64,000 nucleotides of DNA from Rhodobacteraceae bacterium Alg238-R152. GTDB lineage: Bacteria > Pseudomonadota > Alphaproteobacteria > Rhodobacterales > Rhodobacteraceae. Positions 1 through 64,000 of this stretch are shown one piece after another. The notes beneath the pieces were generated by a model. The model made no database searches and was not told the DNA's origin. It saw nothing but the letters and a program-made list of their open reading frames with translations. Positions within the stretch are counted from its first letter, which is position 1. Each line of letters begins with the position of its first letter. The translations under genes and the position numbers were made by a program. The stretch covers positions 186,001-250,000 of the forward strand of contig UNRJ01000002.1 of the NCBI GenBank assembly GCA_900537125.1. The letters run 5' to 3'.

Positions 1-1412
1 ATGTGCTCTGGATTGCCATTGCGGACGTGGCGCACTACGTGACATCCAACACCGCGCTGGATCGCGAGGCCCGCAAACGTGGCAATTCCAGCTATTTCCC
101 AGACCGTGTGGTGCCAATGCTGCCTGATCGCCTATCTGGTGATCTGTGCTCCTTGCACGAAGGTGTGCCGCGCGCCGTGCTCGCTCTGCGCATTCAGATC
201 GACCGCCACGGCAAAAAGATTGCCCACCGATTCACCCGCGCCATGATCCGCTCGGTGGCCTCGCTGAACTACGGCGAGGTGCAGCAGGCGCAAGACGGCC
301 AGCCCAACGAACGCTGCGTGCCTCTGATGGATGAGATCATCACGCCGCTCTATGCTGCATATGAGGCTCTAACAAGGGCGAAGGCTGAGCGTCAGCCGCT
401 GGCTCTGGACTTGCCGGAACGCAAAATTGAGCTGTCTGAGGCGGGTGAAGTGACCTCTGTCAACTTCCGCGATCGGTTTGATGCGCACAAGCTTGTCGAA
501 GAGTTTATGGTGCTCTCCAACGTCTGCGCCGCCGAAACGCTGATTGCCAAGAAATCCCCGTTGCTGTTCCGCGTGCATGAAGAACCCAGCCCAGAGAAAC
601 TCAACGCCTTGCGGGAGACTGCGCAGGCCGCTGGCCTGACATTGGCCAAAGGTCAGGTGCTGCAAACCCGGCACCTGAACCAATTGTTGGATGCTGCCTC
701 TGGCACCGAGCAGGCGGAGTTGATCAACATCTCCACCCTGCGCTCGATGACGCAGGCTTATTACGCGCCATCCAACTTTGGCCACTTCGGCCTGGCGTTG
801 CGGGCTTATGCGCACTTTACCTCGCCTATCCGCCGCTATGCCGACCTGATCGTGCATCGCGCTTTGATTTCCGCGCACGGTTGGGGCGACGACGGTCTCA
901 CACCTGAAGCCACGGAAGTTCTGGAAAAAACCGCCACGCATATCTCCGACACCGAGCGTCGCTCGATGCTGGCGGAACGTGACACCACGGACCGGTATCT
1001 CGCGGCCTATATGTCCGAACGCATCGGCAATGAGTTCACCGGCCGTATCAGCGGCATCGCCCGCTTTGGGGTGTTTGTAAAACTGGATGAAACCGGTGCC
1101 GATGGCCTGATCCCCATGCGCGAGTTAGGGCGGGAATACTTCCACTTTGACGCGGAGACCAATACGCTTTTGGGCTCTGATACAGGCATAGTGATTGGCT
1201 TGGGCCAACGGGTGACAGCGCGCTTGAAAGAGGCGACTGCGGTCACCGGCGGCATCGCGCTGGAATTGATCTCGCTGGATGGTGAGCTTGTGAAACGCGC
1301 TGGCCGTGGTGGCAAAGGGCGGGGCCGAGGCGGCCCCACCCGGCGCAAGGCCACCAAAGCCAAGCACAAGGCGGCCAAGACCAAACGCAAGGTCACTCGG
1401 CAGCGACGCTAA
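1..1412 (+). CDS. rnr: Ribonuclease R, 3' part (5' end outside window)
   Basis: This is a 3'-5' exoribonuclease of the RNB/RNase II family that degrades structured RNA in the cytoplasm. The visible frame begins in the RNB catalytic domain, just after where the aspartate cluster should be (IAIADVAHYV is near the start). It continues through the RNB core (HFTSPIRRYADL) to an S1 RNA-binding domain at about visible residues 341-424. The protein ends in a Lys/Arg/Gly-rich tail, as expected for RNase R rather than RNase II. The N-terminal cold-shock domains and probable start lie left of the window. The last 20 bases overlap the convergent GST gene. Confidence 0.93.
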   Translation, partial: VLWIAIADVAHYVTSNTALDREARKRGNSSYFPDRVVPMLPDRLSGDLCSLHEGVPRAVLALRIQIDRHGKKIAHRFTRAMIRSVASLNYGEVQQAQDGQPNERCVPLMDEIITPLYAAYEALTRAKAERQPLALDLPERKIELSEAGEVTSVNFRDRFDAHKLVEEFMVLSNVCAAETLIAKKSPLLFRVHEEPSPEKLNALRETAQAAGLTLAKGQVLQTRHLNQLLDAASGTEQAELINISTLRSMTQAYYAPSNFGHFGLALRAYAHFTSPIRRYADLIVHRALISAHGWGDDGLTPEATEVLEKTATHISDTERRSMLAERDTTDRYLAAYMSERIGNEFTGRISGIARFGVFVKLDETGADGLIPMRELGREYFHFDAETNTLLGSDTGIVIGLGQRVTARLKEATAVTGGIALELISLDGELVKRAGRGGKGRGRGGPTRRKATKAKHKAAKTKRKVTRQRR

Positions 1413-2127
1413 ATCCCTGCATAACTTTGCCAGCGTCCGGATAGATCGCGTCCCGCACCCGCGCCACATAAGGTGCCAAGACGGGCCGCGCTTCGGTTGC
1501 TTTACGTAGGTCGGTGGCAACAGGTAGCGTCAGGATCATGTCCAAGACCGGTGCCACCGCCGCATCCGCTGCTGTTGGCGTGTCACCAAACAAAAACGGC
1601 TTTCCGTCCAATGTGGACTCGATCACCTCAAGATCCTTGTCAAACCGCGCTTGCCGATCTTCTGGCGAGAACTGCGCAATGCCTTCGGACATCAACCCTG
1701 CTCGCACATGGCCGCGCGCTTCCTCTGCGGCCTGATCGCGCATTGGCTCAGGAACCGCGCCAAAGAAGGCTTCTTTCATCACCGCCCAGCAATCGTCATT
1801 GAGCCAGCGGTCATGCACCAATCCAAGCCGAAGGCTCTCTTCCACCGTGCGAATCAATGCATGGGTGGCGGCTTTCTCATTGCGGTTCAAACCGGGCATG
1901 AAATCCGCGCCATTCGACTCCAAATAGGCCTGAATGTTGTGGCTGTCTGGGATCATGGTGTCCCCAACCCGCGCCACTGGCACTTTGCCCAGCGGCAAGG
2001 AGGCAAAGTCTTGCACCATTTCTGGCTGCCAATCGACCTTTGCCATTTCCAACAGGCACATCGCCTTCAGGCAAAACGGGGAATTGGACGCGATCTGTGC
2101 ATCGCCAGGAAATGTAATGAGCTTCAT
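1393..2127 (-). CDS. Glutathione S-transferase family protein
   Basis: A 244-residue GST-fold protein, probably cytosolic. Residues 1-80 resemble the thioredoxin-like N-terminal domain, with a Cys near position 19 (SPFCLK) and the conserved cis-Pro/Ser region (KVPVARVGDTMIPDS). The rest is the helical C-terminal domain, with the usual buried helix pattern TAADAAVAPVL. The sequence is closer to the metaxin/Tom37-like branch of bacterial GSTs than to classical detoxifying enzymes, so the substrate is unknown. It is transcribed divergently from the WYL regulator, which is the obvious candidate controller. Its 3' end runs 20 bases into rnr. Confidence 0.8.
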   Translation of the reverse strand: MKLITFPGDAQIASNSPFCLKAMCLLEMAKVDWQPEMVQDFASLPLGKVPVARVGDTMIPDSHNIQAYLESNGADFMPGLNRNEKAATHALIRTVEESLRLGLVHDRWLNDDCWAVMKEAFFGAVPEPMRDQAAEEARGHVRAGLMSEGIAQFSPEDRQARFDKDLEVIESTLDGKPFLFGDTPTAADAAVAPVLDMILTLPVATDLRKATEARPVLAPYVARVRDAIYPDAGKVMQGFSVAAE

Positions 2128-2212
2128 AGGAGGTCTCCACTGATTGATTGTGGGGCAGACCTATAGAAGCCTCTTGTCAGTTTCTGTCAGTAGGGTGCAG
2201 TATTCAAAAATC

Positions 2213-2929
2213 ATGAGCCGCACCGACCGCCTTTTCCAACTCATGCAGGCCCTGCGTGACCTGCCGCCCCCCGCCACGGCGCAAGCGTTGGCGCAGGAGA
2301 CCGGCGTTTCAGAGCGCACAATCTACCGCGACATCGACAGTCTGCGCGGCCTTGGTGCCGTGATTGACGGCGAGGCCGGCTTTGGCTTTACCCTGGTCGA
2401 AGACGCTACCTTGCCACCTTTGGGGTTTGTGCCGGAAGAGATTGAGGCGCTGGTGGTTGGTCTCACCGAGGTTATGGAAGTCGCCGATCCTTCGCTTGCA
2501 GATGCAGCAAAATCGGCTCTAACAAAGCTGAAATCACGCCTTCCTGAGGCGCAGGCGCACCGTTTGAAACACGCCGTGCTCACGGCCAAACGCTTTCACA
2601 AACCTCCAGAGATCAGCATCGACGCCGGCGCTCTGCGCCAAGCGGCTTGGGAAGAGCGTACCGTGGCCTTTGACTATGGCGATGCCAAAGGGCAGCGCAC
2701 CACCCGCAAGGTCGACCCGCTGGCAATTGTCTTTATGCAAAACGCCCATTGTTTGATGGCCTACTGCCATCTGCGTGAAGACTTCCGCGCCTTCCGCCTC
2801 GACCGTATGGTCAACCTCGACATCACCGACCGCTCCTTCCGCCCACGCCGGATTCCCATGTTGCGGGAGTTCAAGGCGCGTCTGGAAGCAGAGCAAGCGC
2901 AATCGGCAAATCCCCGCGCCTCTGACTGA
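2213..2929 (+). CDS. YafY-type HTH/WYL-domain transcriptional regulator
   Basis: A 238-residue DNA-binding regulator. A winged HTH of the HTH_11 type lies at residues 10-60 (SERTIYRDIDSLRGLG), and a WYL ligand-sensing domain covers about residues 135-200 (AIVFMQNAHCLMAYCHLR, then FRLDRM). The frame is open further upstream to 2144, but MSRTDRL at 2213 matches the normal start of this family and leaves an 85-base divergent promoter region shared with the GST gene. WYL proteins of this kind usually control the adjacent gene, so regulation of the GST gene is inferred. The effector is unknown. Confidence 0.85.
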   Translation: MSRTDRLFQLMQALRDLPPPATAQALAQETGVSERTIYRDIDSLRGLGAVIDGEAGFGFTLVEDATLPPLGFVPEEIEALVVGLTEVMEVADPSLADAAKSALTKLKSRLPEAQAHRLKHAVLTAKRFHKPPEISIDAGALRQAAWEERTVAFDYGDAKGQRTTRKVDPLAIVFMQNAHCLMAYCHLREDFRAFRLDRMVNLDITDRSFRPRRIPMLREFKARLEAEQAQSANPRASD

Positions 2930-2991
2930 CAGCGCTTTTGCCACAGTCACCGGCGCGCTACACTTCTCACAAACAGGCAGGGAAAGTTGTG

Positions 2992-4263
2992 ATGCGGACA
3001 TTTGGGTTTTTAGTGAGTTTGGTTATTGGCGGGCTTGTCGCCTCAACGGCCTCCGCTGGCGCGCCGTCTTATTCTCTGCGCCCCGTGCTGCGCCCTTTGG
3101 CCGCCGCGCTTGATGCACAAAAATCTGTGGAGGTTGCCGCCAACACCAAAGGCCTGCAGCGCTGGATCAAGCGCTACAAATCGCGTGCCCTCAAAGCCGG
3201 AATCAGCGCAACGGTGTTGGATCAGGCGTTCCGGGGAGTTGAATACAACGCCGCCATTATCAAAAAAGACCGCAACCAGAACGAATTCACCAAAACCATC
3301 TGGGATTACCTCGACAGCGCTGCGTCTGATGCCCGTATCCGCAACGGTAAGGCGGCCCTGAGCAAACACAACACCACACTTCAGAAGATCGAAAATCGGT
3401 ACGGCGTTGACAAAGAAGTTGTGGTTGCGATCTGGGGATTGGAAAGCGCCTATGGCACCTTCAAAGGCAGCACGCCAGTGATCGAAGCGCTGGCCACACT
3501 GGCCTATGACGGACGGCGGGGCGACTTCTTTGAGGAACAGCTTACCGCCGCGCTGAGTATCCTGCAGAACGGTGATGTGACCGCACCAAACATGACCGGC
3601 AGCTGGGCAGGCGCCATGGGTCACACCCAGTTTATGCCCACTTCATTCCAATCCTACGCTGTGGATTTCACCGGCGACGGCAAACGCGACATCTGGTCAG
3701 GCGACCCAACCGACGCGCTGGCCTCCACCGCCGCTTATCTCAAACACTTCGGTTGGAAGAAAAATCAGCCTTGGGGTGTCGAAGTCAAACTGCCCAAAGG
3801 TTTTGATTACACCGCCGCAAACCGTGAGAACCTGAAAAACCCAAGCGAGTGGGCGCGTCTGGGCATCAAGGATATGCGCGGCCGTCCGGTGCCCAACCAT
3901 GGCAAGGCGTCGATCCTATTGCCCGCTGGCGCGCAGGGCGCAGCTTTTATGATCTTCAAGAACTTTGACGCGATCGAGCACTACAACACTGCAGATGCCT
4001 ATGTGATTGGCGTTGGTCATCTCGCAGACCGCATCAAGGGTGGCCCGGCCATTCAAGGCAACTGGCCGCGTGGCGATCGCGCGTTGACGTATAAAGAGCG
4101 GATTGAGTTGCAAAAGCGCCTGACCAAAGCTGGCTTTGACACCCAGAAGATCGACGGCAAGATTGGCCCGCTCACCATCGCCGCCGTGCGGGGCTATCAG
4201 CGCTCGGAAGGCATGATCCCGGATGGATATGCCTCCCTAACACTGCTGAAATCACTTCGGTAA
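2992..4263 (+). CDS. Lytic murein transglycosylase, MltB family, with peptidoglycan-binding domain
   Basis: A 423-residue periplasmic enzyme that cleaves the glycan backbone of peptidoglycan and forms 1,6-anhydro-MurNAc. A Sec signal peptide covers residues 1-22 (hydrophobic stretch, then STASA). The MltB/SLT_2 domain follows, with the catalytic Glu at about residue 151 in WGLESAYG and the GAMGHTQFMP motif. A C-terminal peptidoglycan-binding domain (about 350-423) contains DGKIGPLT. The ATG at 2992 is chosen over the upstream frame extension because it has a good ribosome-binding site (GGGAAAG) and begins the signal peptide. A hairpin terminator follows. Confidence 0.9.
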   Translation: MRTFGFLVSLVIGGLVASTASAGAPSYSLRPVLRPLAAALDAQKSVEVAANTKGLQRWIKRYKSRALKAGISATVLDQAFRGVEYNAAIIKKDRNQNEFTKTIWDYLDSAASDARIRNGKAALSKHNTTLQKIENRYGVDKEVVVAIWGLESAYGTFKGSTPVIEALATLAYDGRRGDFFEEQLTAALSILQNGDVTAPNMTGSWAGAMGHTQFMPTSFQSYAVDFTGDGKRDIWSGDPTDALASTAAYLKHFGWKKNQPWGVEVKLPKGFDYTAANRENLKNPSEWARLGIKDMRGRPVPNHGKASILLPAGAQGAAFMIFKNFDAIEHYNTADAYVIGVGHLADRIKGGPAIQGNWPRGDRALTYKERIELQKRLTKAGFDTQKIDGKIGPLTIAAVRGYQRSEGMIPDGYASLTLLKSLR

Positions 4264-4270
4264 CGGTATG

Positions 4271-4302
4271 AAAAAGACGCGCCCCAATCTGGCGCGCCTT
4301 TT
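4271..4302. terminator. Bidirectional intrinsic terminator between mltB-like and LD-transpeptidase genes
   Basis: A six-pair stem CGCGCC/GGCGCG (4278-4283 and 4291-4296) encloses a seven-base loop. TTTT follows on the plus strand and an A5 tract precedes it, giving a U-run on the minus strand. It sits between two convergent genes. Confidence 0.8.
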
Positions 4303-4322
4303 GTCATCTCAAAGCTTATTGC

Positions 4323-4895
4323 TTACTCGCGGCCACTGACCACAATCACTTCCGTCCCCATTGGCACCTGTTCATAGAGTTTTTCGATATGCCAGTTGGC
4401 CATACGGATACAGCCGTTGGAACTTGGCGTGCCGATTGATTGCGGCGCAGTGGTGCCATGGATGCGGAACAATGTATCGCGGCCATCCTGATAGAGATAC
4501 ATCGCGCGCGACCCAAGCGGGTTGCTCGGCCCACCGGGCATGCCGTCTTCGTATTTCTTATAAGCCGGATTGCGTTCGATCATTTCCTGAGTGGGGCGCC
4601 AACTGGGCCATTCCACTTTGCGACCAATGGTGGCACGTCCGGAGAAGTTGAGCCCTTCCTGGCCAATCGCCACGCCATAGCGTACGGCATTGCGTTCATC
4701 CTGCATGTGATAAAGGTGATAAGAGGCCAAAACCACCACCAGCTGGCCCGGTTGAAAACCGTATTTCTTCTTCACCCGCACCTCTTTGGGCTTCAGGTGC
4801 TCCATCAACTCGAAGTTTTCGCCTTGTGCGGCGCGGAGGATGTGTGGCGTGGCCAGCAGGCTGGCGCCAGCGGCAAGGAAATAACGTCTATGCAT
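4323..4895 (-). CDS. L,D-transpeptidase (YkuD domain), exported
   Basis: A 190-residue periplasmic enzyme that cross-links or modifies peptidoglycan through meso-diaminopimelate. A short signal peptide (residues 1-22, starting MHRRYFLAAGASLL) is followed by a YkuD domain. The catalytic motif is present, with His146 (IHGTTAP) and Cys162 (SSNGCIRM). The tandem downstream ATG has only a weak Shine-Dalgarno sequence. It is monocistronic, being separated from the upstream potABCD-type operon by a 13-pair hairpin. The neighbouring convergent lytic transglycosylase also acts on the cell wall. Confidence 0.9.
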   Translation of the reverse strand: MHRRYFLAAGASLLATPHILRAAQGENFELMEHLKPKEVRVKKKYGFQPGQLVVVLASYHLYHMQDERNAVRYGVAIGQEGLNFSGRATIGRKVEWPSWRPTQEMIERNPAYKKYEDGMPGGPSNPLGSRAMYLYQDGRDTLFRIHGTTAPQSIGTPSSNGCIRMANWHIEKLYEQVPMGTEVIVVSGRE

Positions 4896-4945
4896 AAGTA
4901 CTCGTTCCGTTTACGTGCAAAAAATAATGCCACAGACGTGACAGC

Positions 4946-4975
4946 GGACAAAGTCGGGAGTGCCCGACTTTGTCC
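4946..4975 (-). terminator. Perfect 13-bp hairpin at the end of the polyamine ABC operon
   Basis: The arms 4946-4958 (GGACAAAGTCGGG) and 4963-4975 are perfectly complementary around a four-base loop. There is no long U-run. The position just after the last permease gene suggests termination or 3'-end protection. Confidence 0.6.
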
Positions 4976-5013
4976 ATGTTCATCAAAATGTGCTGTAAAA
5001 TCCCTAACGGTGA

Positions 5014-6225
5014 TTAGCTTGGAGACATGCCCCGCAGCCGCTCAGAGCGACGGCGCAGCAGTTCCACCGTTGCCAACAGCAGGATAGAGATCCCCACCAG
5101 GATTGTGGCCACCGCCAGAATGGTTGGGCTGATCTGCTCACGCAGGCCGGTGAACATCTGCCATGGCAGGGTTTTCTGACTTGCGGACCCGACAAACAGC
5201 ACCACAACAACCTCATCAAATGAGGTGATGAAGGCAAACAGGCCACCGGAGATCACGCCCGGCAGGATCAAGGGCATCTGCACCCGGAAGAAGGTGGTCA
5301 CCGGGTTTGCCCCCATGTTGGCCGCCGCCCGTGTCAGAGAGCGGTCAAAGCCCACCAGCGTGGCGGTCACGGTGATGATCACAAACGGAATGCCAAGCAC
5401 AGCATGTGCCAGCACCACCTTCACATAGCCCACAAAGGTCTTGTTCATGCCCAACGTGCCCTCGAGCCAGTTACCGATGTCGCTGTAGAAAAAGAACATG
5501 CCGGTTGCGGAAATGATCAGCGGCACAATCATCGGCGAAATCATGATTGCCATGATGGCACGGCGCCCGGGGACGTGGCTTTGAGACAAGCCAATCGCGG
5601 CCAAAGTGCCAAGGCTGACCGAAATCACTGTCGCAATGGGCGCAATGATCAGCGAGTTTTTGAAGCTGCGCTGCCACTCGTTGTTGGTGAAGAAGTCTTG
5701 ATAGTGCTTCAGCGAGTAACCCGCCGGATCAAGTCGCAGCATCTCTGGTGTGAAGGTGAAGAAGTCCTGCGCGTTAAACGACAGTGGCATCACCACAAGG
5801 ATGGGCGTGATCAGGAAGGTGAAGATCGCGCCACAGATCACACGGAACGAATAGTGCCACAACACCTGTCCCGGGGTCAGATACGGCAGCAGACGGGCGC
5901 GATAACGGCCCTCATACAGCCAGTAGCTGAACCATTGGATAAACCAGCCATACAGCAGGCCCACGATCGCAGCCGCGAGACCACCAAACCAGAACCCAAG
6001 TGCACCATAGAGCGCAATGGTGAGCCCTTTGCCCAGTTTTTCATTTTTGAGCACAAAGATATAGAGCACAGCGCCAACAACAGCCATCAGCGCGCCAATC
6101 AAAACACCCATAATGCCGGAGCCATTAGAGGTGCCGATGAAGAGGCCAAAGAAGCCGCCTGCAGCCGCCACAGTGGGCAGAACCAGAGACATCGGTTTGC
6201 GGGAAATCGGAGTGAGTGCAGCCAT
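5014..6225 (-). CDS. Polyamine-type ABC transporter permease (PotC-like) with extra N-terminal membrane segments
   Basis: An inner-membrane permease of 403 residues. The C-terminal 270 residues are a standard PotC/PotI-type module with six membrane helices and the EAA loop (RAAANMGANPVTTFFRVQMP). About 120 extra residues precede it and contain three or four additional hydrophobic segments (for example GVLIGALMAVVGAVLYIFVL), so the protein is roughly half as long again as E. coli PotC. It is the last gene of potA-potD-potB-potC, five bases after the previous permease. The substrate is inferred from the neighbouring PotD-like protein and the polyamine genes around it. Confidence 0.85.
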   Translation of the reverse strand: MAALTPISRKPMSLVLPTVAAAGGFFGLFIGTSNGSGIMGVLIGALMAVVGAVLYIFVLKNEKLGKGLTIALYGALGFWFGGLAAAIVGLLYGWFIQWFSYWLYEGRYRARLLPYLTPGQVLWHYSFRVICGAIFTFLITPILVVMPLSFNAQDFFTFTPEMLRLDPAGYSLKHYQDFFTNNEWQRSFKNSLIIAPIATVISVSLGTLAAIGLSQSHVPGRRAIMAIMISPMIVPLIISATGMFFFYSDIGNWLEGTLGMNKTFVGYVKVVLAHAVLGIPFVIITVTATLVGFDRSLTRAAANMGANPVTTFFRVQMPLILPGVISGGLFAFITSFDEVVVVLFVGSASQKTLPWQMFTGLREQISPTILAVATILVGISILLLATVELLRRRSERLRGMSPS

Positions 6226-6230
6226 GGTTC

Positions 6231-7505
6231 TTATCCCAATTTCACGTTGTCGATGCCGACGATCTTGTCATAGCACCAGTAGAGTAGCAGAACGACGCCC
6301 AGCAGGATGGTGCCCAACGCCGCGGCGAGGCCCCAGTTCAGCGAGCTTGAGATGTGATAGGCAATCCGGTTGGAGATGAAGACACCTTTGGTGCCGCCCA
6401 CAATTTCCGGCGTGATGTAGTAGCCAATCGCCAGAATGAACACGAGGATGGAGCCCGCGCCAATGCCTGGAACGGACAATGGGAAGTATACCCGCCAGAA
6501 CGCTGTCCAGTTGGTGGCGCCCATGGATTTTGCAGCGCGCAGGTAGGTTGGCTGAATGGTCTGCATCACCGAATACATCGGCAGGATCATAAACGGCAGC
6601 AGGATGTGGGTCATGGCCACGATGGTACCAAACTGGTTGTTGATCATCACCAGACGGGCGTCATCCGCCACCAGGCCGATCCAGACCAGCACCTCGTTGA
6701 TCACACCTTGTTGTTGCAACATCACCTTCCAGGCGGAGGTTCGCACCAGTAGTGAGGTCCAAAATGGCAGCAAAACAAGGATCATGAGAATGTTGGCGGT
6801 GCGGGATGGCAGGTTGGCCAACAGCCATGCCACCGGGTAGCCCAACAAAATACAGCTCACTGTGATCATCAGCGACATAAACAAGGTCCGCTGGAACAGT
6901 TTGATCAGGATACGTTTGTCTTCCGGCTGCGCCTGTGCGCCTTCCGGCGTGCGCTGCATGTCAATGGCGTTCAGGAAGTAGCCGTTGGTGATCTTCACCG
7001 AATGGGTTTTGATCACCGCCCAGGTGGTCACGTCGCCCCATTTCTTATCAATGGCGATCAATTGCTCTTTGAACGGGCCGTCGGTGGCCGGATCCAGCTT
7101 TTTGATCTTACGCCCGGACTTACGGAACAAGGAAGACATGCCGGTGTGTTCGTAGTTGAGGCGCGTGCCCAACCGTGTGTGTCGTTTGGCGTTGATGGCA
7201 ACAACCATGTCCGAAACAAAGGCCGCGTAGAGCGCCTCATCCGGCAAGGCACCGGACTCAGCATCCCAGTTTTGCAGCTCTGCCACTGTCAGGGGAATTG
7301 TTTCAACGACGATGTCATTCTCAACCGATTTGAACAGCATTTTGCCAATCGGGAAAATAAAGCTGACGAGAACAAACACCAATAAAGGCGCAATCAGCAT
7401 CAAGGCCCGCGTTTTTTGCATGCGGAGTGCCCGTGCGAGGCTTTTCTTTAGCGGTGTGCCGTCGGCGGCGAGCATCGGTCCGCTTTGGGATGTGGCGTCG
7501 GTCAT
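6231..7505 (-). CDS. Polyamine-type ABC transporter permease (PotB-like) with large periplasmic insertion
   Basis: An inner-membrane permease of 424 residues; typical PotB is about 280. After the first membrane helix (LMLIAPLLVFVLVSFIFPIG) there is an insertion of roughly 140 polar residues that should lie in the periplasm. The usual membrane core with the EAA loop (RAAKSMGATNWTAFWRVYFP) follows. The frame is open 24 codons further upstream, but the ATG at 7505 has GGGACATT before it and begins a normal N-terminus. Five bases separate it from the second permease; a strong hairpin separates it from the binding-protein gene. Confidence 0.85.
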   Translation of the reverse strand: MTDATSQSGPMLAADGTPLKKSLARALRMQKTRALMLIAPLLVFVLVSFIFPIGKMLFKSVENDIVVETIPLTVAELQNWDAESGALPDEALYAAFVSDMVVAINAKRHTRLGTRLNYEHTGMSSLFRKSGRKIKKLDPATDGPFKEQLIAIDKKWGDVTTWAVIKTHSVKITNGYFLNAIDMQRTPEGAQAQPEDKRILIKLFQRTLFMSLMITVSCILLGYPVAWLLANLPSRTANILMILVLLPFWTSLLVRTSAWKVMLQQQGVINEVLVWIGLVADDARLVMINNQFGTIVAMTHILLPFMILPMYSVMQTIQPTYLRAAKSMGATNWTAFWRVYFPLSVPGIGAGSILVFILAIGYYITPEIVGGTKGVFISNRIAYHISSSLNWGLAAALGTILLGVVLLLYWCYDKIVGIDNVKLG

Positions 7506-7562
7506 AATGTCCCCGTTGTTCTCACATGTCAGGCTTATGTGACGCCCGATCTTTTGTGGAGA

Positions 7563-7589
7563 AACAGGGCCGCCCAATGCGGCCCTGTT
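7563..7589 (-). terminator. Intercistronic stem-loop after the PotD-like gene
   Basis: A perfect 11-pair stem (7563-7573 with 7579-7589, arm AACAGGGCCGC) carries a five-base CCAAT loop. It lies between the binding-protein stop and the permease start and has no U-run. It is probably a 3'-protecting or partial terminator element that raises binding-protein expression. Confidence 0.6.
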
Positions 7590-7608
7590 CCAATCTTACT
7601 AAGCGAAC

Positions 7609-8697
7609 TTATTTCGCCAGCCACGCCTGGAATTTTGCGTCGATGTCGTCACGGTAGTCAGCCCAGAACTCGTAGTTGTACAGGAAAGTGTTCTGCGCGT
7701 TGTTTGGGTCGGTTGGCATGTGTGGTGCCATGTCGATGCCCAGTTCAGCGTGCTTACCAACCAGTGGTGCGGAAGACTTACGTGCCGGACCATAGGAGAT
7801 GTACTTCGCCTGATCGGCCAGACGCTGTGTGTCTGTCGCGAACATGATGTAGTCCAGAGCCTGTGCTTTGCGCTCATCAGACAGACCAGCTGGGATGATC
7901 CAACCGTCAAGGTCAAACACCTGTGCGTCCCACAGCATGGCAACCGGCTGTTTCTGCTCTTCGATCACGGAGAACAAACGGCCGTTGTAGGTGGACCCCA
8001 TCACAACTTCACCGTCAGCCAGCAGCTGAGGTGTGTCGGCACCCGCAGACCACCAGATCACGTCGTCTTTGATGGTGTCGAGCTTGGCCAGTGCTTTGTC
8101 CTGACCTTCTGGGGTGGCCAGAACGTCATAAACGTCTGCTTTTGCAACGCCGTCACAAAGCAGAGCCCATTCCATGTTGTTGATTGGGCGCTTTTCGAGC
8201 GACCGCTTGCCAGGGTAGGCGTCGGTGTCGAACACGTCACAGATGGTGGAAGGGGCCGTGTCGCCAACCAGGTCGGTGCGGTAGCCAAATGTGGTGGAGT
8301 ATACGATCTGCGGGATAAAGCAGTCGGATACCAGCAGGTCACCAAAGTCTTCGGATGCAGAGGTGCCATCTGGCGCAGCTGCCAGTTGGGTGTCTGCGTC
8401 GATTTCCATCGCCAGACCTTCGTCACACAGACGCATCGCGTCAGAAGCCACTACGTCAACAACGTCCCAGGTCACGTTGCCTGCTTCGTTCATCGCACGC
8501 AGCTTGGCCACGGCTTCCGCAGAGCTGTCGTCGTTGATGATGGTCACGCCGGACTTCGCGGAGTAGGGCTCGTGATACGCCTTCAGTTGCGACTTAGAAT
8601 ACGCGCCGCCCCAGGATACGATGGTCATTTCCTGTGCCATGGCAGCAGGGGCCACCAGCGCGGTTGTGACGGCGAGAGCTGTCAGCTTGGTTTTCAT
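7609..8697 (-). CDS. Polyamine ABC transporter substrate-binding protein (PotD-like)
   Basis: A 362-residue periplasmic binding protein. A Sec signal peptide (residues 1-22, MKTKLTALAV to AMAQ) precedes a PotD/PotF-type fold (TIVSWGGAYSKSQ). The start at 8697 is chosen over a GTG nine bases upstream because AAGGAG lies eight bases before this ATG. It follows the ATPase gene and precedes the two permeases. Because it starts MTIVSWGG rather than the YNWxDYI of classical polyamine binders, the ligand could be another cationic amine; polyamine is the best guess from the operon and the flanking aminotransferase. Confidence 0.88.
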   Translation of the reverse strand: MKTKLTALAVTTALVAPAAMAQEMTIVSWGGAYSKSQLKAYHEPYSAKSGVTIINDDSSAEAVAKLRAMNEAGNVTWDVVDVVASDAMRLCDEGLAMEIDADTQLAAAPDGTSASEDFGDLLVSDCFIPQIVYSTTFGYRTDLVGDTAPSTICDVFDTDAYPGKRSLEKRPINNMEWALLCDGVAKADVYDVLATPEGQDKALAKLDTIKDDVIWWSAGADTPQLLADGEVVMGSTYNGRLFSVIEEQKQPVAMLWDAQVFDLDGWIIPAGLSDERKAQALDYIMFATDTQRLADQAKYISYGPARKSSAPLVGKHAELGIDMAPHMPTDPNNAQNTFLYNYEFWADYRDDIDAKFQAWLAK

Positions 8698-8778
8698 TGG
8701 ATACACTCCTTGTTGATTTCTTTAGTTTTGTTTTTTTGGGTCCGGATCTTACGCACGGTTTGTGCGCGTCAGCCCGTT

Positions 8779-9882
8779 CTAGGCGTCCAACGCACGGCAA
8801 TCTTCAGGCAGCCAGCCAATTTCAATCTGCTGACCTGGGGTGAGGCGTTCTACATCCGGCGCGTTCCGGGTTTTGATGACAAACTCATCATTGCCCGCCA
8901 CTGACAGACGTGTGCGGAAGATATCACCCATGTAGATGAACTCTTTCACTTCGGCTTTCAGCGTGTGCGCGCCTTCCTGAATGCGATCTTTGTTGTATTC
9001 AACGCGCTCTGGGCGGATCGAGACACGGGTGCGGGCACCCGGTTTCACGCTATCATGCACCGGCTTGCAGTCGATCAGCTCGCCGTCATCCAGTTCAACA
9101 ATGGCGATGCCGTTATTGATCTCTTTGACCACACCTTCCAGCGTGTTGTTCTCGCCGATGAACTGCGCCACAAAGCTGTTTTGTGGGTTTTCATACAGGG
9201 TATCCGGTGGATCCAGCTGCTGAATACGGCCATCGTCAAACACCGCAACACGGTCCGACATAGTCAGCGCTTCGGTCTGGTCGTGGGTCACATATACCGT
9301 GGTGATGCCAAGGTTGTGCGCCAGGTTGGTGATTTCAAACTGCATTTTTTCACGCAGTTGTTTGTCGAGCGCACCCAGTGGCTCATCCATCAGAACCAGT
9401 TCGGGTTCAAACACCAGTGCCCGCGCCAAGGCGATCCGCTGTTGCTGCCCCCCGGAAAGCTGGGCAGGCCGGCGGCCGCCAAAGGCACCCATTTCGACCA
9501 TGTCCAAGGCACGCATGATTTTCTCTTCGCGCTCGGTTTTGCCCATTTTACGCACTTCCAGTGGGAAGCTCAGGTTTTCCGCAATCGTCATATGCGGGAA
9601 CAATGCGTAGTTTTGGAACACCATGCCGATGCCGCGTTTGTGCGGTGGAATGTTGTTGATTGAGGTTCCGCCAAGGCGAATATCGCCATGGGTTGCCGTT
9701 TCAAAGCCCGCCAACATCATAAGGCAAGTTGTCTTGCCAGAACCCGATGGGCCCAACATGGTCAGAAACTCGCCTCTCGGCAGACTTAAGTTCAGATCTT
9801 TGACGACGAGGGTCTCACCATCATAGCTCTTTTGCACGCGGTCAAATTCGACAAACGCGTCGTTCGATGCACTATCAGCCAA
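8779..9882 (-). CDS. potA: Polyamine ABC transporter ATP-binding protein (PotA-like)
   Basis: A cytoplasmic ATPase of 367 residues that powers import. Walker A GPSGSGKT is at 44-51, the signature LSGGQQQR at 142-149, Walker B LVLMDE near 163-168 and the switch His at about 200. A C-terminal TOBE domain follows. The long open frame reaches 10059, but the TTG at 9882 is preferred: AGGGAG lies six bases upstream and the protein then starts MADSASNDAF, close to the conserved FVEFDRVQKSY. It is the first gene of the operon. A TGATCAAAT motif lies 171 bases upstream. Confidence 0.88.
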   Translation of the reverse strand: MADSASNDAFVEFDRVQKSYDGETLVVKDLNLSLPRGEFLTMLGPSGSGKTTCLMMLAGFETATHGDIRLGGTSINNIPPHKRGIGMVFQNYALFPHMTIAENLSFPLEVRKMGKTEREEKIMRALDMVEMGAFGGRRPAQLSGGQQQRIALARALVFEPELVLMDEPLGALDKQLREKMQFEITNLAHNLGITTVYVTHDQTEALTMSDRVAVFDDGRIQQLDPPDTLYENPQNSFVAQFIGENNTLEGVVKEINNGIAIVELDDGELIDCKPVHDSVKPGARTRVSIRPERVEYNKDRIQEGAHTLKAEVKEFIYMGDIFRTRLSVAGNDEFVIKTRNAPDVERLTPGQQIEIGWLPEDCRALDA

Positions 9883-10052
9883 AATCGGCTCCCTGTGTTG
9901 TCGGTCGGCAGATTTACTCTGCTCGTCTGATTCAAGTGTAACCACACCTGAGCTTAAATGCGCAAGCCAGCATTCCGTATGGGAAAGTCTGCCAGCCAAT
10001 TGGTAGGGTCGACGTCTGTTTGCGACACTTCGATGACGATTTTCGCCAATTA

Positions 10053-10061
10053 TGATCAAAT
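10053..10061. promoter_or_regulatory. TGATCAAAT motif, candidate GntR operator (potA side)
   Basis: TGATCAAAT occurs here, at 11653 and at 12469, each in front of one of the three polyamine transcription units. The neighbouring FCD-type GntR protein is the likely binder; this is inference from shared sequence and position. Confidence 0.45.
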
Positions 10062-10133
10062 GGTAAACCCATAAGTCTGCAAAACTCCAAAGTATTTCCG
10101 GCTAAAGTTGCAAAGCCTCCGCTTGAGCGGACA

Positions 10134-10161
10134 CAAAAAAACCCGGAGCGATGCTCCGGGT
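10134..10161 (-). terminator. Intrinsic terminator of the aminotransferase gene
   Basis: A perfect nine-pair stem (ACCCGGAGC with GCTCCGGGT, 10141-10149 and 10153-10161) has a three-base loop. On the minus strand a run of seven U follows, a textbook rho-independent terminator. Confidence 0.9.
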
Positions 10162-10190
10162 GAAATAATTTTGCGCAAAAAATAGGCAAC

Positions 10191-11579
10191 CTACTTATAG
10201 AGGCCTTCCTCTTTGATTTGCTCAAAAGTTTGATCCAAGGCGCGAATCGCACGTTCGATCAGGGTGTCGACGTCACTGCGCATCATCACCAAGGGGGGGG
10301 AAATGATCATACGATCGCCAACATGGCGCATCACCAGGTTGTTGCCAAAACAATGTTCCCGGCATTTGTAACCAACTGTGCCCGCTTCGGCCTCAAACGG
10401 TGCACGTGTGGCTTTATTTGGGGTCAATGCAATCGAGCCCATCATGCCAACAATCTTGGCTTCCCCAACCAGCGGGTGATCCGCCAGCGTTTCCCATTTT
10501 TCTTTTAGGTAAGGGCCCACATCGTCGCGTACATGCTCGACGATTTTTTCCTCTTCAAGAATACGCAGGTTTTCCAGCGCCACTGCACAGGACACAGGGT
10601 GACCAGAATAGGTGTACCCATGATTGAACTCGGTCGCGGCAACCACTTCGGCCACTTCGTCACAGACAATGCTGCCACCAATTGGCGCGTAGCCTGACGA
10701 CAAGCCTTTGGCGATCGACATGATATGCGGCTTGATGCCCACGGTCTGGCTGCCAAACCAGTTGCCGGTGCGGCCAAAGCCACAGATCACCTCATCCGCA
10801 ATCAGCAGGATTTCATATTTGTCGCAGATGCGCTGGATTTCCGGCCAATAGGTCTCTGGTGGCACAATCACACCACCGGCGCCTTGAATCGGCTCGGCAA
10901 TAAAGGCCGCCACGCGGTCTTCACCCAGTTCCAGAATCGCTTCTTCCAGCTCCTGCGCGCGCTGCAGGCCAAATTCTTCCGGCGACATGTCCCCGCCCTC
11001 AGCCCACCAGTTTGGCTGGTTGATATGGTGAATATCCGGGATTGGCAGGCTGCCCTGCTGGTGCATTGGCACCATGCCACCAAGGCTTGCACCGGCCACG
11101 GTTGACCCATGATAGGCGTTTTTGCGGCTGATAAAGATGGTTTTTGTCGGCTTGCCTTTGGCAGACCAATAGTGCCGCACAAGGCGCAGGTTGGTGTCAT
11201 TGGCCTCAGAGCCCGACCCAGCATAAAAAACGTGGTTCAGGTCCCCCGGCGCCAGTTCCGCCAGCTTTGCGGACAGGGCAATCACCGGCACGTGGGTGGT
11301 TTTGAAAAATGTGTTGTAATACGGCAGCTCACGCATTTGGCGCGCCGCCACTTCCGCCAGCTCGTCACGGCCATAGCCGATGTTCACACACCACAACCCA
11401 GCCATCGCATCGAGCAGCTGCTCCCCCTCGCTGTCCGTCAGCGTGACACCTTTCGCTTTTGTGATCACACGCGCGCCAGTGCTGTGAAAATCGTTTTGCG
11501 TGGAGAACGGGTGCATATGGTGCGCCACATCCAGCGCCTGTAGCTCCGCAGTGGGTAGGTGATTTGTGATCGCATTCAT
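10191..11579 (-). CDS. Class III aminotransferase, probably putrescine/polyamine:pyruvate aminotransferase
   Basis: A 462-residue cytoplasmic PLP enzyme of the omega-aminotransferase family. The PLP phosphate motif GSGSEA is at 121-126, the Asp that contacts the pyridine nitrogen is D262 (ADEV), and the Schiff-base Lys is K291 (SIAKGLSSG). Length and motifs match SpuC-type putrescine-pyruvate aminotransferases, which turn putrescine into 4-aminobutanal. Its place between two polyamine importers supports that role, but related enzymes use beta-alanine or taurine. GAGG lies six bases before the ATG. The upstream gap contains the TGATCAAAT motif. Confidence 0.82.
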   Translation of the reverse strand: MNAITNHLPTAELQALDVAHHMHPFSTQNDFHSTGARVITKAKGVTLTDSEGEQLLDAMAGLWCVNIGYGRDELAEVAARQMRELPYYNTFFKTTHVPVIALSAKLAELAPGDLNHVFYAGSGSEANDTNLRLVRHYWSAKGKPTKTIFISRKNAYHGSTVAGASLGGMVPMHQQGSLPIPDIHHINQPNWWAEGGDMSPEEFGLQRAQELEEAILELGEDRVAAFIAEPIQGAGGVIVPPETYWPEIQRICDKYEILLIADEVICGFGRTGNWFGSQTVGIKPHIMSIAKGLSSGYAPIGGSIVCDEVAEVVAATEFNHGYTYSGHPVSCAVALENLRILEEEKIVEHVRDDVGPYLKEKWETLADHPLVGEAKIVGMMGSIALTPNKATRAPFEAEAGTVGYKCREHCFGNNLVMRHVGDRMIISPPLVMMRSDVDTLIERAIRALDQTFEQIKEEGLYK

Positions 11580-11652
11580 GGCAAACCTCGCAACAGAATC
11601 AGGGTGGGCAAAACGGCCAAATCACCGCTTCACATCTCTTGCTACAAAAATA

Positions 11653-11667
11653 TGATCAAATTTTGAT
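11653..11667. promoter_or_regulatory. TGATCAAAT motif inside an ATCAAA-T-TTTGAT palindrome
   Basis: A perfect 13-base palindrome (11655-11667) overlaps the shared TGATCAAAT motif (11653-11661), upstream of the aminotransferase start and touching the stop codon of the GntR gene. It is the most symmetrical of the three copies. Confidence 0.5.
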
Positions 11668-12383
11668 TAGTCAATCGTCTCGCTAAATGCGGTGCCATCC
11701 CGCAGCGCTGCGCGGATCTGCTCCATGCCTTGCACCACATCTTCGCGCATCGCATTAGCGGTGGCCTGCGCATTTTTGGCCTTCAGCGCATCCAGTGCAG
11801 TCTTGTGATTGTCGGGTAAATTCTGCGTACCCATACGTCCACAGACCACCCGCATCGAGGGGCCGAATCGCAGCCAGACACTGTTGGCCACATCCATCAG
11901 AATCGGCGCATTGGCGACAGCATACAGCTTGGCGTGAAAGGCATAGTTTTGGCGCAAATAAGCGGATACATCGCCACGCGTGATCGCCTCATCAACTTGC
12001 GAATCAATCTTTTCCAGCGCCGCAATATCTGTCGCCGTAATCTTCTCAGCCGCATGCTCAGCCAGTCGCGATTCAACGGTTTCTCTCAGAAAAATAAGGT
12101 CATCTATGGCATCCGCGGTGAGCATAGGCACCACAACACGGCGGTTGCCGCGAAACTCCAGCGCCCCTTCACTGGTCAATCTCCGAATCGCTTCGCGAAT
12201 AGGGGTCATGCCGGCACCGGTGCGTTCGATCAAACCCTGGATGGTGACCGCCTGTCCCGGCGCCAATTCGCCAAAAAGCACCGCATCGCGTAACTGGGCA
12301 TAAACCTGTTGGTGCACCGGGACGCGAGCCGCGTTTTCGTCGCTGTGTTCAAAACCTTGTCCCAATTTCCCAGTGCCTTCCAT
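11667..12383 (-). CDS. GntR family regulator, FadR subfamily (FCD domain)
   Basis: A 238-residue DNA-binding regulator. The winged HTH covers about residues 24-88 (VYAQLRDAVLFGELAPGQ and MTPIREAIRRL), followed by an all-helical FCD ligand-binding domain to about residue 225. It lies between the aminotransferase gene and the divergent potF operon, so it probably controls all the polyamine genes with a polyamine or a breakdown product as effector (inference). The start codon lacks a strong Shine-Dalgarno sequence. It may share a promoter region with potF (12384-12530). Confidence 0.85.
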   Translation of the reverse strand: MEGTGKLGQGFEHSDENAARVPVHQQVYAQLRDAVLFGELAPGQAVTIQGLIERTGAGMTPIREAIRRLTSEGALEFRGNRRVVVPMLTADAIDDLIFLRETVESRLAEHAAEKITATDIAALEKIDSQVDEAITRGDVSAYLRQNYAFHAKLYAVANAPILMDVANSVWLRFGPSMRVVCGRMGTQNLPDNHKTALDALKAKNAQATANAMREDVVQGMEQIRAALRDGTAFSETID

Positions 12384-12467
12384 TTGTGCAATCCAATCCT
12401 AAATGCGATGTGCTAGAACGTATAATCATCGGCAAAATGCACAAGCATATTGCCATAACGCAAAAAC

Positions 12468-12477
12468 TTGATCAAAT
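12468..12477. promoter_or_regulatory. TGATCAAAT motif, candidate GntR operator (potF side)
   Basis: TTGATCAAAT lies 54 bases before the potF start in the gap shared with the divergent gntR gene. This position would allow control of potF and perhaps autoregulation. Confidence 0.45.
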
Positions 12478-12530
12478 TAATCTCACAGAATGCGACCGGG
12501 TCTGAACCTGGCGTCCAACGGGAGAACATC

Positions 12531-13616
12531 ATGAAGACATCCTTCATCGCACTCGCGGCCTCTATGGCGATTGGTGCAACTGCTGCCACCGCCGAAGAGG
12601 TGCGTGTTTATAACTGGTCTGACTACATCGACGAAGAACTGCTGACCAAGTTTACCGAAGAAACCGACATCAAGCTGATCTACGATGTGTTTGACAGCAA
12701 CGACGTTCTGGAAACTAAAATGCTGGCGGGCAATTCCGGCTATGACGTGGTTGTGCCGTCTGGCACCTTCCTGCAGCGTCAGATCTCCGCTGGTGCCTTC
12801 CAGAAGCTGGACAAATCCAAACTGGGCAATTCCGGCAACATGTGGGACGTGATCGCGGATCGCACCGCAAGCTATGACCCCGGCAATGAATACTCCATCA
12901 ACTACATGTGGGGCACCACTGGCATTGGCGTGAACGTCAATAAAGTGAAAGAGGTGCTGGGCGAAGATGCCCCAATTGGCTCTCTCGCACTGATTTTTGA
13001 TCCCGCCAACATGGAAAAGCTCGCCTCTTGCGGCGTGCATGTGTTGGATGCGGCGGATGAGATGATTCCGGCGGCACTGGCCTATTTGGGTGAAAATCCT
13101 GACAGCCACGACAAAGACGTGATTGCCAAGGCGGAGCCGCTGTTCACCGCCATCGCGCCTTACATTCAAAAGTTCCACAGCTCTGAGTACATCAACGGCT
13201 TGGCAAACGGCGACATCTGCGTGGCTGTTGGCTGGTCCGGCGACATCCTGCAGGCACGAGACCGTGCCGCAGAGGCCGAAAACGGTGTGGAAATTGTCTA
13301 CAACGCTCCTTCGGAGGGCGCGTTGATGTGGTTTGACCAGATGGCGATCCCGGTGGATGCCCCCAACGCCGAGGCTGCGCACAAGTTCCTGAACTTCATC
13401 ATGGATGCGCAGAACATGGCGGATGCGTCCAACTACGTTTACTACGCAAACGGCAACAAAGCGTCCCAGCCTCTGTTGGAAGAAGACGTGATTGGCGATC
13501 CGGCGATCTATCCGGACGAAGCCACGCTTGAAAACCTCTACACCACCTCGCCTTACCCACCAAAGGTACAGCGCGTTGTGACCCGTATGTGGACCAAAAT
13601 CAAATCCGGCACCTAA
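12531..13616 (+). CDS. potF: Putrescine ABC transporter substrate-binding protein
   Basis: A 361-residue periplasmic binding protein. A signal peptide (residues 1-21, ending TAATAEE) precedes the classical polyamine-binder start VRVYNWSDYID. Conserved segments for polyamine recognition follow (YDVVVPSGTFL, YMWGTTGIG, VAVGWSGD). The ATG at 12531 has GGGAG six bases upstream and starts the signal peptide; an upstream in-frame extension to 12468 is not plausible. It is the first gene of potF-potG-potH-potI-puuB-like. A stem-loop follows the stop codon. Confidence 0.93.
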   Translation: MKTSFIALAASMAIGATAATAEEVRVYNWSDYIDEELLTKFTEETDIKLIYDVFDSNDVLETKMLAGNSGYDVVVPSGTFLQRQISAGAFQKLDKSKLGNSGNMWDVIADRTASYDPGNEYSINYMWGTTGIGVNVNKVKEVLGEDAPIGSLALIFDPANMEKLASCGVHVLDAADEMIPAALAYLGENPDSHDKDVIAKAEPLFTAIAPYIQKFHSSEYINGLANGDICVAVGWSGDILQARDRAAEAENGVEIVYNAPSEGALMWFDQMAIPVDAPNAEAAHKFLNFIMDAQNMADASNYVYYANGNKASQPLLEEDVIGDPAIYPDEATLENLYTTSPYPPKVQRVVTRMWTKIKSGT

Positions 13617-13630
13617 GCCTGATTTAACCC

Positions 13631-13655
13631 GGCTCGCGCACCTGTTGCGCGGGCC
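13631..13655 (+). terminator. Intercistronic stem-loop after potF
   Basis: A ten-pair stem with one G-U (GGCTCGCGCA at 13631-13640 with 13646-13655) and a five-base loop lies between potF and potG. There is no U-run. It is probably a message-stabilising or attenuating element. Confidence 0.55.
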
Positions 13656-13688
13656 ACTTTGACTTCTCCAACATTGCCGGAGCCCACC

Positions 13689-14813
13689 ATGGCGCTTGAT
13701 GTCTTTGCCCCTTGGGATGATCCCAACGCAAAACCCCTCATTCAGTTTCGGAACGTGACCAAACGCTTTGGTGACTTCACGGCGATTGATGATCTGACCG
13801 TGGATATTTTTGAGAAGGAATTTTTTGCCCTTCTTGGTCCGTCCGGCTGTGGCAAAACCACAATGATGCGTATGCTCGCTGGGTTTGAGACGCCAACCGA
13901 AGGTCAAATCATATTGGCAGGTCAGGACATCGGGCCGGTGCCACCCAACAAGCGTGCGACGAACATGATGTTCCAGTCTTACGCGCTGTTCCCGCATCTC
14001 TCAATTTGGGAAAACATCGCCTTTGGTCTGAAGCGGGACAAGATGCCCAAGGATCAAATTGGCGAGCGTGTAGAAGAGATGCTGCGCCTGACCCGTCTTG
14101 AGAAATTTGCCCGTCGCAAACCGCACCAAATCTCCGGTGGTCAGCGCCAGCGCGTGGCACTTGCCCGCTCTTTGGCCAAAGCCCCCAAACTTTTGCTGCT
14201 CGACGAACCACTTGGCGCACTCGATAAAAAACTGCGCCAAGAGACCCAATTTGAACTGATGGACATTCAAGAAACCACCGGCACCACCTTTGTAATTGTG
14301 ACCCACGATCAGGAAGAGGCGATGACAGTGGCCAGCCGTGTCGCGGTGATGGACCACGGCCAGATTGTGCAGGTTTCCACGCCGGATGTGATCTACGAGG
14401 CGCCCAATTCCACCTATGTGGCGGACTTCATTGGCGACGTGAACCTGATCTCCGGCAAAGCAGACCCGCGGGGGGAAAGGCTGCATATGCACTGGGCCGA
14501 AGGTCAGCCTGCCGTGGTGGGCTCGCCATTGGATGGGGCTGCCAAAGGTCAGGATCTGCACTATGCGATCCGGCCTGAAAAAGTCTCTATTTCAGCTGAA
14601 AAGCCAGAAAATGCCGCCAACGCCATCCAAGGCGAAGTGCATGACATTGCTTATCTTGGCAACATCTCGACCTACCACGTGCAGCTGCCAGGGGGACAAA
14701 TCATCAAGGCGCAATCCGCCAACAACCGCCGGATCTCCCGTCGTGCGTTCACATGGGAGGACAAGGTATGGCTCAGCTGGACAGACACCGCCGGTGTCTT
14801 CCTGGAGCGCTAA
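13689..14813 (+). CDS. potG: Putrescine ABC transporter ATP-binding protein
   Basis: A cytoplasmic ATPase of 374 residues. Walker A GPSGCGKT is at 50-57, the signature ISGGQRQR near 147, Walker B LLLLDEP near 170, and a TOBE domain lies at the C-terminus. The ATG at 13689 is chosen because GGAG stands six bases before it; an upstream TTG in frame at 13659 lacks this. It is followed after three bases by potH. Confidence 0.92.
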   Translation: MALDVFAPWDDPNAKPLIQFRNVTKRFGDFTAIDDLTVDIFEKEFFALLGPSGCGKTTMMRMLAGFETPTEGQIILAGQDIGPVPPNKRATNMMFQSYALFPHLSIWENIAFGLKRDKMPKDQIGERVEEMLRLTRLEKFARRKPHQISGGQRQRVALARSLAKAPKLLLLDEPLGALDKKLRQETQFELMDIQETTGTTFVIVTHDQEEAMTVASRVAVMDHGQIVQVSTPDVIYEAPNSTYVADFIGDVNLISGKADPRGERLHMHWAEGQPAVVGSPLDGAAKGQDLHYAIRPEKVSISAEKPENAANAIQGEVHDIAYLGNISTYHVQLPGGQIIKAQSANNRRISRRAFTWEDKVWLSWTDTAGVFLER

Positions 14814-14816
14814 GAG

Positions 14817-15704
14817 ATGCGCCGCCTCCTGATCGCCGTCCCGTTTCTCTGGCTTCTGGCACTGTTTATTGTGCCGTTTGTCATTGTCTTCAAAATCTCG
14901 CTTTCCGATCTGGCTGTGGCGATCCCGCCCTACACGCCGACGCTGGACGTCTCTGAAGGCTGGGCCGGGCTCAAAGCGTTCTTTGCAGAGTTGGATTTTG
15001 AGAACTACATCTGGCTGACCGAGGATGCCCTCTATTGGAAAGCCTACCTCTCCAGCCTCAAGATTGCGGTGATTTCGACCCTGCTGACGCTTCTAGTTGG
15101 CTATCCCATCGCCTATGGCATTGCCCGTGCCCCACAAGAATGGCGCGCCATGTTGTTCATGCTGGTGATCCTGCCGTTTTGGACCAGCTTTCTGATCCGC
15201 GTGTATTCCTGGATGGGCATTCTGAGCCAAGAAGGCTACCTCAATCAGGTGCTGCTCTGGATTGGCGTGATCAACGAACCGCTGATCATCCTCAACACCA
15301 ACATCGCCGTCTACATCGGCATTGTGTACACCTACCTGCCGTTTATGATCCTGCCGATCTACGCGGCCTTGGAAAAGCTCGACATCAGCCTTTTGGAAGC
15401 CGCCGAAGATCTCGGATGTTCCCGCTTCTCCGCCTTCTGGTTGGTGACCGTGCCGCTGTCCAAACAAGGCATTATTGCCGGCAGTTTCTTGGTCTTCATT
15501 CCCACCATCGGTGAATTTGTGATCCCCTCGCTCTTGGGCGGTTCACGCACGCTGATGATTGGTAAAGTGCTCTGGGAGGAGTTCTTCTCCAACCGCGATT
15601 GGCCTGTGGCGTCGGCCGTTGCAGTGGTGCTCTTGCTGATCCTGATCATCCCCATCGTGCTCTTCCAGCGCAACGAGCAAAAACAGCGGGAGGCCAACCA
15701 ATGA
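14817..15704 (+). CDS. potH: Putrescine ABC transporter permease
   Basis: A 295-residue inner-membrane permease with an N-terminal helix (LLIAVPFLWLLALFIVPFVI), a periplasmic loop and a five-helix core carrying the EAA loop (EAAEDLGCSRFSAFWLVTVP). Size and order match PotH. The stop overlaps the potI start by ATGA, so the two are translationally coupled. Confidence 0.92.
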   Translation: MRRLLIAVPFLWLLALFIVPFVIVFKISLSDLAVAIPPYTPTLDVSEGWAGLKAFFAELDFENYIWLTEDALYWKAYLSSLKIAVISTLLTLLVGYPIAYGIARAPQEWRAMLFMLVILPFWTSFLIRVYSWMGILSQEGYLNQVLLWIGVINEPLIILNTNIAVYIGIVYTYLPFMILPIYAALEKLDISLLEAAEDLGCSRFSAFWLVTVPLSKQGIIAGSFLVFIPTIGEFVIPSLLGGSRTLMIGKVLWEEFFSNRDWPVASAVAVVLLLILIIPIVLFQRNEQKQREANQ

Positions 15705-16519
15705 GACGCATGACCTGGTTCAACGTCACCTCGCTGACGCTTGGCTTTGCCTTCCTCTACTTGCCCATGCTGATCTTGATTATCTTCAGCTTCAATGAAA
15801 GCAAACTTGTCACTGTTTGGGCTGGGTTCAGCACAAAATGGTATGGGGAAGTGCTGCGCAATACTGCGTTTCTGGACGCCGCCTGGGTGACCGTCAAAGT
15901 GGCCTTCATCAGCTCTTGCCTTGCCACCATCCTGGGCACCATGGCGGCCATCGTCATGGTCCGCGCAGGTCGCTTTAAGGGCCGCACGCTGTTCTCTGGC
16001 ATGATCTACGCCCCTATGGTGATGCCCGAAGTCATCACCGGTCTGTCCCTGCTTCTGCTGTTCATCAGCCTCGGCATGGACCGTGGCGTTTTCACCATCG
16101 TGCTGGCGCACACCACCTTCGCGATGTGCTACGTCTCTGTGGTGGTCAGTTCGCGTCTGGTGAGTTTTGACCAAAGCCTCGAGGAAGCGGCGCTTGATTT
16201 GGGTTGTTCCCCTGTGCAGGCCTTCCGCCTCGTGACCTTACCGATCATCGCCCCGGCGGTGATCTCCGGCTGGCTTCTGGCCTTTACCCTGTCGCTGGAC
16301 GATCTGGTGATCGCGTCCTTCACCTCTGGCCCCTCAGCCACCACGTTGCCAATGAAAATCTGGTCTTCGGTGCGTCTTGGTGTGAGCCCGGAAATCAACG
16401 CGCTCTCCACCATCATGATCCTTGTGGTGGCGATTGGCGTGATTACCGCCTCGCTGATCAACAAGCGCAATGTCGTGCGGCAACGGCGTGAGGAAGCGGC
16501 GGCAGAAAAGCTGGCATGA
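15701..16519 (+). CDS. potI: Putrescine ABC transporter permease
   Basis: A 272-residue inner-membrane permease, the second subunit of the PotHI channel. Six hydrophobic segments and the EAA loop (EAALDLGCSPVQAFRLVTLP) are clear. The start at 15701 overlaps the potH stop (ATGA) and has GGGAGG upstream, so the longer open frame from 15599 is not used. It overlaps the next gene by four bases. Confidence 0.92.
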   Translation: MRRMTWFNVTSLTLGFAFLYLPMLILIIFSFNESKLVTVWAGFSTKWYGEVLRNTAFLDAAWVTVKVAFISSCLATILGTMAAIVMVRAGRFKGRTLFSGMIYAPMVMPEVITGLSLLLLFISLGMDRGVFTIVLAHTTFAMCYVSVVVSSRLVSFDQSLEEAALDLGCSPVQAFRLVTLPIIAPAVISGWLLAFTLSLDDLVIASFTSGPSATTLPMKIWSSVRLGVSPEINALSTIMILVVAIGVITASLINKRNVVRQRREEAAAEKLA

Positions 16520-17841
16520 GACAAATCTGCGACCCGTTTGCCTACTCAGACGGCCCGATAGAAAACAGCTTTTGGGCTGAAACAGTGCCTGTTTCGACCC
16601 GATCTGCTCTGTCTGGCAACGTCATCACAGAGGTTGCGATCATCGGTGCCGGCTACACCGGTCTCAACGCCGCGCTTAGGCTGGCCGAAGCAGGTGTCGA
16701 CGTCACCGTGCTGGACGCCAAGCAGGCTGGCTGGGGCGCATCTGGGCGCAACGGCGGCTTCTGCTGTCTTGGGGGCGCAAAAGCTTCAAACAAGACTCTA
16801 AAAAGGCGATTTGGCGAGGCTGCCCTGTCTAACTATATGTCGGCGGAACGCGCTGCCGTGGATCATGTGGATGGTCTCTTGGCGCGTTTTAACTGGGACG
16901 TGGACCGGCATAGTGATGGCGAAACCATGCTGGCGCACAATGCCCGTGCCGCCGCCGGATTCGCGCAAGAAGCTGAAGATCTGGCCTCGCTCTATCAAAA
17001 GCCCATAGATGTGATTGCCAAAGAAGACCTGGCGGATCGCGGCTTTGGCAGCGGTTTTCATGGTGCTATCACAATCCCCATTGGCTTTGCCCTCAATCCA
17101 CGCAAATACGTCTCTAACTTGGCCCAATCCTCCGAAACGGCCGGCGCCAAAATCTATGGCGACACAGCGGTCACAGGGACCAAGCAGCACGGTGGCCTGT
17201 GGCATCTTACAACACCGCAGGGGCAGATCACGGCCAAAAAACTGGTGATCGCCACCAATGGGTATTCCAGCGAATCCACCCCGCCATGGCTCGCCGGGCG
17301 CTTCCTTCCGGCCCAATCCAGTGTGATTGTCACGCGTCCGATCTCCCCAGAAGAACAGGCCGCGCAAGGCTGGACCTCACGGCAAATGTCTTATGACAGC
17401 CGAAACCTGCTGCATTACTTCCGCCTGATGCCCGACAACCGCTTCCTGTTTGGCATGCGTGGCGGGCTCTCAACCTCCAAACGCACCAGCGACCAGATCA
17501 AGCTGCGCATCCGCCAGCATTTTGAGCGGCTTTTCCCCGCATGGTCCCACATCGAAACGCCGTATCACTGGTCCGGTTTTGTCTGTTATAGCCGTGCCCA
17601 AACGCCATTTTCCGGTCGTGTTCCCGGAGTGGAAAACCTCTATGCAGGTTTTGCCTATCACGGGAATGGCGTCGCCATGGGCAGCTATGCGGGTGCACTG
17701 ATTGCACAAGATATCCTGCAAGATTCGACCCTAATGCACCCGGATATCATGCGCGCTACGCCGGGTCGCTTTCCCTTTGGCCGTTTCCGCCGCCTGCTGA
17801 TGTATCCGGGATATCTGTACTACGGGCTTAAAGATCTCTGA
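16516..17841 (+). CDS. FAD-dependent amine oxidase, PuuB-like (gamma-glutamylputrescine oxidase family)
   Basis: A 441-residue flavoprotein of the DAO/glycine oxidase family. The Rossmann motif GAGYTG is at 44-49 and the second FAD motif GASGRNGG near 75-82. A C-terminal YHGNGV segment contacts the flavin. PuuB oxidises gamma-glutamylputrescine to the aldehyde; coupling to potI by ATGA supports a polyamine-related amine substrate. No PuuA-like ligase is in the window, so direct oxidation of another amine is also possible. The 3' end overlaps the convergent kinase-like gene by 22 bases. Confidence 0.82.
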   Translation: MRQICDPFAYSDGPIENSFWAETVPVSTRSALSGNVITEVAIIGAGYTGLNAALRLAEAGVDVTVLDAKQAGWGASGRNGGFCCLGGAKASNKTLKRRFGEAALSNYMSAERAAVDHVDGLLARFNWDVDRHSDGETMLAHNARAAAGFAQEAEDLASLYQKPIDVIAKEDLADRGFGSGFHGAITIPIGFALNPRKYVSNLAQSSETAGAKIYGDTAVTGTKQHGGLWHLTTPQGQITAKKLVIATNGYSSESTPPWLAGRFLPAQSSVIVTRPISPEEQAAQGWTSRQMSYDSRNLLHYFRLMPDNRFLFGMRGGLSTSKRTSDQIKLRIRQHFERLFPAWSHIETPYHWSGFVCYSRAQTPFSGRVPGVENLYAGFAYHGNGVAMGSYAGALIAQDILQDSTLMHPDIMRATPGRFPFGRFRRLLMYPGYLYYGLKDL

Positions 17842-18689
17842 AGCGCGCCAATCTCAAGCTTCAAACCAACCTCATAGGCAGGTCGCCCCTGTTCCATTTG
17901 CCACATACAATAGGCCGCCATGCGCGCATGATAAAATGGGGCAAGCCGGCGATACCGGTTGGTCAGTGCTTCATCGTCATAGGCAATCAAAAAGGCCTCA
18001 ATTTCTTGCCCGGACAATGGCTGCCCGCGATACAGCTGTTGCATCGCCGGAGAGAGGAATACGGCGATGTCTTCACAGGGGTCGCCAATTGCGGGGCATT
18101 GCCAGTCAATCAAATGCAGCCCGTCTGAGTTTTGAATGAGGTTTCCCGGCACAATATCCGTATGCAACAGGGCTTCGCGTCCATCTGGCAACACCACATC
18201 ACTTGGTAGGTCAGACAGAAATTGCGGCGCCTTGGTGCACAGCCCGGCAATCCCCAAAATCTGTTCGGTCAAGGCAGCAGATCCATCTGGAACGCGCCGC
18301 AAACCACCCGGATGGTCCAAAACGTGAAGTGCCCGCATCAGATGTGCAACAGACGGCGCATCCATATGCCAAGTTTCACCCGGAACGTGCGCATATACGT
18401 TGCACCACCCTTGAGTCGTGTCAAAGCTGGCCAACATCGCGGGCGCGATGCCCCGTGGTCTTAAAAACTGCAACAGTGCCGCTTCGGCATCCGGATCATT
18501 GGGAAACAGTGGATTGAGCGCAGGGCCAGCGTAAAGCTTCAGCACGATATCGCCAGCCAAGGCATATCGCCCGCGCCACGCCGTGTTGGTGCGGCCGCCA
18601 AACAATGGCTGCCACATGTCCGGTACACCGTGCTGTGGCAATGCATGTGCCAAAGCCGCGATTACAGCGACAGGGGGGGAAGGGGGCAA
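17820..18689 (-). CDS. Aminoglycoside phosphotransferase (APH)-family kinase-like protein
   Basis: A 289-residue protein with the APH/choline-kinase fold. The putative ATP-binding Lys is about K51 (IVLKLY). The catalytic loop is HTDIVPGN (H176, D178, N183) and the metal-binding Asp is D195 in LIDWQCPAIGDP. Substrates of this fold include choline, ethanolamine, homoserine and aminoglycosides; the true one is unknown. The open frame begins with TTG and no good ribosome-binding site is seen, so the N-terminus is uncertain. It overlaps the oxidase gene tail to tail. Confidence 0.72.
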   Translation of the reverse strand: MPPSPPVAVIAALAHALPQHGVPDMWQPLFGGRTNTAWRGRYALAGDIVLKLYAGPALNPLFPNDPDAEAALLQFLRPRGIAPAMLASFDTTQGWCNVYAHVPGETWHMDAPSVAHLMRALHVLDHPGGLRRVPDGSAALTEQILGIAGLCTKAPQFLSDLPSDVVLPDGREALLHTDIVPGNLIQNSDGLHLIDWQCPAIGDPCEDIAVFLSPAMQQLYRGQPLSGQEIEAFLIAYDDEALTNRYRRLAPFYHARMAAYCMWQMEQGRPAYEVGLKLEIGALQRSLSP

Positions 18690-18758
18690 ATCAGTCAGCG
18701 CGGCGGTCCTTGAACAGAGCGCCGCGACGCTAATTCACGTGGTGCACAGAGGCAAGGC

Positions 18759-19451
18759 TTAGGTGGTCGGCTCACGCAGAGACACCACAGAGTCCGCCGC
18801 AAATTCGATGCCACCTGGCGAAATCAACACAACACCGTTGTCGGTGTTACGGGCTTCCGTGACAGGCAAATAGACATCGCCATAAACCGTGTCCAAAGTT
18901 TCACCATTGGCACGGCTTTCCGTGACAAAGGTGTAGTTGCCATCCGGGAACGGATCACCCGCGTCATTGATACCTGACCAAGTCACCGTTTCGGCTTTAG
19001 GGTCGATGGCAAAGCGCTGCACATCGTTTCCTGATTCATCGCGGACAATCAGCGTGGCTTCAACCGCCAGTGGATTGGCGTTTGGCACCACTTGCACTGG
19101 ATCACCGGTGAAATGTGCTGGTGCGGTGACGCGGGCTTCCATACCAACCCACGTTGCCAGGTTGCTCATGCCCATGGCACCCAATTGCGCGCCAAGAGTG
19201 CCCAAGATTGTGTTGGTCAGCGTCTGCTGTTCCACGGTTGAGAATTGTGCCAGCTGAGATGCAAATTCAGTCGAATCAGTTGGGTTAAGCGGATCTTGGT
19301 TTTGCATCTGAACCGACAACATGGTCAGAAACGTCTCAAAATCAGACGCCAGCGCGGCTGAACCTTGTGTGGGTTGCTGCGCGGCTGCTGACGCGGATTG
19401 CGCGGCACTGGCTTGCGGTGTTGCCGCAGTGGAAGTGGCGGTAGGGGTCAT
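18759..19451 (-). CDS. flgD: Flagellar hook-capping protein FlgD
   Basis: A 230-residue scaffold that caps the growing hook so that FlgE can polymerise. The conserved N-terminal region is present (FLTMLSVQMQNQDPLNPTDS, then FASQLAQFSTVEQQ), followed by a FlgD-Ig-like domain and the TVTWSGINDAG segment. A low-complexity Ala/Gln/Ser/Thr N-terminus probably acts as the export signal. AGGAGA stands before the start. It lies nine bases after fliK on the minus strand, forming a fliK-flgD unit. Confidence 0.93.
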   Translation of the reverse strand: MTPTATSTAATPQASAAQSASAAAQQPTQGSAALASDFETFLTMLSVQMQNQDPLNPTDSTEFASQLAQFSTVEQQTLTNTILGTLGAQLGAMGMSNLATWVGMEARVTAPAHFTGDPVQVVPNANPLAVEATLIVRDESGNDVQRFAIDPKAETVTWSGINDAGDPFPDGNYTFVTESRANGETLDTVYGDVYLPVTEARNTDNGVVLISPGGIEFAADSVVSLREPTT

Positions 19452-19460
19452 GTGTCTCTC

Positions 19461-20852
19461 CTAAACGCGGATATCAAGGCCGCTGTTCGCGACGGTTTGG
19501 GGGGCAGCCTGTTGCGCGGCCAACGTGGCTGGATCAGCCATCAACGGCCCGTCACCCTGCGCGCCACTACCGTGACCGCTCTGGCCAAATTCATTGTCAG
19601 AGTGTGCCTGCTGCTGACCATCGCTGGAGTTTTGTTCAAAACTGAAGGCGACATGCTGATAGCCCATCTCCATAAAATCTTTGCGTAACATGTCGATGTG
19701 TCGGCGCATCAATTCCGAGGTGGCTTGGTTTTCTGCGGCAATGTTGACGGTCATCACGCCACCGGCTTCTGTCATCGACATGCGCACTTTGCCCAGCTCT
19801 GGTGGGTCCATAGCCAGTTCGATTAGGCTCTTGTCAGACATCCTCATGGCATCTGCGATCTGACGCACAACATAGGCCGGGTTTGGCGCGCTGTTGTTGA
19901 GCCGTGCCTGAGAGGCCGCTTCCTGTGGGCTCATAATGGACCGCGAGCTGTTGTTGCTTTCATCCGGGGCGGCCGCAACCATGTCTGCGCTTTGGCTCAC
20001 CTGGATGTCCGCCGCTTTTGCATTCACCTGCTGAACACCGGCGTTCACCTGTTCCATAATCGCGCGGGCTTGCATCTGCTGCGTGGTAGATGTTGTCGGT
20101 ACGGATGGGGATTCCAGCTTCGGCGCAGTCGGTTCATCAGCCACATCGACGTTCTGTTTGATTGTGCCACGACGCCCTGCGTCCTGCGCAGCCACCTCTT
20201 GGATCATCTGTTGAGGCGTGGCGGCAGACTGGGTCTGTTGATTGGTCTGCGCACGCACGTTTACGCGCATCGGGTCCAACCCTTCGCCGGTTTCTGCCAT
20301 CAGTTTGGATGATTGTGTATTGGCCATTTGCACGGCATCGGTGGCTTTGGCTGCGGCCTGCCCTGCGCCCTCGGCGGGTTTCACGTCTGCCGTTTGCGCG
20401 GTTGGTGTGGGGGCTTGCTTGGTCAGCTCACCTGCCTGAGTGGCCAGCTTCATCAACGCGGCGTTTTCGGTGGTGCCCTTGGGGGTCTTAACCTCTGCCG
20501 TTTTGGCAGCAAGCTCCGGCGTATCCTGTACCGTTTCCGCAAGTTCCACAGCCGCAAAATCAGCGTCTTCCGGACCATCAGCCGTTTTGTCTTGCCCGTC
20601 TGACTTAGCCTGTTTGCTGTCTTTGTCAGGGCGCGAATCGGCCTCTTTGGGCGAGTCTGGTGCATCGTCCGTACGATCCTGATCCGATCTGCGAGGCTCA
20701 TTCACGTCCTCAGACGGGCGGTCGTTACGCTTGTCCGACGCCTCATAAGCCTTGGAAAAGTCGTCCTTTTCCCGCTTAGGTTCGGTCGATTTTTTAGGAG
20801 CGGACGCCTCGGTTGGGGCGGACGGTTGGGTAACAAAGGGCAGATTGAGCAT
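19461..20852 (-). CDS. fliK: Flagellar hook-length control protein FliK
   Basis: A 463-residue exported molecular ruler. The first 350 residues are low-complexity, charged at the start and then rich in Ala/Gln/Thr. The C-terminal Flg_hook domain is well conserved (LIELAMDPPELGKVRMSM, then VNIAAENQATSELMRRH). GGAGG lies four bases before the ATG. It is transcribed divergently from the flgJ-like gene across a 114-base gap. Confidence 0.9.
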   Translation of the reverse strand: MLNLPFVTQPSAPTEASAPKKSTEPKREKDDFSKAYEASDKRNDRPSEDVNEPRRSDQDRTDDAPDSPKEADSRPDKDSKQAKSDGQDKTADGPEDADFAAVELAETVQDTPELAAKTAEVKTPKGTTENAALMKLATQAGELTKQAPTPTAQTADVKPAEGAGQAAAKATDAVQMANTQSSKLMAETGEGLDPMRVNVRAQTNQQTQSAATPQQMIQEVAAQDAGRRGTIKQNVDVADEPTAPKLESPSVPTTSTTQQMQARAIMEQVNAGVQQVNAKAADIQVSQSADMVAAAPDESNNSSRSIMSPQEAASQARLNNSAPNPAYVVRQIADAMRMSDKSLIELAMDPPELGKVRMSMTEAGGVMTVNIAAENQATSELMRRHIDMLRKDFMEMGYQHVAFSFEQNSSDGQQQAHSDNEFGQSGHGSGAQGDGPLMADPATLAAQQAAPQTVANSGLDIRV

Positions 20853-20966
20853 TGGGCCTCCGGGAATTCTTCCACATCGACCTCTCTACATCAGTCTTCC
20901 TTACCACTTTCTTTACCGTCCTGAGCGACAACTAAAAAAATACACGTCTAGACTGTGAGGCAAGAA

Positions 20967-21260
20967 ATGCTCAACACATCCCCCCCCGTGGCGCCCGCCA
21001 CGCTCTCTACCAAACCCATGCCCAGCGCCCGGGAAACCGCCCTGCGCGATGCCGCAAACGAGCTCGAAGCCAGCTTCCTGTCTGAGATGCTCAAATCCGC
21101 AGGCCTTGGAAAAACCAGCGAATCTTTCGGTGGTGGCGCGGGTGAAGACCAATTTTCCTCCTTCCTTGTCCAGGAGCAAGCCCGCGCCATGGTGAACGCC
21201 GGTGGCATCGGCCTGTCTGAGGCTTTCTTCAACGCATTAAAGGAGCGTGCTGATGTCTGA
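20967..21260 (+). CDS. flgJ: Rod-binding protein, FlgJ N-terminal-domain type
   Basis: A 97-residue protein that matches only the rod-binding domain of FlgJ (NELEASFLSEMLKSAGL, then FSSFLVQEQARAMV). The muramidase half of enterobacterial FlgJ is absent, as is usual in alphaproteobacteria; a separate lytic transglycosylase is encoded at 35252. The ATG at 20967 has GAGG six bases upstream. The stop overlaps the next gene. Confidence 0.85.
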   Translation: MLNTSPPVAPATLSTKPMPSARETALRDAANELEASFLSEMLKSAGLGKTSESFGGGAGEDQFSSFLVQEQARAMVNAGGIGLSEAFFNALKERADV

Positions 21261-21624
21261 TGACACCATAGAAATCCCGCTGATCGATTCGCTTCAAGAG
21301 CTGTTGGAGGAGGAGCGCACTGCCCTCATCGAAGGCAAAATGGACGCGCTGCCAGATCTTTTGACCCGCAAAGAGGCGCTATTTGAAGAGCTCACCACTT
21401 TGCAGGAAGAAGACGAGATCGACGCAGATGATCTTGCCCCTTTGCAAGACGGATTCGCCCGCAACCACAAGCTTTTGGAATCGGCACAGGCCGGTTTGCG
21501 CGCCACTCAGGAGCGGATGGGCACCATGCGACGGGTGCGCACCTCGTTCGAGTCTTATGACAACAAAGGTCAGCGGCAGGCAGTGCAACTTGCCGCCGGA
21601 CAACGTGTTGAAAAGAGAGCGTAA
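21253..21624 (+). CDS. FlgN-like flagellar protein
   Basis: A 123-residue, acidic, helical coiled-coil protein (LQELLEEERTALIEGK, later LLTRKEALFEEL). The pattern and its place in the cluster fit a FlgN-type export chaperone for hook-filament junction proteins, although similarity is only general. AAGGAG is seven bases before the ATG at 21253, which overlaps the flgJ-like stop. The 224-base flagellin control region follows. Confidence 0.55.
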   Translation: MSDDTIEIPLIDSLQELLEEERTALIEGKMDALPDLLTRKEALFEELTTLQEEDEIDADDLAPLQDGFARNHKLLESAQAGLRATQERMGTMRRVRTSFESYDNKGQRQAVQLAAGQRVEKRA

Positions 21625-21676
21625 ATCGCACTCTTCCAAGTTTGTTTAAAATGCCAGTGATTAGCGCGGTTTGAGT

Positions 21677-21691
21677 TTAGGGAAACGTTAG
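21677..21691 (+). promoter_or_regulatory. CtrA-like site TTAG-N7-TTAG upstream of flagellin
   Basis: Two TTAG half-sites spaced by seven bases resemble the alphaproteobacterial CtrA consensus TTAA-N7-TTAA with one change in each half. It lies 157 bases before the flagellin start. CtrA control of flagella in this order is established; this site is inference. Confidence 0.35.
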
Positions 21692-21786
21692 CACTTACCG
21701 CGCCATGTTAAACCCGCATCCCATCGAGGGTGGCGCCGACCCGGCTCAGCCGAAACGGTACATGTCAGAATGACGTTCAGGAGTGC

Positions 21787-21829
21787 CTCCCCAAAGGGAG
21801 CGCAAAATACAAACCGACGCAAAAGCGTC
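21787..21829 (+). promoter_or_regulatory. Two small hairpins in the flagellin 5' leader
   Basis: CTCCC-CAAA-GGGAG (21787-21800) and GACGC-AAAA-GCGTC (21816-21829) lie 20 to 62 bases before the flagellin start. FlbT acts on flagellin mRNA leaders in Caulobacter, so these are candidate FlbT targets. Confidence 0.4.
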
Positions 21830-21848
21830 ACGACACATAGGAAATGCC

Positions 21849-23063
21849 ATGTCCAGCATTCTGACTAACAACGGCGCAATGGTTGCGCTGCAAACCCTGA
21901 AATCCGTAAACTCCAGCCTGTCTGACACCACGTCCGCTATCTCGACTGGTAAGAAGGTTGCCAACGCCAAGCAAAACGCCGCGGTGTGGGCGATTTCCAA
22001 GACTATGGAATCTGACGTAAACGGTTTCAAATCGGTGAAAGAAAGCCTTTCTCTGGGTGAATCCACTGTTGCTGTTGCCCGTAACGCAACCGAAACAGTG
22101 ACCGACCTTCTGGGTCAGATGAAAGAGCGTATTGTTGCTGCACAGGGCGACAACGTGGACCGGACCAAGCTGCAGGCCGAAGTTTCCGACCTGCGTGACC
22201 AGATTGGTTCTGTTGTGGGCGCAGCCCAGTTCAACGGCCTGAACCTGGTTGACGGTTCTACGGCGTCTACCGACGTTTTGGCTTCTCTTGATCGCGACAA
22301 CGCCGGCAACGTGACCGCGTCGTCGATCACTGTTAACGGTCAGGACTTGTCCAGCGGTGGTTACACTGCAAATGACGTATTTGCAGCAGGTGGCGGTGGT
22401 GCCACTGTTTCCGGCAACGGCGACACATTCACGAATTCGCTTGACGCAGGCAACAACGACACAATCACCATTCAGGACGGTGCAACCCCATGGGCCGCCG
22501 GTGACAAAATTACGCTGAATATCGGTGACCAGCAGGCTAGCTATACTGTAACAACAGCAGATCTGGCATCAGGTACACCAGCGGATGTTGTTGCAGTTGG
22601 TCTGAAAAACGCCATCGACAACCTCGGCATCGCCGGTATGACCGTCGACTATGACAGCGGTACTCCGGGCCAGCTCGACATCACCAACGGCGGTACTACA
22701 GATATGACCATTAGCGGCCAGTTCAAGAACGCCGGTTCCGGTGGTCTGGCTGATCTCGCCAACATCGATGTTTCCACATCTGGCGGTGCAACTGCTGCTC
22801 TGGCATCCATCGAAGGTCTGATCACCACCTCCATCGACGCAGCCGCAGCTTTCGGTACCGTTGAATCTCGCATCAGCACTCAGTCTGACTTCGTAGGTAA
22901 GTTGTCTGACTCCCTGACTTCGGGCATCGGCGGGATGGTTGACGCCGATATGGAAGAAACATCTGCACGTCTGCAGGCACTTCAGGTTCAGCAGCAGCTG
23001 GCGACACAGTCGCTGTCTATTGCTAACCAGGCGCCACAGCAGCTGCTGTCGCTCTTCCGTTAA
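21849..23063 (+). CDS. Flagellin
   Basis: The main filament subunit, 404 residues. The conserved D0/D1 N-terminal part (about 1-140) begins MSSILTNNGAMVALQTLKS. A Gly/Thr/Asp-rich variable surface region covers about 150-310, and the conserved C-terminal helices end in QQLLSLFR. The ATG at 21849 has AGGA upstream; the longer frame to 21783 is leader. Codon choice is narrower than in neighbouring genes, as expected for high expression. A very strong hairpin follows the stop, then flaF and flbT, which regulate flagellin production. Confidence 0.95.
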   Translation: MSSILTNNGAMVALQTLKSVNSSLSDTTSAISTGKKVANAKQNAAVWAISKTMESDVNGFKSVKESLSLGESTVAVARNATETVTDLLGQMKERIVAAQGDNVDRTKLQAEVSDLRDQIGSVVGAAQFNGLNLVDGSTASTDVLASLDRDNAGNVTASSITVNGQDLSSGGYTANDVFAAGGGGATVSGNGDTFTNSLDAGNNDTITIQDGATPWAAGDKITLNIGDQQASYTVTTADLASGTPADVVAVGLKNAIDNLGIAGMTVDYDSGTPGQLDITNGGTTDMTISGQFKNAGSGGLADLANIDVSTSGGATAALASIEGLITTSIDAAAAFGTVESRISTQSDFVGKLSDSLTSGIGGMVDADMEETSARLQALQVQQQLATQSLSIANQAPQQLLSLFR

Positions 23064-23071
23064 TGGACTTA

Positions 23072-23100
23072 GTTGGGGGCGCTCGAACGGCGCCCCCAAC
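23072..23100 (+). terminator. Strong stem-loop after flagellin
   Basis: A perfect 11-pair stem GTTGGGGGCGC with its complement (23072-23082 and 23090-23100) and a seven-base loop lies nine bases after the flagellin stop. There is no U-run. It probably defines a stable flagellin mRNA end with some read-through to flaF. Confidence 0.65.
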
Positions 23101-23147
23101 ACCTCCATCTCTTTAATTTCTGTCTCGCATCTCGGGAGAACTCCGAC

Positions 23148-23525
23148 GTGACACCTAATGCTCTCGCAAAACGCGCCTACGGGCAGGCCTCAGCGCCAAC
23201 AAAGTCCACAGGCAAGCTGGAATATGACGTGATCGCGCGGGTCACCCACAAGCTGAAACAAGCTGCCATGCAAGGCAAACGTGGTTTCCCTCTTTTAGCC
23301 GAAGCCATCCATGAGAACCGCTCCCTTTGGACCCTTCTCGCCGTGGATGTTGCTGGCACTGACAACGGTCTCCCCGAACAGCTTCGGGCCCAGATCTTCT
23401 ACCTCGCGGAATTCACGGATCATCACAGCACAAAAGTGCTGGCGGGCGACGCCAACGTGCGGCCCCTACTGGAAGTCAACACCGCCATTTTGCGCGGTCT
23501 TCGAAGCGGAGCGGCAGCAGCATGA
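23148..23525 (+). CDS. flaF: Flagellar biosynthesis regulator FlaF
   Basis: A 125-residue cytoplasmic protein that promotes flagellin synthesis or secretion and works against FlbT. It has the typical N-terminus (ALAKRAYGQ) and conserved core (NRSLWTLLAVDVA, then AEFTDHHSTKVL). The likely start is the GTG at 23148, with GGAG nine bases upstream; no ATG is available in the right place. It overlaps flbT by four bases. Confidence 0.9.
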   Translation: MTPNALAKRAYGQASAPTKSTGKLEYDVIARVTHKLKQAAMQGKRGFPLLAEAIHENRSLWTLLAVDVAGTDNGLPEQLRAQIFYLAEFTDHHSTKVLAGDANVRPLLEVNTAILRGLRSGAAAA

Positions 23526-23926
23526 GCGGCCTTGTCCTAAAATTGAGCCCCAAAGAGCGGGTTCTCGTGAATGGCGCAGTCATCGAGAACGGCGACCGCC
23601 GGTCCCGTCTGTCCATCATGACCCCAAACGCCAACATCCTGCGCCTGCGGGATGCCATCCACCCAGAAGAAGCCAACACACCGGTGCGCCGCGCGTGTTA
23701 TTCGCTGCAGCTGGTTTTGTCTGGTGACGCAGAGGCCGAAGATGTGGAACGCACCTTGCTGCGCCACATCGAGGATCTGAGCCAGGTCTTCACCGATCAT
23801 GACAGCCGTCAACAGATCACCCTGGCCTCTGAGGCTGTGCTCGCGGGCCGTCATTATCAAAGCCTCAAGGCCCTACGGACCCTGTTGCCCCGCGAAGATC
23901 GTCTGATGGCGGTAGCACGCCAATGA
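23522..23926 (+). CDS. flbT: Flagellin mRNA regulator FlbT
   Basis: A 134-residue post-transcriptional regulator. FlbT binds the flagellin transcript leader and destabilises it until the hook is complete (known from Caulobacter). Family features are LKLSPKERVLVNGAVIENGD near the N-terminus and the following segment on RSRLSIMTPNANILRL. It is coupled to flaF and to the downstream gene by ATGA overlaps. Confidence 0.92.
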   Translation: MSGLVLKLSPKERVLVNGAVIENGDRRSRLSIMTPNANILRLRDAIHPEEANTPVRRACYSLQLVLSGDAEAEDVERTLLRHIEDLSQVFTDHDSRQQITLASEAVLAGRHYQSLKALRTLLPREDRLMAVARQ

Positions 23927-24711
23927 GCTTTCAACCCATCGTCGCAGGAACCGGCCTCGTTGCCTGGAACTTTCTCCAGCGCACGATGGACACGCAAACC
24001 AAGGCGTTCGAAACTTCGCCGGTTATGCAGCGGGACCTCGACTATTTCGAAGAAAACATACGGAATGTCGAGACCGCCGAGGATCTGACCAGCGACCGCC
24101 GCCTGATGCGGATTGCGCTGGGCGCCTATGGGTTGGATGATGATCTCAACCACACCTTCCTCATGAAGAAAGTTCTTGAGGAAGGCTCGCAGGCCCCAGA
24201 CTCGCTGGCCAATAAGATGGCCGACAAGCGTTATTTGGCTTTCAGTAAAGACTTTGGTTTTGGTGACCTAGGCGGTCCTTGGCACAAAAAAGACTCCTTT
24301 GTCGAAAACATCAAAGAGCAATACACCACCCGGCAGTTTGAGATTGCCGTGGGGGAGCAGGATGAAAGCCTGCGTCTGGCCCTCAATGCGGTGCGTGAAC
24401 TCCAAGAAATTGCAGTCAACGGCAAGAGCGATACGACCAAGTGGTTTTCGGTGCTTGGGTCCCCACCGTTGCGCAATGTGATGGAACAAACCTTCAACCT
24501 GCCGTCTTCTTTTGGTGCGATGGATCTCGACAAACAGCTCGAAACATTCCGTGGCCGAATGGAGAAATTGACGGGTGATTCCGAGATTGGCCAATTTGTC
24601 AGCGAGGATACGCAGCAAAAGCTTGTGGACCGCTATCTCATCATGTCCCAGATCAGCAATACCCAGGGTTTGAGTGGCGGTCAGATCGCGCTGACCTTGT
24701 TGCAGTACTGA
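23923..24711 (+). CDS. DUF1217-like flagellar-cluster protein of unknown function
   Basis: A 262-residue protein that appears all-helical and cytoplasmic, or exported without a Sec signal. It starts MSFQPIVAGTGLVAWNFLQR and contains the repeated pattern LMRIALGAYGLDDD and LANKMADKRYLAF that I associate with DUF1217 proteins found beside flaF-flbT in Rhodobacterales. The filament-like N-terminus and context suggest a flagellar export or filament-associated role, but no function can be assigned. It is translationally coupled to flbT and is the last gene before a terminator. Confidence 0.7.
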   Translation: MSFQPIVAGTGLVAWNFLQRTMDTQTKAFETSPVMQRDLDYFEENIRNVETAEDLTSDRRLMRIALGAYGLDDDLNHTFLMKKVLEEGSQAPDSLANKMADKRYLAFSKDFGFGDLGGPWHKKDSFVENIKEQYTTRQFEIAVGEQDESLRLALNAVRELQEIAVNGKSDTTKWFSVLGSPPLRNVMEQTFNLPSSFGAMDLDKQLETFRGRMEKLTGDSEIGQFVSEDTQQKLVDRYLIMSQISNTQGLSGGQIALTLLQY

Positions 24712-24783
24712 TCCGACCCACAACATCTGGAACCGTCGCAATGCAGTCGCGATACAGACGCAATACCGACGTGAAAATTCAGC

Positions 24784-24813
24784 AAAAAGCGCGCCTCAAA
24801 GGGCGCGCTTTTG
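24784..24813. terminator. Bidirectional terminator between the flagellin operon and fliI
   Basis: An eight-pair stem AGCGCGCC with its complement (24788-24795 and 24802-24809) and a six-base loop are flanked by A5 on the left and T4 on the right. It serves the convergent operons on both strands. Confidence 0.85.
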
Positions 24814-24833
24814 TCGTTTCGTAAAAAGGCTGT

Positions 24834-26165
24834 TTAGGCTTTTGCGCCAGCCCGCCGGAGAAGCAGCGTAAGCTTTTGAAATGCATTCATAATCGAGGCA
24901 CTGTTGCCGTCACCCATATAGGCGTCCAGCTCTGGCCAGGCATTGATTGCCACATCCAACACCGGATCAGACCCCGCTGAATACAGCCCTGCGCGGATCA
25001 TTGTGGCGCTTTGTTCATACGCGCCCAAAAGCCTTCGAGCCTCTGAAATTGTTGCATTTTCTTGGTCCGTTGCACAATGCGGCAAGCTCCGCGACACGGA
25101 CCTAAGCAGGTCCACCGCAGGGTATCGTCCACGCTCCGCAATTTTACGATCCAGCACCACATGCCCATCCAGCACCCCGCGCAGGATATCAGCAATCGGT
25201 TCATCCATGTCCGAGCCCGCGACTAAGACACTGAAAACACCGGTAATATCGCCCTGACCTTCGATTCCAGGACCGGCCCGTTCACACAGCGACATGATCA
25301 TATGGGAGGTTGACGGCGGATAGCCCCGCAACGCTGGCATTTCGCCTGATGCAACCGCCACTTCACGGTGGGCTTCGGCGAACCGCGTGATCGAATCCGC
25401 CATAAAAATCACATGCTTACCGGAATCTCGGAAATGCTCCGCAACACTCATCGCCGCCAAGGCGCACCGCCGGCGGACAAGTGGAGATTGATCCGAGGTC
25501 GCCGCGATCACAATAGAGCGTTTCAGCCCTTCTGGCCCCAACACATTTTCCACAAACTCTCGCAGCTCTCTACCCCGTTCCCCAATCAACGCAATTACGG
25601 CAATGTCACCGGTCATATGTTTGGCAAACTGGCCCATCAGACTTGACTTTCCGACGCCAGAACCTGCAAACAAACCAATACGTTGACCCTTTACAATGGG
25701 CAGCATGGTGTTGAAAATCGCCATCCCGGTTTCGAGCCGGTCTCCAAGCGCGCGTCGCGCCGCTGGCGGCGGCGGGCTGTTCTTCAGCGCGCGCATTTCA
25801 GGCCCGCGCAAAAGCGGTTTCCCGTCTAATGGATTGCCGTAAGGGTCAATAATCCGCCCGATCCAGGCATCAGACGGCGCTATGCCCACTTGATCGCGCA
25901 GTGTCACACGGTCACCAATGGACACACCATCGGGCGCGGCATCAGGCAACATCGTCATGTCTTGACTGTGGAGTTGGATCACTTCACCGGCAATTTTTGT
26001 CCCATCGTGAAGTGTCACGTCCAGCAGGTCTCCGATTCGTGCGACGGCATTAAGCCCGCTCACGCGCAAAAGGTTACCCTCAACTGTGCAGACACGACCT
26101 ATGTCTTTGATAGGGCGCACTCTTTTGAGTTCTGCGCCAAGGCTTTCTAGCCCTTTTGCGTCCAT
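24834..26165 (-). CDS. fliI: Flagellum-specific ATPase FliI
   Basis: A 443-residue ATPase of the flagellar type III export apparatus, related to the F1 beta subunit. Walker A is AGSGVGKS at 167-174 and Walker B is VIFMADSITR. GGAG stands seven bases before the ATG. It is alone on the minus strand and divergent from flgB, with which it shares an 83-base control region. Confidence 0.95.
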   Translation of the reverse strand: MDAKGLESLGAELKRVRPIKDIGRVCTVEGNLLRVSGLNAVARIGDLLDVTLHDGTKIAGEVIQLHSQDMTMLPDAAPDGVSIGDRVTLRDQVGIAPSDAWIGRIIDPYGNPLDGKPLLRGPEMRALKNSPPPPAARRALGDRLETGMAIFNTMLPIVKGQRIGLFAGSGVGKSSLMGQFAKHMTGDIAVIALIGERGRELREFVENVLGPEGLKRSIVIAATSDQSPLVRRRCALAAMSVAEHFRDSGKHVIFMADSITRFAEAHREVAVASGEMPALRGYPPSTSHMIMSLCERAGPGIEGQGDITGVFSVLVAGSDMDEPIADILRGVLDGHVVLDRKIAERGRYPAVDLLRSVSRSLPHCATDQENATISEARRLLGAYEQSATMIRAGLYSAGSDPVLDVAINAWPELDAYMGDGNSASIMNAFQKLTLLLRRAGAKA

Positions 26166-26212
26166 TTGGATTCTCCAAAGTTCCTTCGAAACCCTTTCTA
26201 AAGGAATCAGGG

Positions 26213-26228
26213 TTAAGTCTTGATTTAA
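26213..26228. promoter_or_regulatory. TTAA-N8-TTAA element between fliI and flgB
   Basis: Two TTAA half-sites separated by eight bases resemble a CtrA box but with one base too many, or TTAA-N7-TTTA if read with seven. The place between two divergent flagellar operons is suggestive; the assignment is weak. Confidence 0.3.
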
Positions 26229-26248
26229 GCCACCGAGGGAGAAACCCC

Positions 26249-26632
26249 GTGTTCAAGAATTTGAACGTATTTAAAACTGCACATGCCATGGGCCAACACG
26301 CCGCTGTACGACAGTCGGTTGTCGCTCAGAATATGGCAAACGCTGATACGCCGGGCTACAAAGCTCGTGATGTGACGCCGTTTAAAGAGGTCTACCGCAA
26401 TGACGGTGGTGCCTCAAGTATGCGTGCAACCCGCACAGGCCATCAAGGCGATGCGATGGAAGCCAAAGCGCTGCGCGCCACTTTATCCACCGCCGAAGTT
26501 TCGCCCAGTGGCAACAGCGTCTCTTTAGAAGAAGAGATGTTGAAAGCCGTGGACGTCAAACGCCAGCACGACCGCTCGCTGGCCATCTACAAATCCTCCC
26601 TGTCCGTGCTTCGAACTGCACTTGGACGTTAA
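26249..26632 (+). CDS. flgB: Flagellar basal-body rod protein FlgB
   Basis: A 127-residue proximal rod subunit. It has the family pattern VVAQNMANADTPGYKARDV. The start is the GTG at 26249 (FKNLNVFKTAHAMGQHAAV), with GGAG seven bases upstream; the frame open to 26156 is leader. It is the first gene of a nine-gene run flgB-flgC-fliE-fliQ-flgF-flgG-flgA-flgH-fliL-like. Confidence 0.93.
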   Translation: MFKNLNVFKTAHAMGQHAAVRQSVVAQNMANADTPGYKARDVTPFKEVYRNDGGASSMRATRTGHQGDAMEAKALRATLSTAEVSPSGNSVSLEEEMLKAVDVKRQHDRSLAIYKSSLSVLRTALGR

Positions 26633-26654
26633 GTAAGACAGAAAGTCGTAATCT

Positions 26655-27041
26655 ATGAGTGATTTTGGTTCCGCTCTAAGCGTCACCTCGTCGGGCCTGC
26701 GTGCACAAGCCGCCCGCCTGCGCCACGTGTCAGAGAACATCGCCAATGCCGACACACCGGGTTATCAGCGTAAGACTGTGAGCTTTGAGGCAGACACCGC
26801 AACCCGTAACGGACAGGTGTCGGTGAGCCCAGTTCAGCTGGACCGCAGTGAAGGTACAAAGATCTTTGATCCAAGTCACCCGATGGCGGATGCCAGCGGC
26901 AACTACCTTGGCTCCAACGTCGACATGATCATCGAAATCGCTGACGCGCGCGAAGCGCAGCGCAGCTACGAGGCCAATCTCAAGATGTTTGACCAGACAC
27001 GTCAGATGTCATCCTCGCTCATGGAACTATTGCGCAAATAA
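26655..27041 (+). CDS. flgC: Flagellar basal-body rod protein FlgC
   Basis: A 128-residue proximal rod subunit with the rod-family motif HVSENIANADTPGYQRKTV and the C-terminal heptad helix (EANLKMFDQTRQM). The N-terminus MSDFGSALSVTSSGLRAQA is typical. It lies 22 bases after flgB. Confidence 0.94.
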   Translation: MSDFGSALSVTSSGLRAQAARLRHVSENIANADTPGYQRKTVSFEADTATRNGQVSVSPVQLDRSEGTKIFDPSHPMADASGNYLGSNVDMIIEIADAREAQRSYEANLKMFDQTRQMSSSLMELLRK

Positions 27042-27063
27042 CTTTTAACGAAGGAGACCCAGA

Positions 27064-27351
27064 ATGGATGTCCGTACAGTACTAGCCGCCCAGAATTACA
27101 CGGCTTCAAAACCCGCCACCGGACCCGCAGAAAACGGCGAAGGTGGAAATGCCTTGTTTGGCTTCGCCAAAGATTTTGCCGCCACTCTACAAGAGAGCGA
27201 ACAAGTCTCCATGCAGGCCATGACCAGCAAGGCCGACCCCCACACATTGGTGCAGGCACTCGCGCAGACGGAGCTGGCAGTAGAAACCGCCGTGACCGTG
27301 CGCAACAAGGTCGTCGAAGCCTACCAAGAAATCCTGCGTATGCCGGTCTGA
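27064..27351 (+). CDS. fliE: Flagellar hook-basal body protein FliE
   Basis: A 95-residue protein that links the MS ring to the rod. The C-terminal half is diagnostic (TLVQALAQTELAVETAVTVR and YQEILRMPV). AAGGAG is upstream. Its stop overlaps the fliQ start by one base (TGATG). Confidence 0.92.
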   Translation: MDVRTVLAAQNYTASKPATGPAENGEGGNALFGFAKDFAATLQESEQVSMQAMTSKADPHTLVQALAQTELAVETAVTVRNKVVEAYQEILRMPV

Positions 27352-27620
27352 TGTTTGATCAAGCCATCCTTTTTGACACCTTACGCCAAGGCCTTTGGGT
27401 CGCGGTCATGATCTCCATGCCAATTTTGGCTGTGGCGCTGATCTCCGGTGTGTTGGTTGGCTTGTTTCAGGCGCTGACATCTATCCAAGAGATGACTCTG
27501 ACGTTTGTGCCCAAGGTACTCTCTATCGTCATCGTTTTCTGGGCCACCATGGGCTTCATGAGCCAAACCTTGGTGTCGTTTTTTCAATCCACCCTCATTC
27601 CGCTGATTGCAGGAGGCTAA
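27351..27620 (+). CDS. fliQ: Flagellar export protein FliQ
   Basis: An 89-residue inner-membrane subunit of the export gate, with two hydrophobic helices (ISMPILAVALISGVLVGLF and VLSIVIVFWATMGFM) and the conserved ALTSIQEMTLTFVPK loop. Its partners fliP and fliR are elsewhere in the same cluster (43806 and 32382). Confidence 0.94.
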   Translation: MFDQAILFDTLRQGLWVAVMISMPILAVALISGVLVGLFQALTSIQEMTLTFVPKVLSIVIVFWATMGFMSQTLVSFFQSTLIPLIAGG

Positions 27621-27622
27621 TT

Positions 27623-28336
27623 ATGGACAACGCTGGCTACACTACACTGACCCGTCAGTCCGGTCTCACCCGTGAAATGAACGTCTTGGCAAACAATATC
27701 GCCAATGCCGCCACCACCGGGTACCGCGCCGAAGGTATTGCTTTCTCAGAGTTCATCAAATCAGCGCCCGGCACCGAAAGTATCTCCATGGCTACAGCCA
27801 ATGTGCAGATGACCTCCCTGGAGCAAGGCGCGCTCAAGCAAACCGGCGGGAGCTTCGATTTTGCCGTCGAAGGGCCTGGGTTCTTTATGGTGCAAACTGC
27901 TGATGGCGAGCGACTAACGCGTGCTGGTGCGTTTTCGCCCAATGAAAACGGCGATCTGGTGAACATGGATGGTCATCTTGTGTTGGACAGCGGTGGTGCG
28001 CCGATCTTCATCCCACCGGATGCCAAAAGTGTTGACGTATCCTCTGATGGTACTTTTAGCGTGGACGGAAACCCGATCGGGCAGTTGGGCATATACAAGC
28101 CGGTTAATCCGCTCGATCTGAAGCGGGAAACCGGTGTGTTGTTTGAGGCGCCTGATGGTGTCGAGCCAATTGAGGAAGCCCGCGTTCTGCAAGGTTTCTT
28201 GGAAAACTCAAACGTCAATCCCATCACCCAGTTGTCCCGCATGATCGAAGTGCAGCGCGCTTATGAGATGGGGCAGACTTTTCTGGAAAACGAACACAAC
28301 CGCATCCGTGACGCGGTAAAAACCTTCGTCCGATAA
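27623..28336 (+). CDS. flgF: Flagellar basal-body rod protein FlgF
   Basis: A 237-residue rod protein. The N-terminal rod motif LANNIANAATTGYRAEGI and the C-terminal RMIEVQRAYEMGQTFLE helix frame a variable middle. The ATG at 27623 is fixed by a perfect AGGAGG six bases upstream; the frame is open further back inside fliQ, but that part is shadow. flgG follows after 21 bases. Confidence 0.94.
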   Translation: MDNAGYTTLTRQSGLTREMNVLANNIANAATTGYRAEGIAFSEFIKSAPGTESISMATANVQMTSLEQGALKQTGGSFDFAVEGPGFFMVQTADGERLTRAGAFSPNENGDLVNMDGHLVLDSGGAPIFIPPDAKSVDVSSDGTFSVDGNPIGQLGIYKPVNPLDLKRETGVLFEAPDGVEPIEEARVLQGFLENSNVNPITQLSRMIEVQRAYEMGQTFLENEHNRIRDAVKTFVR

Positions 28337-28357
28337 TCAAAGAAAGAGGACAGCAGA

Positions 28358-29143
28358 ATGCGTGCCCTGACAATTGCAGCCACCGGAATGAGCGCTCAGC
28401 AACTGCGCGTGGAAACCATTTCCAACAACCTCTCCAACATGTCCACGACCGGCTATAATGCCCGCCGTGCTGAATTTGCTGATTTGCACTATCAGCAAGT
28501 CTCTCGCGCCGGAGCGATCAGCGCCTCCGATGGGTCGGTGCTGCCAACCGGCGTTCAGGTTGGTCTCGGTGTGCGCGCCGCGGCAATCAACGTGAACTTG
28601 GAGCAGGGTTCGCTGTCCAACACTGGCGGCGATCTCGACATTGCCATTGAGGGCAAAGGCTATCTTGAGGTGACGCTGCCAAACGGCGAAGCCGCCTATA
28701 CCCGAGACGGCGGCCTGAAGCGCAGTGCGGACGGTCTGATTGTCACCTCTGATGGCTATCCTGTGGCGCCGGAAATCACCATTCCGGAAGATGCAACCAG
28801 CATTTCCATCAATGGCGACGGCGAAGTGTATGCCTACTTCTCTGATGCCACTGAGGCGGAACAGTTGGGCCAGTTTACACTGGCTGGTTTTTCCAATGCT
28901 AAGGGTCTTGAAGCACTTGGTGGCAACCTGTTTGCCGAAACTGAAGCCTCCGGCGCGCCCAATGTGACCAACCCGGGTGAAGACGGGCTGGGCACCCTGC
29001 GGCAGGGCTATCTCGAAGATAGCTCCGTTGACGCGGTACGCGAGGTCACCGAGCTGATCGAAGCGCAGCGCGGCTATGAACTCAACGCCAAAGTGATCAC
29101 TGCCGCTGACCAAATGATGGCCGCAACGGCGCAGGTCCGCTGA
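28358..29143 (+). CDS. flgG: Flagellar basal-body distal rod protein FlgG
   Basis: A 261-residue distal rod subunit. It has the typical N-terminus (MRALTIAATGMSAQQLRVE), the rod motif ISNNLSNMSTTGYNARRAEF, and the C-terminal ELIEAQRGYELNAKVI. Length is normal. flgA starts after a one-base gap. Confidence 0.95.
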   Translation: MRALTIAATGMSAQQLRVETISNNLSNMSTTGYNARRAEFADLHYQQVSRAGAISASDGSVLPTGVQVGLGVRAAAINVNLEQGSLSNTGGDLDIAIEGKGYLEVTLPNGEAAYTRDGGLKRSADGLIVTSDGYPVAPEITIPEDATSISINGDGEVYAYFSDATEAEQLGQFTLAGFSNAKGLEALGGNLFAETEASGAPNVTNPGEDGLGTLRQGYLEDSSVDAVREVTELIEAQRGYELNAKVITAADQMMAATAQVR

Positions 29144-29144
29144 T

Positions 29145-29564
29145 ATGAAACGCGCTCTTGCCCTCATCTTGACCGTTCTGGCCGCCCCGGTTTCCGCGGA
29201 AATCGTGGTCGCAACAGAGATCATTCGCGCCAACACAATTATCGACCCAAGTGTTGTCGCCCTCAAGCGTGGCAACGTGCCCGGTGTGCACACCGACCTC
29301 GAAGCTGTGATCGGTCTGGAAGCACGTAAAGCCATCTATCCAGGCCGCCCGGTCCGCAAAGGCGACGTTGGCGCCCCCGCGTTGGTCGAACGTAACCAGA
29401 TTGTCACGCTGATCTACAGCTCAAGTGGGCTGAGTATTGAGGCGGAAGGCCGTTCACTGGACCGTGCAGGTGAAGGCGAACGACTCCGCGTTATGAACCT
29501 CGGCTCCCGCTCCACCATCACCGGAACTGTATTGCCCAACGGCAATATCCAAGTCGCCAACTAA
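29145..29564 (+). CDS. flgA: Flagellar P-ring assembly chaperone FlgA
   Basis: A 139-residue periplasmic protein, shorter than enterobacterial FlgA and corresponding to its SAF-type C-terminal part. A signal peptide (residues 1-18) is followed by TEIIRANTIIDPSVVALK and EARKAIYPGRPVRKGDV, and the family ending TITGTVLPNGNIQV. It assists FlgI, whose gene is not in the window. Confidence 0.9.
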   Translation: MKRALALILTVLAAPVSAEIVVATEIIRANTIIDPSVVALKRGNVPGVHTDLEAVIGLEARKAIYPGRPVRKGDVGAPALVERNQIVTLIYSSSGLSIEAEGRSLDRAGEGERLRVMNLGSRSTITGTVLPNGNIQVAN

Positions 29565-29576
29565 AGGAACAAACCA

Positions 29577-30308
29577 GTGCGTATTTTCTCAGCAGCAATT
29601 CTTCTAGTGGCGCTGGCCGTTTCTGGATGCGGTCGAACCGATCACATGGGCAAAGCACCCAGCTTCACGCCTACCACCAATAACCAAGAACACTACGCGA
29701 TGATGAACCCGCCGCTGCCGCAACAGGCCAGCGTGTCGCGTCGCTCTGATACAGCCTCTCTTTGGAGTGGCAACAAAGCCTCTCTACTTGGCGATCGGCG
29801 TGCCGCAAGCCGCGGGGATATTCTGACCGTGGTGATCGAAGTGGATGAAAAGGCTCAGATCAAAAATGAATCAGAACGTAACCGTAGCGGCTCTGACAGC
29901 CTTAGCATTCCCGCGCTGGCAGGTCTACCTCAGCGCATCAATGAACGCCTCCCCGCTGGGGCGACAACGGATCCGCTGGTGGATTTGAGTTCTGACAGCA
30001 AGAGTTCTGGCGACGGCTCTGTCAAACGCAGTGAAAAATTAACGTTGCGGGTCGCTGCCACAGTAGTTGACGTCCTGCCCAACGGCGTTTTGGCGATCGA
30101 AGGGTCTCAAGAGCTGCGGGTGAACTTCGAATTGCGAGAATTGCTGGTGTCCGGTTTTGCCCGGTCCGAGGACATCTCGCGCCAGAATGAAATCACTTTC
30201 GATAAAATCGCCTCAGCCCGCGTCTCTTACGGCGGCCGTGGCCAAATCACCGACGTACAGCAGCCGCGTTGGGGTCAACAGGTTATGGACGCTGTCCTGC
30301 CATATTAA
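29577..30308 (+). CDS. flgH: Flagellar L-ring lipoprotein FlgH
   Basis: A 243-residue outer-membrane lipoprotein that forms the L ring. A lipobox LAVSGC puts the acylated Cys at position 18. The conserved SLWSGNKASLLGDRRAASRG and GDILTVVIEVDEKAQ segments and the C-terminal pattern VSYGGRGQITDVQQPRWG identify it. The start codon is GTG with AAGGA upstream. Confidence 0.94.
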   Translation: MRIFSAAILLVALAVSGCGRTDHMGKAPSFTPTTNNQEHYAMMNPPLPQQASVSRRSDTASLWSGNKASLLGDRRAASRGDILTVVIEVDEKAQIKNESERNRSGSDSLSIPALAGLPQRINERLPAGATTDPLVDLSSDSKSSGDGSVKRSEKLTLRVAATVVDVLPNGVLAIEGSQELRVNFELRELLVSGFARSEDISRQNEITFDKIASARVSYGGRGQITDVQQPRWGQQVMDAVLPY

Positions 30309-30320
30309 TCGAGCAATCTC

Positions 30321-30818
30321 ATGAAGAAACTTCTCCCAGTTATACTTCTGCTTCTTGGCATCGGTGGCGGCGTTGGCGCAGGGCTTGCCCTACGTCCGGA
30401 GCCCGCCCCGGTGGAACCTACCGATGGTGCCGAGAGTGAGGAACACGCCGACAAGGCAGCAAAGAAAGACGCAGAGGATGGCCCGCCAAAAGGCCGTGAA
30501 TATGTCGACCTGGTTGATCAGTTCATTGTTCCTGTGGTCAATGATGATGCGGTGTCTTCCCTTATTTTGGTGACAATCACGATTGAGGCCAAAAGCGGCA
30601 GTAGTGATCGAATTTTTCAGGCGGAGCCGCGTATCCGCGGGGTCTTGCTGCAGGCTATGTTTGATCATGCCAATATCGGTGGGTTTGACGGCGCCTTTAC
30701 CAATTCCAGCAAACTTGACCGCCTGCGCGAAACCTTCTTGGAAGTGGCGCAGAAATCTTTCGGCGATGACATTACCGACGTATTGATTGTTCAAATCACC
30801 CGACAAGACATCGCGTAG
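30321..30818 (+). CDS. FliL-like flagellar basal body-associated protein (paralogue 1)
   Basis: A 165-residue bitopic membrane protein. One membrane helix (LLPVILLLLGIGGGVGAGLA) is followed by an acidic linker and a periplasmic FliL-type domain ending in DITDVLIVQITRQDIA. FliL proteins surround the stator and support torque and stator stability. A second FliL is encoded at 40669, so this copy may have a specialised task. It is the last gene of the flgB operon and is followed by a terminator. Confidence 0.8.
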   Translation: MKKLLPVILLLLGIGGGVGAGLALRPEPAPVEPTDGAESEEHADKAAKKDAEDGPPKGREYVDLVDQFIVPVVNDDAVSSLILVTITIEAKSGSSDRIFQAEPRIRGVLLQAMFDHANIGGFDGAFTNSSKLDRLRETFLEVAQKSFGDDITDVLIVQITRQDIA

Positions 30819-30839
30819 TAAGGCAGCACTCAGCACAGC

Positions 30840-30870
30840 AAAAAGGCGGCGCAGTAAGCGCCGCCTTTTT
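30840..30870. terminator. Bidirectional terminator between two convergent flagellar operons
   Basis: A 13-pair stem (8 GC-rich pairs GGCGGCGC plus flanking A-U pairs, 30840-30852 and 30858-30870) has a five-base loop. T5 and A5 flank it, so it works on both strands. Confidence 0.92.
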
Positions 30871-30889
30871 GGGGTCCGTCCTCACAACC

Positions 30890-31300
30890 TCATCCGCAGC
30901 TGAGTTTGCCTTCCATGATCGAATCCACCAACGCCACCGCGCGAGTCTGTCGACGTGTGAGCACTTCATGCTCCAGCAGTTTCTCCATGACGTCCGCTTT
31001 TCCAAAATGCTTTTGTAGGTCTTTGTAGGCAATCTCTTTGCGGACCATCACATTGGCAAGCTGGTGGTTGAGGATCTTTCGGTTGCGTCCGATCCAGCTG
31101 TTCCAGGCCAAATCCCCGCCGGTGATCCGCATGGCGGTGTCTTCGCTCAGCACATCACGTCCATTTTTCTCCTGATCGGTCAGATCGTTAAGCATGCCAC
31201 GCAGTTTATTCTCTTCCGCCTGCACAGATTGCATAGCCGCTTGTGCCTGCTGATAGCGGGCCTGCGTGATGACGTTTAGCTCTTCTAGGTTGTCGCTCAT
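30890..31300 (-). CDS. Small coiled-coil flagellar-cluster protein, possibly FliJ-like
   Basis: A 136-residue helical protein with a long N-terminal coiled coil (QARYQQAQAAMQSVQAEENK) and a basic second half. It has no membrane segment or signal. Size, predicted helices and the place after flhB fit a FliJ-type component of the export ATPase complex, but I see no decisive family motif. It is the last gene of the ten-gene minus-strand run and overlaps flhB by four bases. Confidence 0.6.
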   Translation of the reverse strand: MSDNLEELNVITQARYQQAQAAMQSVQAEENKLRGMLNDLTDQEKNGRDVLSEDTAMRITGGDLAWNSWIGRNRKILNHQLANVMVRKEIAYKDLQKHFGKADVMEKLLEHEVLTRRQTRAVALVDSIMEGKLSCG

Positions 31301-32385
31301 ACGCGTCCTTTCATGCGCTGACGCATTGCATCTGCAAATCGAATAGCCGCAGCCACCGGTGCATAGTGGTCGGGTGGAATTTCTTGGCCAATTTCCGCAA
31401 TGGCGTGTAGGGCCCGCGTTGAGGGGGGATCTCGGTGAATCGGCACCGCATTTTCTTGCGCCACTTCACGGATCTTGGCCGCCACCTCATCCACACCCTT
31501 TGCAACACAGACTGGCGCCTCTCCTGGCAAGCGGGACCATTTTAACGCCACTGCATAATGGGTTGGGTTAACCATCACCACATCCGCATCAGGCACGTCC
31601 GCCATCATCTGGCTCATGGCAATTTCCTGAGCTTTCTGGCGGCGCTTCTGCTTCAAATGTGGGTCGCCTTCGGAGTCTTTTTGCTCGTCGGTCATTTCTT
31701 TGCGGGACATCATGTTTTTCCGGGTGTGCTCGGCACGCTGCCAGAAATAGTCCACCACCGCGATCGAGGCTGCGACCACAATCACAATCATAAAAAACTC
31801 AAGCATCAGGCGCCCCAAAAGAGCGGGCACCATGATTGGGTCTAGCTGAATGGAAGAGGCCATTTCCGCCATGCGCGCTCTAAGAAAGAAGCTAAGACAG
31901 ACAGAATAGATCACCAACTTGGCAAAGCTCTTGGCAAACTCGAACAACCCACTGCGGCCAAACTTGTTTTTGGCATTGGCGATGGGATTAATCCGTGAGA
32001 GTTTTGGAGCCACTTTCGAAGGTGTCACCAGAAAGGCGTTTTGCACAATCACGCTTAGGAGCACGGCGACCATGGGCACCAGAAACCAAGGTGCAACCGA
32101 AAATAGAAGCTCCAACATAATGCCACCGATGGGGGTGGCTGGGTCGCCTTCAAACACCAACGGCGCAAGTTCGTTTGCTTGGTCAAGCAGCACCATCAAC
32201 CCGTTTCCGGCTGATGTGATGGTTGTGGCCCCAATCGTCATGAAGGCCAATGTGATGCCAAGGTAACCAGCGGCCACAGAGACATCCATGGACTTGGCAA
32301 TTTCACCTTTCTTGCGCGCGTCATCCAGCTTTTTCTGGGTTGGCTCAAAATTCTTTTCGCTGTCGTCGTCCTTTCCGCCGCTCAT
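31297..32385 (-). CDS. flhB: Flagellar export apparatus protein FlhB
   Basis: A 362-residue inner-membrane protein that switches export specificity from rod/hook to filament subunits. Four hydrophobic helices cover about residues 40-215. The cytoplasmic domain carries the autocleavage motif NPTH at 273-276 within MVNPTHYAVALKW. The N-terminus starts with the usual EKNFEPTQKKLDDARKKGEI. It overlaps fliR and the coiled-coil gene by four bases each. Confidence 0.95.
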   Translation of the reverse strand: MSGGKDDDSEKNFEPTQKKLDDARKKGEIAKSMDVSVAAGYLGITLAFMTIGATTITSAGNGLMVLLDQANELAPLVFEGDPATPIGGIMLELLFSVAPWFLVPMVAVLLSVIVQNAFLVTPSKVAPKLSRINPIANAKNKFGRSGLFEFAKSFAKLVIYSVCLSFFLRARMAEMASSIQLDPIMVPALLGRLMLEFFMIVIVVAASIAVVDYFWQRAEHTRKNMMSRKEMTDEQKDSEGDPHLKQKRRQKAQEIAMSQMMADVPDADVVMVNPTHYAVALKWSRLPGEAPVCVAKGVDEVAAKIREVAQENAVPIHRDPPSTRALHAIAEIGQEIPPDHYAPVAAAIRFADAMRQRMKGRV

Positions 32386-33158
32386 CTCAGGCCCTCAACC
32401 GGGTTGAGCATGAACGCTTCCATCGCGCCCCACCACAGGGTGAGTAGCGCCGGTGCCACAAGGAACACAAGGAACAAGCCGCCAGCGGTGATCAACGGCG
32501 CACCCACAAAGGCCACCATCAACTGCGGCATCGCGCGGTTGATCACCCCAAGCATCAAGTTGTAGATCGCTGAGATAATTACAAACGGCGCGGCCAGGCG
32601 GAACGCCATATTGAAGGCCTGTGCCATATGCGGCACGCCCCATTCGGTCATGATTTCACGCGGCGGGAATGTCCCTGCGGGAAACAGCATGTAAGACCCG
32701 ATCAAATAGCGCGCGACATAAACATGGAGACCCATTGTGACGGCCAGAGCCAATCCGGCAATCACCAAAACATTGCCGATCGCTGGCAGCGGCTCACCGG
32801 CCGCGCCACCCAAAAGTTGCGCCAAAGATGTTGATTGGCCTGCAATGGTGCCTGCGGTCTGAAGCGCCATGACAAACATGCGAATGCCAATACCCATCAA
32901 AAACCCGCTCATGGTTTCGGTGAGGGCATATTGCGCAATCAACGGAAAACTTGGCTCTGCACTTTCAAACACAGGCACCGCCGGGGCAATAATCACGGTG
33001 AACGCCAGCGCCAATCCAACTTTTATCCGCGACGGAACCGAAGTTTCCCCAAACGCAGGCAACAACGCGACCGCCGTGCCCACCCGCAAAAACACCAAGA
33101 AGCCGTGCCAAAGCGCAGCCTCCGAGGTGTTTAGCAGAAAGAGGGCGGTCTCCATCAT
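32382..33158 (-). CDS. fliR: Flagellar export protein FliR
   Basis: A 258-residue inner-membrane protein of the export gate with about six hydrophobic segments (for example IKVGLALAFTVIIAPAVPV and VYVARYLIGSYMLFPAG). It forms the gate with FliP and FliQ. It overlaps flhA upstream and flhB downstream by four bases, so the three are co-translated. Confidence 0.93.
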   Translation of the reverse strand: MMETALFLLNTSEAALWHGFLVFLRVGTAVALLPAFGETSVPSRIKVGLALAFTVIIAPAVPVFESAEPSFPLIAQYALTETMSGFLMGIGIRMFVMALQTAGTIAGQSTSLAQLLGGAAGEPLPAIGNVLVIAGLALAVTMGLHVYVARYLIGSYMLFPAGTFPPREIMTEWGVPHMAQAFNMAFRLAAPFVIISAIYNLMLGVINRAMPQLMVAFVGAPLITAGGLFLVFLVAPALLTLWWGAMEAFMLNPVEGLR

Positions 33159-35248
33159 GCAGCGACTACTCCAACAAGCGCTGGACGTGCATCCAATCCA
33201 ATTTCCTCAAAACTGAGCACCGGGTTGGAAATGCCTTTGGCGCTGAGCACTGTGCGCAAGAACCGCCTGCGTCGAGTCGATGTCACGAGGGCTGCAAAAA
33301 TGCCGCTGTTTCCCGCGTCTGACATGCGATCCGCAATCGATTGGGCCAAGGCATTAAACACATCTGGCGGCAGCGCCACATCCATACCGCCCGCATCTCC
33401 ATCCACTTGATAGGTCGCAAAGGTGTCTTCCCATTCCGGCGCCAACTGCACCAAGGGAATGGTGCCGTCATTGCGTTTCAGATCAGAAATCAGCTGGAAC
33501 CCCAGCCGCTGGCGCACGTTTTCACAGATCGCTTCCGGCTGCGCAGTCACATGGCGAGCCTCAGCAATGGATTCCAAAATAAGCGGCATGTTGCGGATGG
33601 AGACCTGCTCATCCAGCAGCATGCGCAGAATGCGGTGCAACAGGTCCAGTGGCACTTTGTCCGGCACAAATTCATCCATCATGCGGCGGTTGGCTTCGGC
33701 GCGCACCGGATCAGAGAGATTCATCATCTCGTCCAGAATTCGGCGCAGCGCTTTGAAGGTCAGTAGGCGACCAAAGTTGGATTTGATGGTTTCCAACAAG
33801 TGGGTGGCCAGAACTTCGCCTGGCGTGACAATAGTGATGCCCGCCAGCGCTGCTTTCTCCTGTGCCGCACCGTCGATCCAGCGGGCCGGCGCGCCATACA
33901 CGGGTTCTGACACGTCTTCTCCGGATGGCAACGAATCGGGGGAATCTCCGGCAAGTGCCAGAACCTTCTCTGGGTCCAATCGGTCGCGCACCTGTTCCAC
34001 ACCCTGAATGCGGATGGTGTAGGTGCCATTGGGCAAAGAGGGTTCGTCAGTCAAGCGTATTTCCGGCAGAATGAGGCCATAGGTGGAGGCCACGTGAGTC
34101 CGCATATTGGTGATACGGGCATCCAGACCCGCACCGGGATCAAGCACCATATTCACCAGATCGGTGGCAAATTCCACGTGGATGTCATCCAGATCGAGCA
34201 CATCTCCAATGGGCTTGTCACGTGGCAGAACCGGGGCATCTTCGGCCTCTTCCAATGGGGCTTCGTCTTCCGCCTTTTTGTTTTTGTAGAGGTAGTAAGC
34301 TGCTGTGCCCAGCACAGCGCCGCCTGCCAGAAACGGCACAAACGGCAAGCCGGGGACCAAGGCAAACAGCACCATCAAAATCGCAACAGTCGCAATGGCG
34401 GGTGGGTAGTTGCCCAGTTGTTTCAAAAGTGTGAGATCGGTGGAGCCGGTGGTGCCACCCCGTGCCAAAAGCAAAGCAGAGGCAATCGAGATGATCACCG
34501 CGGGGATTTGTGTCACCAGACCATCACCAACGGTGAGGATGGCATAGGTTTCAAACGCTTGGCCAATGGGCATGCCGTGCACGGCAACACCCATGATGAG
34601 GCCCATCACAAGGTTCAACAGCGTAATAAGTAGGCCTGCAACGGCGTCCCCTTTCACAAACTTCGAGGCCCCATCCAGAGAACCGAAGAAAGTTGTTTCC
34701 AGCTGTTCGCGTTCACGACGCTCTTTGGCCTCGGCGTGATCAATCGCACCAGCAGACATGTCGCTGTCAATGGCAAGCTGCTTGCCGGGCATCCCGTCCA
34801 AGGCAAAACGCGCGCCAACTTCGGCCATGCGTGTTGCGCCTTTGTTGATCACCATGAAATTCACAATGAGCAAGACACAGAAGACCACGAGGCCCAGGAA
34901 CACGCTGCCGCCCATGACAAAATTGGCAAATCCTTCAATCACATCCCCGGCAGCATTGGTGCCGGTGTGACCCTGGCCAATGATAAGTTTGGTTGAAGAG
35001 ACGTTGAGCGACAGCCGCAACATCAACGAGGCCAACAAGATTGTGGGGAAAGCAGAAAAATCCAGCGGACGCTCAATGAAAAGTGTCACGGTGAAAATCA
35101 GAATTGCGAGCGCAAACGATGTGGCCAAGCCAATATCGAGTACCCAAGAGGGCATTGGCAGGATCATCATGACAATGATCGCCATCAGGGCGAGGGCGAG
35201 CAGGATGGTTGGGCTAAAAAGTGCTTTGAAAGAGAATGTCGGGTTCAC
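33155..35248 (-). CDS. flhA: Flagellar export apparatus protein FlhA
   Basis: A 697-residue inner-membrane protein that recruits export substrates and couples proton flow to export. The N-terminal half has about eight membrane helices and the conserved FHIPEP-type segment (RMAEVGARFALDGMPGKQLA). The C-terminal cytoplasmic domain covers about residues 340-697. Its start lies four bases from the end of the lytic transglycosylase gene. Confidence 0.96.
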   Translation of the reverse strand: MNPTFSFKALFSPTILLALALMAIIVMMILPMPSWVLDIGLATSFALAILIFTVTLFIERPLDFSAFPTILLASLMLRLSLNVSSTKLIIGQGHTGTNAAGDVIEGFANFVMGGSVFLGLVVFCVLLIVNFMVINKGATRMAEVGARFALDGMPGKQLAIDSDMSAGAIDHAEAKERREREQLETTFFGSLDGASKFVKGDAVAGLLITLLNLVMGLIMGVAVHGMPIGQAFETYAILTVGDGLVTQIPAVIISIASALLLARGGTTGSTDLTLLKQLGNYPPAIATVAILMVLFALVPGLPFVPFLAGGAVLGTAAYYLYKNKKAEDEAPLEEAEDAPVLPRDKPIGDVLDLDDIHVEFATDLVNMVLDPGAGLDARITNMRTHVASTYGLILPEIRLTDEPSLPNGTYTIRIQGVEQVRDRLDPEKVLALAGDSPDSLPSGEDVSEPVYGAPARWIDGAAQEKAALAGITIVTPGEVLATHLLETIKSNFGRLLTFKALRRILDEMMNLSDPVRAEANRRMMDEFVPDKVPLDLLHRILRMLLDEQVSIRNMPLILESIAEARHVTAQPEAICENVRQRLGFQLISDLKRNDGTIPLVQLAPEWEDTFATYQVDGDAGGMDVALPPDVFNALAQSIADRMSDAGNSGIFAALVTSTRRRRFLRTVLSAKGISNPVLSFEEIGLDARPALVGVVAA

Positions 35249-35251
35249 GGA

Positions 35252-36022
35252 TTAGCCTCCATTGCTCAGCAAGGAGCGGCTGCTGCCGCTTTTGAGAGGG
35301 ACCAATGATCCCATTGTTCCTCCGGAACTGCTGCGTAGAAGCAGCGGAAAATTGTTCTCGCGAATGACATTTGCAGTCCGCATCAACGGCTTCACTTTCT
35401 TGACCGCTTTTACGGGCATCACGGCCTGGTTGGGCAAATTGGCCATGATGCGTTTGAAGCGCGCTTTGTATTTGTCGGCGTATTTTGGGGTGCGGGAATG
35501 GTAGGCTGCGGCCGCATCATCCCAGTTTTTGGTTTCGGTATAGAGGCGGGACAGAAAATCCGCCGCATACCGTGCGTTTGCAGTGGGGTCGAACATATGT
35601 TCGATGTCGGTGAAATGCTGTCCGTGCCAACGGTAGTTCAGCTGAAAACACCCAACATCAAAGCTGCGTGCACCAGCTTTGTGGTGGCTTTTGACGTAGC
35701 TTAGCGCCTCTTGGTAGCTGTCAAACCAAACACCTTTGCCTTCCATGTTGACGGTCCATGGCCAAGGCGCAAGTTTGCCACCAGATTTTCGTCCGGTTTC
35801 AGTGCGGGTGATGGCCAGAAGCACGTTCACGGGCACACCAGATTCGTTAGCCACGATATGGGCCACGCGGTCACAGGTTTCCTCGCCTCCTGTGTTGGCG
35901 CTTGCAGATGTGGTGATGCCAAAAAAGAGACTAACAAGAAGTCCCAGAAGACCGCGCTGGACGGCCCCAAGCGTGTCACAATGGATTCGCGACATCGCGT
36001 TAAAAACGTACTGTTTTTTCAT
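35252..36022 (-). CDS. Flagellar-cluster lytic transglycosylase (SLT domain)
   Basis: About 256 residues with an N-terminal hydrophobic signal (GLLGLLVSLFFGITTSASA) and an SLT domain. The catalytic Glu is probable in AITRTETGRKSGG, and GCFQLNYRWHG matches the GxxQ-type motif. It probably opens the peptidoglycan for rod passage and so replaces the missing muramidase half of FlgJ. The start is uncertain: ATG at 36022 (MKKQYVF) directly abuts an 11-bp inverted repeat, and ATG at 35995 (MSRIHCD) is an alternative. Neither has a strong Shine-Dalgarno sequence. Confidence 0.82.
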   Translation of the reverse strand: MKKQYVFNAMSRIHCDTLGAVQRGLLGLLVSLFFGITTSASANTGGEETCDRVAHIVANESGVPVNVLLAITRTETGRKSGGKLAPWPWTVNMEGKGVWFDSYQEALSYVKSHHKAGARSFDVGCFQLNYRWHGQHFTDIEHMFDPTANARYAADFLSRLYTETKNWDDAAAAYHSRTPKYADKYKARFKRIMANLPNQAVMPVKAVKKVKPLMRTANVIRENNFPLLLRSSSGGTMGSLVPLKSGSSRSLLSNGG

Positions 36023-36064
36023 ACCGATAGCTTTCTGCCCCAGTTCGAAGCCCAAGCTATCGGT
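36023..36064 (-). repeat. 11-bp inverted repeat directly upstream of the lytic transglycosylase start
   Basis: ACCGATAGCTT (36023-36033) and AAGCTATCGGT (36054-36064) are perfect complements with a 20-base spacer. On the minus strand the second arm ends exactly at the candidate start codon at 36022, so a hairpin would occupy the ribosome-binding region. It has no U-run and is not a terminator. Confidence 0.6.
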
Positions 36065-36090
36065 GTTTTCTTACGATTTGGTAACCGTGG

Positions 36091-38394
36091 TTAAGAAGAT
36101 GGCTCAGACAGGCTGTGCAAATTGAGCAAATCGCCCAAAACGTTGCGGCTTTCTGCGGCCCCTTCCAAAAGAGCACGGTTGCGTGCAAGCATACCTTCAG
36201 TGACACGGTCCGTTGACGGGGCGGTCTCAGCCGCCTCTTCCGGTGGCATCAAGTGGGTTGAGGCCCGCCGCAGCACTTCATTTTCCGACGCCATTAAGGA
36301 TGCCAGATCCCCGTCTAGCCAGGCCTCGGTCTCTGCTTCACTGCGCGCGCCAAGTGCGGCCAGCAATTGTGCGGCTCCAGCGTGGTCACCTGCCAGCGCA
36401 CGTGCGCGCGCCCGAAGCCTGTCTGCAGCTGGTGTTTCCAACCCCATAAGCTCTGCTTCGACACGTTTGGGCAAGGCATCAGCCAAGGCCACGCGGGCTT
36501 TCAGGAGGCGTTTTTCATCGCTCGGGATCACGGTTTGTGCCGCCTGCATGAGGCGTTTTGTTTCTCCCAGGAAGCCCATCTCGAAAGTCTTTTGCGCCAG
36601 TTTCAGCGCGGCGTCTGCTGAAATTTTGCCAGGCGTCGCAAGTTGCTCCTGGATGGACCAGGAAATCACCTCAAAATCATCGGCGTGTTCCAACATGGCA
36701 AGGACCAATTGGCTGCGCACTTTTGCTGCGGCATCTGTGCCATCACGGGTTTCAATGTCGTCGATGATTTTGAAAGCGGGAATAAACTCATGCTCCAACA
36801 TCCGCGCCATCGCATGAGCGCGGCGCAAAGGCGGACCCATGGCACCGGTTTTGTGCTCCACGGCCAAGGCCCCCACCAAAGACACTGTTTCAGCGGTCGG
36901 TGGCAAACCTTGTTTCACGTGTGTTTCGATGAGCTCGATAACCGCTGTTGTGGCGATATCTGAGTTTTGTGATGCAATTTCGACCAGCGTTTCGGTGGCT
37001 TCCTCAGTGTGGCCCAATTCCGCATCCAACGTGGCTTGCGCAAAATCGAAATTCACATCGGGTTTTGGGTTTGCGCGTTCAATGGCATTCAGCACCAGCG
37101 TTGCAGCCTCGGTTTCGCCTTGTGCAACCAACCGATTGCTTACTTTGGGGCCAAGGTAGTCACGCAAATGACGCGGCATCTTGTGCAATGCGTCAAGCGT
37201 GCCTTTGATAGAACTTTCACCCACCAAAGTTTCGCCGGAGAGCGCCGCCCAAAGAGCGGTGTTGCCCGCGCAATGGCCTTGTTTGGTGAACGCTGGATTG
37301 TCAGTAGGCGGTGTGTGGCCATCCATGATGTAGGCCATGGCGCTCAAAATGTTGTTTTCACCGGTGTTGGGCAGCAACTCTAGGATTTGCAGCGCCTCGG
37401 CACCAAACGTGTAGTGCACATAGAGCTGTGCCAACTCAAGCAAAGCTGCTTCGTTTGTCCGGTCAAATTCGCCAACAACTTCTTGGCGCAATCGCGCGAG
37501 TTCCTGAACAAAAGAGCCTTCGCCACTCCAGCTGGAAATATCCACAGCGGAGTCGGGCAGACACCTGCCCGCGGCAACTTGACCGCTCAAAAGTGCGGCA
37601 ATGTCGCGGCCCACTTCGTCAAGCACGTTATAGGCAACGATGTTCAGGTCCTGTCCGATTGCTGCTTGAGGCGGCACATGATCAGAGCTGCTTTGCGGTA
37701 CAACCAGCGTTTCAGCCATTTTGACCGGATTGCCGACAAGCCCGTTGTCAGATTGCGGAGTCTGGGCCTGCAGCAAGTTTTGGTTTGCAGCACGATCCAC
37801 CTGCTTGATGAGGTCGCCGCGTAGGACCTGAACCTGGGCATTGCGCTCCACATAATTTTCAAAGGCAAGCAGATGTGAATAGTCTTCTTTCGGGGTTGTT
37901 TCTGCCAGCTTCACAGGTGCGGGTTTTGCGGCTTCGATAGCGGAAAACCGGAATTGCCGCTGTGGCTTTTCGACCGCGACAGCTTCGCCAAACGATAGGG
38001 GTATCTGTGGTATGTCGTCGTTTTGCGGCAGTGGCAGGTCGTCCCGAATGTCAAAGATCACATACCGCTCGTCATATGGAATCGACACGACACGACAGGC
38101 ACAGGCCAATTCCAATTCCAGCTCACCTGCGGCATCATTGGCCACAATATTGGCCAGCCGATCGCGTGGAATTTTGTCAAAGATCGTGTTCGTGCGCAGA
38201 TTTACACGATCACCATCAATTTTGATGGTGTAAAATCGACCATCTCGCGACACGGTCCAGTCGGTGTCTGGCGACGGGAGTGTCGCAACCAACCGTGTAA
38301 AATCCTCGTGTTCGCCTGAGCGGAACAACACGTCTTGAGCGGCCCCCGCAGAGGCCGCCATAACCAGTGGAACAGCAAACAGAAGCTGTTTCAT
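36091..38394 (-). CDS. Large exported helical-repeat protein of the motor cluster (unknown; MotC/MotK-like role possible)
   Basis: A 767-residue protein with a signal peptide (residues 1-19, MKQLLFAVPLVMAASAGAAQ). A beta-rich N-terminal domain (about 20-130) is followed by a linker and some 500 residues of helical repeats with TPR-like character (for example ALLELAQLYVHYTFGAEALQ). It is coupled to motA by ATGA. Periplasmic TPR-type proteins next to stator genes, such as rhizobial MotC, are needed for motor rotation, so a stator-associated role is inferred. I cannot assign it to a named family from sequence alone. Confidence 0.7.
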   Translation of the reverse strand: MKQLLFAVPLVMAASAGAAQDVLFRSGEHEDFTRLVATLPSPDTDWTVSRDGRFYTIKIDGDRVNLRTNTIFDKIPRDRLANIVANDAAGELELELACACRVVSIPYDERYVIFDIRDDLPLPQNDDIPQIPLSFGEAVAVEKPQRQFRFSAIEAAKPAPVKLAETTPKEDYSHLLAFENYVERNAQVQVLRGDLIKQVDRAANQNLLQAQTPQSDNGLVGNPVKMAETLVVPQSSSDHVPPQAAIGQDLNIVAYNVLDEVGRDIAALLSGQVAAGRCLPDSAVDISSWSGEGSFVQELARLRQEVVGEFDRTNEAALLELAQLYVHYTFGAEALQILELLPNTGENNILSAMAYIMDGHTPPTDNPAFTKQGHCAGNTALWAALSGETLVGESSIKGTLDALHKMPRHLRDYLGPKVSNRLVAQGETEAATLVLNAIERANPKPDVNFDFAQATLDAELGHTEEATETLVEIASQNSDIATTAVIELIETHVKQGLPPTAETVSLVGALAVEHKTGAMGPPLRRAHAMARMLEHEFIPAFKIIDDIETRDGTDAAAKVRSQLVLAMLEHADDFEVISWSIQEQLATPGKISADAALKLAQKTFEMGFLGETKRLMQAAQTVIPSDEKRLLKARVALADALPKRVEAELMGLETPAADRLRARARALAGDHAGAAQLLAALGARSEAETEAWLDGDLASLMASENEVLRRASTHLMPPEEAAETAPSTDRVTEGMLARNRALLEGAAESRNVLGDLLNLHSLSEPSS

Positions 38395-39260
38395 GCCGCT
38401 TCCTTTTTCACTTCGGCCAGCGCCTCTTCCAGCTCCGCAAACTGCGGGCGGTTGTGCCCTGGCGTGTTCTGACGCCCAACTTCAATGCAGATGTTTGGTG
38501 AGTGGTTGTGCAAATTGGCAATCAGCACCTCACGGATCAGCTGATAGAAATGCGCCTCATCCTCGACCACACCTTTGATTTTTGCGGCAAACGGACCAAC
38601 AAGGCCGTAGGCCAGAAACACCCCAAGGAAAGTGCCCACAAGCGCGCCACCAATCATCTTACCAAGAACTTCTGGCGGCTGATCGATCGAGCCCATGGTT
38701 TTGATAACCCCCAAAACCGCCGCAACAATGCCCAATGCCGGGAGCGCGTCTGCAAGCGATTGTAATGCATGGTTTGGATGCATGGCGTGGTGAAAATTGG
38801 CTTCGATTCGTTTCTCAAGCACCTCTTCCACCTGATGTGGGTCGTCATAGTTCATAGAGGCTGAGCGCATGGTGTCGGCAATCAGATTGATCGCTTCTTT
38901 GTCCGCCATAATGCGTGGGTACTTTTGAAAAATTGTGGATTCGTCTGGATTTTCGATATGCTCTTCGATTGCAACTGGGTTTTTCCTGGCCAATCGTATG
39001 AGCTCAAAGAGTAGACACAACAGGTCACTATAGTCTTTTGGTTTCCATTTCGGGCCTTTGAAGACCTTGCCCAGATCTTTCAGCGTGTGCTTGACTGCGG
39101 AGCCGTCATTGGACACCAAAAACGCGCCCACACCAGAGCCACCGATGATGATCATCTCAAAAGGCAACGCCTTCATAATCGGTCCAAGACTACCTCCGGC
39201 AAGAACGTATCCGCCCAACACCATGATAAAAACAACAGCGATGCCAATAATGCCGATCAC
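38391..39260 (-). CDS. motA: Flagellar stator protein MotA
   Basis: A 289-residue inner-membrane proton-channel subunit with four hydrophobic helices. Family signatures are the N-terminal IGIAVVFIMVLGGYVLAGGS, the cytoplasmic loop, and PALGIVAAVLGVIKTMG followed by GALVGTFLGVFLAYGLVGP. Its partner motB is not in the window, which is unusual because the two are commonly adjacent. It is followed by the 767-residue periplasmic protein gene. Confidence 0.94.
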   Translation of the reverse strand: MIGIIGIAVVFIMVLGGYVLAGGSLGPIMKALPFEMIIIGGSGVGAFLVSNDGSAVKHTLKDLGKVFKGPKWKPKDYSDLLCLLFELIRLARKNPVAIEEHIENPDESTIFQKYPRIMADKEAINLIADTMRSASMNYDDPHQVEEVLEKRIEANFHHAMHPNHALQSLADALPALGIVAAVLGVIKTMGSIDQPPEVLGKMIGGALVGTFLGVFLAYGLVGPFAAKIKGVVEDEAHFYQLIREVLIANLHNHSPNICIEVGRQNTPGHNRPQFAELEEALAEVKKEAA

Positions 39261-39320
39261 GGGCCTAAACTCCTATTCACGTTTCCTAACGACCATAGCT
39301 TGGCGCCGGTTAACAAGTTC

Positions 39321-39992
39321 TCATTCGGTGGGTGTATTTGCGTTCCGGCCGGCCAAAATAACGCTGATTGCATGCGCGGCCTCCGGGGTCATACCCGCCA
39401 TGACACCAGCGGCGGCCTCAGGCTTCATGCGACCTATGAAGCCGGCAGAAAATCTCGGGTCCATCTCTTCAAACAGCGTCGCCACATCTTTGGACTTCAT
39501 GGTTTCATACACTTGGGTCAATCGCAGCAGATCATCTTCTGCGGCAGTTTCTGACATGGCGATTAAACTCCGCAGGCGCCCTTCAGCATCTTCCAATGCA
39601 GCCAGTTTGCGCACCACTTCACCGTCCGCGACGTTCAAGGCCTGTAACCGGTTTTTGATTTCCGCTTCCCGCTGTTCGATGCGCGCCTCGCGCTCCTTAA
39701 ACACAGCCATCAACTCACGCAGATCTTCTGGTGGCTCGCAGGATTCGGGTTTGGCCAAATTGGTCAGGGGCGAGTCAAAAAGTGGCTCTTCGCGCGCCAT
39801 GGCTTCGTTGGCGCTGATGCCCACACGGACGGTGGCCGAGGCAATCAAAAATGTCGCAATCAGAAACAGACTGCCTTTGGACTGCTTCTTGCGGGATTTT
39901 TTCTTTGCCTTAGGCGTCGCGGCCGGGATTTCCGGCTTGGTCAGCGTGTCGGCCGCCGCTTTCGCACGGGATTTTTGGGTGGGCTTTTTCAT
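39321..39992 (-). CDS. MotE-like protein (MgtE N-domain, coiled coil, one membrane helix)
   Basis: A 223-residue protein. A basic cytoplasmic N-terminus is followed by one membrane helix (SLFLIATFLIASATVRVGI), a coiled coil (KEREARIEQREAEIKNRL) and a C-terminal MgtE-N-type helical domain (DVATLFEEMDPRFSAGFIGR). MotE of rhizobia has this domain and is the periplasmic chaperone for MotC. That supports reading the downstream 767-residue protein as a MotC analogue (inference). Confidence 0.75.
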   Translation of the reverse strand: MKKPTQKSRAKAAADTLTKPEIPAATPKAKKKSRKKQSKGSLFLIATFLIASATVRVGISANEAMAREEPLFDSPLTNLAKPESCEPPEDLRELMAVFKEREARIEQREAEIKNRLQALNVADGEVVRKLAALEDAEGRLRSLIAMSETAAEDDLLRLTQVYETMKSKDVATLFEEMDPRFSAGFIGRMKPEAAAGVMAGMTPEAAHAISVILAGRNANTPTE

Positions 39993-40006
39993 CGCATACG
40001 CTCCAG

Positions 40007-40657
40007 TTAAGCGACGTGGCGTTTAAACATTGGACCAGCCTGAGGCTCCTGGGCCTCGGTCGCTTGGGAGGGGACCCCTGCTGCGGCCTCCGCTTGCATT
40101 GCGGCCAGTGCCATTGCAGCTTTTTTCTGGGCTTTCTTCTTGGCCTTTTTCTTTGCACGACGGATCAGCTTGGCCTCTTCCGCGGCCATCGCTTCTGCCT
40201 GAATACGGGCCCAACTTTCGTCTTCTGCGGTCTCTTCAATCGACGTTGTTGCAGCCGTATCTGACTGTGTTGGTGTTTCTGAAATCTCGGCCTGTGCTTC
40301 CGTGTCCTCTTTGGCCGGGTCAGGCGCGGACTTGGTCGCGTCCGGTGCCGCTTTGGGCTGGGCTGGTTTTGCGTCTTCCATGTCGTGCATCGCGGCCAAC
40401 ATCAGCTCAAGCCGTTTAGAAACCCCTTCCGCACGATGTGTCAGCACTTCAAGTTTTTCCGTGGATTTACCGGCTGTGCCCTGTGCGGCCTTAAGCGTGC
40501 GGGTCAAATCGTCCACCTGGGCGGACAATACGGCCACCGCACCCCCAACCCCGGCTTCCAAGTCATTGAATTTTGACAGGCGACGCGCCAGTACAAAACA
40601 GTAGATGCCTGCCCCAAGGGCGCCGGCCACCAACAAGATATCTGCGATCAAGTTCAT
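40007..40657 (-). CDS. Bitopic membrane protein between fliL and motE-like, possibly PflI-like
   Basis: A 216-residue protein. One N-terminal membrane helix (IADILLVAGALGAGIYCFVL) is followed by a coiled region (VDDLTRTLKAAQGTAGKS), an Ala/Pro/Glu/Thr-rich disordered stretch and a very basic helix (LIRRAKKKAKKKAQKK). The organisation and position recall PflI, a flagellar-positioning protein of Caulobacter, but the resemblance is architectural and weak in sequence. It is in a probable operon with fliL, 11 bases away. Confidence 0.5.
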   Translation of the reverse strand: MNLIADILLVAGALGAGIYCFVLARRLSKFNDLEAGVGGAVAVLSAQVDDLTRTLKAAQGTAGKSTEKLEVLTHRAEGVSKRLELMLAAMHDMEDAKPAQPKAAPDATKSAPDPAKEDTEAQAEISETPTQSDTAATTSIEETAEDESWARIQAEAMAAEEAKLIRRAKKKAKKKAQKKAAMALAAMQAEAAAGVPSQATEAQEPQAGPMFKRHVA

Positions 40658-40668
40658 TTCGACTCTCC

Positions 40669-41163
40669 TCAGTTCAACACAAATTCCATGACCAGAAGGT
40701 CAGAAACACGTTCAGGTCCGGTTACAATTTGGACGCGGCGCAACATTTGCGAGCGCAGGGTTACCAGTGCATCTGGCGATTCAATGTCGGAGGTGTTCAG
40801 CGCACGAAGGTAGCCATTCAACACGTCCACAACCCGCGGCAACACCCGCTCGACTTCTTCTTGATGGTCGCTGGGCACTTCCAGCTGCGCACGAAAGCGC
40901 AGGTAATCGGCACCGCCACTTGAGGTGAGGGAAACAATCAAAGGATCCATGCCGACGTAAACCACGTCTGGCAGGTCCTCGATTTCCACTGCTGTTGCCG
41001 ATTCTTCGGTCACATCAGCAGATTCGTTGCCCAGTATCATGCCTGAATAGACGGCGAAAAATCCACCGCCCCCGCCGACCAAAGCCAGCACAAGCCCAAT
41101 GATTAAAGGGAGTTTTGACGCTTTTTTCGGTGCGTCTTCTGTCTCGACAGTTTCGTCAGTCAT
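40669..41163 (-). CDS. fliL: Flagellar basal body-associated protein FliL (paralogue 2)
   Basis: A 164-residue bitopic protein with one membrane helix (LPLIIGLVLALVGGGGGFFA) and a periplasmic FliL domain (YVGMDPLIVSLTSSGGADYL, ending VSDLLVMEFVLN). FliL stabilises the stator around the rotor. The ATG at 41163 (MTDETVE) is chosen over an upstream GTG at 41202. It heads the ten-gene minus-strand run and is divergent from fliF. Confidence 0.9.
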   Translation of the reverse strand: MTDETVETEDAPKKASKLPLIIGLVLALVGGGGGFFAVYSGMILGNESADVTEESATAVEIEDLPDVVYVGMDPLIVSLTSSGGADYLRFRAQLEVPSDHQEEVERVLPRVVDVLNGYLRALNTSDIESPDALVTLRSQMLRRVQIVTGPERVSDLLVMEFVLN

Positions 41164-41209
41164 CACAGGTTCCAAATTCTTTGTCCCTGCAACTTCTCCC
41201 ACACAGAAA

Positions 41210-41224
41210 CTAACCGATTATTAA
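41210..41224. promoter_or_regulatory. CtrA-like site CTAA-N7-TTAA between fliL and fliF
   Basis: CTAA at 41210-41213 and TTAA at 41221-41224 are separated by seven bases, one mismatch from the CtrA consensus. It lies in the 123-base region between two divergent flagellar operons, where a shared master regulator is expected. Confidence 0.4.
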
Positions 41225-41286
41225 GCCTGTTGAGAGAAACAGTTCATGACGGTCGTGCAGAAAGTGCGATCCCACGGAGAAGAAAC

Positions 41287-42933
41287 GTGCAACAATTTTT
41301 GAATATGTGGACAAGTATGGACATGCGACGGAAGGTGATCGTCGTGTTGGCCACCATTGCGGTTTTTGCAACCGTATTGTCATTGGGTCGGGTCGCCACA
41401 AAACCAGGAATGGCCCTTCTATATAGTGGTTTAGAAAGTGGCGCGGCGGGTGACGTCGTGCGTGTATTGGAACAACGCGGCGCTGTCTATGAGGTGCGCG
41501 GCGGATCAATTTACGTGGCAAACGGCATGCGCGATGAGCTGCGTATGACGCTCGCAAGTGAGGGGTTGCCTGCCAATACATCACAAGGATACGAACTCCT
41601 TGATTCGCTATCCGGGTTTGGCACAACCTCGCAAATGTTTGACGCTGCATATTGGCGGGCCAAAGAAGGCGAACTGGCGCGCACCATTGTTGTCAGCCCG
41701 TTGATCAGTCAGGCCCGTGTGCACATCGCCAACGCCTCTTCAAATCCCTTTCAGCGGCATATCAAGTCGACCGCTTCCGTGACCATCACCACCCCAGCCG
41801 GGGATTTGCCAACCAAACACGCCCAAGCGTTGCGATTTCTGGTGGCTTCGGCTGTGTCCGGCCTCTCACCTGAGGATGTTGCGGTGATCGACGGCAGCGG
41901 TGGGCTGGTCGGTGTGGCGGATGAAACCACCAACAAAGTGGGCGACAACAAAGAAGAAGAAACTCGTTTGGCGGTCCAGCGCATGCTGGAAGCGCGCGTC
42001 GGCCCCGGAAATGCTGTGGTAGAAGTGAGCATCGAAACGGTCACAGAAACTGAATCCATCACGGAGCGGATTTTTGATCCCGCGAGCCGTGTGGCGATCA
42101 GTACCGACACCGAAGAGCGAAGCACCGATTCTCAAAACGCCTCTGGCCAGGTGACAGTTGCGTCCAACCTGCCAGACGGCGATGCGGCGGATAACTCTGG
42201 GTCCACCAACCAGAACCGTGAGACACGTGAACGCATCAATTATGAGGTTTCCGAAACCCAACGTGAAATCCTGCGTCAGCCCGGGGCGGTGAAACGCATG
42301 ACTGTGGCGGTTTTGGTCAACGGCACACAAATCGAAAACGACCTCGGCGAGCCGGTGGTGACCCCGCGACCCGATGAAGAGCTCGAAGCCCTGCGCGAGC
42401 TGGTGGCCTCTGCGGTTGGTTTTGACGAAGCCCGCGGTGACGTCATCACCCTAAAATCCATGAACTTCCAGCCGATTTTGGCATTGGGCACCTCGGCGGA
42501 AAGTTCGATGTTCAAAGGTATGGAGCTGGATTTGATGTCGATCATCCAGACGGCGGTACTGGCCATCGTGGCTTTGGTTCTGGGCCTGTTTGTTGTGCGT
42601 CCGCTGCTGGCGGGTGGCGGCAGCCGTGAACTGAATGAATTGGGCGACGCGCCAATGCTGCCAGATCTTGGCGGCGATGACGGTGATTTCCCGGCAATGG
42701 CGCCAATGATGGGTGACATGGGGGGCGACATGGGCATGCCAATGGCAATTGGCGACATGGGCGGTGAGGTCGGTGGTCTGCCCGACCTTGGTGGTTTGCC
42801 CGCTTTGGGCGGTGATGGTGGCAGCATGTCGCAATCCGATGCTGCGGACCGTCTGCGTGGCCTGATCAGTGACCGGAAAGAAGAGACCGTCGAAATTCTC
42901 CGCCACTGGCTTGATGATCGTGAGGAAGCCTGA
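41287..42933 (+). CDS. fliF: Flagellar MS-ring protein FliF
   Basis: A 548-residue inner-membrane ring protein. A first membrane helix lies at about residues 15-35 and YscJ-type ring-building modules follow (MALLYSGLESGAAGDVVRVL). A second helix is at about 417-440. A cytoplasmic tail ends in the FliG-binding segment (LRGLISDRKEETVEILRHWL). The tail contains an unusual Gly/Met/Asp-rich stretch at about 448-516. The start is the GTG at 41287 with GGAG seven bases upstream. fliG itself is not in the window. Confidence 0.95.
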   Translation: MQQFLNMWTSMDMRRKVIVVLATIAVFATVLSLGRVATKPGMALLYSGLESGAAGDVVRVLEQRGAVYEVRGGSIYVANGMRDELRMTLASEGLPANTSQGYELLDSLSGFGTTSQMFDAAYWRAKEGELARTIVVSPLISQARVHIANASSNPFQRHIKSTASVTITTPAGDLPTKHAQALRFLVASAVSGLSPEDVAVIDGSGGLVGVADETTNKVGDNKEEETRLAVQRMLEARVGPGNAVVEVSIETVTETESITERIFDPASRVAISTDTEERSTDSQNASGQVTVASNLPDGDAADNSGSTNQNRETRERINYEVSETQREILRQPGAVKRMTVAVLVNGTQIENDLGEPVVTPRPDEELEALRELVASAVGFDEARGDVITLKSMNFQPILALGTSAESSMFKGMELDLMSIIQTAVLAIVALVLGLFVVRPLLAGGGSRELNELGDAPMLPDLGGDDGDFPAMAPMMGDMGGDMGMPMAIGDMGGEVGGLPDLGGLPALGGDGGSMSQSDAADRLRGLISDRKEETVEILRHWLDDREEA

Positions 42934-43532
42934 TGTCAATTTCACATCTGTTTGAAGACTTCGGCGGTATTTCCGCGCCGGCGCCAGAACCCGTTGCTGT
43001 AGTGGAAGAAGGCAACGAAGACGATATGCTCGAGTCGTTTGAGCAGGGCTACAAAGCTGGCTGGGATGACGCGATCAGTGCCAAGTCCGAGGAGCACGCC
43101 AGTGTATCCGCCGCGCTTGCTGGCAAGCTGAATGATCTTTCCTTCACCTATCACGAAGCGCGCGAGGCAATTCTCGCGGACCTCGCCCCGACGGTGGAGA
43201 AAGCCATCATGACCGTGTTGCCAGAACTGGCCCGTCAGGCCGTTGGCGCATTGGCTGTGGAACAGCTGCACCAAATAGTGCGTGAGAACAGCCAGACCCC
43301 CATCGTGCTGTCCGCTGCACCTGATTGCTACCAGCCAGTCATCGATGTGATGCCTGACGACAAACAACTTCCCATCGAAGTGGTGCGCGACGAAAGCTTG
43401 GCAGAAGGCCAGGTACGTTTTGAGTTTGCCCAACGCGAACGCCTGATTGATCTCAGCGAGGTTTTGGAAGCCGTCGCTGGCGCAATGACCGCGTTCACAC
43501 ATGAAACACGCAAGGAGGCCCAGAATGGCTGA
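42933..43532 (+). CDS. fliH: Flagellar assembly protein FliH-like
   Basis: A 199-residue cytoplasmic protein of the export ATPase complex, predicted from context and pattern. An acidic N-terminus is followed by GYKAGWDDAI and a helical AREAILADLAPTVEKAIM stretch, then a C-terminal domain (ADCYQ-like, EVVRDESLAEGQVRFEFAQR) that resembles the FliH/SctL stalk. The start overlaps the fliF stop by one base. fliI is encoded at 24834. Confidence 0.78.
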   Translation: MSISHLFEDFGGISAPAPEPVAVVEEGNEDDMLESFEQGYKAGWDDAISAKSEEHASVSAALAGKLNDLSFTYHEAREAILADLAPTVEKAIMTVLPELARQAVGALAVEQLHQIVRENSQTPIVLSAAPDCYQPVIDVMPDDKQLPIEVVRDESLAEGQVRFEFAQRERLIDLSEVLEAVAGAMTAFTHETRKEAQNG

Positions 43533-43809
43533 TCCAACTCTCAAACCTGAATCCGGTAACCCGTTCACCTCTGTGCCTGTGGAGATCACCATCTCTGTGG
43601 GGAAGGCCCGCCCGTTGATTGGCGAGCTTTTGAACATGAATGAAAACTCTGTTCTTCCGTTGGACAAACGGGTCGATGATCCGGTGGAACTCTACGTTGG
43701 TGACAAGCTCATCGCTCGGGGTGAACTGGAAGAAATGGACGGTGGACAAGAAGGTCAACTGGCGGTGCGTCTGACCGAAGTGGCAGAATTCGAAAGCGGT
43801 CTGGGATGA
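43525..43809 (+). CDS. fliN: Flagellar switch protein FliN
   Basis: A 94-residue C-ring subunit consisting of one SpoA domain (VPVEITISVGKARPLIGELL, then LYVGDKLIARGEL). The ATG at 43525 has AAGGAGG before it; the frame is open a few codons upstream within fliH. It overlaps fliH by eight bases and fliP by four. fliM and fliG are not nearby. Confidence 0.9.
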   Translation: MADPTLKPESGNPFTSVPVEITISVGKARPLIGELLNMNENSVLPLDKRVDDPVELYVGDKLIARGELEEMDGGQEGQLAVRLTEVAEFESGLG

Positions 43810-44543
43810 TCCGCGCGGCATTTCTTGCCGTCACCTTTTCCACCGTCTTTCTTTTCATGGCGGATCCTGCATCTGCGCAGGATCTGTCCCTTCCGATCAC
43901 GGAAGACGGCTCGCTGACGGCGCGCAGCATTCAAATCTTTCTTCTGATCACGGTCCTCAGCCTTGCGCCGGGGATCGCGATTATGGTCACCTGTTTCCCT
44001 TTCATCGTGACGGTGCTCTCAATCCTGCGACAGGCCATCGGCCTGCAACAGTCACCGCCCAATATGATGATGGTCTCATTGGCGATGTTCCTGACATATT
44101 ATGTCATGGAACCGGTGTTCACACAGGCCTGGACAACGGGTGTGGAGCCTTTAATGGCGGAGCTGATCGACATTGAGACCGCCTTTAGGCTGACCACTGA
44201 GCCGTTCCGGCACTTTATGGCAGCACGGTTGGATCCGGACACCTACACACACTTGGCCTCTCTGCGGCCAGATACAGTGGACACCACGCCAGGTCCAGAT
44301 GCGCCTTTATCGGTTCTGGTGCCAAGCTTTATGCTCTCGGAGATTGCCCGCGCCTTTCAGATCGGCTTTCTGATCTTCTTGCCGTTTCTGATCATCGACC
44401 TCGTGGTCGCAGCTGTGCTGATGTCTATGGGTATGATGATGGTCCCGCCCGCCATTGTGTCTTTGCCGTTTAAACTGTCGTTCTTTGTGATCGCAGATGG
44501 TTGGAGCTTGATCGCAGGCAGTCTGGTGCGCAGCTACTTTTAG
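43806..44543 (+). CDS. fliP: Flagellar export protein FliP
   Basis: A 245-residue inner-membrane subunit of the export gate. A cleavable signal peptide (residues 1-24, ending DPASAQD) precedes the membrane segments. The family pattern SPPNMMMVSLAMFLTYYVM and VPSFMLSEIARAFQIGFLIF is clear, as is MMMVPPAIVSLPFKLSFFV. It is the last gene of the fliF operon. Confidence 0.95.
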   Translation: MIRAAFLAVTFSTVFLFMADPASAQDLSLPITEDGSLTARSIQIFLLITVLSLAPGIAIMVTCFPFIVTVLSILRQAIGLQQSPPNMMMVSLAMFLTYYVMEPVFTQAWTTGVEPLMAELIDIETAFRLTTEPFRHFMAARLDPDTYTHLASLRPDTVDTTPGPDAPLSVLVPSFMLSEIARAFQIGFLIFLPFLIIDLVVAAVLMSMGMMMVPPAIVSLPFKLSFFVIADGWSLIAGSLVRSYF

Positions 44544-44548
44544 CGTTT

Positions 44549-44580
44549 CACGCGCCGCTTCCCTTTTGCGGCGGCGCGTG
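44549..44580 (+). terminator. Stem-loop at the end of the fliF-fliP operon
   Basis: A perfect ten-pair stem CACGCGCCGC with its complement (44549-44558 and 44571-44580) and a 12-base loop starts five bases after the fliP stop. No U-run follows, so termination would be partial or rho-assisted. Confidence 0.6.
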
Positions 44581-44632
44581 GCACACATCGGATACCTCAA
44601 TCCGTTAGCGCAACCAGGCGCGGAGATGCCCC

Positions 44633-45586
44633 ATGAATCTGAAAGCGACCTTGCTGGCCTTGTTGGCCTTTGCGATCTATTCGACCCATGACGTGGTGGT
44701 GAAGCACCTTGGCGCGACGTTTTCGCCGTTTCAGATCGTGTTCTTTTCGGCGCTGTTCAGTTTCCCCCTGATCACCTTGATGCTGGTGCGTGACCCCACG
44801 CATGGCAATCTGCGGCCTGTCCATCCTTGGTGGGTTGCTCTGCGCTCTCTGTGCGTGGTGATTTGCCCAACAGCAGCTTTCTACGCCTTCTCTGTGCTGC
44901 CTTTGGCGCAAGTCTATGCGCTGCTGTTCTCCACACCGCTGCTGGTTACGGTCTTGGCCATTCCTGTCCTTGGCGAGAAAGTTGGTATCTGGCGAATGAT
45001 GGCCGTTTTGGTTGGCCTCATGGGAGTCTTGATTGTTGTGCGTCCGGGCACCACAGACCTCAACTTGGGCCATTTTGCAGCTCTCGTGGCAGCAGGCACA
45101 GCCGCCCTGCAATCGGTGATTGTACGTAAGATTGGCCAAGATGAGCGCCGCGTTGTGCTGATGCTCTATCCGTTGTTGATCAGCGTGATGGTGATGTCCG
45201 TCGCAATGGTCTTTGAATATCAACCTGTCGCAGCGCAAGATTTGGCAGGATTCGCCATTGTTGCAGTCTTTGGTTTTATCGCCACCTTGCTCATGGTCTC
45301 TGCTTATACCATCGGCGAAGCGGCTTTGGTCGCGCCCATGCAGTATTCCCAAATCATTTGGGCGGTTTTCTTTGGCATGCTTCTATTTGACGAAACTCCG
45401 GATATGGCCACGCTTCTGGGCGCCGCTGTGATTGTGGCCAGCGGCCTGTTCATTATCGCCCGCGAAGCCACCGGTGGCACCTCTAAACAGACCCCAGTTC
45501 TGCGCACGCGATCCCGTGGTCTTTCCCCAGGCAGCTTCCGTGTGAGCCAAGTTTTGCGCCGACAAGAGCAAGACAAAAAGAGATAA
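44633..45586 (+). CDS. DMT-family (EamA) membrane transporter
   Basis: A 317-residue inner-membrane protein with two EamA repeats and about ten hydrophobic helices. It starts LLALLAFAIYSTHDVVVKHL and the second repeat includes ALVAPMQYSQIIWAVFFG. Such proteins export or import metabolites; the substrate cannot be told. CGGAG lies seven bases before the ATG. It is monocistronic between two stem-loops, at the border between the flagellar cluster and the amino-sugar island. Confidence 0.85.
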   Translation: MNLKATLLALLAFAIYSTHDVVVKHLGATFSPFQIVFFSALFSFPLITLMLVRDPTHGNLRPVHPWWVALRSLCVVICPTAAFYAFSVLPLAQVYALLFSTPLLVTVLAIPVLGEKVGIWRMMAVLVGLMGVLIVVRPGTTDLNLGHFAALVAAGTAALQSVIVRKIGQDERRVVLMLYPLLISVMVMSVAMVFEYQPVAAQDLAGFAIVAVFGFIATLLMVSAYTIGEAALVAPMQYSQIIWAVFFGMLLFDETPDMATLLGAAVIVASGLFIIAREATGGTSKQTPVLRTRSRGLSPGSFRVSQVLRRQEQDKKR

Positions 45587-45622
45587 GACACGCTGGACAC
45601 CTGACACGGACCAGTCAACGGA

Positions 45623-45651
45623 GCGGAATTTTAGGCAATTCCGCCCCTTTT
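45623..45651 (+). terminator. Intrinsic terminator after the DMT transporter gene
   Basis: An eight-pair stem GCGGAATT/AATTCCGC (45623-45630 and 45637-45644) with a six-base loop is followed by CCCTTTT. Confidence 0.75.
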
Positions 45652-45659
45652 CCATCGCG

Positions 45660-47441
45660 TTATCCGGTCCAGGCATCAGCCCCGGGCAGGCCATTGTAAA
45701 CATGCGCCAATCGGATCAAATCATCCGCTGTGACAGATTCCGTCTGCCAGGCTTTGGAACTCACCCCCAACATGCGCGGCATCAACATCGGCCAAAGCTG
45801 ATCATCCTGTGTGGTGAACTCAGACCAAAACGTGCCCTGCACCCCAATGATGCGCTCTGCAAGGTCTGCATCCGGTACTGGCTCCCAGTTGATCGTGTCC
45901 GTAAGCGAGACAAACGCAGCCCAATTGGCCCCCCAATCATCCTTGTCGCTGGTGTGCGCCATGTCGAGATAGATATGCTGAGCCGGGCTCATAACCACGT
46001 CATACCCGTTGCGGGCTGCTTCCAAACCGGGTCCCTGTCCGGTCCAACTGAACAAGATCGCGCCATTGGCGATGCCACCGTTAGATCCTTTGGCCGCTTC
46101 TTCCCACGCACAGGGCCGCTGACCGTTTTCCACGGTTTTTGCGCCCAGCTTCTGCATCATCCACCCTTGCAGATCGTCGGTGGTCTCCAAGCCTTCGCGC
46201 TTCATCAGATCCCGCGCCAATGGGCTGCCCATCCAGGTGCCTTCCGGCAACTCATCACACCCCAGATGCAAGTGCTGGAACGGGAACAAGGCACCCACCT
46301 CGGCCATGATGGCTTCCAGCACATCCCAAGTCCGCGCAATCGCTGGATTTACAGCGTTGCCTTTGTACCCTTGCACACTGACTTCGGCGCCGTTGTCACT
46401 TGGATCCCGCAATTCAGGGAACACATGTGTCAGTGCAATCGCATGTGCAGGCACTTCGATCTCTGGCATCACTTCGATATTGAGCGCCTTGGCGTGGACG
46501 ATGATTTCCCGTGCCGTGTCCTTGGAGTAGCTGCCGCCGGCCTCCACCGCTCCGGAGAACAGGGCGGGCAAAAGATGCCCTTCGCCACACAGCGCAGTTT
46601 TCTGCCAAAGTTCCGGGAAACACTCTATCTCCAGGCGGAAGGACTCATCATCGGCAAAATGCCAATGGAACCGGTTGAATTTCAATAGCGCCATCAGGTC
46701 GAGCAAATCCAGAATGGTCTGTGGATCGTAATAGTGACGGGCAGTGTCCAAATGCTGCCCCCGCCAGGCAAACCGGGGCGCGTCTTTGATCACGCCACAA
46801 GGCAGTGGCCCATGTTGCAGCAAGGTCAGCAAGGTGATCGCACCGTAAAACTCGCCGCCAAAGCCACCTGCACGCAGGATCACACCATCGGGGGACACCT
46901 CCAGCTCATAGGCGTCTTCCGGCAAATCTGCCTGCTCAACGGTGACCTCAGTATCGCCAACAAAAGACCAACCGCGTCGCCCAGCCAAGGCCGCCACATT
47001 TTCAAAAGCAGGGCAGTCACAGACAAACCCAGAGGTTTCCAAAACACCTTCAGAAGCGGCCCAGCTCTGTGGCTGTGGCACCAACGGCAGACCTTCTACC
47101 GGCCCAAGATCAGGCAACACCTGAGGGCGGCACCCGGAATCGGGGATGGGCAATTCGATGGTCTCTTTGCCACACCGCAGATAGGGCCCCAAGGGCAACC
47201 ACGCACGGTTGGCAGGTTTAAAACCTCCGGCATATTGGATCACCAATTCATAAGCGTCACCCGCCACCAGATTTGGCAAGGCTATCTCCGTATAGCTGCC
47301 CAGTGTTTTCATCACTGTTCCACCGGAAACATCCTCAAATGGCCCCATGCCGGAGAAACAAAAAACCGGGGCGGTCAGGGCACGCTCCGGTGTGAAAACA
47401 CATGTAATGGTATCGCCCGTGATACGGCTGTCGTAGTGCAT
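45660..47441 (-). CDS. Beta-N-acetylhexosaminidase, GH20, intracellular
   Basis: A 593-residue glycoside hydrolase that removes terminal GlcNAc or GalNAc by substrate-assisted catalysis. The catalytic pair is D396-E397 in HLGCDELPEGTW. A GH20b-type N-terminal domain precedes the TIM barrel (RGQHLDTARHYYDPQ marks its start). The start at 47441 (MHYDSRITG) lies one base after the regulator stop. No signal peptide is seen, so it should act on imported oligosaccharides in the cytoplasm. It is co-transcribed with the GntR regulator. Confidence 0.9.
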   Translation of the reverse strand: MHYDSRITGDTITCVFTPERALTAPVFCFSGMGPFEDVSGGTVMKTLGSYTEIALPNLVAGDAYELVIQYAGGFKPANRAWLPLGPYLRCGKETIELPIPDSGCRPQVLPDLGPVEGLPLVPQPQSWAASEGVLETSGFVCDCPAFENVAALAGRRGWSFVGDTEVTVEQADLPEDAYELEVSPDGVILRAGGFGGEFYGAITLLTLLQHGPLPCGVIKDAPRFAWRGQHLDTARHYYDPQTILDLLDLMALLKFNRFHWHFADDESFRLEIECFPELWQKTALCGEGHLLPALFSGAVEAGGSYSKDTAREIIVHAKALNIEVMPEIEVPAHAIALTHVFPELRDPSDNGAEVSVQGYKGNAVNPAIARTWDVLEAIMAEVGALFPFQHLHLGCDELPEGTWMGSPLARDLMKREGLETTDDLQGWMMQKLGAKTVENGQRPCAWEEAAKGSNGGIANGAILFSWTGQGPGLEAARNGYDVVMSPAQHIYLDMAHTSDKDDWGANWAAFVSLTDTINWEPVPDADLAERIIGVQGTFWSEFTTQDDQLWPMLMPRMLGVSSKAWQTESVTADDLIRLAHVYNGLPGADAWTG

Positions 47442-47442
47442 G

Positions 47443-48198
47443 TCAGTCCAATCTGAGTTCGGAAACAAAGTCATAAATATCGGAGCGGTAAAGACCGCGA
47501 GTGAGTTCAATCGGACGCCCCGAGCCGAGATACCCTGTGCGTACAATCTGCAAGACCGCACTGCCCTCAGGCAGTTTCATCAAGTCAGCGTCCATGGGTG
47601 AGAGGTTCAGCGCCGTCACTCTCTGAATTGCGCGTGTCGGGGCGCTGTTGCGCTTACGCAATACGGCATAGAGCGAAGTTTCAATCTGCTCAGGGTCGTG
47701 CAGGATATCACGCGGCAAGGAGGAATATTCCAACGCGATGGGCACCCCGCCGGCACTGCGCAACCGATTGATACGGGCAACTTTCTCATGCGCCGCCAAC
47801 CCTAGCGTCACCATTTCGTCCGGATTTGGCGAGAACAAACCACGAGAGAGTACCTCAGAGGTCGCCACCATACCGCGTGCCTGCATGGTCTCGGTGAATG
47901 ACACCAACGAAGAGAGCGACTGCTCCAACCTTGGCGACGCCTCCGCAACAAAAGAGCCAGCACCGCGCCGCTGTTCAATCAGACCTTCGTCTACAAGCTG
48001 GGCGACTGCTTTACGCACGGTGACACGACTGATGTCTGCTTTGTCCGCCAGATCTCGCTCCGGAGGCAGTTGATCTCCCGGTATCAAACGCCCCGTGCGA
48101 ATCTCAGTTGCGATGTGCCGAGACAACTGCTGATACCGCGGCCCGCGGCCCGCGCGATACCAAGTATCCGGATTAAAGATCGTGTCTGCAAAGGTCAT
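47443..48198 (-). CDS. GntR family regulator, HutC/UTRA subfamily (amino-sugar repressor)
   Basis: A 251-residue DNA-binding regulator. The winged HTH at about residues 22-85 includes QLPPERDLADKADISRVTVR, and a UTRA effector domain fills the C-terminal half (ATSEVLSRGLFSP, then GRPIELTRGLYRSDIYDF). NagR/DasR proteins of this subfamily sense GlcNAc- or GlcN-6-phosphate. The start at 48198 is chosen over 48213 because AGGA is six bases upstream and the TGGT/ACCA element occupies 48213-48232. It is divergent from the ABC importer it probably represses. Confidence 0.88.
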   Translation of the reverse strand: MTFADTIFNPDTWYRAGRGPRYQQLSRHIATEIRTGRLIPGDQLPPERDLADKADISRVTVRKAVAQLVDEGLIEQRRGAGSFVAEASPRLEQSLSSLVSFTETMQARGMVATSEVLSRGLFSPNPDEMVTLGLAAHEKVARINRLRSAGGVPIALEYSSLPRDILHDPEQIETSLYAVLRKRNSAPTRAIQRVTALNLSPMDADLMKLPEGSAVLQIVRTGYLGSGRPIELTRGLYRSDIYDFVSELRLD

Positions 48199-48212
48199 TT
48201 GGTTTCCTGACA

Positions 48213-48232
48213 TGGTCTAAAAAATAGTACCA
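48213..48232. promoter_or_regulatory. TGGTCTA-N5-TAGTACCA element, candidate operator
   Basis: The half-site TGGTCTA matches one half of the palindromic TGGTCTAGACCA site used by NagR/DasR-type GntR proteins; the second half TAGTACCA is inverted after five bases. It ends 15 bases before the regulator start, which would allow autorepression. Confidence 0.4.
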
Positions 48233-48270
48233 ATCTACTGAACTTACGCAAGTGTCCTTTCTGCACTATC

Positions 48271-48291
48271 TTATATTCCATTGCAATATAA
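48271..48291. repeat. Inverted repeat TTATATT-N7-AATATAA in the divergent promoter region
   Basis: Perfect seven-base arms (48271-48277 and 48285-48291) sit in the AT-rich middle of the region between the GntR gene and the importer operon. It is a possible operator or promoter element for either direction. Confidence 0.4.
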
Positions 48292-48314
48292 CGATAAATT
48301 TCGCACGTTTCATT

Positions 48315-48331
48315 TTGGTATTATATTGGTA
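48315..48331 (+). promoter_or_regulatory. TTGGTA direct repeat, one helical turn apart
   Basis: TTGGTA occurs at 48315-48320 and 48326-48331 (11-base period), and in the opposite orientation at 48228-48233. These may be further half-sites for the UTRA regulator in front of the importer operon. Confidence 0.35.
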
Positions 48332-48414
48332 GCGTTTTGGACTTTTTGAGGTAACATATTTACAACGCGGTGATTCGCTGACTGATTCGCCGCACGAAAC
48401 CAAGGGGGAAATTG

Positions 48415-49347
48415 ATGGCCGACCTATCCGCACAGGCATCACAACCAGCCGCCAACACCCGCAAACGCGCCATGTCCGAAAACCTTTTCGGCTGGCTCCT
48501 AGTGGCTCCGGCGATGATCTTTATTGCTGTGATTGTTGCCTGGCCACTGACCGAAACAATCCGCTTGTCCTTTATGGATGCTGGATTGGGTGGCGAAGAG
48601 TTTATCGGACTGGAAAACTATCAAGATCTGGCGGACAGCCGCAAGTTTCACCAAACCGTCATTCGTACCTTCTATTGGATGTTCTTGTCCGTGGGCATCA
48701 AGCTGATCATGGGTTTGATTGGCGCGACGCTTTTGAATGCCGCCATCCCCGGTCGCGCCTTGTTCCGGGTTTTGGTTATGCCGCCTTGGGTGATTCCGGT
48801 TGCGATTGGCTGTATCGGCTGGTTGTGGCTCTATAATGGTTACTTTGGTGTCCTATCCGGCGTGATGATGAAATTGGGCATCACCGATGGCCCGTTTGAA
48901 TTCCTCGCTTATAAGTCTTCGGCGTTTTACTCCGCCGTTGTAACCGACGTCTGGGTTGGCACGCCGATGGTGACGCTGTTCTTCCTCGCCGCCATGCAAG
49001 GTGTGTCGCGTGATCTATATGAGGCCGCTTGGGTCGATGGCGCGGGCCGCTGGTATCGCTTCCGCCGCATCACCATTCCACAGATTATGCCGGTGATTGT
49101 CTCTATGGCGCTCTTGTCTGCGATTTTCACCTTCAACAGCTTCGAAATCATCTGGATTTTGACCGAAGGCGGACCACGCAGCGCCACAACCACACTGATC
49201 ATCGACACCTACAAGGTTGCCATTGGGAACTACAAATTTGGCGAAGGCGCCGCACGGGCCGTGGTTATCGTTGTCCTGCTGGCTGTGTTCTCGCTGATCT
49301 ACCTGTTCTTCCTGAACAAAATCAACAAACGCTACGGGGCGAAATGA
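48415..49347 (+). CDS. Sugar ABC transporter permease (MalF-type)
   Basis: A 310-residue inner-membrane permease of the carbohydrate uptake CUT1 family. Six membrane segments are visible from residue 22 onward (LFGWLLVAPAMIFIAVIVAW), with the EAA loop EAAWVDGAGRWYRFRRITIP. The ATG at 48415 has AAGGGGG upstream; the TTG three bases earlier is less likely. It is the first gene of a long run through CutC (59767) and should form the channel with the next gene. Confidence 0.9.
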   Translation: MADLSAQASQPAANTRKRAMSENLFGWLLVAPAMIFIAVIVAWPLTETIRLSFMDAGLGGEEFIGLENYQDLADSRKFHQTVIRTFYWMFLSVGIKLIMGLIGATLLNAAIPGRALFRVLVMPPWVIPVAIGCIGWLWLYNGYFGVLSGVMMKLGITDGPFEFLAYKSSAFYSAVVTDVWVGTPMVTLFFLAAMQGVSRDLYEAAWVDGAGRWYRFRRITIPQIMPVIVSMALLSAIFTFNSFEIIWILTEGGPRSATTTLIIDTYKVAIGNYKFGEGAARAVVIVVLLAVFSLIYLFFLNKINKRYGAK

Positions 49348-49348
49348 T

Positions 49349-50191
49349 ATGATGGATCGCTACACAAAACTGCAACTGGTTGGCATCTATGCCGCGCTTG
49401 CTGTCTTCCTGACCTTCATCCTGCTGCCTTTCTTTGAGATGTTCATGGCCTCCTTGCGCCCTCTGGAGCACCTGTTCCGCAGCCCGTATCAGTTCTGGTC
49501 GGATGACTTCAGCCTGCAGGCTTATAAAGACATGTGGGTGACCGTGCCGCTACTAGGCCGGTACATCTTCAACTCGATCTTCATCGCCACGTCAGTGACA
49601 GTCATTACAATGGTTTTTGTGGTACCTGCCGCATACGCCTATGCCCGCCTTGAGTTCCCGTTCAAAAACATCAGCCTCGGTATCTTCCTCGGTGTGAACA
49701 TGTTCACCGGCGCCGTTCTGTTGATCCCGCTCTACCGCGTGCTGCGCACCATGGGCCTTTTGAATACTTACTGGGCGATGATTGTGCCTGGCGTGGCCTT
49801 CCTGATCCCCACCGGTATCTGGTTGCTGCGGTCCTACCTGGAGAAAATTCCTCGCGAACTGGAAGAAGCGGCTTTTGTGGACGGTGCATCCCGGATGTAC
49901 ACCCTGCGCCGCGTGGTTCTGCCACTGGCCGTGCCCGGCCTTATCGTGGTCAGCGTCGCCGTCTTTATCGGCGCCTACGCCCAGCAATTCCTGTTCGCAA
50001 TTACCTTTAACCAGACACGTGAGCTGCAACCGCTGCCTGCCGGTCTCTTTGAATTCATCGGCTACCAGTCGGTGACTTGGAACGAAATGATGGCCGCGGC
50101 TTTGGTAGGTGTCCTACCGGTCATGCTCATCTTCCTGTTCCTACAAAAATACCTCGTCGCCGGCCTCACGGCAGGCGCGGTGAAAGAATAA
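49349..50191 (+). CDS. Sugar ABC transporter permease (MalG-type)
   Basis: A 280-residue inner-membrane permease, partner of the preceding one. It shows the EAA loop EEAAFVDGASRMYTLRRVVL and the C-terminal NEMMAAALVGVLPVMLIFLF helix typical of MalG. One base separates it from the upstream stop. An in-frame second ATG follows at once (MMDR), so the exact start is one of two adjacent codons. Confidence 0.9.
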   Translation: MMDRYTKLQLVGIYAALAVFLTFILLPFFEMFMASLRPLEHLFRSPYQFWSDDFSLQAYKDMWVTVPLLGRYIFNSIFIATSVTVITMVFVVPAAYAYARLEFPFKNISLGIFLGVNMFTGAVLLIPLYRVLRTMGLLNTYWAMIVPGVAFLIPTGIWLLRSYLEKIPRELEEAAFVDGASRMYTLRRVVLPLAVPGLIVVSVAVFIGAYAQQFLFAITFNQTRELQPLPAGLFEFIGYQSVTWNEMMAAALVGVLPVMLIFLFLQKYLVAGLTAGAVKE

Positions 50192-50214
50192 GTTCAACCA
50201 AGGGAGAGAAGACT

Positions 50215-51420
50215 ATGAAATTTGTGAAACTCACATTGGGCGCAGCCCTGCTGTCCGGGGCCGCAAGCGGCGCACTGGCAGCTGACACAGAGCTGCATTT
50301 CATCATGTGTGGTGGCGAAGTCCGCGAAGCTGATCAGGCCGTTGTTGATCAGTTCGAGAAAGACCACGAAGGTGTGTCCGTGAACCTCGAAGCTGTGCCA
50401 TGGGGCACATGCCAGGACAAATCTTTGACACTGGCCGCTGCGGGTGACCCACCCTCCATCGCTTATATGGGCTCACGCACCCTGCGTCAGCTGGCCAACA
50501 ACGACCTGATCGTTGCGGCAAACATCGACCCAGAAGCGCCATACCAGCCAGGTGTTCTAAACACCGTGACCATCGAGGGCACGCAGTGGGGCTACCCACA
50601 CGCATTCTCCACCAAAGCGCTCTATATCAACTGTGGAATCGTTGAAGAATCCGGTCAGGAATGTGCCGCTCCAGCAACTTGGGACGACATGTACGCAATG
50701 GCCAAAGGCGTTGTGGACAACACCGAAGTGGCTGGCGTTGGCCTGTCGGGCAAAGACTTCGACAACACCATGCACCAGTTCCTGAACTACCTGTACTCCA
50801 ACGGTGGTTCTGTGATCGACGGCGCAACCGGCAAAAACATGCTGGACAGCAAAGAGACCCGCGAAACTCTGGAATTCTACGGCAAGCTCGTAGACGTTGC
50901 TCAGGACGGCCCAACCGCATGGGAACGCAGCCAGCTGCGTGATCTGTTCAACGACGGCAAGATCGCCATGTATGTCACCGGTCCTTGGGGTCACGGTCAG
51001 CACAACGAAGACATCAACCAGATCGTTGCGCCTATCCCTGCTGGTCCTTCCGGTGAAAGCGGCTCCATCCTGATCACCGACTCCATCGTGGTGTTCAAAG
51101 GTTCCGGTCACGAAGATCTGGCCCATGATCTGGCACAGCGCATCACTTCCGGTGACAGCCAGTACGACCTGGACAGCAGCTGGGGTCTGACACCAATCCT
51201 CGACTACACCAAGCTGGGCAAAGAAGATCCGTACTACAACGACGGCATCTGGCCGACCTTCACTGCATCGATCGCTACCGGTGGCCCAGAGCCGCTCGTA
51301 GAAGACTTCAAATCGCTGCAGTCTGTGTTCACCAACATGGTTCAAGGCATCATCCTGCAGGATGACACTGTCGACAACCTGGTGACCATCGCAGCTGAAG
51401 AGCTCGACGACGCCCTCTAA
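50215..51420 (+). CDS. Sugar ABC transporter substrate-binding protein (amino-sugar oligosaccharide)
   Basis: A 401-residue periplasmic binding protein. The signal peptide (residues 1-22, MKFVKLTLGA to ALAADTE) precedes a CUT1-type fold (QFEKDHEGVSVNLEAVPWGT, later IAMYVTGPWGHGQ). AGGGAG stands before the ATG at 50215; the frame open to 50077 lies inside the permease gene. Ligand is inferred from the surrounding hexosaminidase, NagA and AgaS genes as GlcNAc- or GalNAc-containing sugars. A large hairpin follows. Confidence 0.9.
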   Translation: MKFVKLTLGAALLSGAASGALAADTELHFIMCGGEVREADQAVVDQFEKDHEGVSVNLEAVPWGTCQDKSLTLAAAGDPPSIAYMGSRTLRQLANNDLIVAANIDPEAPYQPGVLNTVTIEGTQWGYPHAFSTKALYINCGIVEESGQECAAPATWDDMYAMAKGVVDNTEVAGVGLSGKDFDNTMHQFLNYLYSNGGSVIDGATGKNMLDSKETRETLEFYGKLVDVAQDGPTAWERSQLRDLFNDGKIAMYVTGPWGHGQHNEDINQIVAPIPAGPSGESGSILITDSIVVFKGSGHEDLAHDLAQRITSGDSQYDLDSSWGLTPILDYTKLGKEDPYYNDGIWPTFTASIATGGPEPLVEDFKSLQSVFTNMVQGIILQDDTVDNLVTIAAEELDDAL

Positions 51421-51433
51421 GGGTTCCTCCCTG

Positions 51434-51468
51434 CTCCGGGCGCGCCAAACAAGGCGGCGTGCCCGGAG
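51434..51468 (+). terminator. Intercistronic stem-loop after the sugar-binding-protein gene
   Basis: A 13-pair stem with one G-U pair (CTCCGGGCGCGCC at 51434-51446 with 51456-51468) and a nine-base loop lies 14 bases after the stop. There is no U-run. It probably stabilises the upstream message. Confidence 0.6.
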
Positions 51469-51509
51469 TGCCTCCACTCACGAAACCTCTCAGACAAACG
51501 GACAGACTC

Positions 51510-52607
51510 ATGGCAACGCTCAACCTGAATGCAATCAACAAGTCCTTCGGTTCGGCTAAGGTGTTGCATGACATCAGCCTCGCAATCGAGGACAAAGAAT
51601 TTGTGGTCTTCGTAGGCCCCTCCGGCTGCGGCAAATCCACTTTGCTGCGCATCATTGCCGGCCTCGAAGAATCCACCTCCGGCTCCATCCAGATCGGCGA
51701 CGAAGACGTCAGCAACGCCGCTCCTGTTGATCGCGGCATCTCGATGGTGTTCCAGTCTTACGCGCTTTACCCACACCTAAGCGTCTATGAAAACATCGCT
51801 TTCCCACTGCGCGTTCAAAAGATGCCGAAAGAGGAACTCGAAGAACGCGTTCAACGCGCAGCTGGTATCCTGCAACTCACGGAAAAACTCGACCTGAAAC
51901 CAGGCCAATTGTCCGGTGGTCAGCGTCAGCGTGTGGCCATTGGCCGTTCGATTGTGCGCAACCCAAAGGTCTTCCTGTTTGACGAACCGCTCTCCAACCT
52001 CGACGCCGCCCTTCGCGGGGACATGCGCGTGGAGTTGAGCCAATTGCACAGCCAACTCGACGCCACCATGGTCTACGTGACCCACGATCAGGTCGAAGCC
52101 ATGACCATGGCAGACCGCATTGTGGTGTTGAACGGTGGCAAAGTGGAACAATTTGGCTCCCCAATGGAGCTATACCACCACCCCGCCACCAAATTTGTGG
52201 CTGGCTTCATTGGTCAACCCAACATGAACTTTGTGCCCGCCACCGTACTGGAAACCACTGGCGCACTGACGGTGGAGCTCGACGGTGGACATAAGATGTC
52301 TCTGCCGGTCGACACCGCTGGCGTGCGCAAGGGCGACACTGTCGAGGTGGGTATCCGTCCCGAGCACGTAACTCTTGGCGACGACGGCTTGGACATCACC
52401 GTGAATGTGTTGGAACGTCTAGGCGGCATTTCGATCACCTATGGCACCATCGGCAACGGCACTCGCTTCTGTGCGTCTCTGTCAGGCGATGCCCCAATTC
52501 AGCAAGGCAAGAACATGCGCCTCACAGTTGCGCCAGAAGATTGCCACGTGTTCCAATCCAACGGCAATGTATTGCGCCGTAAATCTGCCCCAGCTTTGGT
52601 GGCTTAA
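51510..52607 (+). CDS. Sugar ABC transporter ATP-binding protein (UgpC/MalK-type)
   Basis: A 365-residue cytoplasmic ATPase. Walker A GPSGCGKST, the signature LSGGQRQR, Walker B FLFDEPLSNLD and the H-loop YVTHDQVEAM appear in order, followed by a TOBE-type regulatory domain. The MATLNLNAINKSF start at 51510 is normal for the family; the frame open to 51459 falls in the hairpin region. It completes the importer. Confidence 0.92.
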   Translation: MATLNLNAINKSFGSAKVLHDISLAIEDKEFVVFVGPSGCGKSTLLRIIAGLEESTSGSIQIGDEDVSNAAPVDRGISMVFQSYALYPHLSVYENIAFPLRVQKMPKEELEERVQRAAGILQLTEKLDLKPGQLSGGQRQRVAIGRSIVRNPKVFLFDEPLSNLDAALRGDMRVELSQLHSQLDATMVYVTHDQVEAMTMADRIVVLNGGKVEQFGSPMELYHHPATKFVAGFIGQPNMNFVPATVLETTGALTVELDGGHKMSLPVDTAGVRKGDTVEVGIRPEHVTLGDDGLDITVNVLERLGGISITYGTIGNGTRFCASLSGDAPIQQGKNMRLTVAPEDCHVFQSNGNVLRRKSAPALVA

Positions 52608-52616
52608 GGATCTCCC

Positions 52617-53753
52617 ATGCGCGTTGTCACAGCAGGCATAGGCCTTCGGGCCGGGCATGTGCTTTCCATCCTGAAGGAAGCCATGCCAGAGGTGGAGTTT
52701 GTCGGGTTCTATGACCCACAGCCCACCCATCTGGAAATGATTGGTATCGAGACTCCACAATTCGACGATATAGAGACTATGTTGGCCCAAACAGCGCCTG
52801 ATCTCTTCTTTGTCGGCTCGCCCAATAGCTTCCATTTGGAACACATCAAAATTGGCCTCGCCGCTGGCGTGCGCATTTTTACGGAAAAACCTGTGGTCAC
52901 CACCAAAGAGGAGACCATGGAACTGGCTGCGTTGTTGGCCGAGCACGGCACCGACAGCGTCATGGTGGGCCTGGTGCTGCGCTATTCACAGCATATGGTC
53001 GATCTGCGCAGGGTGCTGGATCAGCTTGGCCCCATCACCTCGATGGAAGCCAGCGAGCACATCGCTCCTTATCATGGCGCATTTTTCATGCGTGACTGGC
53101 GCCGCATGGTGCATTGGTCCGGTGGCTTCATGCTCGAAAAATGCTGTCACGACATCGACATTTACAACATGGTGACTAGCTCGCGTCCCTCCCAGGTCGC
53201 AAGCTTTGGCGGGCGCAAATCATTTGTTCCGGCATTTGCGCCCGCCTCAAATACCGAAAACGAAATCATGCACCGCAAGAAAAGCGTCTGGCAGAGCATT
53301 GATGACCCGTTCCATTCAGACGGGGATATCATCGATTACCAAACCGCCATTCTGCAGTACGAAAGCGGCGCCTCGCTGTCGTTTCACACCAACCTGAACG
53401 TACCGGATGAGCACCGCAGGTTCTGTGTGATGGGCGCAATGGGCATGGCCGAAGGCGATTTTGTGCGCGGCTATCTAAAAGCAACTGCCCGCGATGGATC
53501 GGTGATTGCAGATCACGACTACACCCAAATGGACAGCGCCCGGGCCTCCGCCCATTACGGCGCGGACCACATGATGGTGGACGACATCGTTGCCTTCTTG
53601 AAAGGCGAAACCGAGACCCTTCCGGTTGGCGTGGTGGACGCGCTGGAGGCAGGTCTTGTGGCAATGGCGCTGGATGAAGCGCGCATCGACGGAAAAATGA
53701 TCAACATGGCCCCTGTTTGGGCCGAATTCGACAAGTTTGGATTGCGAGAATGA
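52617..53753 (+). CDS. Gfo/Idh/MocA family NAD(P)-dependent enzyme
   Basis: A 378-residue cytoplasmic protein. The N-terminal Rossmann domain starts RVVTAGIGLRAGHVLSILK and contains the EKP motif (TEKPV). The C-terminal catalytic half has GGFMLEKCCHDIDIYNMV, including the Lys/His/Asp positions typical of this family. Members are sugar dehydrogenases, or in the GH109 branch NAD-dependent alpha-N-acetylgalactosaminidases. No signal is present, so it is cytoplasmic. It lies nine bases after the ATPase gene and overlaps the next gene by ATGA, tying it to amino-sugar breakdown. Confidence 0.85.
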   Translation: MRVVTAGIGLRAGHVLSILKEAMPEVEFVGFYDPQPTHLEMIGIETPQFDDIETMLAQTAPDLFFVGSPNSFHLEHIKIGLAAGVRIFTEKPVVTTKEETMELAALLAEHGTDSVMVGLVLRYSQHMVDLRRVLDQLGPITSMEASEHIAPYHGAFFMRDWRRMVHWSGGFMLEKCCHDIDIYNMVTSSRPSQVASFGGRKSFVPAFAPASNTENEIMHRKKSVWQSIDDPFHSDGDIIDYQTAILQYESGASLSFHTNLNVPDEHRRFCVMGAMGMAEGDFVRGYLKATARDGSVIADHDYTQMDSARASAHYGADHMMVDDIVAFLKGETETLPVGVVDALEAGLVAMALDEARIDGKMINMAPVWAEFDKFGLRE

Positions 53754-54748
53754 CAATGAACAGCACCGTACACGGCGCATTGATGGCCAAAGAGAGCGCA
53801 GAGGCAATTGACGTCTTTGCAAAAACCGCAACACAGTCCGTATCCCTGCCCAATCTGGACGCTGTAAAAGCAATCTACACCATTGCGCGTGGTTCCTCTG
53901 ACGCAGCGGCCAACATCCTGTCTTACGAATTCATGCGTGAACTTGGTGTACCTGTGACCTCTCTGCCACCGTCTGTGTTCTCGATTGGCAAAGGTGTGTC
54001 CATGGACAATTCCGCCGCGCTGGTGGTGAGCCAGTCCGGCGCCTCCGAAGATCTGGTGCGCAGCGCCAAAGGCGCCGCCTCGCGTGGCGCCAAAGTTCTG
54101 GCCCTGACCAACATCCCGGACAGCCCGGTGGAAGCCGCTGCTGATGCCACCATCGCAATTGGTGCTGGTCCGGAAAATGCCGTCCCAGCCACCAAAACTG
54201 TGGTGGGCTCTGTGGCCGCCGGAATGGCACTTTTGGCTGGAATAGAGTCCAACTATGATGTCAAGCCTTCTGCAGACGCCATCGCCGCCGCACCGTCCGC
54301 GCTGCCCGATGCCGCCGCCCTGCGTGCCGCCTTCCTGCGCGCGCGCCACTTCTATGTGATTGGCCGTGACACAGGCTTTGGTGCCGCCCACGAAGTTGCG
54401 TTGAAACTCAAAGAATGCTGCGCCCTGCACGCCGAAGCTTATTCCGCTTCCGAAGTGCTGCACGGTCCGCTGCAACTGGCGACCAACCCGATGATGGTGC
54501 TGATCCTCGACACGGGCCAAGCCGACATTCAGGACAGCCTTGATCAAGCCGAAGCGCGTTTCACCGCTGTTGGCTGTGACGTGCATCGCATTCGCGTGAC
54601 CGACCTGATCGACACCGACATCAAGCCAGCCGCCGCAGCCGCTTACCTTCTGGCGCTGATCTACCCGGTGATCCTTGAAACCGCGCTCGCAATGGGCTTG
54701 AACCCGGACACTCCGGAAACTCTGGCGAAAGTGACCCAAACCACATGA
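53750..54748 (+). CDS. Double SIS-domain protein, NagB-II/GlmS-like sugar-phosphate deaminase-isomerase
   Basis: A 332-residue cytoplasmic protein with two SIS domains and no glutaminase domain. Features are IYTIARGSSDAAAN, VVSQSGASED and KLKECCALHAEAYSASEVLH followed by GPLQL. This pattern fits glucosamine-6-phosphate deaminases of the NagB-II type that make fructose-6-phosphate and ammonia. An overlapping ATG at 53750 (ATGA) is taken as start; one at 53756 is possible. No classical NagB is in the window, so this is the best candidate for that step. Confidence 0.82.
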   Translation: MTMNSTVHGALMAKESAEAIDVFAKTATQSVSLPNLDAVKAIYTIARGSSDAAANILSYEFMRELGVPVTSLPPSVFSIGKGVSMDNSAALVVSQSGASEDLVRSAKGAASRGAKVLALTNIPDSPVEAAADATIAIGAGPENAVPATKTVVGSVAAGMALLAGIESNYDVKPSADAIAAAPSALPDAAALRAAFLRARHFYVIGRDTGFGAAHEVALKLKECCALHAEAYSASEVLHGPLQLATNPMMVLILDTGQADIQDSLDQAEARFTAVGCDVHRIRVTDLIDTDIKPAAAAAYLLALIYPVILETALAMGLNPDTPETLAKVTQTT

Positions 54749-55791
54749 GCACAACCTTGGACACCTGGGCCACGTGGCGCGAAATTCACCAGCAGCCCGC
54801 CGTTTGGCGGGCCTGGGGCGACGCGCTCGACGTAGCAGGCCTGCGCAGCTGGATTGCGGCGCAGAACGCAGACGAAGTTTGGTTCTGTGGCGCAGGCACA
54901 AGCGCGTATATCGGCGACATCATCGCCGCAGCTGTGCCGGGCACCCGCTCTGTGCCTTCCACTGATCTGGTCGCAAACCCACGGGCTTTCCTGAATGGCA
55001 ACCGCCCACTGGTGGTCAGCTTTGGCCGCTCTGGAAACTCCACCGAAAGCCTCGGCACGCTCGACGCGCTGGACGCTTTGGCCCCTGACGCACCGCGGTT
55101 GCACATCACTTGCAACCCAGATGGCGCATTGGCCACCCGTTCCTCGCTAGGTCCACTCAAAGTCATCAACCTGCCAGACGTCACCCATGACGAAGGCTTT
55201 GCCATGACCAGCAGCTTCTCCACGATGCTACTGACCGCCTTGGCGCTGTTTGACGAGCCTTGTGACGTACCGGCCCGCTTCAATGCACTGGCAGATCAGC
55301 TCGAAAATCTGTTGCCACAGTTTGGCACTCCGCGCCCGGATCGCGCGGTTTACGTGGGCTCCGGCCCGCTGGCTTTTGCCGCCCGTGAAGCCGCACTCAA
55401 GGTTATGGAGCTCACCGCCGGGCAAACACCTGCCCTTTGGGACAGCTCGCTTGGCTTCCGCCACGGACCAAAATCTTTTGTGCGTGACACAACGTCCATC
55501 ACCGTGTTCAGCAGCCCACATGCCCCAACAAACGCCTATGACGCTGATCTGGTAGCCGAACTGCGCGCACAGTTCCCAGACGCCCGCATCACCAACATCG
55601 GTCCCAATGGCGACATTGCCATCGATATGCCGTTTGGCACCGCATGGGCCGCGCCACTGTGTATTGCCGCATCCCAAATTGACGGTGTGAAATGGGCGGC
55701 GGAACTGGATCTGAACGTCGACAATCCTTTCACCGGGCAAGGCACGCTGTCGCGCGTGGTCTCCGGTGTGACGCTGCACGGAGTGGGCTGA
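54745..55791 (+). CDS. agaS: AgaS-like SIS-domain galactosamine-6-phosphate deaminase/isomerase
   Basis: A 348-residue cytoplasmic protein that resembles E. coli AgaS along its length. The clear segments are WFCGAGTSAYIGDIIAAAV, VVSFGRSGNSTESLGTLD and the C-terminal AREAALKVMELTAGQ with FRHGPKSFV. AgaS converts galactosamine-6-phosphate to tagatose-6-phosphate and ammonia. It overlaps the preceding SIS gene by ATGA, giving a pair of deaminases for GlcN- and GalN-phosphates. Confidence 0.88.
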   Translation: MSTTLDTWATWREIHQQPAVWRAWGDALDVAGLRSWIAAQNADEVWFCGAGTSAYIGDIIAAAVPGTRSVPSTDLVANPRAFLNGNRPLVVSFGRSGNSTESLGTLDALDALAPDAPRLHITCNPDGALATRSSLGPLKVINLPDVTHDEGFAMTSSFSTMLLTALALFDEPCDVPARFNALADQLENLLPQFGTPRPDRAVYVGSGPLAFAAREAALKVMELTAGQTPALWDSSLGFRHGPKSFVRDTTSITVFSSPHAPTNAYDADLVAELRAQFPDARITNIGPNGDIAIDMPFGTAWAAPLCIAASQIDGVKWAAELDLNVDNPFTGQGTLSRVVSGVTLHGVG

Positions 55792-56693
55792 TGACCGTTG
55801 CGGGGATCGATCTTGGCGGCACCAAATGTGAAGTGCGCCTGTTTGATGCAGACTGGAACGAGGTGGCCCGCCATCGCGAACCCACGCCCAAATCTTATGA
55901 AGGTCTGGTGCAAACCGTGGCCAAACAGGTGGCCTGGGCCGAAGCTGAATCCGGGGAAAAACTCCCGGTTGGCATCGGCGCGGCTGGTCTGATCAATCCC
56001 CAAACCGGTCTGGCGCTCACCGCCAATCTGCCAGCCACCGACAAGCCATTTCCAGCGGACATCAATACAGCTGCTGGTCGCCCTATCACTTATGTGAATG
56101 ACTGCCGGGCTTTGGCTTTGTCCGAGGCGGTGTTTGGCGCGGGTAAAGGTCAGAACATTGTGATGTCGCTGATCCTCGGCACCGGTATCGGGGGCGGCAT
56201 TGTGGTGAATCAGTCTCTGCTACAAGGCCCAACCCTGACCGGTGGCGAATTTGGCCACACCTCCGCACCCGCCCATATAGTGTCCCGTCACAACCTGCCC
56301 ATCCGTCGCTGTGGCTGTGGCCGTTTGGGCTGCATTGAGACCTATGTCGCAGGCCCCGGTCTGGCTGCGTTGGCGGAAACCCTCACAGGTCAGAAAGTCA
56401 ATCCACCAGAAATCGCCGCTAGGCGTCATGATGACATGGCCGATGTTTGGGATGTCTGGTGCACTTTGGCCGCTGAAATGCTCCACAGCCTGACCCTGAC
56501 CGCCGATCCGGATGTGATTGTGCTTGGTGGAGGTTTGAGTCAGATCAACGGCGTGATCCAGGATCTATCCGTCGCCGCACAAAAAGCCCAAATTGGGGAT
56601 TTCTCCACCGCCCGCCTGACCTTGGCGCAGGGCGGTGACAGCAGCGGTGCCCGTGGGGCCGCATATGCCGCTTGGCAGGAGGCCAACACATGA
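55791..56693 (+). CDS. ROK-family sugar kinase (probably N-acetylhexosamine kinase)
   Basis: A 300-residue cytoplasmic kinase. The ATP-binding motif DLGGTK is at residues 7-12, GTGIGGGIV is present, and the ROK zinc-binding cluster RRCGCGRLGCIETYV is at about 172-186. The start at 55791 overlaps the agaS stop by one base. It would phosphorylate the imported or released GlcNAc or GalNAc at position 6, since an ABC importer delivers unphosphorylated sugar. Confidence 0.88.
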   Translation: MTVAGIDLGGTKCEVRLFDADWNEVARHREPTPKSYEGLVQTVAKQVAWAEAESGEKLPVGIGAAGLINPQTGLALTANLPATDKPFPADINTAAGRPITYVNDCRALALSEAVFGAGKGQNIVMSLILGTGIGGGIVVNQSLLQGPTLTGGEFGHTSAPAHIVSRHNLPIRRCGCGRLGCIETYVAGPGLAALAETLTGQKVNPPEIAARRHDDMADVWDVWCTLAAEMLHSLTLTADPDVIVLGGGLSQINGVIQDLSVAAQKAQIGDFSTARLTLAQGGDSSGARGAAYAAWQEANT

Positions 56694-57919
56694 CACACGC
56701 GCTGCGTTCCATCATTCAGCAAAACCGCGCCGGCACGCCGGTTGCGATCCCCTCTGTGTGCTCTGCCCATCCCGATGTCCTACGCGCCTCCTTAGCGTTG
56801 GCAGAACGTCTGGACCGACAAATTGTTGTTGAGTCGACCTCCAACCAAGTCAATCAGGACGGCGGCTACACTGGCATCACACCGGAAGGCTTCATCCGCT
56901 TTGTCTATGACATTGCCGACCGCGCCAATGTGGCTCGCGAACGCATCATCTTTGGCGGCGACCATCTTGGTCCGCAAGCTTGGCGCGCAATGTCCGCTGA
57001 GGCCGCCATGGACAAGGCCCGCGTGCTGGTGCGCGACTACGTAAACGCCGGTTTTGGCAAGATTCATCTCGATTGTTCCGAGGGCTGTGCAGGCGAAGCC
57101 GCGCAACTGACCGACGATCAAACTGCTGAACGCTCTGCTGATCTTGCTCGCGTTTGCGCCGAAGAAAGCGACGACCTCTTATTTGTGGTTGGAACCGAAG
57201 TGCCGCCCCCCGGTGGCGCACGGGCAGATGAAGATGGAGACATCCCCCCAACCAACGCGCAAGATGCAGCTGCAACGCTGAAGGCCCATATCGACACCTT
57301 TGGCGATCTGGCCTCATCCATTGGCGGTCTTGTGGTACAGCCCGGCGTCGAGTTTGGCCCCACAGATGTGCATCATTTGCCTTTTAACCGCGATCCCGGC
57401 TTTCTTGCTGCCATCGCAGACCACCCAACTGTATGCTTGGAAGCACACTCCACCGATTATCAGCGCCCATATACCTTTGTGCGCCTTGCGGAACTTGGCT
57501 TTGCCTTTCAGAAGGTGGGCCCAGCGCTGACCTTTGCTTACCGGCAAGCGGTCTACGCGCTGGATGCGCTGCGCCAACCGTCTGGCGTGCTGCGCGCCAC
57601 GATGGAAGAGTTGATGTTGAGTGATCCGAAGTATTGGCAAGGGCACTACCACGGGGACACAAATAGCCTGCGTCGGCAGCGCCATTTTGGTCTCGCAGAT
57701 CGGGTGCGCTATTATTGGCCACAGCCCAAGGCGCAATCCGCCGTACAAAAACTCCTGTCGGATACACCTGACACTATCAGCGAAGCGGCTGTGCGCGCCG
57801 CCTTTGGCACCACCACGCTGGAACGCGCGGAACAACTTTCCGGTTCCCACGCACAACGCCTGATAGATGCGCAAATCGAACTGGCGCTGGAACCCTATTT
57901 CTTTGAGGTATCAAAATGA
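56690..57919 (+). CDS. GatZ/KbaZ-family protein, probably tagatose-6-phosphate 4-epimerase
   Basis: A 409-residue TIM-barrel protein of the family named as non-catalytic subunit of tagatose-1,6-bisphosphate aldolase. Typical segments are QVNQDGGYTGITPEGF, IIFGGDHLGPQAW and GFGKIHLDCSEGC. No catalytic GatY/KbaY partner is in the window. In Agrobacterium a member of this family is reported as a D-tagatose-6-phosphate 4-epimerase, which would turn the AgaS product into fructose-6-phosphate. It overlaps the kinase and nagA genes by ATGA. Confidence 0.85.
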   Translation: MTHALRSIIQQNRAGTPVAIPSVCSAHPDVLRASLALAERLDRQIVVESTSNQVNQDGGYTGITPEGFIRFVYDIADRANVARERIIFGGDHLGPQAWRAMSAEAAMDKARVLVRDYVNAGFGKIHLDCSEGCAGEAAQLTDDQTAERSADLARVCAEESDDLLFVVGTEVPPPGGARADEDGDIPPTNAQDAAATLKAHIDTFGDLASSIGGLVVQPGVEFGPTDVHHLPFNRDPGFLAAIADHPTVCLEAHSTDYQRPYTFVRLAELGFAFQKVGPALTFAYRQAVYALDALRQPSGVLRATMEELMLSDPKYWQGHYHGDTNSLRRQRHFGLADRVRYYWPQPKAQSAVQKLLSDTPDTISEAAVRAAFGTTTLERAEQLSGSHAQRLIDAQIELALEPYFFEVSK

Positions 57920-59055
57920 CCGATCGTTGGATCGCCCCGGACCGTCTCTTTGATGGTCACAGCATTCAATCCGGGGTCGCAGTACGCCTAAAAGACAACC
58001 AAGTTGTGGAAACCGGCCCCGCCCCTGCGGATGCCACAAAGCTGCCAGGACTGCTGATCCCAGGCTATGTGGATCTACAGGTGAACGGCGGCGGCGGCGT
58101 GTTCCTAAACGAAACCCCGACCCGCGACGGCATTGCCACGATTGCTTCCGCCCACCGTCGGTTTGGCACAGTTGCTGTTCTGCCTACCGTGATCACTGAC
58201 CGTGCAGAAGTTTTGGAAAATGCCGCCAATGCCGCCATTGCGGCCCAAGGCCTCCACGGAATTCTTGGCCTGCACATCGAAGGCCCGCATATTTCGCGCG
58301 AGCGTCGTGGCACCCATGACGCCACCTATGTGCGCCCGTTTGACGATCGCACCATGGCGGTTGTGACCCATCTTCGCGATATCAACATCCCGGTGATGAT
58401 CACACTTGCCCCCGAAGTCACCCCACTCAAAACCATTTCTAAACTGGCTGAAATCGGCGCTGTTGTCTCCATTGGTCACTCCAACGCCTCTGCCGCGCAA
58501 GTGAACGAAGCCATTGAGGCAGGTGCATCCTGTGCCACCCATCTGTTCAACGCCATGTCCCCCATGACAAGCCGTGAACCCGGCGTTGTTGGCGCGGTGA
58601 TCAACTCCACGCTCTATTCCGGTATCATCTGTGACGGCCACCACGTTGCAGACAGCATGGTCGGCCTCGCGGTGCGTGCCCGCCCACAACCCGACCGGAT
58701 GATTTTGGTATCAGATTCCATGGCCACTGTGGGGGGGCCAGATCACTTCGAGCTCTATGGCCATCAAGTGGTGCTCAAGAATGGGCGTCTGATCAACAAA
58801 GAAGGCAGCCTTGCTGGCGCGCATGTGACTCAAGCCGAAGGTGTGCAACGCCTGATCCATCATGCAGGTGTATGTGAGGAAACCGCACTACGCATGGCGA
58901 TTACCACCCCTGCGCAGTGCATCGGGGCACCGAAATTTGGCGGACTTCTGAATCGCCGGGTCGATGACCTACTTGTGCTGGATCAGGACCACGCCGTAGA
59001 GGCTACGCTTTCTGAAGCGCTCACAGCGTTGAAAGCCGAAAATGCCGCGCAATAG
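57916..59055 (+). CDS. nagA: N-acetylglucosamine-6-phosphate deacetylase NagA
   Basis: A 379-residue metal-dependent amidohydrolase that removes acetate from GlcNAc-6-phosphate and perhaps GalNAc-6-phosphate. The conserved pattern is complete: DLQVNGGGGV near 53-62, metal ligand E122 in HIEGPH, H188 in GHSNA, H209 in THLFNAM, DGHH and D267 in SDSMA. It is coupled by ATGA to the GatZ-family gene and overlaps cutC by 14 bases. Confidence 0.93.
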   Translation: MTDRWIAPDRLFDGHSIQSGVAVRLKDNQVVETGPAPADATKLPGLLIPGYVDLQVNGGGGVFLNETPTRDGIATIASAHRRFGTVAVLPTVITDRAEVLENAANAAIAAQGLHGILGLHIEGPHISRERRGTHDATYVRPFDDRTMAVVTHLRDINIPVMITLAPEVTPLKTISKLAEIGAVVSIGHSNASAAQVNEAIEAGASCATHLFNAMSPMTSREPGVVGAVINSTLYSGIICDGHHVADSMVGLAVRARPQPDRMILVSDSMATVGGPDHFELYGHQVVLKNGRLINKEGSLAGAHVTQAEGVQRLIHHAGVCEETALRMAITTPAQCIGAPKFGGLLNRRVDDLLVLDQDHAVEATLSEALTALKAENAAQ

Positions 59056-59767
59056 TCTCACATTTGAAGTCTGCATCGACACTGCAGCAGGGTTTGCCGC
59101 CTGTGACGGGATTGTGGACCGCATCGAGCTGTGCAGCGCTCTAGATGTTGGTGGCTTAACACCCTGTCCGGGTTTGATCGCCGCCGCACAAGACAGTGAT
59201 ATCCCAAGCCACGTAATGATCCGGCCCCGCGCTGGTGATTTTTGCTACGACAAGACCGACTTGAAAGTGATACGCGCTTCGATTGAGGCCGTGAGAAACG
59301 CCGGTCTCACCGGTGTGGTGATTGGCGCTGCGCAAAATGACCAACTGGACAGTCCTGCTTTAAGAGATCTGATCGCTGCCGCCGAGGGTCTGGAAGTCAC
59401 ATTGCATCGTGTGATCGATCTTATGCCAGACCCGCTTGCCGCTATGGAGCAGGCCATAGACCTAGGTTTCGACCGCATCCTGACCTCCGGCGGCGCGCCG
59501 CGTGCGGTTGACGGTCAAGCGACCCTGCGCGCCATGCAAACGGCTGCAATGGGGCGGATCGAAATCATGGTGGGCAGCGGCGTATCTGTCTCCAATCTGG
59601 CCGAACTGGCGCAAAACACTGGCATTACGTCTTTCCACGCCTCCTGCAGCAGCTCCATTCCTGTCGCAGAACATCTCCACCACTTTGGCTTTGCCAAAAC
59701 GCAGAAAGTCACCAGCCGCGATACGGTTGTTGAATTCCGCAAAACATTGGACACCCTCGCCGTGTGA
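59042..59767 (+). CDS. cutC: CutC family protein
   Basis: A 241-residue TIM-barrel protein with all the family blocks: FEVCIDTAAGF, RIELCSALDVGGLTP, VMIRPRAGDFCY, TLHRVIDLMPDP and ILTSGGAPRA. CutC was named for copper tolerance in E. coli, but that role is disputed. Here it overlaps nagA by 14 bases as the last gene of the amino-sugar operon, so a role in sugar or amino-sugar metabolism is more natural. It ends one base before the convergent GH1 gene. Confidence 0.88.
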   Translation: MPRNSLTFEVCIDTAAGFAACDGIVDRIELCSALDVGGLTPCPGLIAAAQDSDIPSHVMIRPRAGDFCYDKTDLKVIRASIEAVRNAGLTGVVIGAAQNDQLDSPALRDLIAAAEGLEVTLHRVIDLMPDPLAAMEQAIDLGFDRILTSGGAPRAVDGQATLRAMQTAAMGRIEIMVGSGVSVSNLAELAQNTGITSFHASCSSSIPVAEHLHHFGFAKTQKVTSRDTVVEFRKTLDTLAV

Positions 59768-61093
59768 TCAATACTGCAGTGCTTTCGCCAAAGCATGATA
59801 TGATTGCTTGGGCGTGCGCTCGAATGTGTCAAAGTCCACGTGCACAAGGCCAAATCGCTTCTCATAGCCAAGCGCCCATTCGTAATTGTCCATCAAGGAC
59901 CACACGTAATACCCGGCCAGCGGCACGCCTGCAGCAATGGCATCTTTCACCGCCACCAGATGATCGTTCAGGTAACTGATCCGATGTGGGTCCTCGACCA
60001 CGCCATCCTTGAGCATGTCTGGTGCTGACATCCCGTTTTCAGTCACATAAATCGGCAAACCACCGGTATATTCTTGCGCCATACGCACAAGAAATTCTCG
60101 CAACGCATCCGGATAGATTTCCCATCCCATCGAGGTTTTGGGGAGATCGCCCACACTCTGTGTGTAGCGTGGCCATGCTGCACTCGGATCGTCCTGTACC
60201 AGCGTGCGGGTGTAGTAGTTCAACCCGCTCCAATCGACCGGCGTGCTGATCACTTTGAAATCATCTTGCCAGCCTGCAGGCATATGTGGCTCCAACCCTT
60301 CCATCGCAAGCGCGGGATATTCGCCTTTGAAAATGCCACCTAGGAAAAACCGGTTGTAAATCGCGTCGTAACGCGCTGCTGCGGCGACATCCTCAGGTCG
60401 ATCACTGGCGGGGGCCGCCCACTCAAAATTACACACTGCACCTAGGTTTTTCATGCCCAAACCACGCATAGCCTGAATCGCCGTGCCGTGTGCCAACATG
60501 ATGTGGTGCATCGCACGTGCCGTCGCCCGAATATCCCGCACGCCTGGCGCATGTGCCCCCACAAAATGACTTAGCCAGCCAACACACCACGGCTCATTGA
60601 TTGGCGCCACCGACCAAACCCGGTCGCCAATGCGCTTCATCACGGTTTCTGTATACTCTCCAAACCACTGCGCGACATCTCGGTTGCGCCATCCCCCGAG
60701 GTCAGCCAGCGCAGAAGGCATTTCCCAATGATAGAGCGTCGCGGCCGGCTTGATACCACGTTCAAGCAAGCCATCAACAAGGCGTTCATAGAAATCGAGC
60801 CCCTCTTCATTCACCGCCCCGCGCCCTTCAGGCAGCACCCGCGCCCAGCTGGTGGAGAACCGATAGGCATCCACGCCTAGGCCAGCGATCAGGTCAAGAT
60901 CTTCACCTAGACGATTGTAATGATCACACCCCAAGGCCCCGTTTTCGGCCCGCACCACATTGCCAGGAGTTGCGGCAAAATCATCCCAATGGGTGCGGCC
61001 CGCACCACCAAATTTGTGGCCCTCGATCTGATAACTTGAGGTGGCCACGCCAAACTGGAAGCCATCCGGAAATTCGGAGCGTTTGTGCTGCAT
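59768..61093 (-). CDS. Beta-glucosidase, glycoside hydrolase family 1
   Basis: A 441-residue cytoplasmic enzyme that hydrolyses beta-linked glucosides or galactosides. The acid/base Glu is E167 in APINEPW and the nucleophile is E352 in YVTENG. The N-terminal FQFGVATSSYQIEG and the C-terminal WSLMDNYEWALGY are typical. It lies six bases after the lacI gene on the minus strand, so the two are co-transcribed and probably induced together with the divergent aglE-like transporter. Confidence 0.93.
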   Translation of the reverse strand: MQHKRSEFPDGFQFGVATSSYQIEGHKFGGAGRTHWDDFAATPGNVVRAENGALGCDHYNRLGEDLDLIAGLGVDAYRFSTSWARVLPEGRGAVNEEGLDFYERLVDGLLERGIKPAATLYHWEMPSALADLGGWRNRDVAQWFGEYTETVMKRIGDRVWSVAPINEPWCVGWLSHFVGAHAPGVRDIRATARAMHHIMLAHGTAIQAMRGLGMKNLGAVCNFEWAAPASDRPEDVAAAARYDAIYNRFFLGGIFKGEYPALAMEGLEPHMPAGWQDDFKVISTPVDWSGLNYYTRTLVQDDPSAAWPRYTQSVGDLPKTSMGWEIYPDALREFLVRMAQEYTGGLPIYVTENGMSAPDMLKDGVVEDPHRISYLNDHLVAVKDAIAAGVPLAGYYVWSLMDNYEWALGYEKRFGLVHVDFDTFERTPKQSYHALAKALQY

Positions 61094-61099
61094 TGGTCT

Positions 61100-62152
61100 C
61101 TACTTTCCTTGATCCAGCACCTGACGAAGGGCTGGCGCCTGTCCGGTTGAGCGCCCCACTGTGAGCACCGCTTCCAGCATCTCCTGATGCACCGGTGCGT
61201 CAGGGGTAGCGATCCGGTCAATTAAGGCCTGCGCCACGTGCCGCCCCGCTTGACGTACAGAGGATCGAACAGCGGTGAACGCCGGTTCATCCCCATCGTT
61301 GCTAAAGTAACTGAGCGCATCATCATGGATCACAACAGAGACATCCCGGCCCATCGTTAAGCCCGCATCAGAAATCGCCCGCCGAATGCCGATACCCGGA
61401 ATAATGGAGGAGGCCACAAACGCCGTTGGAGCATTGTCCCCTGACAGCAACCGGCGCGCGGTTTCATAGCCAAAATTCTCTGTCATTTCTTCGTGGAACA
61501 TCAGCGCCGGATCTACTGCAACGTCTCGGCTTTCCAGTGCTGCGACATAGCCCGCGCCGCGCCGCGTGGCAAAGTCCATGTCCGCCAACCCATTGAGCAA
61601 GGCAATTCGACGATGCCCCAAATCCAGTAGAAATTCCGTCACCCGCTGAAACGCGCGTTTGTTGTTCACATCAACCCAGCAATAGTCAGTATCTATTTCG
61701 GTGGACCGCCCATGCACAACAAACGGCACCCCCAACTCACGCAACAAGGCTATCCGGCTGTCATTCACTTTGGGCCCGTGTACGATAAGGCCGTCCACCG
61801 CGCCGCGAGACACCAATTTGCGATAACTTGCTTCCTCGGAAACGTCATCCACCACGGACAGCAACAGATCAAACCCATTGTCGGAATAGATCTCCCCCGC
61901 ACCTGCGATGAAATCCGCAAAGATCGGGTTCACCATCTCATGTTTCTTGGACACGGGCAGAACATGCCCAATTGTCATGGCTTTGCCGGTCGCCAACCGC
62001 TTGGCCCGCGCGTTGGGGGTGTAGTTATGCGCCCGCGCCGCATCCAAAACTTTGAGACGGGTTGATTCGCGCACTTCCGGATAGCCGTTGAGTGCACGAC
62101 TCACCGTTGTTTGAGACAATCCAAGCAGTTCCGAAAACTCTTTTAGGTTCAT
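61100..62152 (-). CDS. LacI family transcriptional repressor of the glycoside locus
   Basis: A 350-residue repressor. The HTH is at residues 1-25 (LKEFSELLGLSQTTVSRALN) and a periplasmic-binding-like effector domain follows. The start at 62152 is chosen because it begins the HTH in the normal way; ATG at 62167 is possible, and 62200 is excluded since operator O1 (62172-62183) lies within it. The flanking CAAAGCGCTTTG sites are its likely operators, including one just before its own gene. Confidence 0.9.
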   Translation of the reverse strand: MNLKEFSELLGLSQTTVSRALNGYPEVRESTRLKVLDAARAHNYTPNARAKRLATGKAMTIGHVLPVSKKHEMVNPIFADFIAGAGEIYSDNGFDLLLSVVDDVSEEASYRKLVSRGAVDGLIVHGPKVNDSRIALLRELGVPFVVHGRSTEIDTDYCWVDVNNKRAFQRVTEFLLDLGHRRIALLNGLADMDFATRRGAGYVAALESRDVAVDPALMFHEEMTENFGYETARRLLSGDNAPTAFVASSIIPGIGIRRAISDAGLTMGRDVSVVIHDDALSYFSNDGDEPAFTAVRSSVRQAGRHVAQALIDRIATPDAPVHQEMLEAVLTVGRSTGQAPALRQVLDQGK

Positions 62153-62171
62153 TGACTTCTTATTCATTTTC

Positions 62172-62183
62172 CAAAGCGCTTTG
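62172..62183. promoter_or_regulatory. LacI-type operator CAAAGCGCTTTG (lacI side)
   Basis: A perfect 12-base palindrome lies 19 bases before the lacI start, consistent with autorepression of lacI-GH1. A partial copy (CAAAGCGCTCCT) is at 62224-62235. Confidence 0.75.
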
Positions 62184-62294
62184 ATTTTTGCGTTGGTCAC
62201 AATGGTTAGAATTACGTGATCTGCAAAGCGCTCCTCCCGTTTTCCCTAATAAATCATATGGATCTAGGTGACAAGCGGCACAAATTCTTCACCG

Positions 62295-62323
62295 TTGCAA
62301 TTTTCAAAGCGCTTTGGTAAATT
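62295..62323 (+). promoter_or_regulatory. Promoter TTGCAA-N17-TAAATT with embedded LacI operator
   Basis: A -35 box (62295-62300) and a -10 box (62318-62323) are spaced by exactly 17 bases. The perfect palindrome CAAAGCGCTTTG (62305-62316) fills the spacer, so repressor binding would exclude RNA polymerase. It precedes the aglE-like gene by 33 bases. Confidence 0.75.
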
Positions 62324-62356
62324 AGGTGCCAGTTCATGAAACTGGGAGGAACTCTC

Positions 62357-63715
62357 ATGAAACCGACTCTCTATGCAGGTGCAGCCGTTCTGGCGCTGAC
62401 CGCCAGCACCGCCATGGCCGACGGCCACCTGAAATTCACCCCTGGCGAAGGCGCTTTTAGCTGGGACAGCTACAACGCCTGGTCTGAAAACGCCCCAGAT
62501 CTCAGCGGTCAAACCGTGACCGTTGCTGGCCCCTGGCTGCAGCCAGAGGATGAGGTGTTTCGCTCCGTTCTCGCGTATTTCACTGCCGCCACAGGTGCCG
62601 AGGCGATTTACACCGGCTCCGACAGCTTTGAGCAGCAGATTGTGATCGACGCCGAAGCCGGTGCCGCACCCAACATCGCCGTGTTCCCACAGCCGGGCCT
62701 CGCCTCTGATCTGGCGGCACGTGGCCTGCTGCACCCTTTGCCAGCCTCGATGAACGCCTGGACCGTAGACAACTACGGCGCGGGCCAAAGCTGGGTTGAT
62801 CTGGGCACCTACGCTGACAAAGCTGGCGCAGATCAGCACTACGGCTTCTTCTACAACGTCAACGTAAAATCCCTGGTTTGGTTTGTACCAGAGAACTTCG
62901 AGGATGCTGGCTACGAAGTGCCTGAATCCATGGAAGACCTGCGCGCCCTGACCGAGCAGATCGTTGCTGACGGCGAAACCCCTTGGTGTGTGGGTCTGGG
63001 GTCCGGTGCAGCCACCGGTTGGCCAGCCACTGACTGGGTCGAAGACATCATGCTGCGCACCCAGCCAGCAGAGGTTTACGACGATTGGACCACCAACAAA
63101 ATTGCCTTCAACGACGAGCGTGTCGTTGCTGCAATCGAAGAGTTCGGCTGGTTTGTGGGTGACGATGCCAAAGTCTCCGGCGGCGCCGGTGCAGTGGCCA
63201 CCACGGACTTCCGCGACAGCCCCAAGGGCATGTTTAACTCGCCATTGGATTGCTACATGCACCGTCAGGCGTCGTTTGTGCCTGCCTTCTTCCCAGAAGG
63301 TATCGAGTTCGGTGAAGACGTAGATTTCTTCTACTTCCCATCTTACGAAGGCAAAGACCTCGGCAATCCGGTTCTGGGTGGCGGCACGCTGATGGCGATC
63401 ACCGATCCATCTGATGCCACCTCCGCGCTGATGGAATTCTTCCAGCTGCCAGTGGCACACGAAGTCTTCGCGGCACAATCCGGCTTCCTGACCCCACACA
63501 AAGGTGTGAACCCAGAGACCTACCTGAACGACGCCCTGCGTGGTCAGGCGGACATTCTGGTGAACGCCACCACCTTCCGCTTCGACGGTTCCGACCTGAT
63601 GCCAGGTGGTGTGGGCGCGGGCTCTTTCTGGACCGGTATGGTTGATTTCACCAGCGGCAAAGACGCCGCAACAGTCGCCTCCGAGATCCAGGATAGCTGG
63701 GACGCGCTGAAGTAA
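62357..63715 (+). CDS. Alpha-glucoside-type ABC transporter substrate-binding protein (AglE-like)
   Basis: A 452-residue periplasmic binding protein. A signal peptide (residues 1-24, MKPTLYAGAAV to AMADGH) is followed by the AglE-type pattern (LSGQTVTVAGPWLQPEDEVF, SFEQQIVIDAEAGAAPNI, FPQPGLASDLAARGLL). The ATG at 62357 has GGGAGG upstream. In related bacteria aglE is followed by aglF, aglG, aglA and aglK; the next gene fits aglF. Because the co-regulated hydrolase is a GH1, the real ligand could be a beta-glucoside. Confidence 0.88.
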   Translation: MKPTLYAGAAVLALTASTAMADGHLKFTPGEGAFSWDSYNAWSENAPDLSGQTVTVAGPWLQPEDEVFRSVLAYFTAATGAEAIYTGSDSFEQQIVIDAEAGAAPNIAVFPQPGLASDLAARGLLHPLPASMNAWTVDNYGAGQSWVDLGTYADKAGADQHYGFFYNVNVKSLVWFVPENFEDAGYEVPESMEDLRALTEQIVADGETPWCVGLGSGAATGWPATDWVEDIMLRTQPAEVYDDWTTNKIAFNDERVVAAIEEFGWFVGDDAKVSGGAGAVATTDFRDSPKGMFNSPLDCYMHRQASFVPAFFPEGIEFGEDVDFFYFPSYEGKDLGNPVLGGGTLMAITDPSDATSALMEFFQLPVAHEVFAAQSGFLTPHKGVNPETYLNDALRGQADILVNATTFRFDGSDLMPGGVGAGSFWTGMVDFTSGKDAATVASEIQDSWDALK

Positions 63716-63738
63716 TCCACTCACGTAGCAAATTGCTG

Positions 63739-63760
63739 CCTCGCGCACTTCTGCGCGGGG
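63739..63760 (+). terminator. Intercistronic stem-loop after the aglE-like gene
   Basis: A nine-pair stem with one G-U pair (CCTCGCGCA at 63739-63747 with 63752-63760) and a CTTC loop lies between the binding-protein and permease genes, without a U-run. Confidence 0.55.
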
Positions 63761-63790
63761 TGGCCAACCAAAACTCGGGGGGAATGCGTC

Positions 63791-64000
63791 ATGTCACCAG
63801 CACTGCTGGGTCTTGTGACCATCGTCATCGGAGTGGGCGGATGCCTCGGGTATTTCTACTTCTCCAACCTTTTTCTAGACAAAGTTCTGTTTCCGGCAAG
63901 CGGCCCCAACGCAGGGCGGAATATCAACCGCGCCAATATGATCCGCCCCTGGTTGTTCCTTGGCCCCGCCATCCTCGCCCTTGGCCTCTACCTCGGCTAT
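63791..64000 (+). CDS. Sugar ABC transporter permease, AglF-like (5' part, truncated by window end)
   Basis: Seventy codons are visible, open to the window edge. The protein starts MSPALLGLVTIVIGVGG and shows one hydrophobic segment followed by a loop and the beginning of the next helix (RPWLFLGPAILALGLYLGY), typical of AglF-type permeases with an extended N-terminus. GGGGGG lies eight bases before the ATG. It should be the first permease of the transporter served by the preceding binding protein. Confidence 0.8.
   Translation, partial: MSPALLGLVTIVIGVGGCLGYFYFSNLFLDKVLFPASGPNAGRNINRANMIRPWLFLGPAILALGLYLGY

Follow-up and report, generated by a model that had tools for sequence, protein, structure and literature searches.

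The interval from 52,617 to 59,055 of the window (the whole 64,000-nucleotide stretch analysed, from Rhodobacteraceae bacterium Alg238-R152) places amino-sugar genes beside a GatZ/KbaZ-family gene, raising the question of how N-acetylgalactosamine (GalNAc) could reach central metabolism from an operon with no aldolase. The excerpted text of a review and of reconstructions (PMC5583593, PMC12118421, PMC4694137) describes a single GalNAc pathway, whose last steps are those of a kinase and an aldolase. It is highly probable that the locus is a joint N-acetylglucosamine (GlcNAc)/GalNAc operon from which GalNAc leaves as fructose-6-phosphate through a GatZ epimerase, with neither step.

Gene content of the operon

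The amino-sugar operon was confirmed in this Shimia-like Rhodobacteraceae genome, with all genes of the interval on the plus strand and their ends overlapping or almost touching (Table 1). Profile matches bore out the NagA, ROK kinase, NagB-II-type SIS1 and GatZ-family genes of the original prediction, which had also placed no GatY/KbaY aldolase and no tagatose-6-phosphate kinase in the operon, and none was found there. The Gfo/Idh/MocA-family gene that opens the interval was absent from that prediction; the modelled fold of its product appears nearest to NAD-dependent glycoside hydrolases (Foldseek ranks 1–12). Among 64 operon-type loci, GH20 at >150 bits occurs in 34 and the GntR/UTRA regulator in 54, and the gene order of the ABC permeases is conserved. 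The classical Aga cluster traits of a DeoR-type AgaR and PTS uptake were not found in the operon, which has a GntR/UTRA regulator and an ABC transporter instead.

Table 1. Features at the locus, by position in the window.
Feature	Position	Strand	Evidence
GH20 beta-N-acetylhexosaminidase	45660..47441	-	PF00728, 286 bits
GntR/UTRA regulator	47443..48213	-	PF07702 and PF00392 over cut-off
Two ABC transporter permeases	48415..50191	+	PF00528 over cut-off in both
ABC solute-binding protein	50215..51420	+	PF01547 over cut-off
ABC transporter ATPase	51510..52607	+	PF00005 over cut-off
Gfo/Idh/MocA-family protein	52617..53753	+	PF01408
SIS1, probable NagB-II-type glucosamine-6-phosphate deaminase	53756..54748	+	NF046059 (NagB-II) best NCBIfam model, 189 bits, under cut-off of 430
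SIS2, probable AgaS-family galactosamine-6-phosphate deaminase/isomerase	54745..55791	+	TIGR02815, 4e-70, under cut-off
ROK kinase, probable GlcNAc/GalNAc kinase	55791..56693	+	PF00480; best model the N-acetylglucosamine kinase equivalog PRK13310, 203 bits, cut-off 380
GatZ/KbaZ-family protein, proposed tagatose-6-phosphate 4-epimerase	56690..57919	+	PF08013, 425 bits, over cut-off of 26.7, residues 5–404
NagA, N-acetylhexosamine-6-phosphate deacetylase	57916..59055	+	TIGR00221, 239 bits, over cut-off of 226
CutC-family protein, operon end	59042..59767	+	PF03932, 220 bits

Family membership was clear for SIS1, SIS2, the ROK kinase and GatZ, yet all four scored under their NCBIfam cut-offs. The second-best PDB match of SIS1 is a solved glucosamine-6-phosphate deaminase (8eol), and one locus (L100) carries a NagB over its cut-off and no SIS1. 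SIS2 has as its best PDB match 3c3j, which we take to be the E. coli AgaS structure, and its best model is agaS_fam (TIGR02815). The 'true AgaS deaminase' of the original prediction stood as an AgaS-family protein, 'true' being an overstatement because the match is at family level (237 bits, where the cut-off is 529) with 39% identity to E. coli AgaS in the alignment. According to the literature, AgaS is a galactosamine-6-phosphate deaminase and NagA acts in both deacetylation steps, and the available part of PMC3668189 was counted as support for the proposed GalNAc route. Two loci (L036, L076) have SIS2 and GatZ with no SIS1, because of which SIS2 might there also serve glucosamine-6-phosphate, or another deaminase might be encoded elsewhere.

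That SIS2 is just 39% identical to AgaS would also fit an operon for GlcNAc or chitobiose only, in which GalNAc is not the substrate and SIS2 and GatZ act on some other sugar phosphate, for instance one from a different amino sugar or the tagatose-6-phosphate formed in tagatose or galactitol use; SIS proteins are functionally diverse, NagS being described as a GlcNAc-6-phosphate dehydratase, and in other clusters GatZ adjoins tagatose-kinase-like genes. However, the galactitol/tagatose clusters have a tagatose-kinase-like gene and often a GatD-like dehydrogenase, and a test for that route found neither a tagatose kinase nor a sugar dehydrogenase beside GatZ in the operon, where it is accompanied by NagA, GH20, a protein of the AgaS family and a ROK kinase of amino-sugar type. 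In the tree, the operon GatZ forms a clade separate from GatZ beside tagatose-kinase-like genes. NagS is described as MurQ-related and restricted to Streptomycetaceae, and a NagS-like dehydratase role for SIS2 was set aside. An operon confined to GlcNAc is, on balance, unlikely.

GatZ and the missing kinase and aldolase

Whole-genome search found a single GatZ copy in the window genome. Curated models name GatZ an aldolase subunit; the protein scored 401 bits against the NCBIfam equivalog TIGR02810 (cut-off 569), so that 'aldolase non-catalytic subunit' is unfit as an equivalog name. In its excerpted text, PMC11907403 sets out an epimerase model for GatZ with C20, E44, D87, H88, E171, H257 and K279 (E. 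coli GatZ numbering) as proposed catalytic, metal and family residues. None of the seven varies across the 109 aligned GatZ rows, which include the window protein and each E. coli protein twice; KbaZ conserves them just as well, and they therefore cannot tell the subtypes apart. The same 2025 paper, in the part available, presents in vivo evidence for conversion of fructose-6-phosphate to tagatose-6-phosphate by both GatZ and KbaZ of E. coli, and cites GatZ-family epimerase work in Agrobacterium/Sinorhizobium. The enzyme activity that the original prediction had credited to Agrobacterium is therefore known, and known beyond it, and what would be new is its use in a GalNAc route; the literature searched contained no GalNAc pathway that a GatZ-type epimerase brings to its end. 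The paper also cites in vitro C4-epimerase activity of the aldolase FbaA, which counts against the proposed route.

The curated family name (TIGR02810) agrees with the classical Aga route, in which GatZ is a non-catalytic aldolase subunit and the aldolase and tagatose-6-phosphate kinase are encoded elsewhere, as do GalNAc descriptions in the literature (some, in excerpt, with AgaZ as kinase). Whole-genome sequence searches recognised neither GatY/KbaY nor a tagatose-6-phosphate kinase elsewhere in the window genome, whose presence there, if needed for GalNAc growth, would by the original prediction's own account have refuted it. The only class II aldolase of that genome (the only PF01116 protein) is IolJ, inside an iolC-iolB-iolJ-iolG cluster and at 148 bits to the GatY model (cut-off 444). 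No phosphofructokinase (PF00365; E. coli phosphofructokinase as control) was found in the window genome, nor a LacC-like kinase among its seven PfkB-type proteins, for which the best scores were 64 bits to the 1-phosphofructokinase/LacC-type TIGR03168 (cut-off 216) and 130 bits to the TagKinase model (cut-off 420). One point against the proposed route is that promiscuity is possible among PfkB kinases. The class II aldolase at G000:C6 and a nearby PfkB protein were considered as a hidden GatY/tagatose-6-phosphate kinase pair and rejected, their neighbours and models being those of iolC-iolB-iolJ-iolG. An IolJ-like aldolase of the related Phaeobacter inhibens was assigned from fitness data in the excerpt of PMC9007349.

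Across two sets of genomes (n = 32 and n = 22; 54 tested), GatY over the TIGR01858 cut-off was found in none, with the E. coli control over it; class II aldolases below cut-off were present in 22 and 17, respectively. The negative search extended to all 41 SIS2-bearing genomes, with no GatY over the curated cut-off and no phosphofructokinase in any. The 31 sub-cut-off class II aldolase loci covered in these genomes (SIS2-negative genomes, a scrap at G348:C389 and another in G333 that matched at 20 bits lie outside the set) comprised 25 IolJ-like aldolases (54–87% to the window-genome IolJ), 24 of them adjoined by iolB and iolC and the one in G348 a contig fragment, four fructose-bisphosphate aldolases over the TIGR01521 cut-off, and two others in G382 (L179, and L166 with a GatY-model score of 193 bits) that fell below every cut-off. 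An aldolase in G080, 1.6 kb from GatZ, was rejected as a GatY partner: IolB- and IolC-like genes adjoin it. On searches that covered class II aldolases and phosphofructokinase in these genomes and LacC-like kinases in the window genome, and that left the two G382 aldolases unassigned, the classical route is highly improbable.

SIS2 and GatZ across the Rhodobacteraceae

Among 394 genomes of the Rhodobacteraceae, GatZ was found in all 41 with SIS2 and in 31 of the 353 without (Fisher, 2.5e-36, kinship ignored). The apparent exception G269, with an operon-type GatZ, proved to have SIS2, split over two frames (L122), and was kept among the 31, so that the count works against the claim. GatZ tracked SIS2 and not SIS1, occurring with both in 13 of 13 cases, with SIS2 only in 6 of 6 and with SIS1 only in 0 of 3. 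Two GlcNAc-type operons of the family (L106, L107) share with the window operon NagA, a sugar kinase and a NagB-II-type deaminase, but lack the extra SIS2 and GatZ pair; the Shewanella-type NagA-NagB-II-NagK set has the same three functions. Flow in reverse, from fructose-6-phosphate to tagatose-6-phosphate or galactosamine-6-phosphate for cell-surface sugars, would be allowed by both reactions, which are reversible in principle, and the E. coli GatZ test ran from fructose-6-phosphate to tagatose-6-phosphate (PMC11907403, in excerpt). It is extremely unlikely, however, given operon partners that are an importer, a glycosidase, a kinase and a deacetylase, and the absence of both SIS2 and GatZ from the two GlcNAc-type operons.

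The operon lacked GatZ in 11 of the 41 SIS2 genomes, and all 11 carried a GatZ elsewhere, compared to 2 of the 30 with an operon copy (G056, with SIS2 and GatZ near the ends of two contigs, was put with the 30; by coordinates alone, 29 were adjacent and 12 not). None of the 11 trans copies fell inside the operon GatZ clade; they belong to another lineage in the tree, which used 80 of the 109 rows after 27 near-duplicate operon/galactitol loci and two E. coli locus copies were left out by hand, and to which the GatZ rows from L130–L152 are external. Operon GatZ changed between present and absent at least six times on well-supported branches, and nine times on the best tree; 'lacks' is used and not 'lost' because such counts cannot separate gain from loss. 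A tree-based independent-pairs sign test was borderline (median p 0.06), weaker than the Fisher values that ignore kinship. Four trans copies had no recognised sugar genes adjoining, and their GalNAc use therefore rests on co-occurrence. A GatZ tied to SIS2, and an alternative GatZ where the operon is without one, support at sequence level the predicted closing of the GalNAc route on fructose-6-phosphate. This natural exchange of GatZ lineages is a genetic argument on GatZ function, apart from enzyme assays.

The proposed route among known systems

GalNAc is likely to pass through GalNAc-6-phosphate, galactosamine-6-phosphate and tagatose-6-phosphate to fructose-6-phosphate, as judged from the genes. 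Amino sugars freed by GH20 would be imported via the ABC transporter, the ROK kinase would phosphorylate both GlcNAc and GalNAc at C6, and a single NagA would deacetylate in both branches. SIS1 would then deaminate glucosamine-6-phosphate to fructose-6-phosphate and SIS2 galactosamine-6-phosphate to tagatose-6-phosphate, which GatZ would epimerise at C4 to fructose-6-phosphate through the retro-aldol/aldol mechanism, dependent on a metal, that has been put forward for this family, requiring neither tagatose-6-phosphate kinase nor tagatose-bisphosphate aldolase. Because no phosphofructokinase was found in the genome, fructose-6-phosphate would enter the Entner-Doudoroff route via glucose-6-phosphate. 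We infer the substrates of this organism's transporter, kinase, SIS1, SIS2 and GatZ, and the downstream flux; gene content, its conservation, the absences in sequence searches, the SIS2–GatZ link and the alternative GatZ lineages were observed directly.

The E. coli aga/kba system shares with this operon an AgaS-family deaminase, a NagA/AgaA deacetylase, a KbaZ homologue and a tagatose-6-phosphate intermediate, but has KbaY aldolase, PTS uptake, AgaR and phosphofructokinase where the window operon has ABC uptake, a ROK kinase and a GntR regulator, with no KbaY and no phosphofructokinase, and it exits at triose phosphates, in contrast to the fructose-6-phosphate proposed here. In the galactitol-tagatose route of Agrobacterium tumefaciens and Sinorhizobium meliloti, tagatose-6-phosphate is reportedly made from galactitol or tagatose by a dehydrogenase and a tagatose kinase, and the GatZ-family protein is said (Wichelecki 2015, Kohlmeier 2019) to be a tagatose-6-phosphate 4-epimerase. 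The final step, tagatose-6-phosphate to fructose-6-phosphate by a GatZ-family protein, is that proposed here, whereas in the window operon tagatose-6-phosphate would come from galactosamine-6-phosphate via SIS2. The rhizobial locus L087 (L080 is similar) runs DeoR (AgaR-like), BadF-family kinase, ABC transporter, SIS protein and GatZ; a SIS protein adjoins GatZ and GatY is lacking, as in the window operon, but the kinase is of the PF01869 family and the locus has no NagA. Its SIS protein scored higher to GlmD (118) than to AgaS (75), and its substrate may, at a guess, be free galactosamine. GlcNAc transporter work in Ruegeria pomeroyi makes no mention of GalNAc in the available portion of PMC10130141.

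The chances are about even for a broader reading, that GatZ-type epimerases provide a second, kinase- and aldolase-free exit for GalNAc and galactosamine in several alphaproteobacterial operon architectures, one suited to genomes without phosphofructokinase and hence feeding Entner-Doudoroff, and that epimerisation is the general GatZ/KbaZ function, which would make the standard annotation wrong for most members. If the route proposed here is true, roughly one in ten of the family genomes in the sample (41 of 394) would use a shorter path, skipping the ATP-using tagatose-6-phosphate kinase step and joining GalNAc to GlcNAc metabolism.

Gene content of the amino-sugar operon and its two probable deaminases

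The genes originally called in the operon held at family level; the name 'true AgaS' is an inference for the AgaS-like protein (SIS2), whose score is under the NCBIfam cut-off. The NagB-II-like protein (SIS1), the ROK kinase, and the GatZ/KbaZ-family protein (GatZ) also scored under their NCBIfam cut-offs. SIS2 shares 39% identity with E. coli AgaS, including a conserved GFRHGPKS segment common to both in the alignment, and its best PDB match is 3c3j, which we take to be the E. coli AgaS structure. For SIS1, the best model is NagB-II and the second-best PDB match is 8eol, a solved glucosamine-6-phosphate deaminase. In the named collection of loci, the closest relatives are mostly Shimia (Rhodobacteraceae) with an identical gene order, and GatZ shares 94–96% identity with the window in six loci and 68–78% in other Shimia. 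The CutC-family gene also occupies the operon end in many relatives, with no apparent pathway role.

Features of the window and of compared loci, with positions in each sequence
Sequence	Positions	Strand	Feature
Window	52617-59055	+	Gfo/Idh protein, SIS1, SIS2, ROK kinase, GatZ, NagA, in that order
Window	52617-53753	+	Gfo/Idh protein
Window	59042-59767	+	CutC-family gene, overlapping the nagA end
Window	upstream of 52617-59055	+	Two ABC permeases, binding protein, ATPase
Window		divergent from operon	GntR/UTRA regulator and GH20 hexosaminidase
L166	3360-4217		Class II aldolase match, genome G382
L179	3860-4840		Class II aldolase match, genome G382
L087	4127-12401		Rhizobial cluster with GatZ
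L104	4920-10258		Third GatZ arrangement
L122	7018-8095		SIS2 in two frames

Of the 64 operon-type loci, 56 encode the Gfo/Idh protein. Its best 12 Foldseek matches (8qc2-8qc8, 8zn9; 17–21% identity) are sulfoquinovosidases or NAD-dependent glycoside hydrolases, with dehydrogenases of the same fold ranking below them, and it may act inside the cell as an NAD-dependent hexosaminidase. Its presence in one locus (L107) without SIS2 or GatZ shows that it does not depend on the GalNAc branch.

Four genomes (G050, G080, G086, G127) keep SIS2 with no SIS1 seen, and carry a NagB-like gene at the distal end of the transporter genes. As the NagB-like gene appears without SIS1 while SIS2 stays, the distribution fits SIS1 as a GlcN-6-P deaminase and SIS2 as a separate GalN-6-P deaminase. 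The NagB-like gene of locus L100 exceeds the NagB cut-off; no such NagB was seen in five loci (L108, L110, L127, L128, L147), some of which end short of that place. An E. coli genetic study describes NagA and AgaA as interchangeable and AgaS and NagB as not (PMC3668189), which would account for two deaminases alongside a single deacetylase. Two loci, from Shimia abyssi (L036) and Pseudovibrio japonicus (L076), have SIS2 and GatZ and no SIS1 in the locus, and SIS2 may act on both amino sugars there.

Distribution of GatZ among the Rhodobacteraceae

In a first draw of 198 genomes from 198 Rhodobacteraceae genera, SIS2 (counted at ≥51% identity) was present in 19 and GatZ in 32, with GatZ in all 19 SIS2 genomes. 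GatZ tracked SIS2 and not SIS1, occurring in 13/13 genomes with both SIS genes, 6/6 with only SIS2, and 0/3 with only SIS1 (counted at ≥51% identity; SIS1 matches of 35–44% occur in 32 further genomes). For two of these last three, the operon sequence (L106, L107) was inspected and holds neither SIS2 nor GatZ. A larger draw (394 genomes, 393 genera), which by its handles includes the first, contained SIS2 in 41 and GatZ in 72 genomes; GatZ occurred in 41/41 SIS2 genomes compared to 31/353 others (Fisher p = 2.5e-36), and in the 196 added genomes alone, in 22/22 with SIS2 compared to 18/174 without. Among 80 named loci, 64 are of the operon type; SIS2 is present in 62, the other two being truncated by contig ends, and none of the 64 has a GatY/KbaY match. 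In one locus (L122), SIS2 is broken into two frames beside ROK and GatZ, either a pseudogene or an assembly error, and a Rhodobacteraceae-type operon titled Exiguobacterium profundum (L055; CP059262.1) is probably mislabeled.

GatZ is missing from the operon in 11 of the 41 genomes, although SIS2 and ROK are there; NagA is next in 10, and in the other (G346) the operon is rearranged with no NagA seen. GatZ was found elsewhere in all 11, compared to 2/30 genomes with an operon copy (Fisher p = 2.5e-8), a group that includes G056, split by contig ends. On the SIS2 tree, well-supported branches require a minimum of 6 changes in operon GatZ presence (9 on the best tree). When 6 independent pairs were drawn at random repeatedly, the trans copy changed oppositely in 5.5 on average and never in the same direction (sign test, median p = 0.06). 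The 47 operon rows of the GatZ tree form a single clade (SH-aLRT 100) with none of the 11 trans copies inside; the trans copies must be placed independently four times or more, and L101 branches immediately next to the operon clade. Trans GatZ genes adjoin PfkB kinases with tagatose kinase as best model (L099, 372; L103, 419; L117, 284; L119, 291 bits; cut-off, 420), an ABC transporter (L113), a BadF-family kinase (L121), or a SIS gene (L093), and no recognized sugar-pathway genes in L095, L097, L101, and L115. By eye, the L097 copy adjoins apparent glycogen genes. By these placements, other GatZ lineages, some apparently from galactitol/tagatose-type clusters, occur where the operon GatZ is missing, and tagatose-6-phosphate is the probable common denominator of the exchanged lineages.

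Epimerase or aldolase subunit

A GatZ-family protein of Agrobacterium is reportedly a tagatose-6-phosphate 4-epimerase (Wichelecki, 2015). Seven residues proposed for epimerization (C20, E44, D87, H88, E171, H257, and K279 in E. coli GatZ) are invariant in all 109 aligned GatZ rows, window included; they back the family chemistry and not the subtype because KbaZ conserves them equally. According to PMC11907403, which cites the Agrobacterium work, an E. coli strain no longer makes tagatose from glucose once gatZ is deleted.

The GatY model was not reached at cut-off in any of 32 GatZ-bearing or 22 further SIS2 genomes, which take in all 41 SIS2 genomes, while an E. coli control reached it. Weaker class II aldolase matches occurred in 22/32 and 17/22 genomes. 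From SIS2 genomes, 31 loci with such matches were retrieved: 25 are IolJ-like (54–87%; iolB and iolC adjoining in 24), 4 are class IIB fructose-bisphosphate aldolases meeting their own cut-off, and 2, both from G382, are under every NCBIfam cut-off. By eye, the surroundings of one of these (L166) include a sugar ABC transporter and a gene resembling glycerol-3-phosphate dehydrogenase; apart from G382, a single SIS2 genome carries two GatZ genes. PFK was found in none of the 41. GatZ as an aldolase subunit makes little sense in SIS2 genomes because neither a GatY over its cut-off nor a PFK was found in them, and the aldolase check supports the predicted epimerase, G382 excepted.

As anticipated in the original prediction, searches of the organism's own genome, a 99.96% complete assembly of 4.27 Mb in 14 contigs, for class II aldolases, PfkB proteins, and PFK revealed no GatY partner and no recognizable tagatose-6-phosphate kinase. 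It has one GatZ and one class II aldolase, the latter inside an iolC-iolB-iolJ-iolG cluster (GatY/KbaY model, 148 bits; cut-off, 444). Of its seven PfkB-family proteins, none approached the cut-off of 216 for 1-PFK/LacC-type hexose kinases (best, 64 bits). Two exceeded the cut-offs for IolC and for HMP-P kinase, respectively, the other five are under all listed cut-offs, and no PFK was found.

Proposed placement in GalNAc catabolism

Several other arrangements pair GatZ with a SIS protein. Two rhizobial clusters (L087, L080; gene families tested for L087 only) have an AgaR-like DeoR regulator, BadF-family kinase, ABC transporter, SIS protein, and GatZ, with neither NagA nor GatY in the locus, and may form a galactosamine pathway of their own that likewise ends with the epimerase. 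A third (L104) has a PfkB kinase, a SIS protein (best model, GlmD), an ABC ATPase, and a divergent GatZ, with no GatY in the locus. In Rubellimicrobium (L053, L056) and the similar L126, SIS2-GatZ-NagA adjoin an adenosine-kinase-like PfkB gene, with no ROK kinase or transporter matches in the locus.

PMC5583593 describes a single GalNAc pathway, via tagatose-6-phosphate to triose phosphates; a 2025 review gives the same pathway with LacC and repeats the proposal that AgaZ is a tagatose-6-phosphate kinase (PMC12118421), and PMC4694137 names AgaZ as the kinase. No GalNAc route closing on fructose-6-phosphate was found in the literature searched, which misses most subscription papers and is weak proof of novelty. 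The enzyme and step are already known; what would be new is their placement in GalNAc catabolism. With no PFK found, fructose-6-phosphate would probably flow to the Entner-Doudoroff route.
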